Source: an archaeon (GTDB lineage Archaea; Thermoplasmatota; Thermoplasmata; JAJSAE01). From it: a stretch of DNA of 50,156 nt. A model generated the notes under the pieces. That model worked only from the letters and a program-made list of their open reading frames with translations. It was not told the DNA's origin and searched no databases. A program made the translations under genes and the position numbers. Positions 1 to 50,156 of the stretch are shown piece after piece (position 1 is the first letter of the stretch; each line of letters starts with the position of its first letter). Location of the stretch: the NCBI GenBank assembly GCA_024281315.1, contig JAJSAE010000069.1, positions 1-50,156 of the forward strand, written 5' to 3'.

Positions 1-113
1 AGGAAGTTTCTGATATACAATATGATGCTAAAACTGTGAAAAACAAGAGGTTTCACACGGTTAAAAAAACGATGGGGTAGAAATAGGGAAGGTGAATAAG
101 CGCAGTCTCTAAC

Positions 114-761
114 TCAGAATGGAGTTATGCAACAGAGCACACCGGACTCAACGGAGGGACCGTGGCCGGGATAGAGGGCTTTTACATCCAGAGTTCGGAG
201 GAATTCTATGCTTTTTACCAATTCGGACAGGCTGCCGGTGGGCAAATCCCAGCGCCCCACGCCGCCATTGGCAAAGACCGTATCGCCCGAAAAAAGGAAG
301 CCGCTCTTCCGGTGAAAGAGAACGATGCTGTCCTCGCTGTGGCCGGGAGTTCTAAGAATCTCGAAGCCTTCCAGAAATGGATAAAGAGATGAATCCTCAA
401 TCTGCAATTCTTTCACGCTCATGGAAGGAAGAGGGATGCCGAACAATGCGGCTCCTGTGGAAATCTTGTCGCCATAGTTGAGGGCTCTGGCCCCGCTCCT
501 CTCTGCTAGGATTGGTATCTCTCCGAATATTCTTTTTATAACAGGTACGCCGGCAACATGGTCTATGTGTCGATGGGTGAGAATGATGGCTTCCGGTGCA
601 GGAAAATCATTTTTCCGCATATCTTCCGCGGCGGCCGCAGCCGTTTCCGCCATTCCCGCATCCACAAGAAAGGCATGCGGGCCATTTTCTACCAGAAAGA
701 TGTTGCTGGACTCAAAACCTCCGTAAAATGCGGTTACATGAAATGAATGTGGGATTGACAT
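114..761 (-). CDS. MBL-fold metallo-hydrolase (glyoxalase II-like)
   Basis: THRHIDHVAG metal-binding motif, downstream GHSEDS, SGDTVF and PGHG motifs; GAGTGAG SD just before the ATG. Confidence 0.9.
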   Translation of the reverse strand: MSIPHSFHVTAFYGGFESSNIFLVENGPHAFLVDAGMAETAAAAAEDMRKNDFPAPEAIILTHRHIDHVAGVPVIKRIFGEIPILAERSGARALNYGDKISTGAALFGIPLPSMSVKELQIEDSSLYPFLEGFEILRTPGHSEDSIVLFHRKSGFLFSGDTVFANGGVGRWDLPTGSLSELVKSIEFLRTLDVKALYPGHGPSVESGVLCCITPF

Positions 762-762
762 C

Positions 763-1578
763 TCACTCCGGCCTCTTTATCATCAGTTTTCTGCGGGTCC
801 GATTCTGTCTTGCGGCCTCCTCACCCTTTACATCCACCTCGGCATCATAGAGCAGAAGGACGAACTTCCTAAGAGCCAGCTCGGTGGGGGCTTTCACATC
901 CAGCCCGACCTCCTCCGCTTTTCTCCGCACTATCGCCATCCCCATATCGTAATCGCCGTACTGGGCGCAGAAATCCTGAATGATGGAATCAGTTGCCCTG
1001 ATAAGCCAGTTGCCCGCCTCCACAACCTTTCCTGCGGAAATTACAGGTGATTCGGGGGCCTCTCCGAGTACCGCCCTGCCAAGGGCTTTAAACATGTCCT
1101 CCACATTTTTGCCAGTCTTCGCACTTGTAAAGAAGTAAGGGGAGCCGTACTTATCAGCAAGAGCCTTTATGTCGGATTCGGAAATGCGGCACTCCAGATC
1201 GGACTTGTTCACGGCAAATACGAACGGCACGCCGCCCACCACGGAAAGGGCCTCGGGAATCCAGTAGCCCTCAAGGCTCTTCAGGGTCTCCGGTCGTGTC
1301 GCATCGCAGACGAATATGATGCCCTCGGCCCCCTTGTAAGAGGAACGCTGTATGCCGGTATATCCCTTCTGGCCCAGAATGTCCCAGAGCATCATGGTTA
1401 ACTCCACCGTTTCAGCCTTCATGCGCAGCTCGATGACCTTCTTGGTCACCTTGGTGCCGATGGTGGTTATGTACTTATCGTCGAATTTGTCCATGACATA
1501 CTTTCTGACCAGAGATGTCTTACCGACCGCCCCGTCTCCCAGCAGAAGGGCCTTCCGCTTCACTCTTTTGAACTGCAT
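763..1578 (-). CDS. Ras/Rab-like small GTPase with C-terminal extension
   Basis: G1 GDGAVGKTS, G3 WDILGQ, G4 NKSD, G5 TSAKTG; GGTGAC SD before the ATG. Confidence 0.88.
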   Translation of the reverse strand: MQFKRVKRKALLLGDGAVGKTSLVRKYVMDKFDDKYITTIGTKVTKKVIELRMKAETVELTMMLWDILGQKGYTGIQRSSYKGAEGIIFVCDATRPETLKSLEGYWIPEALSVVGGVPFVFAVNKSDLECRISESDIKALADKYGSPYFFTSAKTGKNVEDMFKALGRAVLGEAPESPVISAGKVVEAGNWLIRATDSIIQDFCAQYGDYDMGMAIVRRKAEEVGLDVKAPTELALRKFVLLLYDAEVDVKGEEAARQNRTRRKLMIKRPE

Positions 1579-1671
1579 GTCACCGAACCTGAAAGAGGAT
1601 GGTCATATAAAAAGTTTTAAGAATGAGGAAAATCTTTTATCCATCCCTCCCCATCTCCTTCCGGTGATAAC

Positions 1672-2154
1672 ATGAACATCGAAGAGATAAAGATAGAAAA
1701 GGATGCGTAAACCAATGTGATAATCGGCCAATCCCACTTCATGAAGACTGCGGAGGACCTGTACGAGGCCTTGGTGAATTCCGTGCCGCAGATGAAGTTC
1801 GGACTTGCCTTCTGCGAGGCATCTATGGAGAGGATGATACGGTCGGAGGGGAACGACGAGGAACTTCAGAGACTGGCGGAGAAGAACGCCCATAAAATCG
1901 GAGCGGGCCACTCCTTCGTCATAATGATTAAAGACGCATACCCCATAAACATCCTGAATGCTGTCAAGAATGTGAGAGAGGTCTGCACAATCTTCTGCGC
2001 CACCGCCAACGATGTGGATGTCCTTGTGGCCGGCAACGGTCGGGGCAGAGGCGTAATCGGGGTGATAGACGGGGAGCCGCCTCTGGGAATCGAGAACGGC
2101 GAGCAGAGGAAGAAGAGGCGGGAGTTTCTCAGAATGATAGGCTACAAGAAGTAG
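1672..2154 (+). CDS. Adenosine-specific kinase family protein, reading frame interrupted by in-frame TAA at 1708-1710 (ORF track begins at GTG 1717)
   Basis: NVIIGQSHFMKTAEDLYEALV...GVIDGEPPLGIE typical of the family; ATG 1672 has GGTGAT SD and is in frame with the body; GTG 1717 has no SD. Confidence 0.8.
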
Positions 2155-2155
2155 T

Positions 2156-5100
2156 TCAGCGTCTGTAGGCCCTTTCGTAGTAGTCCGTTATCTCCCAGTC
2201 TGACATCTCCCCATCTCCCTGCTCGGAGAGAGTTAGGCCGGAGCGTCTTGCCGCAAGTCTGGCCACTCTGGGAAGCCTTGAAGAGCCCTTGAACGAAGTA
2301 ATGATCAGTTCACCTTTATGAACACGGCCGGAGAATGTGCCGATTATCTTTCCCCCGTCAAGAACCAGGGATGCGGCCCCCGTATCCATGTACTGCTTCA
2401 AAAAATCGGCGAGATACAGCCTTGTCACCGAGTCCTGATAGATTATGAGCGAGTCTTTCACCTTTACCTTGGGAAGTTTCTTTATGTCCTCCGAGGGAAC
2501 CCAGAATATTCTGTCCTCATTCGTCAGGAAGAAGCCCTTAACCATCTTCCCCTCTGCCTCCATTTCGCTCAAAACCGCCCTTACTTCTGAATTGCTCATT
2601 GCAAAGCCGGAGAATGAAGAAAGATGAGAGGGATTTACGAGGCCAAAAATACTTATCCATGCCTCCACCAGCATCCTCACCGCTTCTTCCCGGCCCATCT
2701 CCGGTATCTCCGGCACCACATAGCGGCCGCGGAAGTCCTTGAACGCAAGTCCCGAGCGGAAGATGCTCTTGAGGGCACTACTTGCGCTTTCCTCGCCCAT
2801 GAGCGGGCTGTTCTTCACCTCCCCTGCCGAAAGTGGGGCATAGTTCCTTATAAGTTCCAGAACCTGTTCCTCCTCGTGCGTCAGTTCCTTTTTTCTCAAC
2901 AGAGAGATAAGGCCTGCGCTTTCCGTCTCTATGTAAGAGAGATACGGAGGGATGCCATATCCTTTCAGCACCTTCCCCTCTTTGTGCAGATAATCAAGGG
3001 GATACATCCTCCTGACGCGCTGGCCAATCTCCGGACCAGAACGGAGCGTTATCTGAGATTTTGCCAGCTCCGTGGTATCTCTATGTCTCCTGTCTTTCGA
3101 GAAACCGGCCCTCCACAGCATGTAATTCAGGGCCTGCTCCCATGAAACCGAGACGGGAGCGATATTTCCATATATCAGAGAACCGTTCATCTCCATGAAT
3201 CCGTGTTTCTTCAATTCCCTGACATCCATTCCTTCCGGTATCTTCTGGATGCTGGCAACAGTGAGGCCAAAGAACGAGTAGTAGGCCATCAGTTTTTTCA
3301 ACGCATTCCCGAACTCCTCCGGACCGACTCCGGGAAGATCGATATCTCTTATGTCTATGCCGCCGTTCAGTGGCCAGTCTTCTATCATCCCCAGAAGCGA
3401 GCCGCCGCGTATCGCTGGGTGCATCCATCCCTGCCCGTATCGCGCATATAGTTCCCTGCGAAATGTTGCGGCCATGGGGCCATAAAGGGATACGAATGTA
3501 AGAGGAAGCATGATATTCCCATCGGAGGAAACAGGGTTTTCCAGAAGGTGAAGGTCCTCTGGCATCAGGTAAAATTCCGTATCGCCGCTCCCGGTTATCA
3601 CTGCCTCCGCTCCGATTCTTTCCAGAGCTCCTCGCACCTCCATTCCAGTAAAATCCGTCTGATACCTTATCTCGGAAAGGGGGGCGGGACCAGAGGATTT
3701 CAGATATGTTTCGACAATCGCCGCAATGGCTTTCTCTCTCTCCGGCAATTTCGTCTCGTTTGTCTCCAGAAGCGAATACAGATTTCTCCTCCCCCATAGT
3801 TCCCTCCCCGTAAATTCCCTTACGATGTACATGTTCTCATCCAGAATGCGGAGAGCGGGCCTCAGTTTATCCGAGGGTATTCCGGTGTGAGCGGAAAGAT
3901 CGGATACGCCCATAGGGCCTTTTTCAAGCGCCGACAGTATTGTTCTCTCGAAAGCGTCCAGATTGCCGGGGTGGTGCGTTCTATATGCGCCTATGTAAAG
4001 AGGCACCTTCTCTCTCCGAACATAATGGACCCTTCCACTGATAAAACGGCCCCGCAGCAGCTCTCCGCTCTGCCTCAATTCGTCCCACTCATCCATTTTG
4101 AAATCCGGGACCCTATTATAAACATCCAGCGGGTCGCCGGCATGGCCGAATGTCTCGAAGTAATCATCTATGCTCTCGAAACTTCTGGTCAACTTCCACC
4201 CCTTCAGGGCACGCACCGCAGCCGCGGAATGGACCCTCTCCCCCCTAAGAATGCTGTGATAATCCTCCGACAGAATGAACTCGTTATCGTGGTGAAAACT
4301 CCCGGAAATAACCGCTCCGGCGTGCTTCATCTCCTCCAGCGTCGACAGCACATGATGCTCCGGCGTGCCCAGCCTGTGGGCCAGTTCCTGCACCCCCATG
4401 GGGCCGTAATATGAAAGGAGAATCCGAATGCCGCGCTCCACTGCGGCGTCCTCCGCATGCACCATCTTTTCTCTATCAATCCCGCGCCATTCCTCTCTGA
4501 CAAGATGAATGAGGCGGAGTTTTTCCAGGCGGTTAAGAAGGGCGAGGGACTCTTTTTTATCCCCTCCTGTCTGTTCGGAGATTATATCAATTGCCGCACC
4601 TCTTTGCACACCCTCAAGCGTAGCCGCAAGCTCCCTGTCTCTCTCGTCATAGGCCGTCTCCGGCGGCATTGCCATGAGAAGTTTGGCCAGTTTCACGGAG
4701 GCGAACATTCGCTGAGACATGTAAACAGAGACTATCCTCCAGCTGTCCTCCAGCGGCTTTGCCGCTCCCTTTACCTCCTCGAATCGGGGGCGCATGGCCG
4801 GAGGCAGCCCTGTTTCATTCTCCGGGTTAATGGGGATGTTGTCCATGAGGTCCAACAGATGCTCGGGAGTTATCTCCTCCGCTAGACGGAACTTCCTCTC
4901 GAAATGCTCCTTCAAGCGCTCTGGTTCTATTATCGGACCGCCCGGCGTGGCGGTAACTCTGCTGAGGATTCTGGTGTGCAGTTCCTTCAAAAGAGCGGTT
5001 CTATCCTCCATAAGCACAATGTCGGAGATCCCGCTGAGGACGATGCCGTAGGAAAAGGGAGAGGGGGAATCGGTGTAATCCTGGTGCTTGCAGACCCATT

Positions 5101-7558
5101 CGCCGGAGCGGATTCTGGAAAGAACATACTTTGCGCCGTCCACATCCATGACAGACCTCAGAATCTCCCTGTATGTCTCCTTTATCACCGGAAAATTCTC
5201 TGCCGCATCTATGTCGGCCAGAGCATCAAGTATCTGGGCCGCCCTTCTCTGCTGCTTGCTCACGGATATGCTGTGACCGAGGTAACTCCTGAGAACAAGA
5301 AACGAGCGGCCGGCACAGTGTCGGAATCGCTGCCTGAAAAGTTCGGTTCCGCGTATGGCGGTGCCGAGAATTTGCTCCACCTCATCGGGAGAAATGATAT
5401 TCTCCAGACCCTCTAGGTCCACACGAACGGGCGAGGTTATCATAAATGCGTCATCGCTTATGGAAATACTGACACCCCTTTTCACCTCTTTAGCCAGTGC
5501 GGCGGCGTATGCCCTTGAAAGAGCGTCGTTCACCCTCCTGCCGAAGGGGAAATGAAATATTATGTTCCAGAGGCCCTGCATGTCCCGGTATCCCTCCACA
5601 AGAAGCTGCTTTTCCCCCGGAATTCCGGCGACAATGGCTTGCTCCCTGAAATAACTCAGGAGAGAGCGGGCCGCACCGGAATCCAGATGATAGGTCCCCG
5701 CAAGATACGCCTGCATCTCCTCTGCGCGCCGCTTCCCCTCTTTGGCGGTTATATCCTTGTACCCTCCTATATTCTCCCTCATGAAATCCCTGAACTCCGC
5801 CACCGCCAGCGACAGGTCGAAGGAACGCGGAAGCATCTCCCCACTCCATGACGGCACCGTGGGCTTCTTCCCCCCTGCGGACTTCACCAGAACCGTTGTT
5901 CCTCTGGTCTTTATGAACTCGTAACTCCTGCCCCCCAGAACAAAGACATCGCCGGGAGATAGCTTTTCCACAAATTTCTCTGATAACTCACCGGCAGGCC
6001 CGGCCCCCATAACTATGACCCTGTAATTTGCCTCGTCGGGTATTGTTCCGAGATTGAGGTAGTAGATGGTCCTGCTCCCCCTCTTTCTGCCGAAAATCCC
6101 CTCTTCTGGGTCGTACCATATCTTGGAATATATGCCCTCGTGAGAGCGGCCCCCCAGATACTCGAGGACGGAGATGTAATCGTCCCAAGATAGGGTGTGA
6201 AATGTGTGGGAGCGGCGAACAAGGTCGTATGCCTCCTTTATGTCCCATCTGTCATTCAGAGAGAGAGAGACTATTCCCTGCGAGAGAACATCAAGGGGAT
6301 TCTGCGGTATGCTCACCCGGTCTATGTGGCCTTCCGCCGCCTCCTTTGCAAGTACCGCACACTCCACCATGTCGTCAAGGTCGAAGACGATGAAACGGCC
6401 TTTTGCGGTCTTTCCCACCGAGTGGCCCGCCCTTCCGATTCTCTGAAGACCCTTTGCCACCGATTTCGGGGAGCCTATCTGAACAACGAGGTCCACATAG
6501 CCTATATCTATTCCGAGTTCAAGGGATGTTGAGGTAACTACACAGCGGAGTTCGCCATCCCTCAGTTTCGCCTCCACATCCAGCCGCGTTTCCCTGCTTA
6601 AACTTCCGTGATGGGCGGCTATGGCCTCTATACCTCGCTCCCGCAGTTTGTAGGCCACGGTCTCCGTTGAACTCCGGGTGTTCGTAAAGATAATCGTGGT
6701 GCGGTGTTCTTCAATCATCTCAACGAGAAGGTCGTACATTCTCGCGTTTACGACATCATAGGGGACCAGTGTCATATCCTCCACTGGGGAGATTACCTTC
6801 AGGTCCAGATCCTTCCGGCCTTCGGCCTCGACAATATTCACCGGTCTTTCCACAGGTTCTTCGTCGATTATTTTGAAACCCCCGAGATATCTGGCAATCT
6901 CTTCAATCGGGGCCTGTGTGGCCGAGAGCCCGATTCTCGTTATGTCAGGACTCATGTTCTGGAGAATCTCCATGGTGAGGGATAGGAGGGAGCCGCGCTT
7001 GCTGTCCGAAATCTCGTGTATTTCATCCACAATCAGGTACTCCACAGAGTCGAATCTCTGCCGGAACTTCGGGGTGGAAAGAACCAGAGCAAGAGATTCT
7101 GGTGTGGTGATGAGGATATGCGGCGGTCTTTTCACCATCTTCTGCCTTTCGTACTGGCTGGTGTCACCCGAGCGGACCGCAACCCGTATTTCCCGCATCC
7201 CCGGATTCTCTTCCAGCATCTCGGCAAGAGGGCGCTTCAGATTCTTATCCACATCGTTAGCCAGGGCCTTGAGCGGCGATACATAAACCGCATATATTCT
7301 GTCCTCAAGCTCACCCCGCTTCCCTTTCAAATAGAGCTCATTTATTATGGCGAGAAAAGCGGTCAAAGTCTTGCCCGAACCGGTGGGGGAAGAGACGAGA
7401 ACGCTCTCGCGGTTATGGATAAGAGGAATGGCGTATGCCTGCGGCTCTGTCAACTCGTCAAAGTGCGCCCTGAACCATGAGGCCACGGGCGGTTCCAGCA
7501 TCTCCATGACCTCGTCGAATGTGTATCTCTTTTCCGCCCTTTTTATCCTGCCGGACAT
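2156..7558 (-). CDS. lhr: Large Lhr-type DEAD/DEAH superfamily II helicase (about 1800 aa)
   Basis: SSPTGSGKTLTAFLAI, VDEIHE, GLSATQAP, TSTSLELGIDIG, QRIGRAGH motifs and long C-terminal wHTH-like region; start re-assigned to ATG 7558 with GTGAT SD (ORF track start 7735 is upstream). Confidence 0.9.
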   Translation of the reverse strand: MSGRIKRAEKRYTFDEVMEMLEPPVASWFRAHFDELTEPQAYAIPLIHNRESVLVSSPTGSGKTLTAFLAIINELYLKGKRGELEDRIYAVYVSPLKALANDVDKNLKRPLAEMLEENPGMREIRVAVRSGDTSQYERQKMVKRPPHILITTPESLALVLSTPKFRQRFDSVEYLIVDEIHEISDSKRGSLLSLTMEILQNMSPDITRIGLSATQAPIEEIARYLGGFKIIDEEPVERPVNIVEAEGRKDLDLKVISPVEDMTLVPYDVVNARMYDLLVEMIEEHRTTIIFTNTRSSTETVAYKLRERGIEAIAAHHGSLSRETRLDVEAKLRDGELRCVVTSTSLELGIDIGYVDLVVQIGSPKSVAKGLQRIGRAGHSVGKTAKGRFIVFDLDDMVECAVLAKEAAEGHIDRVSIPQNPLDVLSQGIVSLSLNDRWDIKEAYDLVRRSHTFHTLSWDDYISVLEYLGGRSHEGIYSKIWYDPEEGIFGRKRGSRTIYYLNLGTIPDEANYRVIVMGAGPAGELSEKFVEKLSPGDVFVLGGRSYEFIKTRGTTVLVKSAGGKKPTVPSWSGEMLPRSFDLSLAVAEFRDFMRENIGGYKDITAKEGKRRAEEMQAYLAGTYHLDSGAARSLLSYFREQAIVAGIPGEKQLLVEGYRDMQGLWNIIFHFPFGRRVNDALSRAYAAALAKEVKRGVSISISDDAFMITSPVRVDLEGLENIISPDEVEQILGTAIRGTELFRQRFRHCAGRSFLVLRSYLGHSISVSKQQRRAAQILDALADIDAAENFPVIKETYREILRSVMDVDGAKYVLSRIRSGEWVCKHQDYTDSPSPFSYGIVLSGISDIVLMEDRTALLKELHTRILSRVTATPGGPIIEPERLKEHFERKFRLAEEITPEHLLDLMDNIPINPENETGLPPAMRPRFEEVKGAAKPLEDSWRIVSVYMSQRMFASVKLAKLLMAMPPETAYDERDRELAATLEGVQRGAAIDIISEQTGGDKKESLALLNRLEKLRLIHLVREEWRGIDREKMVHAEDAAVERGIRILLSYYGPMGVQELAHRLGTPEHHVLSTLEEMKHAGAVISGSFHHDNEFILSEDYHSILRGERVHSAAAVRALKGWKLTRSFESIDDYFETFGHAGDPLDVYNRVPDFKMDEWDELRQSGELLRGRFISGRVHYVRREKVPLYIGAYRTHHPGNLDAFERTILSALEKGPMGVSDLSAHTGIPSDKLRPALRILDENMYIVREFTGRELWGRRNLYSLLETNETKLPEREKAIAAIVETYLKSSGPAPLSEIRYQTDFTGMEVRGALERIGAEAVITGSGDTEFYLMPEDLHLLENPVSSDGNIMLPLTFVSLYGPMAATFRRELYARYGQGWMHPAIRGGSLLGMIEDWPLNGGIDIRDIDLPGVGPEEFGNALKKLMAYYSFFGLTVASIQKIPEGMDVRELKKHGFMEMNGSLIYGNIAPVSVSWEQALNYMLWRAGFSKDRRHRDTTELAKSQITLRSGPEIGQRVRRMYPLDYLHKEGKVLKGYGIPPYLSYIETESAGLISLLRKKELTHEEEQVLELIRNYAPLSAGEVKNSPLMGEESASSALKSIFRSGLAFKDFRGRYVVPEIPEMGREEAVRMLVEAWISIFGLVNPSHLSSFSGFAMSNSEVRAVLSEMEAEGKMVKGFFLTNEDRIFWVPSEDIKKLPKVKVKDSLIIYQDSVTRLYLADFLKQYMDTGAASLVLDGGKIIGTFSGRVHKGELIITSFKGSSRLPRVARLAARRSGLTLSEQGDGEMSDWEITDYYERAYRR

Positions 7559-7656
7559 CTTATCACTATCGTTAAACCAAAACATATTGCAACGGTGGTT
7601 TAATAGTTTTTGTATGTGGACAGAAGTGGGTATTTTGCCCTCTTTGAGAGAAAAAC

Positions 7657-7666
7657 TATTTATATG
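7657..7666 (+). promoter_or_regulatory. Possible TATA box for the giant surface protein gene
   Basis: tatttatatg in AT-rich divergent intergenic region about 80 nt upstream of ATG 7748. Confidence 0.4.
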
Positions 7667-7747
7667 GGCACTATCATGTTGCATAAAATAGGCGGTGGCT
7701 CCGAATGGGAATGGGGCAGTTGCCTGTAGACACATAGGAGTGAGTAA

Positions 7748-10700
7748 ATGAACGGGAAAAACGACGGATTAAAGAAAGGAGTGGCAGTTCTGCTGGTCCT
7801 TCTTATGGTTAGTAGCGGCTTTTTTGTCATAGTGACGGATAGCGCGGCGGCAAAGAGCAGTGACATGAGCGGCACCGCAAACCCCGCAGATATGGGGCCG
7901 GTGCAGGAGAAGACGGGGACAAATAGTGGAAGCGATAGCGCAACCAGCACAGGGAGCGATGTGAACTCGAATGCAGCAGGAAATGGTGCAGGACAGGCCA
8001 CTGTGCCCAATGATGCTGGCGGGCGCGGCCCGAGAGAGAAGAACACCGCACAAAAGGATGTGAAAACACAGGCCGCACACCCACAGGTTACAAAAACGGG
8101 CATGGATACAAATACAAAAAGATCGAACGAGAGGCGCACTTCGGAGAACAGGGAAACCGTGAATACTGCGGAGAATCCGGTTTATGCCGCATCCGTTTCC
8201 GGCAACCCTGCGCCGCCCATATCATCAAGCTGGAAGATTGGTACAATCTCTGATGTTACAGCCGGAAGCGGCGCACAGCCGGCGGCAGTCGGGCCCGTTG
8301 TGGTTGTGTATGATATGGATACGAATAAAACATACGCCAGCATTCAGGATGCCATAAACAACGCAACCTCCGGAGACCATCTGATAATTCGGGGCATGGC
8401 CTTAGAGAACATCTCCGTGGATGGAAAGACGATACAGATAGTCAACTCATCGTTTGACCTCATCGGAGACATTAGTGTAAGGAACGGCGGCTCTTTGCTT
8501 GTAGACCCGTCATGGGTCAACATGTCCGGGAACTGGTACATAGATGCGGGGGCGATAAATGTAACCGACAACACGATTGTCCAGTTCAACAACTCCTTTG
8601 ACGGTGAGTTTGGGATACAGGTGAACAGCACGGGCACCCTCATCATCCAGAACGGCAGCAAGATACAGTCCAACGGAACAGCCCAGTACTGGTTCCATGT
8701 CCTGCCGGGAGCCAGCCTTTTCATCAACGACAGCGTAGTAAAGAACTGCGGCTGGAACGACAGCGACCCGGGGCCGATGATACAGGCATCTGGCCTTTAT
8801 GTGCACAATGGCACATTCACCGAGAACGGAGCGGGCCTCATCCTTTTTGATGTGGACGGTGCCATCGTAGAGAACAGTACATTTTACAACAACTTTATGG
8901 GCGGAATCGGACTTATCGATGGAGCGGATGGGAATTACATAGCCAATAACAGCTTCGACGGGGCAGAGGGAATTCACATGGAAGGCAGCAGGAACAATGT
9001 CATATCCGGCAACCAGATGTCAAACACAACATATGGTATATATAATCAGATGTCCAACACAACATACGGCACATATAATTCATATTCTCCGTCCAACCTC
9101 CTCCAGAATCCGGGAGCGGAAACCGGCGACCTTTCCGGATGGACAATCGATGCGAACGGAGGAGCGGGGTGGAATGTCGTCGATGGCGGAGGCCGGGACA
9201 GCAGGTATTGCTTCGTGACCTCGTACGATTGGGATATAAAGCATCAGGAGATTGACCTGCTAGCCGCAGGATACACACCGGCGTTCCTTGACTCATCTCC
9301 GGATATAACGGCTTCAGAATGGTTCTACAGCAGAGTAGACCAGACCGGCATGTATGAGCTGAAAGTTGAGCTTCGCAATGCAACACATGCGGTCATCGCC
9401 AGCTGGGATACCGGTGTAAAAGACGCTCTTCCAAGGACTACATGGATACTGGAGAACCACACCTTTGCAGGATATCCCACCGGCGTCAGATATGTCTATT
9501 TTGAGGACCGTGGCAAGGATACAAGCTACTGGAGCAATTGGTATGGCGCACGGATGGATGACGCATCGCTAACTATCAAAGGATACGATAGAAATATCAT
9601 AGAAGGCAATACCATAAGCGGTCCCGGCTACGGCATATATCTCGATGGCGTATCATATAGCACCATCTCCAACAACAGCATCACATCATACAGCGGCATC
9701 TACATGAACAATTCGGATAACAACACGCTCTATAACAACGATATTACCTTCGGCAACAACAAATACGCCAACCTTGTAGCATACTGGAAGATGGATGAAA
9801 GCCAGTGGACAGGAGTCTGGGGCGAGGCAAGGGATTCATCCGGAAACGGACATAACGGATATGCACGGAATGGGGCCAACACCAATGCGTCCGGTTATTA
9901 CGGAAGGGCCGGAGACTTTGACGGGGTAAATGACTGGGTCTACATCTCGGATGGCGGCAATGCCCTAGACCTAACAGGGGACATGACCGTGGAGGCATGG
10001 ATAAATGCCCGGAGTTTCGGATGGTATGATGGAATCGTGAGCAAGTACCAGAGCTGGGGTGCAAATGGCTTCACCCTCCGACTTAGCCCTGTCGCACCAT
10101 ACAACACCATAGACTTCTGCGGCCGCACAGGAACCATTCCGCTGAATGCGAACGAGTGGTACCATGTGGTCGGGGTCATGCAGGGAGGCACGGCTAACAT
10201 ATATGTCAATGGAGTTCTAGACACTTCGGGAGCACCGGCGTATACCCGCGTCGCCAACTGGAATCCCGTATCGATTGGAGGAGATTATGTATATAGCGGA
10301 GGAAGATACTTTGACGGTCTCATCGACGATGTTCGAATATTCAATAGCGCCCTCAGTCCCGAGGAGATAAATCAGACATACAACAGCGAGTTCGCTTACG
10401 GTATTTACATGAAAGATTCGGCGGACAACAATATTTCTTTCAATCCTTCCATCAGCGATATTTCCGGATACGGGGATGCGGCAATCTATCTGGACAACTC
10501 CAGTCCAACCATATCATACGCAAACATGGACAACTCACTACAAGGTCTTGTTTGTGTTAACGGTGCGTCGCCCCTGATGGTCAGTTCCCAGATCTTGGGC
10601 AATGTGGTGGATGATGTTTATGTGAACGGGAATTCGCACCCCATCCTGTTGAATACGACATTCAATAAAGATCAGGGATATGTGATCGATTCTTCCAGCA

Positions 10701-13700
10701 ACCTGACGGTGGAATGGTATCTGGATGTCTATGTCCGGGATGCCGGCGGAGTGGCGCTTCCGGGAGCATGGGTCAATCTCACAGACAGACAGGGCAACTA
10801 CATCCCTGCCGGAACAACCGACGCTTCCGGGCATCTGGGTCCGCTTGTTCTTGTGGAATATGTCCAGAACTGGACAGAAAAGGATTACTACGCCCCATAC
10901 AATGTATACGCTGACGACGGGACTAACTACGGCTCGGAACCCGCACTGCTCGATACCTCCATGAGCGTTTACATCACCGTCGGCCTTCAGTATGTTCATA
11001 ATATCGAGCAGGACACATGGTATCCGGGGATACAGCCTGCCGTAATCATGGCCAACCCCGGAGAGCACCTGGAGGTCTATGGAGGAACGCACAACGAGAG
11101 CGCTCTCGTGGACAAAGAGGTGCACATAGCAGGCGTCGGTTCACCCCTGCCGGTCGTTAACGGGAACGGGGCCGGGCCGGCATTCTATATCGATGCGGAA
11201 GGCGTGGAGATAAGCGACCTGAACATTACGAACACCGGAGCGGCGGCCAATGAGTACGGAATCTATGCCGACACGGGCGGATTCGACATACATGACAACC
11301 TGTTTCACACCCAGAATTCCGGGGTCTATGTGGACATATATCACTACAACGAGGGCTCGATGAGTATCGGAGACATGAGCATATATAACAACAGGATGGA
11401 AGGAAACGGAATATATTTTAACCGCATCCAGTTCGACCACCCTCTGAGGGATTCCACAATCACCGTGGGGCAGATTGCCATAGACAACAACTGGATAAAC
11501 ACCACATTCGGCAGCGGTATCGAAATAGATATTGAATACACACAATACCTCTATGGCAGTACGTCTGTGGATATGGCAGGTATCGTAGCAACGGGAAACC
11601 ATATCAACAGTTCTTCGGAGTCGTTCTATCTCTATATGGACTCTGTCGGGTATTATATGTACGACACCTCCTCTTTCGCTTTCGGCGACATCGACATCAG
11701 CAACAACGATTTCATATCCGAGAATTCGGATGTCATCTATATCGATATCGGCGATAGCGGCTATTATATGTACAACTACAGCAGCTGGTCGCTAGGCACC
11801 GTGAACATCGCTGACAATACCATTGTTGCTAGAGGTCCATGGTCATCTGGCGTTGAGACCTATATTTATGACTGCGCTGAAGAAATGTACGGAAATTCCT
11901 TCGCCACCTTCGGCCCATGGAACATCCTCCGGAACGACATCACCGCCAGATATGGAGTATACACCGGACCGGAGTACTGCGGCTATGATATGTATGATAA
12001 TGCGGAACTGGTTTTCCATGACTGGAACATAATGTACAACAACATCGATGTCACCGGGACAGGGCTGGAATTTGACTATTATGACATTGGTGAGGAGATG
12101 TACGACAACAGCAGGGTAAGCGGCGGAAACAACAGGATAATGTACAACACGGTAACTGCGGAGGCCAACGAGGCCTACTATCTTTACTACGACTACATCG
12201 GATACGACATGTACGACAGCAGTTATGTTTCCGTCGGCTGGACGAACACCTCTTATAACACATTCCATTCGAACACAAGTTATGGAATGTATGTAGAGAT
12301 ATACAATCTCGGAGCATACATGGAAGGCAGCAGTCAGGCACACATCGGAGACTTCCTCTTTAACGACAATGATGTTCTGTCGAACACGAGTTATGGCATA
12401 TATTTCTATGGATGGTATGAGAACGGATATTATAACAGTGGAAACAGCTATGTTGAGTTCGGCGATGTGCTGGTGAACGACAACCGGATAACAACTAATG
12501 AGAGCACGGGGAGTTATGGAATATATCTTGAGGACTGGTACGACAACGGGGCATACCTGATGGACTTCGCAACCGTCGTATTGGGAAACTTCGAGGTCAA
12601 CAACAACACCATAAATTCCGGAAGCAATGGGATATATGTGGGCAGTTGGTATGGTTGGGGATACTATCTTTCCTATGATTTCAACTCGGGGACGCCGCAG
12701 CCTGCTTCCTGTCATGTCTCTGTAGGCCATATGCAGTTCAACGGCAACATAATAAACTCCTCGGGCGACGGGATTTATATCTACTACTTCGAAGAGATGG
12801 GCGAAGAGATGTACGGCTCCTCCACTTTCACCATGAAGAACTTTGAAGTGCGCGGGAACACCATGAATACACAGGGTTATGGAATCTATGCATATTATAT
12901 GGGGTACTTTGGATATGACCTGTATGATCAATCCGCAGTTACCATAGGTGATTTCCTCTTCAATGACAATATCATATACTCCGGGGATACGGGAATATAT
13001 ATCTCTTACTTTACTGACATAGCAGAGGAAATGTACGAATACTCCCAGTTCGGTATGGGCAACTTCGAGATGTGCCACAACACGGTCAATTCCTCGAGCT
13101 CTGACGGCCTCTATCCCGATGAGATAGAATACCTCGCTTACAATATGTACGACAACTCCCGTGCCACATTCGGCGACTTCCTGTTCAACTGGAATACGGT
13201 GACCAACGCTTCCGGCTATGCCTTCTACTCCGACTACATAGACTATCTAGCCTATGAAATGTATGACAACTCCATAGCGGTCTTCGGAAACTTTGAGTTC
13301 AACAACAACATAATGCACTCCACGGAGGCCGGAGTCTATGTCTATAACGAATACTGGGGCTACTCCATGTACGACTCCTCACAGGCATATTTTGGCCATA
13401 CACAGATGAACGACAATACTGTGAACACCACCGGAAATTCGCCTTGGGTCGTGGGTATAGAGATGGATTCGATGTATGAATTCGCCTATGAGATGTATGA
13501 TAACTCCTATTTCGAGATGGGTAATGTGGAGATATGCAGGAACACCGTGAAGACCAACACTTCCGGCAGCGGCAATGGCATAGAGGCGGACATATATAAC
13601 ATAGGATATAATATGTATGACAGCAGCCGTGCCGTCTTCCATGACTTCTTGTTCAACGACAATAATATAAGCGCTGGCGGCGAGGGCATATATTTCGAAG

Positions 13701-16700
13701 ATTTCTCTTATATCGCATACTACATGTACGACTATTCCAGTTTCAGCATGGGGGATGTGGACATGAACGACAACATCATAAGCGCCGGCGGCGATGGCAT
13801 ATATTTCGTGCCATACGAGGTAGGTGCATACATGTACTACGGTTCATCTGCCAGTATCGGAAGCAACCACATAATCAACAATAACATCACATCTGTGAAT
13901 GACTACGGGATATATTCGTGGTGGTGGTATGATTTCGGATACGAACTCTATGAGAATGCCCATCTGGAGGTCGGTAGCTCCATAATTACCAACAACACGG
14001 TATCGGCGGATGTGGATTCCGCTATCTGCACCGGCCCTTACGAGGCAGGATACGATGTTTATGACTCATCATCGGTGGTCTTCGGCAACTACATTGTTTC
14101 GAACAATACGGCCTTCTCGAACCAGAGCATGGGAATAGTGTTCTATAATTATGAAGTGGGACTTTATCTTTATGACGGCTCGTACTCCTACTCCAATAGC
14201 AGCGTGACAGTAGGGGATATCGAGATAGAGGGCAACGATGTAACGGCCCCGCAGGACACGGGTATATATTTCTATTCCGGGGATGTGGGGTATGATGTGG
14301 AATATGATTCCCGGGTAATAACAGGTGACACATCCATCAGGAACAATGCCGTAGATGCGTACGACGGGCTTTACCTTGAGGTGGACCGCATGGGATATGG
14401 AATCTACGATGATGCCGTGGCGAGCCTTGGAAGCCTTGATGCCGGAAATAACACGATAAACGCCAACACCTCCGGTGGATACGGTCTATACCTGAGGATG
14501 TATCGGGTGGCATACAACCTGTACAACGACGGCCGCTTCACGGCGGGCGATGTTTATCTGCACGACAACACCGTACTGGGATCTGGCACCGGAATGTATA
14601 TTGGGTACGCAGATTGCGGAGCAACTTACAATAATGCATACGGAGAGATTCCCGGCACCCATGCCTACAACAATGACATCACCGCATCTGACTGGGGGCT
14701 GCGCCTTGTCGGGTCCCGGAACCCGTACGCATACACGGGCGGAACACAGGTCTGGGGGCCGGTCAAGATATACGATTCGACCATCAATTCCGGCAACGGA
14801 ACATATATTTATTCGGATGCGGCCAGTACAAAGCCGGATGTCCGGATAAACGATGTCACATTCACCAAGACCGGAGCTTCAGGTCCCGGCAACGGAATCG
14901 CCGCATGGAACGGGGCCGCGACATTCGAAGGGTGCAGTTTCAGCGGATACTCACAGGGCATATATGCCAACGGCACGGACCTGACCGTTGGAAGCAGCAG
15001 TTTCAGCGGAGTGACCGGATGGGACATAAACATGACCGATGCGGCCCATGTGTTCATGGTGGACGACACCTTTAACAAGGCAAATGTTCTCTTCCAGGAT
15101 AATGCATCCATACTGGACATAGGCTGGTACATCACAATCAATGTGATAACACAGACAGGAAACGGAGTGCCTTATGCGGATGTCACCTATACATCCAATG
15201 TCTCCGCTCCTACCGTCTTTACAAAGAGTCTTGTAACCGATGGAAACGGGCAATACCTCGATATGCTGAGAGAATACAGACAGAATATAACGGGAATTAT
15301 AGAGCAGTATAACAATTACAACATGACAGGGACCAAGGCCGGCCTCACCGGATGGCTGGTTCCCGACCCGACGCCCATAGATGCGAGCAAGAATGTTTAC
15401 ATCGTTCTTACGGATACTGACCCGCCGATTCTTGGCGCAGATACATCCGATACCGCGGGAACGACGGGAGATCCGTTCACATTCCGCGTTGATGCCACGG
15501 ATACTATCGGGATGGACTATGTGACCGTTTATTACAGATACGGAAGCAGTGGCGCATATACCAGTGCAGTTATGAGCAGTAGCGACAATATCAGCTGGGT
15601 ACATACCATGAGTCTGCCCTCCAACTTCATCGGGAACATGGAGTACTACTTCATCGCAACGGACCTTGCGGGCAATACAGACACATCTGGAACAGTAGCG
15701 GTACCTATAACTGACAATGATGCGCCGTACGGGCTTGTCGATAACTCACCAGCGGTTGCATACGGCCCGACATATGAGTTCAACATGACCATAAGCGATA
15801 ATATCGATGTTACTTCCGTAACCGTAACATACTGGTTTGATTCCGAGAATCACACCACCACCCCGATGAACGGCGCAGGACCCTGGACTTACACAATAGA
15901 CCTGAACTGCTCGTGGAACAGCACCCTTCACTACTACTTCACCGCAAGCGATGCGGCAGGAAATGTCTTTACCGGCCCCACAACTGATGTACCGGTGAAT
16001 GATAACGAAGCGCCTGTGATTACCGCGGACAATTCCGATACTGCTGCGACAACCGGCGATGAGTTCCATTTCAGTGTGGACGCAACGGACAACTTCGAAA
16101 TCGGCTCCGTTACGGTAATATACTGGTTCGGAAACGGAACACATTCCAGCACGATATTGACCGGCTCGGGAACATACGCCGGAAGTATAGTTATTGATAG
16201 CGGCTCCATCGACACCCTACACTACTACTTCAATGTCACAGATGCAGCGGGAAACTATGTTATCAGTGATACCGTAGATGTTAATGTCGTGGATAACGAC
16301 CTGCCGGTAATCGCAGACATGACTGTGGGTAACCCTGTGAAGGGAAATAACTTCATAATCCTCGGAGAGGTGACCGACAATGTGGGCGTTTCCGGTGTTT
16401 ATCTGGAGTACTGGTTCGATGATGGAATACACGCCAATGAATCCATGCTGGGTGTCGGCGACATCTGGATATTCTCCGTAAGCATGCCGAAGGATGCGGT
16501 GCAACTGCATTATATCTTCCATGCGGGCGACGGAACGGGATGGAACTCAAGCTCTGAAACAATACTGGACACACAGGAGCCCATAGATAACGAGGCCCCC
16601 GTGGTGGTGGACTCCACGACAGCCGTACCGATAACAGACAGGGACTTCACATTCTCGGCTGCAGCTAGCGACAATGTAGGTGTTGCCGGAGTTTATGTCG

Positions 16701-17848
16701 AGTACTGGTTCGACAGCGGAGACCACAGCAATATATCAATGACAGAAGCGGATGCACACTGGGAATTCACCATGAGCGTTCCAGCAGATGTCACGGAACT
16801 GCACTATGTCTTCCACGCCGTCGATACATCCGACAACTGGGCCAGCACGGCAGAGGCAGCGCTCACCGTCGAGGCAACGGCCAGCGACAACGAACCGCCT
16901 GCAATAACGGACAGCACCACAGGAGTGCCCCTGAGCGGAATGGCATTTACATTCTCGGCCGATGTGACCGATAATATCGGTGTTGCCGGAGTTTATGTCG
17001 AGTACTGGTTCGACAGCGGAGACCACAGCAATATATCAATGGCAAACACAGGTAGCGAATGGGAGTACAGCATGATTGTGCCGGCGGAGGTAAGCAGGCT
17101 CCACTACATCCTTTCGGCCAGAGATACCTCCGGTAACTGGAACTCCCTTGCGGAGAAGGAACTCAATGTGCCAGCCCTGATAATCGATACCGAAGACCCG
17201 GTAATCGTATCCATACATACAAGCGAAAGTGCAACGGAAGGGGCGGACTTCTCCTTCACCGTAACTGCCACGGATAATGTTGGTGTGGGAACTGTCTATG
17301 TGGTCTACTGGACCGATGAAAATGAGCAGGCCATGGCTCTTCTGACCGGTGAAAACGGCACATACTCCGGCACCATCGCAGTACCTCAGGGCTCGCAACT
17401 GCACTTCTATCCCGTTGTAAAGGACCTTGTAGGCAACACGGCGCAGGGCAACCAGACCGACATGGACATCACGCCGGCCAGCGGCGGCGGAACCATCGCA
17501 CCGTCAAGCCTAGGGGGAACGAACCTGCTCCTGATAGCCATAATCGTTATCCTCCTTCTGATGGTCATCTACCTAGCGGCCACAAGGAACAAGGGCGGAA
17601 AGGGCGGCACTCCCAAAGCAGCAGTAGAGGAAGCACAGGAAGTTGAGGAACCTAAAGAGGAGGCCGTGGATGAAATGGAAGCGCCGGCACCTGAAAACAC
17701 AGAAGCATCTGAAATGACTGAAGAAAACTCGGAGCCAGAGCAGGCAGAAGCACAGGAAGAGGCAGGAGAAACATCAGGTGAGAGCGCGGAGACCGAAGGA
17801 GTGCCGGAAGAGGAAAAGGGCGAGGTTCTGGACCTCGCTGACTTCTGA
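7748..17848 (+). CDS. Giant (3366 aa) secreted, membrane-anchored parallel beta-helix surface protein with FBA-like and LamG inserts, Tyr-rich repeat array, Ig-like repeats, C-terminal TM and acidic tail
   Basis: N-terminal signal peptide (KKGVAVLLVLLMVSSGFFVIV), NosD/PbH1-type NNxxxxxxxGIY repeats, LamG motif, seven DNEAPVI-type repeats, TM NLLLIAIIVILLLMVIYLAA followed by E-rich tail; GGAGTGAG SD. Confidence 0.95.
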   Translation: MNGKNDGLKKGVAVLLVLLMVSSGFFVIVTDSAAAKSSDMSGTANPADMGPVQEKTGTNSGSDSATSTGSDVNSNAAGNGAGQATVPNDAGGRGPREKNTAQKDVKTQAAHPQVTKTGMDTNTKRSNERRTSENRETVNTAENPVYAASVSGNPAPPISSSWKIGTISDVTAGSGAQPAAVGPVVVVYDMDTNKTYASIQDAINNATSGDHLIIRGMALENISVDGKTIQIVNSSFDLIGDISVRNGGSLLVDPSWVNMSGNWYIDAGAINVTDNTIVQFNNSFDGEFGIQVNSTGTLIIQNGSKIQSNGTAQYWFHVLPGASLFINDSVVKNCGWNDSDPGPMIQASGLYVHNGTFTENGAGLILFDVDGAIVENSTFYNNFMGGIGLIDGADGNYIANNSFDGAEGIHMEGSRNNVISGNQMSNTTYGIYNQMSNTTYGTYNSYSPSNLLQNPGAETGDLSGWTIDANGGAGWNVVDGGGRDSRYCFVTSYDWDIKHQEIDLLAAGYTPAFLDSSPDITASEWFYSRVDQTGMYELKVELRNATHAVIASWDTGVKDALPRTTWILENHTFAGYPTGVRYVYFEDRGKDTSYWSNWYGARMDDASLTIKGYDRNIIEGNTISGPGYGIYLDGVSYSTISNNSITSYSGIYMNNSDNNTLYNNDITFGNNKYANLVAYWKMDESQWTGVWGEARDSSGNGHNGYARNGANTNASGYYGRAGDFDGVNDWVYISDGGNALDLTGDMTVEAWINARSFGWYDGIVSKYQSWGANGFTLRLSPVAPYNTIDFCGRTGTIPLNANEWYHVVGVMQGGTANIYVNGVLDTSGAPAYTRVANWNPVSIGGDYVYSGGRYFDGLIDDVRIFNSALSPEEINQTYNSEFAYGIYMKDSADNNISFNPSISDISGYGDAAIYLDNSSPTISYANMDNSLQGLVCVNGASPLMVSSQILGNVVDDVYVNGNSHPILLNTTFNKDQGYVIDSSSNLTVEWYLDVYVRDAGGVALPGAWVNLTDRQGNYIPAGTTDASGHLGPLVLVEYVQNWTEKDYYAPYNVYADDGTNYGSEPALLDTSMSVYITVGLQYVHNIEQDTWYPGIQPAVIMANPGEHLEVYGGTHNESALVDKEVHIAGVGSPLPVVNGNGAGPAFYIDAEGVEISDLNITNTGAAANEYGIYADTGGFDIHDNLFHTQNSGVYVDIYHYNEGSMSIGDMSIYNNRMEGNGIYFNRIQFDHPLRDSTITVGQIAIDNNWINTTFGSGIEIDIEYTQYLYGSTSVDMAGIVATGNHINSSSESFYLYMDSVGYYMYDTSSFAFGDIDISNNDFISENSDVIYIDIGDSGYYMYNYSSWSLGTVNIADNTIVARGPWSSGVETYIYDCAEEMYGNSFATFGPWNILRNDITARYGVYTGPEYCGYDMYDNAELVFHDWNIMYNNIDVTGTGLEFDYYDIGEEMYDNSRVSGGNNRIMYNTVTAEANEAYYLYYDYIGYDMYDSSYVSVGWTNTSYNTFHSNTSYGMYVEIYNLGAYMEGSSQAHIGDFLFNDNDVLSNTSYGIYFYGWYENGYYNSGNSYVEFGDVLVNDNRITTNESTGSYGIYLEDWYDNGAYLMDFATVVLGNFEVNNNTINSGSNGIYVGSWYGWGYYLSYDFNSGTPQPASCHVSVGHMQFNGNIINSSGDGIYIYYFEEMGEEMYGSSTFTMKNFEVRGNTMNTQGYGIYAYYMGYFGYDLYDQSAVTIGDFLFNDNIIYSGDTGIYISYFTDIAEEMYEYSQFGMGNFEMCHNTVNSSSSDGLYPDEIEYLAYNMYDNSRATFGDFLFNWNTVTNASGYAFYSDYIDYLAYEMYDNSIAVFGNFEFNNNIMHSTEAGVYVYNEYWGYSMYDSSQAYFGHTQMNDNTVNTTGNSPWVVGIEMDSMYEFAYEMYDNSYFEMGNVEICRNTVKTNTSGSGNGIEADIYNIGYNMYDSSRAVFHDFLFNDNNISAGGEGIYFEDFSYIAYYMYDYSSFSMGDVDMNDNIISAGGDGIYFVPYEVGAYMYYGSSASIGSNHIINNNITSVNDYGIYSWWWYDFGYELYENAHLEVGSSIITNNTVSADVDSAICTGPYEAGYDVYDSSSVVFGNYIVSNNTAFSNQSMGIVFYNYEVGLYLYDGSYSYSNSSVTVGDIEIEGNDVTAPQDTGIYFYSGDVGYDVEYDSRVITGDTSIRNNAVDAYDGLYLEVDRMGYGIYDDAVASLGSLDAGNNTINANTSGGYGLYLRMYRVAYNLYNDGRFTAGDVYLHDNTVLGSGTGMYIGYADCGATYNNAYGEIPGTHAYNNDITASDWGLRLVGSRNPYAYTGGTQVWGPVKIYDSTINSGNGTYIYSDAASTKPDVRINDVTFTKTGASGPGNGIAAWNGAATFEGCSFSGYSQGIYANGTDLTVGSSSFSGVTGWDINMTDAAHVFMVDDTFNKANVLFQDNASILDIGWYITINVITQTGNGVPYADVTYTSNVSAPTVFTKSLVTDGNGQYLDMLREYRQNITGIIEQYNNYNMTGTKAGLTGWLVPDPTPIDASKNVYIVLTDTDPPILGADTSDTAGTTGDPFTFRVDATDTIGMDYVTVYYRYGSSGAYTSAVMSSSDNISWVHTMSLPSNFIGNMEYYFIATDLAGNTDTSGTVAVPITDNDAPYGLVDNSPAVAYGPTYEFNMTISDNIDVTSVTVTYWFDSENHTTTPMNGAGPWTYTIDLNCSWNSTLHYYFTASDAAGNVFTGPTTDVPVNDNEAPVITADNSDTAATTGDEFHFSVDATDNFEIGSVTVIYWFGNGTHSSTILTGSGTYAGSIVIDSGSIDTLHYYFNVTDAAGNYVISDTVDVNVVDNDLPVIADMTVGNPVKGNNFIILGEVTDNVGVSGVYLEYWFDDGIHANESMLGVGDIWIFSVSMPKDAVQLHYIFHAGDGTGWNSSSETILDTQEPIDNEAPVVVDSTTAVPITDRDFTFSAAASDNVGVAGVYVEYWFDSGDHSNISMTEADAHWEFTMSVPADVTELHYVFHAVDTSDNWASTAEAALTVEATASDNEPPAITDSTTGVPLSGMAFTFSADVTDNIGVAGVYVEYWFDSGDHSNISMANTGSEWEYSMIVPAEVSRLHYILSARDTSGNWNSLAEKELNVPALIIDTEDPVIVSIHTSESATEGADFSFTVTATDNVGVGTVYVVYWTDENEQAMALLTGENGTYSGTIAVPQGSQLHFYPVVKDLVGNTAQGNQTDMDITPASGGGTIAPSSLGGTNLLLIAIIVILLLMVIYLAATRNKGGKGGTPKAAVEEAQEVEEPKEEAVDEMEAPAPENTEASEMTEENSEPEQAEAQEEAGETSGESAETEGVPEEEKGEVLDLADF
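9011..9076 (+). repeat. 33-bp tandem duplication (NQMSNTTYGIY / NQMSNTTYGTY)
   Basis: 9011-9043 and 9044-9076 nearly identical with few substitutions. Confidence 0.9.
9095..9577 (+). other. F-box-associated (FBA)-like domain within the giant surface protein
   Basis: NLLQNPGAETGDLSGW...CFVTSYDWDIKHQEIDLLAAGYTPAFLD...EWFYSRVDQTGMYELKVEL...HTFAGYPTGVRYVYFEDRGKDTSYWSNWYGARMDDASL matches remembered FBA consensus end to end. Confidence 0.8.
9767..10390 (+). other. LamG/concanavalin A-like domain within the giant surface protein
   Basis: LVAYWKMDE...DSSGNGHNG...GRAGDFDGVNDWVYI...MTVEAWINA...WYHVVGVMQGGTANIYVNGVLD...FDGLIDDVRIFNSALSPEEI. Confidence 0.9.
11340..14800 (+). repeat. About 31 tandem, diverged ~37-aa (~111 bp) Tyr/Asp/Asn-rich protein repeats
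   Basis: Recurrent GYxMYDNSxxxFGDFxFNDNxIxSxxxGIYxxY unit; MYD-to-MYD spacing counted at 35-39 aa for several adjacent units. Confidence 0.9.
15400..17480 (+). repeat. Seven tandem ~90-100 aa Ig-like/cadherin-like repeats in the giant protein
   Basis: Each begins DN(E/D)xPxI and carries (A/V)TDNxGVxxVYVxYW; seven units visible. Confidence 0.85.
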
Positions 17849-17905
17849 AAGCAACCCAAAAACCCTTTTTATTTCTTCTATTTTTTTATCTCTCTTGTGG
17901 TAGCA
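17848..17905 (+). terminator. Possible pyrimidine-rich transcription terminator
   Basis: ccctttttatttcttctatttttttatctctctt immediately after the stop codon. Confidence 0.4.
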
Positions 17906-18042
17906 AATGATAGAATGAACTGCACGGAATGCCGGAAAGAGGCGGGAGAAGGCTGGCGAGCGGAAGATAGGAAACGCATAAAAAGCATGGACACATATTG
18001 GCCTCATCGAACAGATGTGTAGAAAAGAGGACGGTGAATGAT

Positions 18043-18555
18043 GTGAAAAGAGATTTTGTCGGGACAGACCCGAAGAATACGCTGAAACTGATGCCGCTTC
18101 CCGTGGTGATAGTGAGCGCAAGAAAGGGAGGGGAAATAAACGGCATGACTGCAGCGTGGGTATCGCAGGTCTCGGCCGAGCCGCCGGTTATCATGGTGGC
18201 AATAAGGAGTGAGAGGTACACCTGGGAGATGATGAAGGACACTGAGAATTTCGGGATATCCGTTCTCGGAGAGGGGCAGGAGAAAATTGCGGGGCTCTTC
18301 GGCAGCGTCAGCGGGCGTAACAAAAACAAGTTCAAGGAGGGAAATATTGAACCGATCGTGTCCGATGACGGCCTACCGCTCATACCCGGTTCCGTTGCGG
18401 CCTTTGTCTGCCGAAAAACGGAGGTTGTTAGTATCGGAGACCATCTGGCGGTCTTCGGAGAGATTCTGAAGAGCTGGAAGGGGGAAGAAAAATACCCGCT
18501 GATCTGGTACGGGTGGAATATATCAAAACTGGGAAACGGCTCCCGCCCGGAGTGA
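18043..18555 (+). CDS. Flavin reductase-like (FMN-binding, DIM6/NTAB type) protein
   Basis: PLPVVIVSARKGGEINGMTAAWVSQVSAEPPVIMVAI...FGISVL; likely GTG start at 18043 behind GGTGA (ORF track TTG start 17998). Confidence 0.8.
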   Translation: MKRDFVGTDPKNTLKLMPLPVVIVSARKGGEINGMTAAWVSQVSAEPPVIMVAIRSERYTWEMMKDTENFGISVLGEGQEKIAGLFGSVSGRNKNKFKEGNIEPIVSDDGLPLIPGSVAAFVCRKTEVVSIGDHLAVFGEILKSWKGEEKYPLIWYGWNISKLGNGSRPE

Positions 18556-18714
18556 GAAACACCTTTTCCGCTTAATCGTGCGGATACCCGCATTTTTTCG
18601 TTTATAAGCGTTTTCGGCAGTGAAGGTTTTGGCTGCGGACCCACCCCTTTATTTCCTGTGGAGATTGTGTGAAGGAAGGGAAGGGACAAATAGTTCCGAC
18701 GCATTGGGGGTTAC

Positions 18715-19262
18715 ATGAACTGGAGAAAAGATTCGCATGGAATATTCGTGAAATTGGACAGAGGAGAGGAACTGTTTCCGTCTCTCGAAGAACTGGCGGA
18801 AAAAGAGCTTCATGGCGGGGGGTGATTGTCATGGCCATAGGAATGCTTAAGGATTCCGTCGTTGGTTACTACAACGGAAAAGAGTATGAGAAGAGGGTAT
18901 TTAAAAAGGGCCACGAACTACTCGGCCTGCACGGAAGCATACGGATTCTCAATAGCACGGGAGAAGGGGATCTGAAGGATGTGGAAAGATCTGGAGGGGG
19001 CGGACAGGCGAATATAAAGACGACGGAAGAGGGAGAGAAGAAAGAGAGAAGGATTGGCCTGCATATACACTGCATGATGGCTAATGACAGGCATGAGGTT
19101 GTGGGAGGGCATCTCTTCTCAGCCACCGTCGACCCGCTGGTTGAAATGTTTATAGTGCCTGCGGAAGAGGCGCATCTAACGGTTAAGTTTAACGAAAAGA
19201 CCGGACTGGATGAAATGAAGATAGAATCGAAAATGAGTGAATATCTGGAAAACAAAGAGTAG
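18715..19262 (+). CDS. PPC/DUF296 domain DNA-binding-like protein, frame interrupted at the G6 run 18817-18822
   Basis: Frame 1 from ATG 18715 gives MNWRKDSHGIFVKLDRGEELFPSLEELAEKELHGGG then TGA 18823; the other frame continues VIVMAIGMLKDSVVGYYNGKEYEKR...GGHLFSATVDPLVEMFI. Confidence 0.8.
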
Positions 19263-19401
19263 TCAATGGTATAAAAAAGGGGATGTAGAGTACGGAAATT
19301 ATTTCGTCAAAGTTTAAAGAGGAAAGGAAAACGGGGGAGACGAAAAAGGGAAAAGTGTCAAAAAGGAGAGAGTATAGAAAAAGGAAAGAAGGAAATAGGA
19401 T

Positions 19402-20799
19402 ATGCCGGAAAAAAAGAGAGTAATCCTCTTTACCATAAAAGAGGAACAGGGAGAAATACTGAGTCTCATAGACACGATTGGGTATGAACTCGTAAAGGTC
19501 TTCTATCAAAAGAGAAGGAAGCCAGATCCGAATTATTTTCTTGGAAAAGGAAGATTTGAAGAGGTCCAGGAGTTTTTGGGAGTTAAGGATGAGGATGAAG
19601 AAGACAAGGAACTGAGAACGATAGTCGAGAAGATTGAGGGAAAAAAGAAGGAAAAGGAGAGAAAGAAAAGGAGAGAGGAAGCGGACATCGATGCGGTCAT
19701 TGTGGATGCCTCCGTAAGGCCGGGCCAGCACTACAGGCTAGAGATGGGTCTGGAACTGGAATGTATAGACAGAATCGGTCTCATCCTAAGCATCTTTAAA
19801 GAACACGCACATACAAGAGAGGCGAAACTCCAGGTGGAACTTGCAAGACTTCAGTATCAACTACCTCTTATAAAAGAATGGGTTCACAGGGGAAAGGAGG
19901 GGGAAAAACCCGGATTTATGGGCGGTGGCGCCTACGATGTGGATGTATATTATCTCATGGCAAAGAGGAGAATAAGCCGCATAAAAAGGATGTTTCAGGA
20001 TATTGAAAAAGATAGGGAGGTAAAAAGAGAAATAAGAAGGAAGGGGAATACAACGGTTGTTGCCATCGCCGGTTATACCAATGCCGGAAAATCAACGCTT
20101 CTGAGGACTCTGAGTGGTGATGATAATGTTTATGTGGACGATAAACTCTTCGCAACACTATCTCCGGTTACGAGAAGGGCAAAGGATAGAAGAAGACCCG
20201 TTCTCTTTACGGATACTGTGGGCTTCATAGACGACCTTCCCACCGAAACCATAGAGGCCTTCATGTCAACATTGGAGGAAATTTTTACAGCCGATCTTGT
20301 GCTTTTAGTGATAGATATAAGCGATTCTGAGGATGAAATAAGAAGGAAATTAAAGGCCTCTCTGGATATCCTTCTGCCGGATGTGGGAAACGATAGAATA
20401 ATCTATGTAGCCAACAAGACGGATACACTTTCCGAGAGAGGAAAAGAAAGAAAGATAGCTTTTGTTATAAATAATATAGGAAATGACACGATTTTTATTT
20501 CCGCTCTTGATGGCGATGCGAGAACAAGGGTTATGAGAAAGATATACTCCAGAGTCAAGAAAGGGAGAAATAGAGTATTCATAAAATTACCTGCGGAGAA
20601 AGAGGAGACCTACAGAGCCATCAATGAGATAAAAAGAATAGCTATTGTCTCTTCCATGGATTTTAAGGACGAACGGCTCGAAATTACGGCCTATGTTCTC
20701 AGAGATAAGATCGATCATCTGGAACACATTGTGAGCGGCCTTAAAGGTGAGATTATAGTCTTCCCGGAAAAAGATGATGATGTTCCATTATATGCCTGA
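19402..20799 (+). CDS. hflX: HflX-like GTPase
   Basis: GYTNAGKSTLLRTL, DKLFATLSPVTRR, DTVGFIDDLP, ANKTD; N-terminal GKGRFEEV and RPGQHYRLE. Confidence 0.88.
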   Translation: MPEKKRVILFTIKEEQGEILSLIDTIGYELVKVFYQKRRKPDPNYFLGKGRFEEVQEFLGVKDEDEEDKELRTIVEKIEGKKKEKERKKRREEADIDAVIVDASVRPGQHYRLEMGLELECIDRIGLILSIFKEHAHTREAKLQVELARLQYQLPLIKEWVHRGKEGEKPGFMGGGAYDVDVYYLMAKRRISRIKRMFQDIEKDREVKREIRRKGNTTVVAIAGYTNAGKSTLLRTLSGDDNVYVDDKLFATLSPVTRRAKDRRRPVLFTDTVGFIDDLPTETIEAFMSTLEEIFTADLVLLVIDISDSEDEIRRKLKASLDILLPDVGNDRIIYVANKTDTLSERGKERKIAFVINNIGNDTIFISALDGDARTRVMRKIYSRVKKGRNRVFIKLPAEKEETYRAINEIKRIAIVSSMDFKDERLEITAYVLRDKIDHLEHIVSGLKGEIIVFPEKDDDVPLYA

Positions 20800-20926
20800 A
20801 TGATGAGAAATAGATGGATGGTAAACGGATTTAAATTTGAGTATTTAATGGATGATTAGTGGATAGTACTAATGACTAGGGTTGGAAGGTAATTGTATTA
20901 ATGAAAAATCGGTGATGATAATGGAT

Positions 20927-21316
20927 TCACATCTTAATTCTGAACTCGTCCATCTTCTCCAGAACCATGTCCTCGTATCTCTGGGGCAGGCTCCATCCGA
21001 GATATTGAACATCTTCAATGTTCCTTATGAACTTTGACTTGCTGTTTTCGGTCAGATATTTCTCCAGTTTCTTCACCTTCTTGAAGTGGTCGTAAACCCA
21101 CCATGCTCCGAGTATCAAAACAGCAGGCGATAGGAGGAGAAGCCAGAGATTCCAGTCTCCGACTTGTGTAGCTACTGCAGAAAGACCAGAAAGGAGGGAC
21201 GGAACATTATTCTTGAAAAAGACACCTACCGTTGCTATGAGCGTTCCTATTCCGCCGACAACCGAAAGAACGGCTCCTATTTCCATTCTGTATTCCACGC
21301 TGAACTTCTTTGCCAT
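20927..21316 (-). CDS. Small membrane protein of unknown function (about 129 aa, two predicted TM segments)
   Basis: MAKKFSVEYRMEIGAVLSVVGGIGTLIATVGVF...WNLWLLLLSPAVLILGAWWVY; AGGTGAGC SD before ATG 21316; the upstream part of the tracked ORF is tRNA sequence. Confidence 0.75.
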   Translation of the reverse strand: MAKKFSVEYRMEIGAVLSVVGGIGTLIATVGVFFKNNVPSLLSGLSAVATQVGDWNLWLLLLSPAVLILGAWWVYDHFKKVKKLEKYLTENSKSKFIRNIEDVQYLGWSLPQRYEDMVLEKMDEFRIKM

Positions 21317-21358
21317 TTTGCTCACCTCTTCTTGTATTGCCTCGGTGGGTTTATTGAG

Positions 21359-21432
21359 TGGGCCCGTCCGGATTTGAACCGGAGACCTCCGCCATGTCAA
21401 GGCGACGTCATAACCAACTAGACCACGGGCCC
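21359..21432 (-). tRNA. tRNA-Val (anticodon GAC)
   Basis: Hand-folded cloverleaf: acceptor GGGCCCG/CGGGCCC, T arm TCCGGTTCAAATCCGGA, anticodon arm TCGCC-TTGACAT-GGCGG. Confidence 0.93.
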
Positions 21433-21435
21433 TTC

Positions 21436-21600
21436 ACTTCATTCAGGGCCCTAGGCCGTAAACATCCTCCGGAGTTTACTCCTCACGGGCCCTTTATCCT
21501 ATTTATTTGGCCCTAGCTTCCGACTATCGTCGGTCACCACGGACCTTTTCAGTTTATTCAGGCTCAAGCACTTGACTCTTTCCGGTTGCGGCGAGCCTTT
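21436..21600 (-). ncRNA. Candidate structured RNA upstream of tRNA-Val
   Basis: Several nested inverted repeats (21445-21493 with AGGGCCC/GGGCCCT and GTAAAC/GTTTAC; 21520-21533 CCGAC-GATA-GTCGG; GGCTC/GAGCC 21561-21597) with no ORF; TATAAAG-like box upstream on the minus strand. Confidence 0.35.
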
Positions 21601-21748
21601 ATACAGTTTTTCCAGTCCACCCCCTAGTTTCGTATCATTCAGGTGGTGTTTTTATGGCTGGTATGACGGGCTATAAACTTTCTCTATTTATACCTTATCT
21701 TTAAATGAGGTATCTGTAGTATCCCGAAATCATTTAACGCTTCAATCA

Positions 21749-22819
21749 ATGAACAGGGACGGGGAAGTTTTTTTATCCATAGAGAGATACGCCCTCATGC
21801 GTGTGAAAATAGACGGAGATAAGAAAGAGATCCGCTCGGTATGGTTTGAGAAGGGTAGAGTACTTATGATAGATCAAAGAAAACTCCCTCTTTCACTGGA
21901 AATAAAGGGGTTGGGGACGGTGGATGAGGTGTGCATATCAATAAGGGAGATGTGGGTAAGGGGTGCGCCGGCAATAGGAATAACCGCTGCGTACGGAATG
22001 GCTATTGCTTCATTAACAGGTGAGGATGTGAAATCGGCGGCAGAGAAGCTTAAGGCCACCAGACCAACCGCTTTCGATCTTTTCTATGCTGTTGATTACA
22101 TGCTTGAGAAAATAAACATAGGAGATGATCCTGTTGTGGCCGCCGAGGAGTACGCCAATATCATAATAGAAAAGTGTCGTTCCATAGGAAACGAAGGGGC
22201 CCCCCTCATAAAAGACGGCTTTCGAATTTTGACTCACTGTAATGCCGGCGCCCTTGCTACCGGAGATTACGGAACATCCCTGTCGCCTATCCGCACAGCT
22301 TTTTCAGAGGGAAAAATAATCTTTGTTTTTGTGGACGAAACGAGACCGAGGCTTCAGGGTGCGAGGCTTACCGCATGGGAGTTGTATCAGGAGGGAGTCC
22401 CTCACGCGGTGATAGCGGATAATGCGGCCGGCCATTACATGAGGACCGGACAGATTGATATGGTCATTGTGGGGGCGGACAGAATTGCCGGTAACGGGGA
22501 TTTCGCAAACAAAATAGGAACATATGAAAAGGCGGTTATTGCAAAGGAGAACGGCATACCGTTCTATGTGGCCGCGCCGGCGAGCACATTCGATCTTTCT
22601 CTTCCCGGCGGTGGAAAAATTCCCATAGAGGAACGGGATGAAAAGGAGGTTCTGGAGTTTGGGGGTGTGAGGATAGCCCCACATGGCTCGTCGGCAAGGA
22701 ACCCCGCTTTTGATGTTACTCCTGCCAGATATGTTACCGGTTTTATTACGGAGTACGGAGTATTCACTCCGGAGGAACTGCCGAGCCTTATATTAATCAT
22801 TAAGGGGCGAGGAGAATGA
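21749..22819 (+). CDS. mtnA: S-methyl-5-thioribose-1-phosphate isomerase / eIF2B-like isomerase
   Basis: VRGAPAIGITAAYG, THCNAGALATGDYGT, DETRPRLQGARLTAWEL, VGADRIAGNGDFANKIGTY. Confidence 0.9.
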   Translation: MNRDGEVFLSIERYALMRVKIDGDKKEIRSVWFEKGRVLMIDQRKLPLSLEIKGLGTVDEVCISIREMWVRGAPAIGITAAYGMAIASLTGEDVKSAAEKLKATRPTAFDLFYAVDYMLEKINIGDDPVVAAEEYANIIIEKCRSIGNEGAPLIKDGFRILTHCNAGALATGDYGTSLSPIRTAFSEGKIIFVFVDETRPRLQGARLTAWELYQEGVPHAVIADNAAGHYMRTGQIDMVIVGADRIAGNGDFANKIGTYEKAVIAKENGIPFYVAAPASTFDLSLPGGGKIPIEERDEKEVLEFGGVRIAPHGSSARNPAFDVTPARYVTGFITEYGVFTPEELPSLILIIKGRGE

Positions 22820-23304
22820 ATGCGGGGATGTCGGATATTGAGCAGGGAGATATGGCCCCGGATTTTCTATGCCCGTTCTGCCGCACGGGAACCATGGTGC
22901 CCGCCGATAATGAGAGTGATGTTCCGGCCTATGTGTGCCCTGTTTGCGGCTCCTATCACGGCGAATTCCTTCATACCGGAAAAATTTTCTACTATACGTC
23001 GCTCCATCTTCGGGTGGGAAGGGCAATTATTGCGCGCAATGGCCTCGGAGGGCCGCACAGCATCCCATCGCTATCTGTGGAACTTTCTCATGAGATTGGG
23101 GGCGACACTAGTGCCGAGGATGTGGCACAGGCAATAGTCTATCTGGAACGGAATGGAGTGCTTGAGGTAAGGGACGGCCGGATATATGCCGCGGATAGCG
23201 TGGAAATCCCAGCTAAAATCGCCCCCAACAAGAGAACGAAATCGAAATCAGGAGAAACAGACGGGGCTGGTCGGCAGAGTGACATGCCGGGAGAGGTGAA
23301 TTAA
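22816..23304 (+). CDS. Hypothetical zinc-ribbon protein with possible wHTH
   Basis: CPFCRTGTMV...YVCPVCGSYHGEF; 4-nt overlap with the preceding gene. Confidence 0.65.
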   Translation: MNAGMSDIEQGDMAPDFLCPFCRTGTMVPADNESDVPAYVCPVCGSYHGEFLHTGKIFYYTSLHLRVGRAIIARNGLGGPHSIPSLSVELSHEIGGDTSAEDVAQAIVYLERNGVLEVRDGRIYAADSVEIPAKIAPNKRTKSKSGETDGAGRQSDMPGEVN

Positions 23305-24498
23305 ATGGCCAAATATCTTGTTACAAAGTGGTTCGGAGTCTTTCTATGTGAGGGGAGAAAGGTGTCCAGATTTCTTGTCTTCCCGAAAGATCCGCAGAAG
23401 ATTGCAGAGAGAATAAGGACTATACAGATGGGGGATATCCTTGACGAGGAAAAGGAACTTTCGTTCCGGGGAATTCTATTTACGGACCCCCGCATGTCCG
23501 ACATGGGAAAAGTCGTGGAGTTTGATTCCGAGTTTATCTTGCCCCATGACTACGGATTTTCCGATGACCTTCTCAGGGATGCCATGCTTCTGGCTGCACG
23601 GATGGAGATGTCATATACAGTCCCGTGGGACCGGCTGATAATTCAGGCTGTTGAGGCTCTCGATGATCTTACGGGAAAGGCCAATCTTCTGGCCGAGAGG
23701 ACGAGGGCATGGTATTCCCTGTACTTTCCGGAATTCCCGTCCTTGTGTAGCGGCGAGGAGGAGATGGTTAAACTGGTGGCCGAATACGGAGTGCGCGAGG
23801 AGATACTGGCCGCCCTGGTCGATAAAGGAGCGCAGACGGAGGAGGAACAGGGCGTTTTTGACAGAAAAATCTCCGATGAGGACCTCAAAGCAATCCAATC
23901 TCTTGCAAAACTGGCATCCGCCACCTATGACGAAATTGCCTTAATCTCCGCATACATAGAAAAGAGCATGGAAGAGGTCGCACCCAATCTCTCTGCGCTC
24001 ATCGGTCCCATTCTGGGAGCAAGGCTCATGGCTCTGGCAGGCGGCCTGAGACGGCTGGCAATACTCCCTGCCGGAACGGTCCAGCTTCTGGGTGCGGAGG
24101 CCGCAATGTTCAGGCACATAAAGGAGGGGAGCGATGGCCCGAAGCACGGAGTCATATTCCAGCACCCGATGCTTCATTCGGCCCCGCCGTGGCAGAGGGG
24201 GAGCATAGCAAGGGCCGTAGCCGGGAAAATAAGTATAGCCGCGCGTGCAGATGCCTTTGGCGGTGCGGACATATCGGATAGGCTGAAGGTGGAGCTGGAG
24301 GGCCGGCTGGCAAAGATAAGAGAGAGCAAGAAAGAGGCTCCGCTGAGGAGGAAGGGGAAGGGGGGAAGGAAGAGAGAGGGCGCCAGGGACGGAGGAAAGG
24401 CCGGAAATAATCGCAAGGGGAGAAAGGGCCGCAGTGAGGGAAAAAACCGTGATTCCGGGGGAAGTCGCCGCTCAAAAAGTCGACAGCGCAGGGGGTAG
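23305..24498 (+). CDS. NOP5/NOP56-like C/D sRNP core protein
   Basis: ALIGPILGARLMALAGGLRRLAILPAGTVQLLGAEAAMFRHIKEG...PKHGVIFQHP Nop domain; basic RG/KG-rich tail. Confidence 0.93.
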   Translation: MAKYLVTKWFGVFLCEGRKVSRFLVFPKDPQKIAERIRTIQMGDILDEEKELSFRGILFTDPRMSDMGKVVEFDSEFILPHDYGFSDDLLRDAMLLAARMEMSYTVPWDRLIIQAVEALDDLTGKANLLAERTRAWYSLYFPEFPSLCSGEEEMVKLVAEYGVREEILAALVDKGAQTEEEQGVFDRKISDEDLKAIQSLAKLASATYDEIALISAYIEKSMEEVAPNLSALIGPILGARLMALAGGLRRLAILPAGTVQLLGAEAAMFRHIKEGSDGPKHGVIFQHPMLHSAPPWQRGSIARAVAGKISIAARADAFGGADISDRLKVELEGRLAKIRESKKEAPLRRKGKGGRKREGARDGGKAGNNRKGRKGRSEGKNRDSGGSRRSKSRQRRG

Positions 24499-24525
24499 CC
24501 AATTCCCCAAATCTGTCCAACAACC

Positions 24526-24535
24526 TATATATAAA
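24526..24535 (+). promoter_or_regulatory. TATA box
   Basis: tatatataaa about 40 nt upstream of ATG 24574. Confidence 0.6.
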
Positions 24536-24573
24536 CCCCACCCGCTTTTCAACCATCATATTGTGGTGATATC

Positions 24574-25899
24574 ATGGAGACCATTCAAAACCGCGAATAC
24601 AAGAAGGAGAAGATGAAGGAGATGCTCATGAAACTCCAGTCCGGCCAGGGCCCGGAGGAACTGAAGCATGAATTCAAGGCCCTTTTGAAGAGCATATCTC
24701 CTCTGGAAATCCCCATCATTGAGCAGGAACTCGTCAAGGAGGGTGTAAAGCCCAGGGAGATTGCAAAGATGTGCGACATTCATGTGGAACTATTTAGGGA
24801 AACGGTTAGCGGGGCCAGTGATGAGGAGGAAGAGGGCCTCCCGCGTGGTCACCCCCTCGATCTATTTTACAGGGAAAATAAGGAAATAATCAAGGATGCG
24901 GAGCTTCTCGGCCTTTACGCCTCCTCTCTTTCCACAGCCGGGGACGAGAAGACAAAGTCCGACCTTCTGGATGTGGTGGACGATATTGCAAGCAGGATTC
25001 TGAAAATCGGTTTTACACACTACAACCGCGAGGAGATGCTTCTCTTCCCGTACATAGAAAGGCTGGGCATATCTGCGGTTCCGACGGTTCTGTGGACCAA
25101 GCACGATGAGATAAGGATAAAGATGAAGCAGTTTGCGGGCCTTCTGAAGGGCTATGAAGGCACGGGCTGGAGCGAGTTCTCGGCACAGGTGAAAGAGAAA
25201 GGGGCCGAGCTGTCCAGAAAACTGGTGGACATGGTCTTCCGCGAGGACAACATCCTCTATCGCGCCGCCCACATTCTTCTGCCAGAGGGCGCGTGGGTTG
25301 CCATAAGGGAACAGAGCGATGAGTACGGGTATTACGGTCTGAAGCCGGAGGAGTGGCACACCGATGCGCCCCCCCTCCTCCCACACGAGATAACGGAAGG
25401 CCTTTCCGCTGACGATATTCTTTCCCTGCCTCCAGATGTACAGAGGCTCGTAAAGGCCACAGGAACGGAAAAAGACGATTATGTGCTTGTGAGAGACGGC
25501 GATATGGATATGGAAACGGGCTTCATGTCTCCCGAAGAACTCATAAAGATATTTTCGAGGCTTCCGGTGGACACAACATTCATAGACCGCAACGACAGGG
25601 TGCGCTTCTTTTCCGGTGGGGAGCGAGTCTTTCCGAGGTCCAAGAACATACTGGGCCGGAAGGTGCAGATGTGCCACCCTCCAAAGAGCGTCCACATAGT
25701 CAACCACATACTGGCCGATTTCAGGGCGAAGAAGAGGGAGAATGCGGAGTTCTGGATCCAGATGGGCCCGAAGTTCATACATATCACCTACTATCCGCTA
25801 TGGGATGATAACGGGGAGTACATGGGGACACTGGAGGTCTCCGAGGATGCCGCGCATGTGAGGTCGCTGGAAGGGGAGAAGAGGCTGCTGGATTATTGA
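24574..25899 (+). CDS. DUF438-type protein with hemerythrin-like and PAS-like domains
   Basis: N-terminal LKHEFKALLKSISPLEIPIIEQELVKEGV; HYNREEMLLFPYIERLG with DEIR; C-terminal PAS-like FIDRNDRVRFFSGGERVFPRSKNILGRKVQMCHPPKSV. Confidence 0.85.
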   Translation: METIQNREYKKEKMKEMLMKLQSGQGPEELKHEFKALLKSISPLEIPIIEQELVKEGVKPREIAKMCDIHVELFRETVSGASDEEEEGLPRGHPLDLFYRENKEIIKDAELLGLYASSLSTAGDEKTKSDLLDVVDDIASRILKIGFTHYNREEMLLFPYIERLGISAVPTVLWTKHDEIRIKMKQFAGLLKGYEGTGWSEFSAQVKEKGAELSRKLVDMVFREDNILYRAAHILLPEGAWVAIREQSDEYGYYGLKPEEWHTDAPPLLPHEITEGLSADDILSLPPDVQRLVKATGTEKDDYVLVRDGDMDMETGFMSPEELIKIFSRLPVDTTFIDRNDRVRFFSGGERVFPRSKNILGRKVQMCHPPKSVHIVNHILADFRAKKRENAEFWIQMGPKFIHITYYPLWDDNGEYMGTLEVSEDAAHVRSLEGEKRLLDY

Positions 25900-27326
25900 T
25901 TATAATTTGTGTCAGGGACAGCCCATATTTCTCTTCTTTGCAGGAACTCCACACTAATAAGCACACCCCCAGAAATCCCCAGCCCCACCACTCCTACAAG
26001 CAGGCCGAATGATGGTGCATATTCCGCACTGGCCAGAAACACATAGGCCTCTCCTGCCAGAATTGAGATTATTGCCGATATCGGCCTCATATTCTTCAGA
26101 TAAAGTGCGCCGAGGAATGCCGGTGCCAGAACCACGAGCCCGGAAAATGCGGCCCCTATGAGGAACAGCATTATGCCCTGCCCGGACCGGAAGAAGTAGA
26201 AGATGTAGAGAATGGAACCAAGGGCTAGAATCCATGTGATTGCTATGCTCCTCCTCACTTCGTTCGTTTTTTTATGGGAGCCGGTGTCTTTTACGGTCAT
26301 GGTTGATATGGCAAACAACTGCGAGTCGGCCGTGGACATGAGGGCCGAAAGTGCGCCGACCATTACAAGATAATAGACCCAGTTCGGCGTGTATCTCTCC
26401 ACCATAACGAGCATAACGGTGTTTGTTCCCGCCTCGACTCCGGCACCGTGGGCCCAGACGCCCACCAGAACGGGGATGAGGAACAGGAAGGAGATGAGGA
26501 ATGGATAGAGGGTCATGCTGGTCTTCAACGATTTCTCGCTCTTTGCTGTGTAGAACCTCGTGAAGAGCTGGGGGAACATAGGATCAACGAAAATCCAGAG
26601 AACCATGAAGGAGAGCCAGATGCTCGGGGTGAAGAAGCCGCCGGCACGGGAGAACAGCCCCGGGTCAGCGGCAAACGCTCTTTCTCCTGCCGCCGCAAAG
26701 CCGCCCAGCGCCGATGAGATGAAGAGGCCCACAAGCAGCATTGCGGTGAACATGAGAACTCCCTGCACCACATCGGTCCAGCCGGAGCCGCGCATTCCTC
26801 CGAGAGAGACATAGGCCGCAATGACTATCACCACTACAACCGCCCCTGCCGCCGGATCAATACCCACAAGGCTCTGGAGGATGTATCCCGCACCTGAGGC
26901 CTGCACGGCGAGATAAGGCAGGGTGAACAGAATCATAACGAACATGGTCAGCCACTGTAGTTTCCTGCTTCCAGTCTCCCCGCCGATAAGTTCGGGAGCG
27001 GTGGTGTATCCCCTTTCCTTTCCCAGTTGCCAGACTTTCCTTCCGATAATATAGAACATGATCGGCATGAAGGCCGTTCCGAGAGCCATGACTCCGTACT
27101 CCCCGAAGCCGTACCTGTATGCGGCATCCGAGAATCCCAGAAAGAAGAAGGCCGAGAAATTGGTGGCCGCCATGGTGAAGAACAGTAGAATCGGCTTAAA
27201 TGAACGGCCCGCAACGAAATACTCCTCCCCTCCTCTCTTTTTGCCTCCATATCTGTGCGCAAGCAGGCCGAGGCCGAGCAGGAACGCAAAATACAGCAGA
27301 ACCACAGCGATTGCAAAGGCGTTCAT
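25893..27326 (-). CDS. Sodium:solute symporter (SSS family)
   Basis: Multiple TM segments; FVAGRSFKPILLFFTMAATNFSAFFFLG and STADSQLFAISTMTVKD signatures. Confidence 0.88.
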   Translation of the reverse strand: MNAFAIAVVLLYFAFLLGLGLLAHRYGGKKRGGEEYFVAGRSFKPILLFFTMAATNFSAFFFLGFSDAAYRYGFGEYGVMALGTAFMPIMFYIIGRKVWQLGKERGYTTAPELIGGETGSRKLQWLTMFVMILFTLPYLAVQASGAGYILQSLVGIDPAAGAVVVVIVIAAYVSLGGMRGSGWTDVVQGVLMFTAMLLVGLFISSALGGFAAAGERAFAADPGLFSRAGGFFTPSIWLSFMVLWIFVDPMFPQLFTRFYTAKSEKSLKTSMTLYPFLISFLFLIPVLVGVWAHGAGVEAGTNTVMLVMVERYTPNWVYYLVMVGALSALMSTADSQLFAISTMTVKDTGSHKKTNEVRRSIAITWILALGSILYIFYFFRSGQGIMLFLIGAAFSGLVVLAPAFLGALYLKNMRPISAIISILAGEAYVFLASAEYAPSFGLLVGVVGLGISGGVLISVEFLQRREIWAVPDTNYNQ

Positions 27327-27536
27327 TCAATCCCTCCAGATATGGCGGGAGAAGAGGATATAGTAAATCCCTGTAAGTATCACAATTATAATATGCCAGA
27401 TTACCCAGACAGGCAGGCCGTGAAGAAGGGTGTTGCCGCCCCAGTTCCAGACATCCATAGCCGATATTACAAGCAGCACGAATCCCGCTGCAAATACGAT
27501 ACGCTTCCGTTTTTCGGGCAGTTCGTCGAACTTCAT
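27327..27536 (-). CDS. Small two-TM protein adjacent to symporter, possible accessory subunit
   Basis: MKFDELPEKRKRIVFAAGFVLLVISAMDVWNWGGNTLLHGLPVWVIWHIIIVILTGIYYILFSRHIWRD; directly abuts symporter start. Confidence 0.65.
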   Translation of the reverse strand: MKFDELPEKRKRIVFAAGFVLLVISAMDVWNWGGNTLLHGLPVWVIWHIIIVILTGIYYILFSRHIWRD

Positions 27537-27651
27537 TAAATCAACTCCTGCCCGTTTCCTGGTTTTTCGAGCTGGAAGCGGGAAAACAGTGCTCGGAAGA
27601 ATGCAATGAAAAGTACTATATGAATATTTCCGAGTTTTTCCGCCCCGCTCT

Positions 27652-30600
27652 TCACTCATCCATCTTCAGCACGGCCCCACGCCCGGAATTTCCGTTAACG
27701 CGCACTTCAATGGCGTTTTTCAACTGCAGATGAACCACATGCTCCGTTTCGGTTAGCGGCCTCTGGGCCTCCAGCCACTCCCAGTCTATGAATCCTTCCG
27801 AGGCCTTTCCGGTAACGGTGAGATACGGGATGTTCAGGCATGCTATGTTGTGGAGAAAGTGCGAGCCCTGCGAGTATTCGACCTTTATGTCGCCCATGGG
27901 TGTTTCCACCATTGTTCTGGTGTTGGATATCTGCTCCCATTCCACGGGAATACCCAGCCATCTATCCTTTGTCCCCCAGCGTCCCGGGCCGATAAGAATA
28001 TACGGCCTCTCATCCAGTGTCTCGTTAATCCGACCTATCTCTTTGGCAATCTCAACGGTCTTCCCGCGGTCAAACCTCTTTCTATCTACAAACACGATGT
28101 CCTTTATGTTTGAGAGGACGCCGTTTCCCAGCGATTTGGTGGAGTATATCAGGTATTTTTCCCTGTTGCTCGCATTGAAATCCTCCACATCTATCTGCCT
28201 TTTAATTGTGAGAAGAGGACGAATCTGCAGGATGTGGAGCTCAGGTCGGCCGTTTTTGTTAAGGTGTGCGGCAAACTCTATTTCCACCGCGCCTCCCATT
28301 GCCATCTGGCACAGTGCCAGCGTATCTCTCAGAATCTCCGGGAGTGGATACATATCGTACTTGAGGATGTGCGCAAAGGTGATTATTCGGTAGCCGTCGT
28401 AGTCGCTTCCGTCCCTCAAGATGTCGTTCTGCGGGTCGTATATGCTGCCCACCCACTCCATTACGCCCTTGTTCGCCTCCGCCTCCGAGACATATAGTTT
28501 TCTTATGGTACTGCCCTCTCCCTCGCCCAGGTCAAAATCCTCTCCCGTCATGTCTAGGGCGTAGAATATGTTCTGGGAGTTCTGGAGCATCTCCTTTGTA
28601 TTCGAGAAACCGAGAATGGCCTGAGGCCGCCGGGGCGAGAATGTCAGGAAGTTCTCTCCCTCCACCACTATTTTTCCGAGGCCCATAGCCAGATTGACTA
28701 TGCCGTCCTCTCTCTTCAAGGGGGGTTGTGGGTAGAAATTGTAGGATTGGGCCACGCCGGAAAAGACGGGATAGAAGACATCTCCGAAGCGATTGCCCAC
28801 GAGTTTCTGAATGACAACCGCCATCTTGTCGTCCTCCGTGGTGTGCAGGGTTGTTTTTATGTATGCTCTGGTCCGTTTGAAATATGTGGAGGCATAGACG
28901 AGTTTTATGGCGTCGGAAAGGTGTTTCAGCCTCAAATCATCGCTTTTTTCGTTATTGGGAAGGAGGTAGGTGGAGTATATCCCCGCAAACGGCTGGCTGT
29001 ATGAGTCCTCCAGAAGGCTTGAGGAGCGTACCGCTATCGGCTCAGTTATAAGACTCAGATATTTTTTCAGGGCATCCTTCAGTTTCTCGGAAATCCTGCT
29101 GTCGAGAAAGACTTTTATTATCTCTCTGTCGGTAAGGCCCTTATTTCTTATGTCTCCCAGTCCGTTTTCCTCTATGAATGTATCGAACTCATCCGTGGCG
29201 ATTATAAAAGCTGAAGGGACATTCAGGCCGTATTCCTCGTATTTTTTAGGGAATTCCGTCTTCTGGAAAAGGTATGACAGAAATGCGATCCCCCTCCCCT
29301 TTCCTCCAAGGGAGCCGCCGCCGAAGCGCGTGATTGTGTTCTCGTAGGCGAAAGCCTCGCTGCTGGAAAAGTCGGATATGACGCCCCTGCTCTTGTTCCT
29401 CTCTATCTCCTCAAAAACATCGATGAGGTATGTGCGCATCTCTTCTCCGTCTCGAAAATCGGAGATCTTCTTCGGTCTCAATTGGCGTGCAAATTCAATC
29501 TCTCCTCTGGCAAGGAGCCAGCCGGAGAACTGATTTTTTCTACCGTGGTATATGACGGACTCTGGCGGCACGGTCTTAATCATCTCTATGAATTCTTTTA
29601 TATTGGAGGCCTTTCCGACAACCTCTCCTCCCGGAAGTTTGAAGACGAAGGGGCCGAATCCGAGTTTTTCCTTCAGAAAGTGCCGAAATTCCGAGATAAG
29701 GGTATCCGAATTCTTGTCCGCAAAGCTGACTCCGAACTCCTCCGCTTTTTTTCTCTTATCCACCTGTGTTGATTGAACAAGAACAGGGATATCCGAGTCT
29801 ATGCTGGATATGAGGTGGAAGCCCGCATTTTCGTCCTTTTCTCCGTTTCTGGGGTAGGCCACATCGGTTATCACGCCTATAATGTACTCTCTGTAGTTCT
29901 GGTATATGGAAAATGCATCCTCGTAGGTCTCCGCCAGAAGGATTTTCGGCCTTGCCCTCTTCCTCAGCATTTTCTCCTGCTCGTTCACGCTCTCTTCCAT
30001 AAGCGCCTGTGTCTGTCTCACAATCTCCTTGTACATCAGAGGAAGGAAGACGGAGTAGTACTCCGGCGAGTCCTCCACAAGGAGCATTACACGAACCCCG
30101 CCGTATCTTGTATCGTTCTCCACATTCCGTAGGTCCTCGAAGAGTTTTATAATCGCCAGAAATATGGCGGAATCGCCGTTCCAGAAGAAAACGCGGTCAA
30201 TACCGTTCTTTTTACCCGGCTCGTGATAACGCCGTATCTCTCCAGCATCCGTTACCAGAAGCACTGTCGGCAGTCCCGGCTGTATCTTCTTTACCAGTTC
30301 TCCGAATTCCAGGGGGTCCGAGTCGAAGAGGTGGGTCATGGTGATTATAAGGTCGTATTTCTTCCTGTGAAGTTCCGCAAGGGCGTTTTCGGCCGACGCC
30401 ACCAGTTTGACGCGCGGGGGCGATGTTATGCCGAGGCTGAAAAACTCCCCGAATATTTGCTCGGAGAGGCCCCTGTCTTCCTCCAGAATGAAGGCATCAT
30501 AGAGGCTGGCCACCAGAAGAACATTTCTTATTCTGTACTGCATCAATTCCTGTGCGGGAGAAAAGATATCCTCCACATGGTTCATGATTCCCTTATCAAG

Positions 30601-30660
30601 AATCTCCTTTATTCCTGCCAGATCATCATTTTCGGGGAGAGCATCCCTCTTCGAGGCCAT
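27652..30660 (-). CDS. Receiver-like domains fused to PEP/pyruvate-binding (PPDK_N) ATP-grasp domain
   Basis: GGGSLGGKGRGIAFLSYL, AVRSSSLLEDSYSQPFAGIYSTYL (PPDK_N); N-terminal NVLLVASLYDAFILEED and VRVMLLVEDSPEYYSVFLPLMY receiver-like. Confidence 0.8.
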   Translation of the reverse strand: MASKRDALPENDDLAGIKEILDKGIMNHVEDIFSPAQELMQYRIRNVLLVASLYDAFILEEDRGLSEQIFGEFFSLGITSPPRVKLVASAENALAELHRKKYDLIITMTHLFDSDPLEFGELVKKIQPGLPTVLLVTDAGEIRRYHEPGKKNGIDRVFFWNGDSAIFLAIIKLFEDLRNVENDTRYGGVRVMLLVEDSPEYYSVFLPLMYKEIVRQTQALMEESVNEQEKMLRKRARPKILLAETYEDAFSIYQNYREYIIGVITDVAYPRNGEKDENAGFHLISSIDSDIPVLVQSTQVDKRKKAEEFGVSFADKNSDTLISEFRHFLKEKLGFGPFVFKLPGGEVVGKASNIKEFIEMIKTVPPESVIYHGRKNQFSGWLLARGEIEFARQLRPKKISDFRDGEEMRTYLIDVFEEIERNKSRGVISDFSSSEAFAYENTITRFGGGSLGGKGRGIAFLSYLFQKTEFPKKYEEYGLNVPSAFIIATDEFDTFIEENGLGDIRNKGLTDREIIKVFLDSRISEKLKDALKKYLSLITEPIAVRSSSLLEDSYSQPFAGIYSTYLLPNNEKSDDLRLKHLSDAIKLVYASTYFKRTRAYIKTTLHTTEDDKMAVVIQKLVGNRFGDVFYPVFSGVAQSYNFYPQPPLKREDGIVNLAMGLGKIVVEGENFLTFSPRRPQAILGFSNTKEMLQNSQNIFYALDMTGEDFDLGEGEGSTIRKLYVSEAEANKGVMEWVGSIYDPQNDILRDGSDYDGYRIITFAHILKYDMYPLPEILRDTLALCQMAMGGAVEIEFAAHLNKNGRPELHILQIRPLLTIKRQIDVEDFNASNREKYLIYSTKSLGNGVLSNIKDIVFVDRKRFDRGKTVEIAKEIGRINETLDERPYILIGPGRWGTKDRWLGIPVEWEQISNTRTMVETPMGDIKVEYSQGSHFLHNIACLNIPYLTVTGKASEGFIDWEWLEAQRPLTETEHVVHLQLKNAIEVRVNGNSGRGAVLKMDE

Positions 30661-30699
30661 GGAGCCTGATATGGTGGTAGGATATTAAATGTTTGTCAT

Positions 30700-32016
30700 T
30701 CAGTCCTTTTGCACCCCTTTCACGAACTCTCCGACTCTCTCCATTCCTTCCTTAATCTTATCATGGTCGTTTATCAGGGGGCCATAGGAGATTCTCACGC
30801 CGTTCTTTATACTCTGGCCGAATCCTCCGCCGGGTATGAAGAGAACGCCGGTGTTTTTCAGCACCTCAAGCATGAATTTATCGGCATCCATTCCCGCATC
30901 CATCACGGTGTAGAGGCCTCCCTGCGGCACCAGCCTCCTCATTCCCAGATGCTCATCTATGGCCTTCAGGGTGATATCGGCCGTGGCCTTGTATCTGGAC
31001 CTCACATCGTTCAAATACTTCTTTAACTCTCCAGAGGGTATTGCCTCCTGCAGATACTCCTTTATGGCCATCTGATGGAGCGTATCGGGGCAGAGTATGG
31101 AGCACTGCTGCACCCGTTCCATCGCAGCGACCACCCTCGGGTGTGCCTCTATCCAGCCCAGCCTTCTGCCGAGTCCTCTGGCCCACTTGGAATTGGAATG
31201 CATCGCTATCATGTGCGGGTACTCGTTGGGGGACCACGAGAAGTACTCTGGCGGCTTTTCCGAGAAATATTGTGTCTTGTATGCGAAGTCCATCATCACG
31301 AATACCCCTTTATTCTCGCACATCTCCATTATATTCCTTACAAGGCGGTGTGGCATGATCTGGCTGGTGGGGTTGTCCGGGGACGGGATGATAATAATTT
31401 TCGGGTCATAGAGTTTTATTATGTTTTCGAGGTCTTCCATTACTTTATCTTCGTCCGGCAGGTATTTCCACTCCACGGGGTCGAACACATTCAGATGCAC
31501 GATCTCAGCGGCAGGTACCACCGGGTTAACTCCCGTGGGGTTATGTATTATTTTTGTGTCCGTGAGTGCGAAGTCTATCTGCCCCCCGTAATTTGCGTAT
31601 GTCGGGTCGAGAAGGACGACATCCTCTCCCGGATTCGCAAGCGAGACAAAGAGGTCGTGTGTGAGCTGCGTGGAACTCTGGCCGACAATTATGTTCTCCG
31701 GTCCGATCTCTTTTACACCGAAGACATCCTGCTCGAAGAGGGCCAGTTGCTCCCTGAGTCCAAGTTCTCCCGGGGTGGGGCTGTATGCGCCGCTGGCATG
31801 GAACCTTAGCGGGTCTTTTGCAATCTCGATATACTTCTCCCTCATGAGTTCGGGAACTTCGTGATTCACCCAGCCTCCGCCGAACGATATCACATCGTCC
31901 GGATTCAGCCCCATTTCGATTATGTTCTTCCTCTCCGCCATCTTCATTATCTGCCTGATGGGGGAGGGCCTCTTCATTTGCTCCTCGATTATGTTTGATA
32001 GTCTGATATATGCCAT
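30700..32016 (-). CDS. PLP-dependent class I/II aminotransferase
   Basis: SFGGGWVNHEVPE, SPDNPTSQIMPH, SNSKWARGLGRRLGW; GGTGAC SD. Confidence 0.88.
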   Translation of the reverse strand: MAYIRLSNIIEEQMKRPSPIRQIMKMAERKNIIEMGLNPDDVISFGGGWVNHEVPELMREKYIEIAKDPLRFHASGAYSPTPGELGLREQLALFEQDVFGVKEIGPENIIVGQSSTQLTHDLFVSLANPGEDVVLLDPTYANYGGQIDFALTDTKIIHNPTGVNPVVPAAEIVHLNVFDPVEWKYLPDEDKVMEDLENIIKLYDPKIIIIPSPDNPTSQIMPHRLVRNIMEMCENKGVFVMMDFAYKTQYFSEKPPEYFSWSPNEYPHMIAMHSNSKWARGLGRRLGWIEAHPRVVAAMERVQQCSILCPDTLHQMAIKEYLQEAIPSGELKKYLNDVRSRYKATADITLKAIDEHLGMRRLVPQGGLYTVMDAGMDADKFMLEVLKNTGVLFIPGGGFGQSIKNGVRISYGPLINDHDKIKEGMERVGEFVKGVQKD

Positions 32017-32040
32017 TATGTCACCTTCTTTTGTTTTTTA

Positions 32041-34665
32041 CTACTTTTCTATCAGGATTACAACTCCGTTTATACTGATGCTGTCCACATCTACGCCGTG
32101 AGAAACAAGGGTTCTTTCGAACTCCACATGTTTTTTCGTTATTTCGCCGGTCTCGCCGTCAGGGAACCGTATTGTTATCTTCCCTGTCTTCAGGGCCTCT
32201 CGCAATTCCTCAGGATCGCTTTCAGTTATGAACTTCACGACATCCTGTGCGTGCTGCCTGAATTCCGGTCCTATCGCTGCATACACCGGCTTCGCTCCGC
32301 TAATCCTCTCCTCCGTGTGCCCCCTCTTTTCCAGGATGATTCTGGCGGCCTTCACCGTTGCGGCGATGTCCCTCTCGCTCCCCAGAAGGTACTCCGCCTT
32401 TTCCCCTATGATTTCCACTGTCTTCACTTCCGCACCCAGCGCCATCTTCCTAGAGGCCTTCCACGACCTTATCTCCGAGATAATGTCCTTTACCAGTTCT
32501 CCCTGCTCCTCTGCGTCCGGGTCAATCTCTCTCGCTTCCGGCCAAGGCGAGATATGAACGCTCTTTATTCCTTCCAGCTCAACATAATGCTCCTGATAGA
32601 CCGATTCCGCAAGGTGGGGCATGAAGGGAGCCAGCAGTTTTGTCATGCCGAGGCCGATGGTGTACAATGTGTACTCCAGAGCCTCATCGTTTCCCGCATA
32701 TATCCTGTGCTTCACCATTTCCAGATAGTGGTCCGCAACCCTGTGCCATGCAAAGAATTCCAGATCCTTCATGGCCCTGTCGAACTGGTAGTTATCCATG
32801 CTCTCGGTCATCTTCCCGACGAGCCTGTTGAAGGAACTGAGTATCCAGCGGTCGGTTATGCGAAGAGTCTCCGGTTCCTCCCTCCTCTTTTTAATGCCCT
32901 TGCTCATGAGGTTCTGCATGTTCCAGAACTTCTGCATGAACCGGGTCGCATGCTTTACCTCCTCCAGCCGGAATGCGTGGTCCGTTCCAAGAGAACAGGT
33001 GGAGGCGTAGTATCTCATGGCATCTCCTCCGTACTCATCCAGAATAGGCAGGGGGTCGATAACATTTCCCGCGGATGCGTGCATGGGCGTGCCGTCCGGG
33101 GCCATTATGAATCCGTGAATCATGATGTTCTCCCATGGTTTTTTTCCTGTAAGCAGGTACTCCCTCAGAATCGTGTAAAAGGCCCATGTCCGTATGATGT
33201 CGTGCCCCTGCGGCCTCAGGCTCATGGGGTACAGTTTTTCGAATCTCTCTTCATCTCTGAGATAGAATGTATTATAGAGGGGCGAAATCGAGGAATCCAT
33301 CCATGTGTCGAACACATCGGTGCAGCCCTCCAGTTCTCCGCCGCACTTGGGACATTTCTCCACGGGCGGCTTATCCAGCGTGGGGTCCACATAGCAGTCT
33401 TCTTCCTTTGCGGGGACGATGTGGCCGCACTCCTTGCAGTGCCAGACCGGTATCGGCGTTGCGAAATACCGCTGCCTCGAAATTACCCAGTCCCAGCCGA
33501 GGGAATCGGTCCATTCGTTGAGCCTCACTTTCATAAACTCGGGGAACCAGTTTATCTCGTCCCCGATTCTCTTTATGTCCTCCTTGAACTTTGTGGTCTT
33601 GAGGAACCACTGAGGGACCTGAAGGAACTCTATGGGCGTCTTGCACCTCCAGCAGAGGCCCACATTCTGCTCGTTGTCCTCCTGTTTTATGAGCAGTCCC
33701 TCCTTTTTCAGGTCTTCAATTATCGCCGCTCTTGCCTCCCCGATGCTCATTCCGGCGTATTTGCCGGCGTTCTCCAGCATCTTCCCTTCCTGATCTATGG
33801 CCATTTCTATGGGAAGGTTGTACTTGTGCACCCAGTTAAGGTCTTCCTTGTCCCCTATGGTGCATATCATAACGATTCCGGTGCCGTACTCCGGGTCCAC
33901 CGCCTCATCCGCAATAACCCTTACTTTTTTCTCGAATATGGGGGTTATCAGCATCTTTCCTACGAGGTGTCTGTTCTTCTCGTCGTCCGGGTGCACAGCT
34001 ATCAGCTGGCAGGCAGGCAGGAGCTCCGGCCTCGTGGTGGCGATGGTGGCAAACTCCTCCTCTCCCTCTATCAAAAATCTCACATAGTTCAGTTTCGTCA
34101 TGTTGTGTTTGTACTCCACCTCGGCGTCGGCCAGTGCGGTCATGCAGCGCGGGCACCAGTTAATGGGGAACTCCCCCTTGTAAACCAGCTCTTTCTCCAG
34201 CATTTTCAGAAATGTTATCTGGGTGATTCTGCGGTAGTACTCCGCGTCGGTCTGGTAGTAGAGTGAGGGATCCATGCTCTCGCCGAGAATCTCGAACTGA
34301 TGCGTCATATCCCCGATATGGCGGCTGGCGAACTCCCGGCACATCTCGATGAATTCATGCCTTTCAACATCCAGTTTCGTAATCCCTCTCTCCTTCTCGA
34401 CCTTGACCTCAATGGGCGTTCCGTTGACATCAAAACAGAGCGGGAAAAAGACATTATCTCCCTTCATGCGGTGGTATCTGGCCGCAAAATCTATGAGCGT
34501 GTAGCCGGTGGCATGGCCCAGATGCAGGGCCCCGGAGGCATACCTCGGAGGGTTGTCTATGCTGTACACCGGCCGGTCGGAGTCGAAGTCGAACTTATAG
34601 AGTTCCCACTCCTTCCACTTCTTCTGCCAGCGTGCTTCCTGCTCTCTGATGTCGTATTCGCTCAT
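32041..34665 (-). CDS. valS: Valyl-tRNA synthetase (archaeal type)
   Basis: NPPRYASGALHLGHATGY, YGTGIVMICTIGDKEDLNW, FDTWMDSSISPLY; KMSKS position reads PMHASAGN. Confidence 0.88.
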   Translation of the reverse strand: MSEYDIREQEARWQKKWKEWELYKFDFDSDRPVYSIDNPPRYASGALHLGHATGYTLIDFAARYHRMKGDNVFFPLCFDVNGTPIEVKVEKERGITKLDVERHEFIEMCREFASRHIGDMTHQFEILGESMDPSLYYQTDAEYYRRITQITFLKMLEKELVYKGEFPINWCPRCMTALADAEVEYKHNMTKLNYVRFLIEGEEEFATIATTRPELLPACQLIAVHPDDEKNRHLVGKMLITPIFEKKVRVIADEAVDPEYGTGIVMICTIGDKEDLNWVHKYNLPIEMAIDQEGKMLENAGKYAGMSIGEARAAIIEDLKKEGLLIKQEDNEQNVGLCWRCKTPIEFLQVPQWFLKTTKFKEDIKRIGDEINWFPEFMKVRLNEWTDSLGWDWVISRQRYFATPIPVWHCKECGHIVPAKEEDCYVDPTLDKPPVEKCPKCGGELEGCTDVFDTWMDSSISPLYNTFYLRDEERFEKLYPMSLRPQGHDIIRTWAFYTILREYLLTGKKPWENIMIHGFIMAPDGTPMHASAGNVIDPLPILDEYGGDAMRYYASTCSLGTDHAFRLEEVKHATRFMQKFWNMQNLMSKGIKKRREEPETLRITDRWILSSFNRLVGKMTESMDNYQFDRAMKDLEFFAWHRVADHYLEMVKHRIYAGNDEALEYTLYTIGLGMTKLLAPFMPHLAESVYQEHYVELEGIKSVHISPWPEAREIDPDAEEQGELVKDIISEIRSWKASRKMALGAEVKTVEIIGEKAEYLLGSERDIAATVKAARIILEKRGHTEERISGAKPVYAAIGPEFRQHAQDVVKFITESDPEELREALKTGKITIRFPDGETGEITKKHVEFERTLVSHGVDVDSISINGVVILIEK

Positions 34666-34789
34666 ACCGGCGGGAAAGATAATGGGGGATAAAAGAGTTT
34701 TTGTTGGTCCGGATAGACTTCTTAGCGCTCCTCCCTCTCAATACAGGGATAAAATTAATAAGGGGCGGGCCTATTCCCTCTGGAGGTCA

Positions 34790-36394
34790 ATGAACGAAGT
34801 ACAGGTCATCGAAGCGTTTGCAGCCATAGGAATCATCATACTTCTGGGTTTCCTCGGCTCTCTTCTGTTCTACAAAACAAAGATACCGGATATTGTCCTG
34901 CTCATACTTCTTGGAGTCATCATCGGGCCGCATGTTCTGGGTCTCGCCTCTCCGGATGTAATGCATGCCATCGAGGTATTTTCCCCGTTCTTCATGGCAA
35001 TCGCACTTGTCATAATCCTCTTTGACGGCGGTCTCAATCTGAACTACCAGAATGTTCTTGACAGCATCGGTAAGGCAACACTGTTCACGGTCCTGAATTT
35101 CGTGACCTTCGTATCTCTGGCAACAGTGGTGGCCTACTACTTCCTTGGGATAACAAACTGGACGATAGCCATGCTTCTGGGGGCCATTCTCGGAGGTACG
35201 AGCAGCGCCATAGTCATTCCTATAGTTTCCAAGATGAGCATCGGCGAGGATGCAAAAAACCTTCTCATACTCGAATCAGTCATTACCGATGTGCTCGTTA
35301 TCGTTACGGTGGTCTCTATGGTTCACATCATGCTGACAAACACCAGCGACATGACCGTTGCAAGTAGCAGTCTTGCCAATGCATTTCTGGTGGCCATGGT
35401 AGTCGGCTTCCTCTTCGGAATATTCTGGCTGAAGAGTCTCAAAATACTTAAAGGAAAGCCGTTTTCTTTTATGATTACGCTGGCCATACTTTTCATACTC
35501 TATGCTGTGGTGGAAGGGGCACTTCATAGCAGCGGTGCCATTGCGGCCCTCATATTCGGCCTTGTCCTTGGCAATAAGGACGAGTTCGCCCGCATTTTCA
35601 AGAAATCACCCGAGGATTTCGTGTTTGACGAGCATATAAAACAGTTTCACTCCGAGATGTCATTCATGGTCAAAACATTCTTCTTTGTCTACTTGGGCAT
35701 TATATTCAATCTGAACGTCCTGCTTTCATTTCCCATAATGATAGTCTCTTTAACCCTTTTTGCTGTTGTCGTGCTGGCACGGTTCCCCATTGCAAAAGCG
35801 GTAGGGCGTATTTCTCACATGACTCCGCGGGAAACAGAGGCAACATTCATAATGTTTCCCCGTGGACTCAGTGCTGCTGTCCTTGCCACCTATCCGTACA
35901 TGATGCTCAGAAGCGCTCCGGTCTGGGACACTCTGAGTGCACATACTCAGGATTTTCTCCAGAATGATGTGGTCAATGTGGTCTTCGTCGTACTCGTGCT
36001 TACTGCCGTGGCGGCATCGGTGGGTACCATAATCATCGAAAGAAAGGTTCCCGCAGACGAGAAGCGGAAGGAGGAGGAAACGGACATGGACCCGACCACT
36101 ATGTGGTATCAGACACATAACCCGAATATACGCAAGAGAAAGGTGGCCCGGAATAAAAAGGCCGAAAAAGCGCCTGGCGTTTCCGCCAAGGACATAAAAG
36201 AAGTAAATGCCAAGAAGGAGTACAAAAAGGCCGAAAAGATAAAGAAAACCCCTGCGACTCCCATCACGAAAAAGGCCGAAAAGGCGGAGCCGAAGAAAGG
36301 CGGAAAAGAGAGGGGGAAAAAACCGGAAACCCCAATAAAGAGCACAAAGAAATCTGAAAAGATGAAACCCGCCGCAAAAAAGAAAAAGGAGTAG
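34790..36394 (+). CDS. CPA2-type cation/proton antiporter with Lys-rich C-terminal tail
   Basis: LLFYKTKIPDIVLLILLGVIIGPHVLGL, DGGLNLNYQN, multi-TM; start ATG 34790 with GGAGGT SD. Confidence 0.88.
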   Translation: MNEVQVIEAFAAIGIIILLGFLGSLLFYKTKIPDIVLLILLGVIIGPHVLGLASPDVMHAIEVFSPFFMAIALVIILFDGGLNLNYQNVLDSIGKATLFTVLNFVTFVSLATVVAYYFLGITNWTIAMLLGAILGGTSSAIVIPIVSKMSIGEDAKNLLILESVITDVLVIVTVVSMVHIMLTNTSDMTVASSSLANAFLVAMVVGFLFGIFWLKSLKILKGKPFSFMITLAILFILYAVVEGALHSSGAIAALIFGLVLGNKDEFARIFKKSPEDFVFDEHIKQFHSEMSFMVKTFFFVYLGIIFNLNVLLSFPIMIVSLTLFAVVVLARFPIAKAVGRISHMTPRETEATFIMFPRGLSAAVLATYPYMMLRSAPVWDTLSAHTQDFLQNDVVNVVFVVLVLTAVAASVGTIIIERKVPADEKRKEEETDMDPTTMWYQTHNPNIRKRKVARNKKAEKAPGVSAKDIKEVNAKKEYKKAEKIKKTPATPITKKAEKAEPKKGGKERGKKPETPIKSTKKSEKMKPAAKKKKE

Positions 36395-36406
36395 ACGGTG
36401 AACAGC

Positions 36407-37636
36407 ATGGTTCTGGATGCATTGACTCAAATATTTATCATTTTTCTTGCCGCCAAGGTAATGAACGAAATATTCGTGCGAATTAATCAATCACCTGTAA
36501 TCGGTGAATTGCTGGTGGGCATTATACTCGGGCCATCCCTTTTGGGAATAATAGGACACTCGGAAGTCCTGGATGTTCTGGCCGAAATAGGCGCCATTGT
36601 CCTTCTCTTTATGGTCGGCCTTGAAACAAGCGTTGAAGACCTTAAGAAGGTAGGAAGGATTGCGATTCTTGTGGCAATACTCGGTGTTATCCTGCCGTTC
36701 GGCATGACATACCTGACTATTATTGTCCTTGGCTATCCGCAGATTGAAGCTCTCTTTGTCGGAGCGGCAATGGTAGCCACCAGTATCGGAATAACCGCCA
36801 GAGTTCTTGCGGATATGGGGCTTCTGGATACGAAAGAGGCAAAACTTATTCTCGGCGCTGCCATCGTGGACGACATTCTCGGAATGATAGTGCTTACCAT
36901 GGTCAGCGGAATGGCACAGGGAAGTTTCTCCATGTACAACACCGTCGTGATAATCATTGAGGCTGTCCTCTTCATCATTGCCATACTCTACTTCGGAAGA
37001 AAGATGCTCAGTCGCGCGACAGGGCGGCACGAAGTGGAGCAGTACCGTACAATAGAGGGAGATGTAACCCTGAAGTACAAGACAAAGGTGTACCGGCAGG
37101 ACAGTGTTGTGGACAGGCTCCGGCAGAAAGATGCGCCGTTCATCATAGTTCTGCTGGCATGTTTCGGCATATCCGCTCTCGCACAGCGTTTCGGTCTCGC
37201 TGCGATAATCGGTGCCTTCTTTGCCGGAATGCTCTTCACCGATACGAAGGGTAGTTACGACGTGGAAGAAAAAATGCACTCCGTTTATGTCCTTATGACT
37301 CCGTTTTTCTTTGTGGTCATGGGGGCTAAGGTGGACCTCGGAGGACTTGCATCCTTCGGCATAGCGGGTCTGCTGATTCTCCTCTCCGCCGTTGCAATCA
37401 TCTCGAAACTGCTCGGAGGCTATCTGGGTGCCCTGAAAATGGGGACTCAATCAGCTCTGATAGTGGGAGCGGGACTTGTTCCTCGCGGTGAGGTTGGAAT
37501 TATCGTGGCAGCCGTCGGTCTGAATCTCGGAACAATTGATTCGGAGATATACTCGGTGATAGTGATGGTCTCCATAATAACAACACTATACGCGCCGCCG
37601 CTGATAAGAACCGCATACGGAAAGAAAAGCGTATGA
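36407..37636 (+). CDS. Second CPA2-type cation/proton antiporter
   Basis: INQSPVIGELLVGIILGPSLLGII, FMVGLETSVEDLKKVGR, AAIVDDILGMIVL; ATG 36407 behind GGTGA. Confidence 0.88.
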   Translation: MVLDALTQIFIIFLAAKVMNEIFVRINQSPVIGELLVGIILGPSLLGIIGHSEVLDVLAEIGAIVLLFMVGLETSVEDLKKVGRIAILVAILGVILPFGMTYLTIIVLGYPQIEALFVGAAMVATSIGITARVLADMGLLDTKEAKLILGAAIVDDILGMIVLTMVSGMAQGSFSMYNTVVIIIEAVLFIIAILYFGRKMLSRATGRHEVEQYRTIEGDVTLKYKTKVYRQDSVVDRLRQKDAPFIIVLLACFGISALAQRFGLAAIIGAFFAGMLFTDTKGSYDVEEKMHSVYVLMTPFFFVVMGAKVDLGGLASFGIAGLLILLSAVAIISKLLGGYLGALKMGTQSALIVGAGLVPRGEVGIIVAAVGLNLGTIDSEIYSVIVMVSIITTLYAPPLIRTAYGKKSV

Positions 37637-37653
37637 TAAAGCTCTGCGCTCCG

Positions 37654-38382
37654 TCATTCCATCATTATTTCAAGAAAGCGCTCCAGATGCAGGGCAAGAG
37701 ACGGGTCATCGGTATATCCGCAGGCACTCAGGTCCGGTGCGGCCAGAAGGGCCACCTTTCCGTCGGCAACCACATCTGTTGCGATGAGACCTTTTCTTCT
37801 TACCACCTTTGTGTTCGGAGGAGTTTTAAGCATGGGGGCCGTTATAACCACCACTTCCACACCGCGTTTCAGAGCATTCGAGAGATTTTTCCTCAATTTT
37901 TTTCTTATTTGGCTTATAGCTGGCGTGGAGATTATAACTCTCACCTCGGCCATATCCATTACCTCTGCCAGTTTTTCCATGACACTGTCTTCTCCCATAA
38001 GAGTATAGACGAGCTGCGGCACACCCCTGAATTCCACGATGTCTCTGAGAAAGGCAATACGGTCGAATACGCTCTCTATCTCTCTGACAAAGTCTGCCGA
38101 GAGTTTTTCCGGGGGTTCCGCCGTATACATGATAGGTCTGCTCTCCGTACTCCTCACGAAACTTCTGTCTTTCAGCGACTCCAATACCTTGTAAGCGGAA
38201 GTTCTAGGTATCTTTGCGGTTCTGGCTATATTGTCAGCACTCCCCTTTTTAATGACAACCAGAGCAATATATGCTCTTGCCTCATAGGATGACAGCCCGA
38301 GTTTTTCCAGCCCGTTTATCAGCGAGAGGAACTCCTTCATCACATCCTTCCCTTCCATATCTGGAAAATTTTCCATATCCAT
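37654..38382 (-). CDS. TrmB-family transcriptional regulator
   Basis: LEKLGLSSYEARAYIALVVIKKGSADNIARTAKIPRTSAYKVLESLKDRSFV wHTH; divergent from 38456. Confidence 0.85.
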   Translation of the reverse strand: MDMENFPDMEGKDVMKEFLSLINGLEKLGLSSYEARAYIALVVIKKGSADNIARTAKIPRTSAYKVLESLKDRSFVRSTESRPIMYTAEPPEKLSADFVREIESVFDRIAFLRDIVEFRGVPQLVYTLMGEDSVMEKLAEVMDMAEVRVIISTPAISQIRKKLRKNLSNALKRGVEVVVITAPMLKTPPNTKVVRRKGLIATDVVADGKVALLAAPDLSACGYTDDPSLALHLERFLEIMME

Positions 38383-38455
38383 TCTATCACTTTGTCGCAG
38401 AAACGGCTACAAAACATTTAAGTCTTTCCCTTGGTATTCCCTCATAGGTGAAATT

Positions 38456-40120
38456 ATGTCGATGGTAATAAAACCAACGATACTCAAGAAGGGGCTACCA
38501 AAGGAGACAAAATCTCTCTGCCCCGAGTGTAAAAAGGTAATTCCTGCGCTCATGTACGAGGAGAACGGAAAGGTGATGTACAAGAAAACATGCCCGGAGC
38601 ACGGGGAGTTTGTGGATATATATTTCGGTGATGTGAAAGCATATCTCAGAATGGAGAAGTGGGCCGTTGACGGCGTGGGCGTGGAAGATCCAGTTGCCGA
38701 GATAGTGGACGGCTTTCCACCGGCTTGCGACGGCTGCCCCTCTCACTTCAGTCATACCTCCCTTGCTAACATAGACCTTACAAACAGATGTAATCTGACA
38801 TGCCCGATATGCTTTGCCAATGCGAATGCGGCCGGTTTTGTCTATGAACCGGACCTCGAAACACTGCGACGGATGATGGTAGACCTGAGGAGCGAAAGAC
38901 CGGTTCCCACCGTGGCGGTTCAGTTCGCCGGCGGAGAGCCCACGGTATATCCGCAATTTATGGAGGCAATAAGCCTTGCCAGAGAACTGGGATTTGCACA
39001 GATACAGGTGGCGACAAACGGCATAAGACTCGCTCACGACCCGAACTTTGCGCAGGAGATGGTGAATCACGGAATGCATACCATTTATCTCCAGTTCGAC
39101 GGTTTCAAGGAGCAGACATATATGACCGCCAGAAACAGGCCGCAATTTCTGAAAGAGAAGCTGTTAGCAATAGAGAACTGCAGGAATGTTAGGCCGAAAC
39201 CGCTCTCCGTTGTTCTGGTGCCGGTGGTGGTAAGAGGCGTGAATGACGACGAAATAGGAAATATTGTTAAATTTGCGCTTGATAACCTTGACACCATAAG
39301 ATCTGTCAATTTCCAGCCCGTCTCCTTTGCAGGCAGGATAAGCCAGAAAGAGAGGATTAACGGGAGATATACCACCGGCGACCTCATAAGGGACCTGAGC
39401 GAACAAACAGATTTCTTCAACGGGCCGGAGGACTTCTTCCCGATTCCGGCCGGTGCTATTCTCTCCGAGATGATTTCACAGATAACGAACGAGCCGAAAC
39501 TCGCCTTCACCACGCACCCAGCCTGCGGCTCTGCAGCCTACCTGTTCAGGGACAAGTCCACGGGAAAGATCATCTCCATATCCAGATTTCTGGATGCCGA
39601 CGGAGTTCTCGACGAGGCCTACAACCTTGTCATGAGCGGAGAACTGGAGAAGATGGGCAAGGTGAGGGGAGGGCTAAAGGCCTATAACCTGCTTAAGCGG
39701 CACATAGACAGGGAGAAGGTTCCCGAGGGTCTGGACATTCTGAGAACACTAAAGGACATATTCGTGCAGGGTAACAAGGCCGCCGTGGGCAAGCTGCAGT
39801 GGGAATCTCTTTTCATAGGCTCAATGCACTTTCAGGACCTATACAACTATGATATCGACAGGACAAAGAGATGCGTGATACATTACACTACACCAGACCA
39901 CAGAATCATACCCTTCTGCTCATATAACACGGGACCCGAGTACAGAACCGAGGTGGAGAAGAAGTTCGGCATAAGCAAGGAGGCTTGGCATAAGAATAAT
40001 CCAAACGGTCACATGATGGGCTTTGACCTCTATCCGGAAGGCGGGGAAATGCCCGCTAATATGAAGTTTCCTGAGAAGACAGAGGAGATATACAGAAAGC
40101 ACAGCATCCCTCTCGAGTAA
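38456..40120 (+). CDS. tes: Radical SAM protein, tetraether lipid synthase (Tes)-like
   Basis: N-terminal LCPECKKVIPALMYEENGKVMYKKTCPEHGEF, radical SAM CNLTCPICF, FAGGEPTVYP; adjacent to ferredoxin and GGR. Confidence 0.82.
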   Translation: MSMVIKPTILKKGLPKETKSLCPECKKVIPALMYEENGKVMYKKTCPEHGEFVDIYFGDVKAYLRMEKWAVDGVGVEDPVAEIVDGFPPACDGCPSHFSHTSLANIDLTNRCNLTCPICFANANAAGFVYEPDLETLRRMMVDLRSERPVPTVAVQFAGGEPTVYPQFMEAISLARELGFAQIQVATNGIRLAHDPNFAQEMVNHGMHTIYLQFDGFKEQTYMTARNRPQFLKEKLLAIENCRNVRPKPLSVVLVPVVVRGVNDDEIGNIVKFALDNLDTIRSVNFQPVSFAGRISQKERINGRYTTGDLIRDLSEQTDFFNGPEDFFPIPAGAILSEMISQITNEPKLAFTTHPACGSAAYLFRDKSTGKIISISRFLDADGVLDEAYNLVMSGELEKMGKVRGGLKAYNLLKRHIDREKVPEGLDILRTLKDIFVQGNKAAVGKLQWESLFIGSMHFQDLYNYDIDRTKRCVIHYTTPDHRIIPFCSYNTGPEYRTEVEKKFGISKEAWHKNNPNGHMMGFDLYPEGGEMPANMKFPEKTEEIYRKHSIPLE

Positions 40121-40159
40121 AACCTTTAAATCCAAACCCATTCCATTTACGGTGATAGA

Positions 40160-40333
40160 ATGATCAGGATAGATGTTTCGAAGTGTATGCACTGCGGGGC
40201 CTGTGTGGGCACATGCCCGGTAAACGCCATGTTCCTGAATGATGCCGCTCTTGAGGTCTATGACAATTGCATAGACTGCGGTCTCTGTGTGAAGGTGTGT
40301 CCCGTTGCGGCTCTGACAATGATTAAAAAATAG
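40160..40333 (+). CDS. 2x[4Fe-4S] ferredoxin, 57 aa (not in ORF track)
   Basis: MIRIDVSKCMHCGACVGTCPVNAMFLNDAALEVYDNCIDCGLCVKVCPVAALTMIKK; GGTGAT SD. Confidence 0.93.
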   Translation: MIRIDVSKCMHCGACVGTCPVNAMFLNDAALEVYDNCIDCGLCVKVCPVAALTMIKK

Positions 40334-40342
40334 GTGGTAAAA

Positions 40343-41533
40343 ATGGAGGAGTTTGATGTTGTTGTTGTAGGTGCGGGGCCTGCCGGGAGCATAACCGCCA
40401 AGTATGCGGCCATGGGCGGGGCAACCGTATTAATGCTGGAGAAGCGACAGGAAGTGGGCTCTCCGGTAAGATGCGGAGAGGGTATTGCGCGGAAATGGAT
40501 AGATGAGGTGGGCATTAGACTGGATAAAAGATGGATCGCTCACGAGGTAAAAGGCGCAAAGCTTGTTTCCCCCGACGGCACGGAGTTTCGCATAGACGAA
40601 GAGCACGCGGGCAGCGAGGTTGGGACCATAATTGAGAGAGACATCTTCGATAAGGCCCTTGCGGAGGATGCGGTTAAAGCTGGAGCCGAATTACGCCTCA
40701 AAAGCGCCGTGCGCAGCCTGACTTTCGAAGAATCCGGGAAAGTGAATGGAGTAAAGGTGGAGTCGTTGGAAGGGACCTATGAGGTAAAAGCAGGAGCAGT
40801 GGTAGGTGTCGATGGTTTCGAGTCACAGATTGGGCGCTGGGGAGGCATCAACACCAGCATCAAGCCCAATGATATAACCTCGGCGATTCAGTACAGGATG
40901 GTGGATATCGAACCGGACCCGGACTATGCCGAATTCTTCCTCGGAACCACATGGGCCCCAGGCGGATATGTCTGGATATTTCCCAAGAGCGAGACATCCG
41001 CAAATGTGGGTGTGGGGATCCTTCTCTCCAATGTGAATGAGCCGGGGGATGCCAGAAAATATCTTAATAAATTCATAGAAAACAGACCATATCTCAAGAA
41101 GGGAAAGGTGATAGAGATTGTGTCCGGAGGGGTTCCTGTTTCCGCACCTCTCGATGAAACCGTGAAAGACGGGCTTCTTCTTGTGGGAGATGCTGCGAGG
41201 CAGACCAATCCTCTGACTCGCGGCGGTATCGCCAACGGCTGTATTGCCGGAAAGATTGCCGGCGAGACCCTCTCGGAGGCTGTGAAAGAAGGTGATTTCT
41301 CCAGTTCGTTCCTGATGAGGTATGAAAACGGATGGAGGGAACGGCTTGAGGAGGAACTCTACCGGGATTGGATGGCCAAGGAGAAGCTGATAGGCCTGAA
41401 CGACGATACTCTGAACAAGATGATAAGCGTGCTCTCCGAATCTGACATAGACGAACTGTCAGTCTACAGGATACTGGAGGAAATAAGGAAGAGGTACCCG
41501 GAACTCGTCAGGGAAATAGAGGATCTTCTTTGA
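40343..41533 (+). CDS. Geranylgeranyl reductase family (digeranylgeranylglycerophospholipid reductase-like)
   Basis: VVVVGAGPAGSITAKYAAMGGATVLMLEKRQEVGSPVRCGEG, LLLVGDAARQTNPLTRGGIANGCIAG. Confidence 0.9.
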   Translation: MEEFDVVVVGAGPAGSITAKYAAMGGATVLMLEKRQEVGSPVRCGEGIARKWIDEVGIRLDKRWIAHEVKGAKLVSPDGTEFRIDEEHAGSEVGTIIERDIFDKALAEDAVKAGAELRLKSAVRSLTFEESGKVNGVKVESLEGTYEVKAGAVVGVDGFESQIGRWGGINTSIKPNDITSAIQYRMVDIEPDPDYAEFFLGTTWAPGGYVWIFPKSETSANVGVGILLSNVNEPGDARKYLNKFIENRPYLKKGKVIEIVSGGVPVSAPLDETVKDGLLLVGDAARQTNPLTRGGIANGCIAGKIAGETLSEAVKEGDFSSSFLMRYENGWRERLEEELYRDWMAKEKLIGLNDDTLNKMISVLSESDIDELSVYRILEEIRKRYPELVREIEDLL

Positions 41534-41592
41534 GAGGCAATAGAAACATTTATCAAATAGGAAATAATACGGCATGGAGAAAGGGGAATTTC

Positions 41593-43206
41593 ATGGAAGA
41601 CGCCGAAGAGAAACTCAGCAGCATGACGGTAGCCGAATTAAAAGAACTGGCCAGAGAGAAGGGGATATCTCTTAAGGGAATTAAGAAAAAAAGGGAGATA
41701 ACGGCCGCAATATTGGAATCCACCAGTTCCAGCGAACTGTTCAATCAACAGTCTGCAGCGGAAAGGATGACAGAGGACCTTGATGATGTGGAAGAGAGCA
41801 TCAACGAAATAATGGCCGACACTCAGGAAGCAATCGCTATCGTGGAGAGCGACCGGCTGGTGGACGAGGAGAAAATCTCCGAAAAACTCGAGGATGCGCG
41901 CAACAGTATGCTTGATTTCAATACCCTCCTTCAATACCTCGAAACCCTTCCCAAGACATTTGACAAGAAGGATTATGCCCTTGCTCTTTATCAGGTGATG
42001 GCGGCGGAGCGCATTTCGGAGCGGGTATTCTCAGGCTGGTATTCGTGGACGGTAGCATGGATTATAAGTGCGTCGGAGAAAATGATTGAAGAACTGGAGA
42101 GTACGGGTTACGATATGAAGGAACAGAGACATCTTATGAAGATTGCCAAAAGGGCCTTCGGAGATGGTTTGCAGGAGTCAATGAGAGAGAGTGCTTTGGC
42201 CCTTCAGAAGTCGGTCAGTGCGGCCTTTGAAGGTAGAATGTCGGATGTGGACGAGCGTTTGACTATGTTGGAAGGCGAAATTGCAAAGATAAGCGAAATC
42301 GGTGCAAATATCTCTGATGCGAGCCAGCTTCTCGTATCTGCCAGAAACATGCTTCTTAAATACGACCATCTGGGGGCCGAAAAAAGAATTTTTGAGGCGG
42401 AGAGCAGCATAGAGATGGCAAAAACAGAGCGCATACAGCAGATAAACGACTACTTTCCCCGGGTGGAATCTTTGATAGAGGATGGGAGAAGCCTCGGTGC
42501 GGATATGTCTGAAGCCGAGCATCTTCTGAAACTGGCACGGGAATCATTCTCAAGAGAGGATTATCTGATGACCAGCGAACTACTCGGCAAGGCCGAGGCC
42601 GGTGCGCTTGAGGGGCAGGAGGAGCAGATAAAGAAGGCAATGAACCTTCGCAGGACCCAGATTGCCAAGGCCACGGAGATAATAAACTACAACGAACCGT
42701 TTGTCAGGGAAGCAGTGGCATACGGGCTGGATATAGGACAATCCTCGGAATCTATCCGACAGGCAAAGACGGCACTTTCGAGAGATGATTATGTGGAGGG
42801 ACTGAGGCTGGCCAACGAGCTGAAAAGATTTGTAGCAGGACTGAAACCCGAAATAATGGAGATTAGAGCTAGAAGGGGCATAACGGTCCCTGAAAAAGGC
42901 ATTTGCAGCAAATGCGGCTCGGACAAGCTCGCTTTTTCCGACAATGGAACCGGCGTTTGCGAGGCCTGTGGATATGGTTTTATATGGCTTCGCCTTCAAC
43001 CGATCGCTCGTGCTCCGGCACCACCGCAGTCAGCACCTTCTTCGAGCACAGTTCCTGCAGGAAATACGGCCATGAATACCTGCCCACAGTGCGGCACCAC
43101 ACTGAATTTTGTGGAAGGCGTCGGTATGGTTTGCCCTAACTGCGGCTTCACCCGAGCGGTAACCGTAAAAAAGAAAGCGGCAAAGAAGAGAAGCATTTTC
43201 CACTGA
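41593..43206 (+). CDS. SAP-like N-terminus, long helical region and C-terminal zinc ribbons; unknown function
   Basis: MTVAELKELAREKGISLKGIKKKREITAAIL (SAP-like); CSKCG..CEACG and CPQCG..CPNCG; start at ATG 41593 preferred over 41530. Confidence 0.7.
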   Translation: MEDAEEKLSSMTVAELKELAREKGISLKGIKKKREITAAILESTSSSELFNQQSAAERMTEDLDDVEESINEIMADTQEAIAIVESDRLVDEEKISEKLEDARNSMLDFNTLLQYLETLPKTFDKKDYALALYQVMAAERISERVFSGWYSWTVAWIISASEKMIEELESTGYDMKEQRHLMKIAKRAFGDGLQESMRESALALQKSVSAAFEGRMSDVDERLTMLEGEIAKISEIGANISDASQLLVSARNMLLKYDHLGAEKRIFEAESSIEMAKTERIQQINDYFPRVESLIEDGRSLGADMSEAEHLLKLARESFSREDYLMTSELLGKAEAGALEGQEEQIKKAMNLRRTQIAKATEIINYNEPFVREAVAYGLDIGQSSESIRQAKTALSRDDYVEGLRLANELKRFVAGLKPEIMEIRARRGITVPEKGICSKCGSDKLAFSDNGTGVCEACGYGFIWLRLQPIARAPAPPQSAPSSSTVPAGNTAMNTCPQCGTTLNFVEGVGMVCPNCGFTRAVTVKKKAAKKRSIFH

Positions 43207-43245
43207 TTCCAAAAGCCTTTTTTAGAGCGGCACATATCACCCTCT

Positions 43246-44466
43246 ATGAAAGTCTATCTTAGAGAGTTCCGCAATTTTGAGGATCTGATTGCATGCTTTC
43301 GCGAGATTGGCCCCGACCCTGTGGGGGAGGAACTGATGAGGGAGAAGGCCGGGAAATACAGTTTTTTCATCAGAGATGTCCGTTCCCCTGTGGCAAACAT
43401 CATGAAGCAGGAAATGCTGGCCTCGGGAGGGGATGCCGTGGTTTCAAGAGGTGCTGTTGTCTGCTCTGAAGATAACGCTCCTGTCCTTCTGATGGGAAGT
43501 ATAAAGGAGCTCAGGAGAGGGGCAAAGCGATTTAAGAGGCAGTACTTCGGTCTTGGGCCGTTGGGGGTGGAAATGGAGGTGATGCTGGATAACATCTCGA
43601 AGAGGCAGACACCAATGGAATGGAAATGGAATAGACATTACAGGCTTGATTTTGATAGGCCGCTCATCATGGGCATACTGAATGTAACACCAGATTCTTT
43701 CTCGGACGGGGGGAGATTTCTTGATGCGGCTACTGCCGTAAAGCGTGCGGAAAGAATGATTGAAGAGGGGGCAAATATAATTGATGTCGGCGGCGAGTCT
43801 ACGCGCCCGTTCTCGGAGCCCGTAGGTGCGTCGGAAGAAATTGAGAGGGTCATTCCAGTAATAAAGGAAATTAGCGGAATTTCGGATGTTCCGATTTCTA
43901 TAGACACCTCGAAGCCGGAGGTGGCCGAAAAGGCCCTTGATGCCGGTGCATCCATGATAAATGATGTTTACGCGGCGAAAGGAGAAGGAATGACCGAACT
44001 GATTGCGGATACGGGCACCCCCATAATTTTGATGCACATGCTCGGAGAACCAAAGACCATGCAGGAAAACATAAACTACACCGATGTGATGGACGATATA
44101 GCGGACTTTTTCAGGGAACGGATCTCTCATATGCAAGAAAAGGGTGTGAACAGGAATAGAATAATAATCGACCCGGGAATTGGCTTCGGAAAGACTGCAC
44201 GGAATAACCTTGAAATTCTTGGCCGCCTCGGAGAAATGAGGATATTCGGCCTCCCCATTATGGCTGGTCCGTCAAGAAAGAGTTTTATCGGGGCTGTCAC
44301 AGGTAGAGAAGTGGACGACAGGCTGTATGGCAGCCTCTCTGCCGCTATTGTGTCGATGTTAAACGGGGCGAATATTTTGAGAGTACACGATGTAAGCGAG
44401 ACAAGGGATGCCCTTCTCATGGCGGAGGCCCTGCTGAAAAAGAGGATGCCGCAGAGTAATCTTTAA
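43246..44466 (+). CDS. folP: Dihydropteroate synthase with N-terminal extension
   Basis: MGILNVTPDSFSDGGRF, DVGGESTRP, IDPGIGFGKTARNN, AGPSRKSFIG. Confidence 0.9.
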   Translation: MKVYLREFRNFEDLIACFREIGPDPVGEELMREKAGKYSFFIRDVRSPVANIMKQEMLASGGDAVVSRGAVVCSEDNAPVLLMGSIKELRRGAKRFKRQYFGLGPLGVEMEVMLDNISKRQTPMEWKWNRHYRLDFDRPLIMGILNVTPDSFSDGGRFLDAATAVKRAERMIEEGANIIDVGGESTRPFSEPVGASEEIERVIPVIKEISGISDVPISIDTSKPEVAEKALDAGASMINDVYAAKGEGMTELIADTGTPIILMHMLGEPKTMQENINYTDVMDDIADFFRERISHMQEKGVNRNRIIIDPGIGFGKTARNNLEILGRLGEMRIFGLPIMAGPSRKSFIGAVTGREVDDRLYGSLSAAIVSMLNGANILRVHDVSETRDALLMAEALLKKRMPQSNL

Positions 44467-44497
44467 TATGGTGGGGCCATGAGCAGACGGCGATATA

Positions 44498-45466
44498 ATG
44501 AACAAAAAAGATGTCTATGAGAATGTGGCCACCGTACCGGTAGAGGATATGAAACTGGAGAAAGATATGACGGTTGCCGAACTGGTGGATGAGATGTACC
44601 GTTCTGGAGGATTTACCGCAAAAAAGGTAGGCATCGCCGCCGACATTCTACGGAGGATGTTTATGGACAAGGAGAGCGTTAATTTCCTATCGTTTCCCGC
44701 TTGTATAATATCCACCGGAACCCGAGGGATAATAAAGGAGATGGTGAAGAGAAGAATGGTGGATGTCATCATAACGACATGCGGCACACTTGACCACGAC
44801 CTCGCAAGGATATGGAAAGACTATTATCACGGCGATTTCCTCATGGACGATGTGGAACTGTACCATCACGGTGTGAACCGACTCGGAAATATCCTTGTGC
44901 CCAATGAGAGCTACGGCCTCATTCTGGAAGAGAAGCTTATCCCCATTATCAACGAGGTATACAAAACGGGCAGACATGTGTTTTCCACCAGCCAGATAAT
45001 AAAAGAGGTCGGCCTCCGCCTTAACGACAAGGACTCCATAATCTATTGGGCCGCAAGGAACGAGATACCAGTCTATGTTCCCGGCATAACCGACGGTGCA
45101 TTTGGATCCCAGCTCTGGATGTACAGACAGGATCATAAGGACTTCATGATAGACCTTCTCAGGGATGAGCAGGAACTGGCAGACATAGTCTTCCCGGCAA
45201 AGAAGAGCGGCGCCCTTATGATAGGCGGCGGAATCTCCAAGCATCATACCATCTGGTGGAACCAGTTCAGGGACGGCCTCGATTATGCGGTCTATCTGAC
45301 CACTGCAGAGGAGTACGATGGGAGCCTTTCCGGTGCCAGAGTACGGGAGGCTGTTTCATGGGGTAAGGTGAGAGAGAACGCCCGTTATGTAACGGTGGAA
45401 GGCGATGCGACTGTCACGCTCCCTCTTTTAATGAACGCCGTGCTGGGAAGCCTGAAAAGGGAATGA
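44498..45466 (+). CDS. dys: Deoxyhypusine synthase
   Basis: STGTRGIIKEMVKRRMVDVIITTCGTLDHDLAR and GGGISKHHTIWWNQFRDGLDYAVYLTTAEEYDGSLSGARVREAVSWGKV. Confidence 0.92.
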   Translation: MNKKDVYENVATVPVEDMKLEKDMTVAELVDEMYRSGGFTAKKVGIAADILRRMFMDKESVNFLSFPACIISTGTRGIIKEMVKRRMVDVIITTCGTLDHDLARIWKDYYHGDFLMDDVELYHHGVNRLGNILVPNESYGLILEEKLIPIINEVYKTGRHVFSTSQIIKEVGLRLNDKDSIIYWAARNEIPVYVPGITDGAFGSQLWMYRQDHKDFMIDLLRDEQELADIVFPAKKSGALMIGGGISKHHTIWWNQFRDGLDYAVYLTTAEEYDGSLSGARVREAVSWGKVRENARYVTVEGDATVTLPLLMNAVLGSLKRE

Positions 45467-45493
45467 ATAAAAAAAGAAAAGGTTTCTTGGGGT

Positions 45494-46279
45494 TTATAAC
45501 TGGCTACCCGGTCTGGGTGCGCCGCACTTGGGACATGTGTGCATGTATGGCGGTATCTGTGTCCCGCAATTGGGACAGATAACGGTTCCGTCCATTCCTA
45601 TTGCCTGTGGTGCCGTACGCTGTTGCTGGGCAGACACTGGCTGTGGCGGCGCCTGATACTGTTGCTGGGGCTGTTGATATGCGGAGGGCGGGTTATACTG
45701 CGGCTGAGGGGTAGGTTGCGGCTGTCCGTATGGTGGTTGTTGTGCCGGCTGCTGATAGCCCTGCTGTGGTGCTGTCTGCTGCGGCTGTTGATAGCCGGGC
45801 TGTTGTTGTCCGTAGTTGTATTGTGCCGGAGGGGCCTGACCAGGGGCAGCGTATTGCGGGGCAGTTGTAGCTTCGTCCATCTTGGTCTTCGATATGAAGA
45901 GCAGAATGCCGGGGATGAGCCCGAACACTATGCCCAGAATCATCCACAGTGTGATGTCGCTCTTTGCCTGTGCAACCCTGTTCTGGTCTATTGCGTTTAT
46001 TATCTTTCGCTGGATGTTAAGAGCTATAAAGACCAGTATAAAGGCCCCTGCAAGGTCATATATAACTCCAAACCATGTCCAAACCCCAACACCCCATGCA
46101 GCCCATGTCAGGGCCCACAGAAGATTCCCGAGTCCGACAAGTAGCATAAGAATTGCAAAAATGGCAGATATCAGTTTCGCATAGTATGCCATCTCCCTTG
46201 CTTCTTTCAACGGTCCCGAAAGCCATGGAGGGGCAGTCCCTCCGCCTGTGAGTTCTTCGATTATGTCGGTCATGTTCAA
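45494..46279 (-). CDS. Membrane protein with Pro/Gln-rich linker and C-terminal zinc ribbon
   Basis: Hydrophobic segments followed by QQPGYQQPQQTAPQQGYQQPAQQPPYGQPQP and CPNCGTQIPPYMHTCPKCG. Confidence 0.8.
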   Translation of the reverse strand: MNMTDIIEELTGGGTAPPWLSGPLKEAREMAYYAKLISAIFAILMLLVGLGNLLWALTWAAWGVGVWTWFGVIYDLAGAFILVFIALNIQRKIINAIDQNRVAQAKSDITLWMILGIVFGLIPGILLFISKTKMDEATTAPQYAAPGQAPPAQYNYGQQQPGYQQPQQTAPQQGYQQPAQQPPYGQPQPTPQPQYNPPSAYQQPQQQYQAPPQPVSAQQQRTAPQAIGMDGTVICPNCGTQIPPYMHTCPKCGAPRPGSQL

Positions 46280-46404
46280 TCCTCCGATTGTTGTATTCTG
46301 TAAGGGTATAGGTTCTTTCCTATTTATCCTTATCGTAAATCGCTCTGAAGCACCGGGGATGGTTTAAAGAATTATTTCACAAAACATGAAGTAATGGCCA
46401 AGAC

Positions 46405-46414
46405 TTTATATAAG
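46405..46414 (+). promoter_or_regulatory. Possible TATA box of wHTH-KaiC-like operon
   Basis: tttatataag about 65 nt upstream of ATG 46477. Confidence 0.45.
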
Positions 46415-46476
46415 AGGATGTTCATTCCATATTCTGCGGCATTGGTTTACGCTAAATCAAGTAATCAGGGATTGAC

Positions 46477-47037
46477 ATGAGCAGAGAGAGAGAAATGTGT
46501 GCCCTTCTGGGGAATCAGACGGTTGCGGACATTCTTCGCTTTATTGCGAGAAAAGATGCGGTGACGGCCAGCGAGGTAGCCCACAGCCTGCAAATACATG
46601 TGGCCACTGCGGTAAAGTATCTCTCCGCCCTCTACGACTTGAATGTTTTGAATAGAGAAATACGGAAGACGGGACGGCGTCCCGCCTATGCCTACCATTT
46701 AGAGTCGGATATTATAAGAATAGAGTTCAGATTTTCCGACGCTAGCGGGGAGAGCGGATGGCCCTCTCTTTATTCTCTGTTTGAAACGGTGAGACAGTTG
46801 TACGGTTCGAAACTGCCGGAAGAAACTCCTCTTCTGGAATGCCTCGATTTAGGCAGAGAAAAGGGCTTTCTGAGGTTTGGAGAAGACGGTTGCGGAGATG
46901 ACGAACTGGAACGGGCCGAATCCTATCTAGTGGATTTCGCCCGGAGAAATTTCGGAACACGAACAGCGGAGTTAATCGTTAGAAAGGTGAGAAAAAATCA
47001 TACGAAAAGAGAAAAAGGTGAAATATATGAGAGTTAA
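46477..47037 (+). CDS. wHTH (ArsR-like) transcriptional regulator
   Basis: LLGNQTVADILRFIARKDAVTASEVAHSLQIHVATAVKYLSALYDLNVLNREIRKTGRRPAYAYHL. Confidence 0.8.
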   Translation: MSREREMCALLGNQTVADILRFIARKDAVTASEVAHSLQIHVATAVKYLSALYDLNVLNREIRKTGRRPAYAYHLESDIIRIEFRFSDASGESGWPSLYSLFETVRQLYGSKLPEETPLLECLDLGREKGFLRFGEDGCGDDELERAESYLVDFARRNFGTRTAELIVRKVRKNHTKREKGEIYES

Positions 47038-47701
47038 AACAGGAATTCCGGGGCTTGACGGAATGATAGAAGGGGGCTTCACCCCTCACTCGGTAAATCT
47101 GATAAGTGGCCCTCCCGGCAGCGGTAAAAGCCTTTTCGGCATCCATTATGTCTCACAGGGGGCGGATGCCGGAGAAACAGGGATGTACATCACTCTGGAG
47201 GAGGAAGCATCGAGTATATCCTCTGCAGCCTCAAGATACAGTATGAATGTGGAGAGAAAGGGGATATCTCTTGTGGACTTCGGAGATATCAGGCAGGAAG
47301 AAACAGTCAGCTTCGGGGCGCTCAGGGAGTACCTTGAAGGACGCCTCGAGAACATGCCTATCAAGCGTCTTGTAATAGATTCCATCTCCTCGATAAGCGT
47401 CCAATACGAGGATGCGAATGCCCTTCGGAGGGATCTGTTCGCCTTCTGCCGTTTTCTCAGGAAGAGCGGCCTGACTTCCCTTCTTGTGGCTGAGAGTGAC
47501 GGGGGCATCGGAAAGGACCTAAGGGTGGAGAATTTCGTGACCGATTCTCTGGTATTTTTGGGCTATGAAAATCACAAGGGAGAGTACAGGAGAACGGTTC
47601 TGGTCCAGAAGATGAGATTGACGAAGCACGACCCCTATAAACATCCATTCCTGATAACCTCACGCGGAGTGGAGATATATCCGGAGGAGACACTGTTCTG
47701 A
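47027..47701 (+). CDS. KaiC-like RecA-fold ATPase (single domain)
   Basis: GIPGLDGMIEGGFTPHSVNLISGPPGSGKSLFGIHYV Walker A; RLVIDSISSISV Walker B-like; ATG 47027 with GGTGA SD, overlaps upstream gene by 11 nt. Confidence 0.88.
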   Translation: MRVKTGIPGLDGMIEGGFTPHSVNLISGPPGSGKSLFGIHYVSQGADAGETGMYITLEEEASSISSAASRYSMNVERKGISLVDFGDIRQEETVSFGALREYLEGRLENMPIKRLVIDSISSISVQYEDANALRRDLFAFCRFLRKSGLTSLLVAESDGGIGKDLRVENFVTDSLVFLGYENHKGEYRRTVLVQKMRLTKHDPYKHPFLITSRGVEIYPEETLF

Positions 47702-47712
47702 GAGGCAAAAGA

Positions 47713-50156
47713 ATGAAAAAGACGGAGAAAGAGGAAGAAAATGACTCACCGGAGGAGGTGCGTAGCATCCTCCTTACCGGCAGACACAAAGAGCGCAGGC
47801 ATTCCGTTCTGTTCGCCCAGATTTCTCATACCATTGAGAAGGGAGAGACCGCCATTATTGTACTCGGCGATATGACGCCCGCGTATTTCGAAGAGGGAAT
47901 GAAGGACCACGGCATATCTCCCTCAAAAGCATTGAAAGGCGAAACACTCATAATTATAGATTGGCACTCTTTCGATAGCAGAATGGTCATAGGGGTGGAG
48001 GAAGAGGACGGACTTCTTCTGTGTGCTCGCGACCTTCTTAATGTAAGCATTGCCATAAACAAGGCCCTGAAGAGGAAAAAAGGCAGGTGCATGCTGTTCA
48101 GTGATATGATACCGCGGGCCGAGCGCATATACGGGATAACGGAGACCGCAGCGTTCCTGCAGATCACTCTGTCAAAAATGAGGAATCGCAGGATTTCATC
48201 GCTGTTTCTGGCAAATAATGAGAGACACGCAGAGATTTTCGACACGGTCATTTCCTCCGATACCGGTTCAGATAGCGAAGCAAAGGAGAATTTGGACGAG
48301 GGACCGGCCCCTGTTGACATATGTCCGTCCTGCGGTGCATTTGTTCCCGGCGGCTCGGACGAATGTCCGACTTGTCATGCAGGAGTGGCACGGAAACCGG
48401 AAGAAGTTGAAGAGGGGGCGGAGGACGAAAAAGTTGTTATGTATCTGTGTCCCGTATGCGGCGCTTTCATATCTCCAGACGCAGACCGCTGCCCGTCCTG
48501 CGGGGCCGTCTTTGAAGAAGGAGAAGAGGAAGATAGCACTGCTCCAGTCCCAGGAGAAAGGGCGTACTTGGACAAAGAGGTTGAGGCGATAAATATCTGC
48601 CCGTCCTGCGGAACCTTCGTTCAGGCCGATACCAACATCTGCCCAGTTTGCGGCAGCGAATTTGCTTCGGGTAAGGAGGATATTCCGGTGGCAGACCCTC
48701 TTGAGACCGTTAAAGGACTTAAAATATGCCCGAATTGCGGCGCTTTTGTTGCTGCGGGGCGCAAACACTGCCCCCTCTGTGCAACGGAAATCCCCGATGA
48801 TGCGGATACAAGAATCTCCGGGAAGGATCTCTTGGAAACCAGCGGGAATCTCAAGGTTTGCGGGGGATGTGGTGCTTTTCTCGGCAAGAATATGGCCGCC
48901 TGCCCTGTGTGCGGGACTCCATACGCGGAAGAAGCCGGGGAAAGGCCTATCATAAACAAACTGGAAGAGAATCCGTACCTGCCAGATGTATGTCCGAATT
49001 GCGGCGGCTTTATTCCATATCCCGGAGCCAGATGCAGTGCCTGCGGTTACAAGGAAGGAGAGATAATATGTTCGAACTGCGGGGCGCTGCTGGGCGAAGA
49101 GGACAGTATATGTCCGGTATGCGGCCACCTCTTTTCTGAGAGAGAACAGGGGCTGAAACCGGAAGAACCAGAGACTTTAACCCATATGAAAGATATGCCC
49201 GTTTTTGCAGAGGAGGGGGCAGAGCAAAAGGAGCTCCCGCCAAAGAAAACGGAGGATAGAGGAGAGGATCAGGACGAAGGGGCGCTGCTGGAAATTGACA
49301 TGTCTGCCGAGGACTTCCTTGAACTCGCTCGGGAAGGGAGCTTTGATCATGAGGAAGCAGAGGGATTGGACGAATTTAACGAACAGGATATTCAGCGCTG
49401 GGCCGAAGCCGAACTTCTGTCGAAGGCGCCCCCCTCTATAGCGGCAAAAGATAGCATCATCGACAGCACTGAAGAAAAACCCCTCTCCGATGATGATATC
49501 GCCGCCCTTCTGGAACTGGAGGAGATGTCGGCCAGTGATTTTAATGAGGAGGATTTCACAGATGATCTGGTAGGAGACATTGATGAAGCGGGTATAGAGG
49601 AAATTGACATTGAATCCATAGAGAGGGCCGGAAGAAATAAAGAAGAATTTCTAGATGACGGAGAGATCCTCGGCCTCTCCGAAAGCGAGGCGGAAAGTGA
49701 AGAGGTCATGGATGAAGAGTTCGAATGTCCCGTGTGCGGGACGCTTCTCGATGCCGATGTCATGGTCTGCCCGGCCTGCGGTGTGCAGTTTGTAGAGGAA
49801 GAAGTCCCAGAAGATAGGGAAGGCTCCGCTCTCCACAGAGGACTTACGAATGGCAGAGGGCTTGTGAATGGTAATGGCCTCACCAATGGAAACGGGTTGA
49901 TAAACGGTAACGGGCTAGCGGGTGTTCTTCGCAAAAAAGGCCTGGTGAATGGAAACGGATTGATAAACGGTAACGGCCTTACGAATGGAAACGGGCGAGC
50001 GTCTCGCGGGCTGATAAATGGTAACGGCATAGTAAACGGCAACGGTCTCCTTGACTCCCGTGGCAATCTTCTGCGTCCTCCGTCTTACGGTGGCGGTTTC
50101 TGGGCCAGCAACCGTTCTGTTATTGCCGCTGGCCTAATCCTCGTCCTTCTGATTCC
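47713..50156 (+). CDS. Partial ORF (runs off window): P-loop-less KaiC/RecA-like domain, eight zinc ribbons, acidic region, GLxNGN repeats, TM start; not in ORF track
   Basis: Manual translation from ATG 47713 shows no stop to the window end; eight CxxC...CxxC modules; hydrophobic SVIAAGLILVLLI at the end. Confidence 0.88.
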   Translation, partial: MKKTEKEEENDSPEEVRSILLTGRHKERRHSVLFAQISHTIEKGETAIIVLGDMTPAYFEEGMKDHGISPSKALKGETLIIIDWHSFDSRMVIGVEEEDGLLLCARDLLNVSIAINKALKRKKGRCMLFSDMIPRAERIYGITETAAFLQITLSKMRNRRISSLFLANNERHAEIFDTVISSDTGSDSEAKENLDEGPAPVDICPSCGAFVPGGSDECPTCHAGVARKPEEVEEGAEDEKVVMYLCPVCGAFISPDADRCPSCGAVFEEGEEEDSTAPVPGERAYLDKEVEAINICPSCGTFVQADTNICPVCGSEFASGKEDIPVADPLETVKGLKICPNCGAFVAAGRKHCPLCATEIPDDADTRISGKDLLETSGNLKVCGGCGAFLGKNMAACPVCGTPYAEEAGERPIINKLEENPYLPDVCPNCGGFIPYPGARCSACGYKEGEIICSNCGALLGEEDSICPVCGHLFSEREQGLKPEEPETLTHMKDMPVFAEEGAEQKELPPKKTEDRGEDQDEGALLEIDMSAEDFLELAREGSFDHEEAEGLDEFNEQDIQRWAEAELLSKAPPSIAAKDSIIDSTEEKPLSDDDIAALLELEEMSASDFNEEDFTDDLVGDIDEAGIEEIDIESIERAGRNKEEFLDDGEILGLSESEAESEEVMDEEFECPVCGTLLDADVMVCPACGVQFVEEEVPEDREGSALHRGLTNGRGLVNGNGLTNGNGLINGNGLAGVLRKKGLVNGNGLINGNGLTNGNGRASRGLINGNGIVNGNGLLDSRGNLLRPPSYGGGFWASNRSVIAAGLILVLLI
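49840..50046 (+). repeat. GL(V/T/I)NGN hexapeptide repeat array
   Basis: GLTNGRGLVNGNGLTNGNGLINGNGLAGVLRKKGLVNGNGLINGNGLTNGNGRASRGLINGNGIVNGNG. Confidence 0.95.

Follow-up and report, generated by a model that had tools for sequence, protein, structure and literature searches.

In the cytosol, the Fbs lectins recognise misfolded N-glycoproteins and act as the substrate receptors of ubiquitin ligases. Animal lectin-type F-box proteins reside in the nucleus and cytoplasm or on endomembranes (PMC6389600), and an intracellular location is also reported for NCCRP1, an animal FBA protein that lacks a recognised F-box pattern (PMC3210139). In Fbs1, Phe177, Tyr279 and Trp280 make hydrophobic contacts to GlcNAc-GlcNAc, and a change of Thr215 to Pro lowers sugar binding (PMC4603797). 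FBXO44, also called FBG3, carries a Y-Y-W trio yet does not bind sugar; four of its loops are arranged differently, it has Pro at the Thr215 position, and it binds non-glycoprotein partners (PMC4603797). Here we find an FBA domain in an archaeon, inserted in the beta-helix of a 3366-aa protein that probably resides on the cell surface.

An FBA domain inserted in an archaeal beta-helix

The window, the whole 50,156-nucleotide stretch of archaeal DNA analysed, contains a single open frame for the 3366-aa protein (7748..17848, + strand). Using hmmscan on this frame, we found that aa 450-610 (9095..9577, +) match PF04300 over profile positions 9-175 of 175 with E=2.9e-36 and 125 bits (gathering score 32.4); the segment searched alone gives E=1.5e-38. 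The match is therefore full-length and well above the curated cut-off. The best sequence relatives in the PDB by phmmer are FBXO6 (2e-33), FBXO2 (2.5e-29) and FBXO44, all with E<=7e-27. Identity is 46% to FBXO6 and 43% to FBXO44, and ranges from 42 to 46% for Fbs1 and Fbs2. The sequence-only reading had drawn an FBA match along the full 161-aa segment from residue strings that are all present there; its boundaries are exact, and the HMMER search that it proposed is highly significant. We identify the segment as a genuine FBA domain of the Fbs type, a beta-sandwich. The F-box that stands N-terminal to the FBA domain in the Fbs family is missing: neither Pfam, run on the 3366-aa protein, nor a search of the source genome, which had no positive control, found one.

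The predicted fold agrees with the family assignment. We modelled the domain with AlphaFold2 without templates, using an alignment with ten bacterial relatives; an alignment with beta-helix relatives was misaligned and left out. The model (pLDDT 90.5, pTM 0.88) is the ten-stranded FBA beta-sandwich. Foldseek aligns it to the Fbs1 sugar-binding domain (1umh/1umi) with TM 0.94, so the superposition proposed in the sequence-only reading returned the FBA fold and not a different one. Its ten best PDB matches, with TM 0.85-0.94, are all Fbs1, Fbs2 or FBG3 entries, and the next neighbours are the carbohydrate-binding modules CBM61, CBM16 and CBM22 at TM of about 0.55-0.67, with CBM61 and CBM16 among those at 0.58-0.67. 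The model reaches TM 0.93-0.94 at 1.3-1.7 Å to Fbs1 and glycan-bound Fbs2, and TM 0.85 to non-binding FBG3 (2.7 Å) and to a loop mutant (3.5 Å). This greater closeness to the sugar-binding structures is suggestive only, as the loops are predicted with moderate confidence and the predictor may favour the commoner conformer. Because AlphaFold2 was probably trained on Fbs structures, the fold match supports the sequence evidence and cannot replace it.

Searching the protein in pieces with hmmscan, we observe NosD/Beta_helix matches before the domain (aa 340-437; 8765..9058, +; E=3.1e-11) and again after it (aa 617-670; 9596..9757, +; NosD E=1.2e-8, Beta_helix E=1.7e-8). Since the stretches on both sides match the two families, the domain interrupts the helix, as had been read from the sequence. 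Directly ahead of the domain lie a 33-bp tandem duplication (NQMSNTTYGIY/NQMSNTTYGTY) and the start of a linker (9011..9076, +) that is of low confidence in the model. A model of a longer piece, at a mean pLDDT of 75 and thus of modest confidence, places short beta-helix strands on either side of the FBA domain and predicts disorder in the linker that leads into it. A homologous archaeal beta-helix protein of the same class (L018) aligns to both sides of the domain without an FBA domain at that point. This homolog has two paralogous beta-helix units, one with an inserted Laminin_G_3-like domain and the other with the empty site. From this pattern, together with the alignment, we conclude that these archaeal scaffolds can take up lectin-fold modules between their coils; the FBA domain follows the same plan as the Laminin_G_3 insertion but is met less often.

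Hydropathy of the 3366-aa protein indicates an N-terminal signal or transmembrane segment (aa 7-35; 7766..7852, +) and a C-terminal transmembrane anchor (aa 3249-3283; 17492..17596, +) followed by an acidic tail. Besides the FBA domain and beta-helix repeats, Pfam identifies a Laminin_G_3 module of the ConA-like lectin/glucanase fold just downstream of it (aa 725-875; 9920..10372, +; PF13385, E=6.7e-29) and, near the C-terminus, Ig-like matches that are weak or partial. The protein also contains 73 N-glycosylation sequons. It is probably a giant, membrane-anchored protein of the archaeal cell surface, with export and topology judged from its sequence. An extracellular FBA domain, as originally proposed, is supported by the two hydrophobic segments and by secreted-looking bacterial relatives, and is the likely placement. 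Between 11099 and 15601 (+), the frame encodes some 1,500 residues of degenerate repeats (YDMYDSS.., GDFLFNDN..); they are without a Pfam match, and their sequence has the look of an unusual beta-helix or beta-solenoid. Another giant surface ORF of 6446 aa, with Laminin_G-like stretches resembling this protein, is found on contig 16 of the same genome (26248-27378).

The archaeal origin of the contig is supported by genes for the tetraether lipid synthase Tes, a geranylgeranyl reductase, a deoxyhypusine synthase and an aNop56-type protein within the same 50 kb. The contig also encodes a Ras-family small GTPase (763-1578, -; PF00071, E=7.3e-33). The G+C content of the FBA domain is 53%, close to the 50% of the whole frame. 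Contamination or chimerism was rejected on the grounds of the archaeal contig, the single frame and the even composition.

Prokaryotic relatives and ancestry

Strict peptide patterns, run against about 85,000 species genomes, returned Minicystis rosea, one Flavobacteriales MAG and two weak matches. Family searches then detected FBA domains in 6 of 379 genomes of the Minicystis phylum and in 3 of 298 genomes of the order of the MAG. Ten FBA domains were found in Myxococcota and Bacteroidota; weak matches without a Pfam FBA match (L004, L005) were left out. The bacterial carriers combine EGF repeats with FBA, are short and lipoprotein-like, or place FBA between a signal-like start and a Por_Secre_tail sorting domain. 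Because these carriers look secreted, extracellular use without an F-box is the pattern among the prokaryotic members seen, and outside animals FBA seems to be an extracellular module of rare occurrence that lacks the F-box. The description of a eukaryotic domain in an archaeon was sound in its match to FBXO2/FBXO6-type proteins but incomplete as a framing, since two bacterial phyla have the domain too. Three FBA proteins from the Flavobacteriales order (L003, L014, L015) begin with a signal-like stretch; Pfam recognises a sorting tail in two of the three, and their genomes are small, at 1.4-1.8 Mb. In L003 and L014 the FBA gene comes after a very similar decarboxylase-like gene, and this locus seems conserved.

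Other archaeal FBA domains were absent from 300 genomes of the source class and 390 of its phylum (partly the same genomes), and a more sensitive prokaryotic alignment found none in 270 genomes of the class; the source order is represented in the sample by the source genome only. Plasmid and phage collections (tblastn) and viral contigs yielded no relatives. Searches of the open-access literature gave no report of prokaryotic FBA domains; protein databases may already list archaeal or bacterial members.

We then placed the domain in a tree with the three animal sequences that have solved structures. The best tree groups it weakly with bacterial sequences (62/70), and both a grouping with animals (p 0.37) and a grouping with the Minicystis type (p 0.14) pass the AU test. 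With three animal sequences in the tree, either the animal or the bacterial domains could be the closer relatives of the archaeal one. The admissible animal clade, the 46% identity to FBXO6 and a PF04300 score that is the highest among prokaryotic sequences (132 bits; others 80-115) could all be read as signs of a recent transfer from an animal or of an assembly chimera with eukaryotic DNA. We consider this extremely improbable: the domain is part of one uninterrupted archaeal frame without a break in composition, on an archaeal contig in a genome where the F-box search (again without a positive control) was negative, the secreted bacterial domains are equally similar (46-47%), and the best tree leans weakly towards them.

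A broader and unlikely scenario is that the FBA lectin would be an old extracellular prokaryotic glycan-binding module, with the archaeal domain recognising archaeal N-glycan cores and the cytosolic ubiquitin-ligase lectins of animals derived from, or sharing ancestry with, a surface lectin that lost secretion and gained the F-box.

The aromatic end of the domain and its possible ligands

Using Fbs1 numbering, we find Tyr at the F177 position (9224..9226, +) and Tyr-Trp at Y279-W280 (9527..9532, +), where DTSYWSNWYG aligns with Fbs1 DSVYWKGWFG. The YW of DTSYWSNW, named by the sequence-only reading as the sugar-pocket pair, thus sits at the right positions but does not discriminate, because FBXO44/FBG3 has Y-Y-W and does not bind sugar; the aromatic trio of the chitobiose pocket is present and not sufficient. 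Beyond the trio, inspection of the pocket shows losses: Ser replaces K281, Val replaces T215, and the beta2-beta3 loop, the bearer of N159 in Fbs1, lacks about 9 residues, leaving the archaeal domain without the N159-T215 loop network that forms the Fbs1 pocket. Among the 11 prokaryotic FBA domains, the W280 position is aromatic in all (10 Trp, 1 Tyr), F177 is aromatic or His in 10, and Y279 is aromatic in 7, with V, T, G and N in four bacterial ones. The three pocket loops are identical to FBXO6 at 16/33 positions, to FBXO44 at 15/33 and to bacterial domains at 8-13/33, numbers too small to lean on. Outside these loops the archaeal domain is slightly closer to Minicystis-type sequences, again on small numbers.

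We propose, with a probability of roughly 0.6, that the archaeal FBA domain binds carbohydrate, as a module plugged into a surface adhesin. The beta-sandwich would be held between coils of the extracellular beta-helix of the membrane-anchored protein, and loops at one end of it would form an aromatic cleft from the Tyr at the F177 position and the Tyr-Trp at Y279-W280. Sugar rings of a glycoprotein or polysaccharide, on the cell's own surface or that of a neighbour, would stack against this cleft, and the domain would act beside the Laminin_G_3 module of the same scaffold. Sugar binding of this kind is what we infer from the family, fold and cleft residues; the carbohydrate-binding modules among the fold neighbours, the aromatic positions kept in the prokaryotic domains, the secreted-looking bacterial relatives and the Laminin_G_3 insertion in L018 also speak for it. 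An STT3/AglB oligosaccharyltransferase that carries the WWDYG motif is encoded on contig 60 of the source genome; together with the 73 sequons this makes N-glycans likely on the surface of this archaeon. The STT3/AglB open frame is reported at 2201 aa, about twice the length expected of an archaeal oligosaccharyltransferase. Chitobiose cores have been described for the N-glycans of Thermoproteota and Nitrososphaerota (PMC12153357), lineages other than that of the source archaeon. An N-glycan/chitobiose lectin is a plausible form of the proposal, and specific chitobiose binding is possible, with the aromatic trio as its sole support.

The main rival is that the domain has the true FBA fold but its loop end binds a protein or other non-sugar partner, as FBXO44/FBG3 is thought to, making it a protein-protein adhesion module. 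The trio is that of FBXO44, a binder of non-glycoproteins and not of sugar, the loops differ from Fbs1, and they resemble FBXO44 about as much as FBXO6. Val at T215, in place of the binding-lowering Pro of FBXO44, points the other way, as do the smaller deviation of the model from Fbs1/Fbs2 than from FBG3 and the conservation of the aromatic end across prokaryotes; we regard a protein partner as a real if doubtful possibility. That conservation, which is full-length and includes the exposed aromatic positions at the pocket end, also makes it very unlikely that the domain is a structural spacer that stiffens or decorates the beta-helix stalk without a ligand of its own, even though scaffolds of this kind carry several inserted modules and the FBA distribution is rare and sporadic.

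Comparison with known systems

The lectin-type FBA domain is apparently not limited to the interior of animal cells, and rare bacteria seem to secrete FBA proteins too. An intact FBA domain, predicted to be extracellular, in an oligosaccharyltransferase-bearing archaeon and in scattered bacteria makes the origin of the Fbs lectins testable, namely whether an extracellular carbohydrate binder came first. If binding to the N-glycan core holds true, prokaryotic FBA domains could find use as reagents for glycoprotein capture.

With Fbs1/FBXO2 and Fbs2/FBXO6, the archaeal domain shares the full-length family match, the fold at TM 0.93-0.94 and the aromatic trio positions. It differs in having no F-box or linker, in its likely extracellular setting in a beta-helix surface protein, and in the changes at K281, T215 and the beta2-beta3 loop, and it is a putative sugar binder. 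FBXO44/FBG3 shares 43% identity and an identical Y-Y-W; however, the predicted model lies further from it (TM 0.85, 2.7 Å) than from Fbs1, and the archaeal domain has Val and not Pro at T215. The bacterial domains of Minicystis rosea, other Myxococcota and Flavobacteriales are 36-47% identical to the archaeal one and, like it, lack an F-box and look secreted, but they are found in EGF-repeat, lipoprotein-like or sorting-tailed proteins and not in a beta-helix, and their pocket loops are less animal-like. CBM61, CBM16 and CBM22 resemble it in their beta-sandwich jelly roll and likewise occur in modular proteins outside the cell; with identity of only 11-17%, they are a separate family.

Follow-up and report, generated by a model that had tools for sequence, protein, structure and literature searches.

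A putative cell-surface receptor with an inactivated KaiC domain encoded next to an active KaiC-like ATPase in Thermoplasmatota

The locus at the end of the contig

The analysed window is the whole of contig C54, 50156 bp in length, from an assembly of 1.75 Mb in 107 contigs (91% complete). Its 3' end carries a winged-helix gene, a gene for a KaiC-like ATPase and the reading frame 47713-50154 (+), which is free of stop codons over 814 codons up to the window end, as the first-pass annotation had claimed in reporting an open frame of more than 810 amino acids. The last gene is incomplete because the contig itself ends at position 50156, an assembly break and not a choice of window. Homologues occur in dozens of genomes, so the frame is evidently a real gene and not a chance occurrence. 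The following features were placed (evidence in brackets):

46386-46415 (+): imperfect 24-nt palindrome (46386-46409) running into a TATA-like CTTTATATAAG, a possible operator/promoter (repeat search, sequence)
46477-47037 (+): winged helix-turn-helix (wHTH) regulator, 186 aa (ORF; weak HTH_20 match below cut-off; homologues at other loci)
47027-47701 (+): KaiC-like ATPase with P-loop, catalytic EE, Walker B DS and trans KxR finger intact (PF06745, motifs, KaiC matches in PDB)
47713-48312 (+): predicted pseudo-KaiC (iKaiC) head of the putative receptor, P-loop and catalytic Glu lost (AlphaFold, Foldseek, hhalign, motif table)
48322-49122 (+): seven zinc ribbons with acidic linkers between them (DZR / Zn_ribbon_3, mapped positions)
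49174-49710 (+): acidic low-complexity arm (composition by position)
49726-49779 (+): eighth zinc ribbon (Zn_ribbon_3, mapped position)
49840-50043 (+): GLxNG(N) block of nine motifs, cytoplasmic and juxtamembrane (mapped positions; same place before the transmembrane helix in relatives)
50107-50156 (+): start of a transmembrane (TM) helix; gene cut at the contig end, ectodomain missing (sequence, match to the paralogue on contig C1)

The ATPase matches Pfam PF06745 with an E-value of 7e-51 (173 bits against a cut-off of 26.6) and has the P-loop GPPGSGKS; its P-loop, EE, Walker B DS and KxR finger are invariant or near-invariant in 14 aligned partner ATPases. The description of an intact Walker A-bearing ATPase directly upstream of the long frame, overlapping a wHTH gene by 11 nt, holds with the start codon ATG at 47027 (MRVKTGI, matching relatives) and the wHTH stop at 47037. 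The palindrome and TATA-like sequence would fit autoregulation of the operon, although a single instance of this kind is possibly due to chance. Two further zinc-ribbon genes lie close to the operon: the product of 41530-43206 (+) has a SAP-like N-terminus, that of 45494-46279 (-) predicted TM helices and a linker rich in P and Q. The window also contains an ORF of 3366 aa (7748-17845, +) with a hydrophobic helix at both termini, probably a giant surface protein.

The product of the 47713 gene begins with the head (aa 1-195), followed by seven ribbons (204-470), the acidic arm (488-666, with 61 D/E against 13 K/R), ribbon eight (672-689), nine GLxNG motifs (710-777) and a hydrophobic helix that begins at about aa 800, just short of the contig end. 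The ribbons are of the form CxxC-x10-CxxC and start at aa 204, 246, 296, 339, 383, 427, 453 and 672. Their number and the succession of GLxNGN array and hydrophobic helix are those given at first reading; the placement of all eight ribbons ahead of the acidic region is not, as seven precede it and the eighth follows.

The last ~104 nt of the window differ by a single mismatch from a paralogue on contig C1 of the same genome, and each of the two genes is truncated 3' by the end of its contig. A near-identical repeat common to C54 and C1 is a simple reason for the contig break, and this similarity suggests that the missing part of the window gene may resemble the C1 ectodomain. C1 was rejected as the missing end itself, being a paralogue and likewise cut. 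Contigs C79, C73 and C37 were also considered as carriers of the missing ectodomain, and their matches proved to be separate genes. The gene on C73 (L009:4905-6929) encodes 675 aa, with 14 GLTNGN-type repeats first, then a TM helix, a CBM9-like ectodomain and a C-terminal CTERM-like helix, and has no head. That on C37 (L175:4053-7565) encodes a paralogue of 1171 aa with ribbon, HhH, TPR, GLxNG and TM parts, and C79 (L191:1-11025) holds a giant paralogous ORF, at least 3675 aa long, which has ribbons, a TM helix and an ectodomain of repeats but lacks a GLxNG block.

A KaiC-type fold in the head domain

A Pfam search with the window head alone matched no family, KaiC, MEDS, DUF835 and DUF7504 included, and family profiles and structure were therefore needed. 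The AlphaFold model of the first ~195 residues, built from the window sequence and its relatives, reaches a pLDDT of 87.9 and a pTM of 0.85. All 50 matches listed by Foldseek for this model are KaiC-family chains, and the best PDB matches are PH0284, KaiC CI and Sso2452 (E about 4e-5 to 3e-4, TM-scores 0.46-0.62). In hhalign, the 35-member head profile aligns to the upstream ATPase with a probability of 99 and an E-value of 7e-18; the profile finds KaiC in PDB at E 8e-26, and among the aligned members themselves 24 of 35 have a Pfam KaiC match. The N-terminus had been read from its sequence as a KaiC/RecA domain with a replaced Walker A loop. The high-confidence model and the KaiC-family structure matches support the first part of that reading, and the degeneracy of the loop extends to the whole family of 35.

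Both the P-loop and the catalytic EE are absent from 35 of 35 aligned heads. The window copy has GRHKERRH at the site of the P-loop and GDMT in place of the catalytic Glu; in the family the P-loop site reads GPxGxEKx or worse, against G-x-x-GS[AG]K[ST] in the partner ATPases. The trans KxR finger, kept in the partners, is gone from the heads wherever the alignment covers it. D83 and N110 are invariant in the heads, and W84 is nearly so. Because the P-loop and catalytic Glu pair are lost throughout, the head is, on alignment and model, best described as a pseudo-KaiC, a catalytically dead domain of KaiC/RecA fold. Of the attributes of an active KaiC it retains the fold, with Walker A and the catalytic glutamates in 0 of 35 members; a KaiC fold devoid of Walker A within a multidomain protein of signalling type is what characterises iKaiC domains, and the head shows this combination.

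In archaea, both KaiC and its inactivated domain versions are recognised components of signalling systems, and DUF835 and MEDS have been named as iKaiC domains (PMC5847659). DUF835, MEDS and DUF7504 are inactivated KaiC-like domains that serve as sensor or output modules, and members of the head family match DUF7504 (18 of 35) and MEDS (18 of 35), mostly weakly. The head differs from them in that the window copy matches none, and in its position: it forms the cytoplasmic end of a protein with ribbons, GLxNG block, TM helix and ectodomain, and it is paired with an adjacent active KaiC. The cyanobacterial KaiC (CI ring) shares the fold of the head and the full set of catalytic motifs of the partner, but here the partner is single-domain and the head is dead, and no KaiA or KaiB was noticed in passing at the loci. 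A circadian clock reading was set aside, as KaiC homology is its sole support.

Gene linkage and protein architecture in relatives

An alignment of the ATPase was scanned against 85,462 species, one genome each; with the ATPase as query, the test of its neighbours is unbiased towards the pseudo-KaiC gene. The scan returned 59 loci, from records that bear names such as Thermoplasmata, Thermoplasmatota, Methanomassiliicoccales or Euryarchaeota, and the best matches beyond Thermoplasmatota-type records have ~34% identity or below. With the window counted, the ATPase gene is followed by a same-strand pseudo-KaiC gene at 51 of 60 loci, at distances of -26 to 43 nt with one exception of 956, and the expectation that the ATPase and the ribbon protein would be neighbours in relatives is thus upheld. 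The nine other loci comprise five contig-end cuts, three remote KaiCs (33-36% identity) and one true absence (L109); three of the cuts fall right after the ATPase, and two (L110 and L125) fall inside an ORF that by eye resembles the soluble-type N-terminus described below. The evolutionary distances of the ATPase and pseudo-KaiC genes correlate with r 0.59, a value inflated by common descent, against a permutation maximum of 0.24. A wHTH homologue detected by HMM overlaps or abuts the ATPase gene in 26 of 60 loci. At a few further loci a different short gene next to the ATPase reads by eye like a wHTH, and some operons of the TM class (e.g. L123, L132) have none beside the ATPase.

A search with the window head as query finds matches in 61 of 400 genomes of the class. 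The head family profile matches 35 of 393 genomes of the phylum at E 1e-20, other classes included, and many of the best-assembled genomes of the phylum have no match at this threshold. The named matching genomes are nearly all metagenome-assembled, so that to date it is mostly in uncultured lineages that the system has been seen.

The window copy of the head shares 18-28% identity with 34 relatives. Divergence this strong, together with the missing Pfam match of the window copy, might mark the head as a functionless leftover whose gene adjoins the ATPase only via past duplication. A leftover would decay, but adjacency is nearly universal, and neither the fold nor the D-W...N signature has been lost between families or even between classes of the phylum; we consider this explanation very improbable.

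The downstream genes are of two kinds. In the TM class the order from the N-terminus is head, ribbons or TPRs, GLxNG block, a single TM helix, ectodomain. In 22 of 22 cases listed, the last GLxNG motif starts 16-47 aa ahead of the first TM helix. Ectodomains of complete TM-class genes are 797-1859 aa long, and at the C-terminus the proteins often carry a PEF-like motif, followed by a second helix and by basic residues. The PEF-CTERM model gave one match exactly at the cut-off (23.0) and otherwise weak ones among the relatives; the window gene is cut before its C-terminus. Two exosortase/archaeosortase-like proteins, which fit CTERM-like tails, are encoded in the same genome as the window (C45:58957-59796 and C60:8744-9313). 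By the layout of its relatives and of the C1 paralogue, the window protein would be the cytoplasmic portion of a giant surface protein with parts on both sides of the membrane, its own ectodomain missing.

For one ectodomain, a model of the first ~560 aa predicts beta-sandwich domains (pLDDT 82). The best Foldseek matches of this model, beta-sandwich chains, include adhesion proteins, at TM-scores of only 0.07-0.26, and therefore no ligand can be named. FG-GAP, DUF11 and LTD domains lie further out in the ectodomains, and repeats of calcium-binding type are also present. Such composition, with the CTERM-like tails, would suit a machine serving a surface adhesin or filament, whose assembly, clustering or movement would be powered or switched by the KaiC ATPase, docked via the pseudo-KaiC head, the wHTH protein merely regulating the operon. 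ArlH (FlaH) of the archaellum is a KaiC-like motor protein (PMC13286277, PMC12448462) and offers the precedent of a KaiC-like protein working at the membrane; the window ATPase, however, scores 22 bits on the ArlH model, whose cut-off is 215, and wHTH regulators are linked to both modules found here (see below for the second). No pilin, platform protein, motor ATPase or archaellum gene was noticed in passing at the loci. We hold such an assembly role to be unlikely, at about one chance in four.

The soluble class comprises proteins of ~480-880 aa with one or two pseudo-KaiC domains and no TM helix. Tandem pseudo-KaiC proteins of ~860 aa follow the same ATPase at L113:10752-13355, and similar ones at L115, L119, L120, L131, L133, L140 and L156. 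Many loci thus pair the ATPase with a soluble double pseudo-KaiC, and a membrane receptor is therefore not obligatory. These soluble versions, the MEDS and DUF7504 matches and the retention of D83, N110 and W84 as a pocket-like signature despite lost catalysis are in keeping with a direct, MEDS-like intracellular ligand sensor, which the membrane part would only localise, and with an ATPase acting on the head or the wHTH protein without a joint ring. That the MEDS matches are weak (5e-7 at best) and that the giant conserved ectodomain would go unexplained makes this alternative improbable in our judgement.

A second module was found on contig C1 of the same genome (L008:503-5614), where genes for KaiC2, a wHTH protein and an HhH/zinc-ribbon/TPR/GLxNG/TM/ectodomain protein stand in a row, the last cut at the contig end. 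This module is conserved in many genomes of the class, and the KaiC2-wHTH order recurs in 29 of 30 loci examined. By hand count, a ribbon ORF comes next in 19 of the 25 KaiC2 loci whose wHTH gene is not cut by a contig end, and in a single-contig genome of 5.2 Mb (L086) the two modules adjoin. Three genomes (L223-L225) carry the KaiC2-wHTH pair with no adjoining receptor, the next gene at L223 being ribose 5-phosphate isomerase A; the receptor may therefore be a later add-on to an older pair. The sister module follows the same logic as the window operon and strengthens its reading as a receptor system.

A possible route from the cell surface to transcription

The reading we favour, and to which we give slightly better than even chances, is that of a receptor spanning the membrane: its pseudo-subunit would control a KaiC ATPase, which in turn would feed a transcription regulator; the direction of signal flow is inferred. 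The operon would then constitute a three-part transmembrane signalling module. The large protein would serve as cell-surface receptor, with its ectodomain outside and one helix through the membrane, and the GLxNG block and zinc-ribbon arm would connect the membrane to the dead KaiC domain inside. This pseudo-subunit may dock on, or join, a RecA/KaiC-type ring of the active ATPase encoded upstream and, through such contact, set its ATPase activity or its state of phosphorylation in response to the ligand of the ectodomain. The ATPase would relay this state to the winged-helix regulator, whose presumed regulon is its own operon and probably surface genes.

KaiC-like ATPases have been described as archaeal signal transduction hubs (Makarova, Galperin and Koonin 2017, as cited in PMC5847659). 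As far as that citation portrays them, the hubs resemble the present system in linking an active single-domain KaiC ATPase to HTH regulators and sensor proteins, and differ in that the sensor here would be a giant single-pass surface protein bearing its own dead KaiC. Transmembrane histidine kinases share the input-to-DNA logic, with an ectodomain, one TM pass, a cytoplasmic head and a regulator; unlike in two-component systems, the domain search found no histidine kinase or receiver domain in any part of the module. A partial literature search returned no description of a ribbon/GLxNG/TM/ectodomain receptor paired with an active KaiC, and no relevant match for the GLxNG motif. While iKaiC domains and KaiC hubs are already known, their pairing with such a receptor looks undescribed.

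Signalling in archaea is believed to centre on KaiC ATPases, and how outside signals reach them is an open question. The operons, conserved over many Thermoplasmatota lineages though absent from many of the best-assembled genomes of the phylum, give a concrete, testable link from the cell surface through a KaiC ATPase to a DNA-binding regulator. They would represent, as a more tentative proposal that we rate clearly below even, an archaeal class of receptors, present in uncultured Thermoplasmatota, that put a pseudo-subunit into or onto a KaiC ring driving a wHTH regulator, a one-pass stand-in for two-component systems that in some genomes may exist as two parallel modules.
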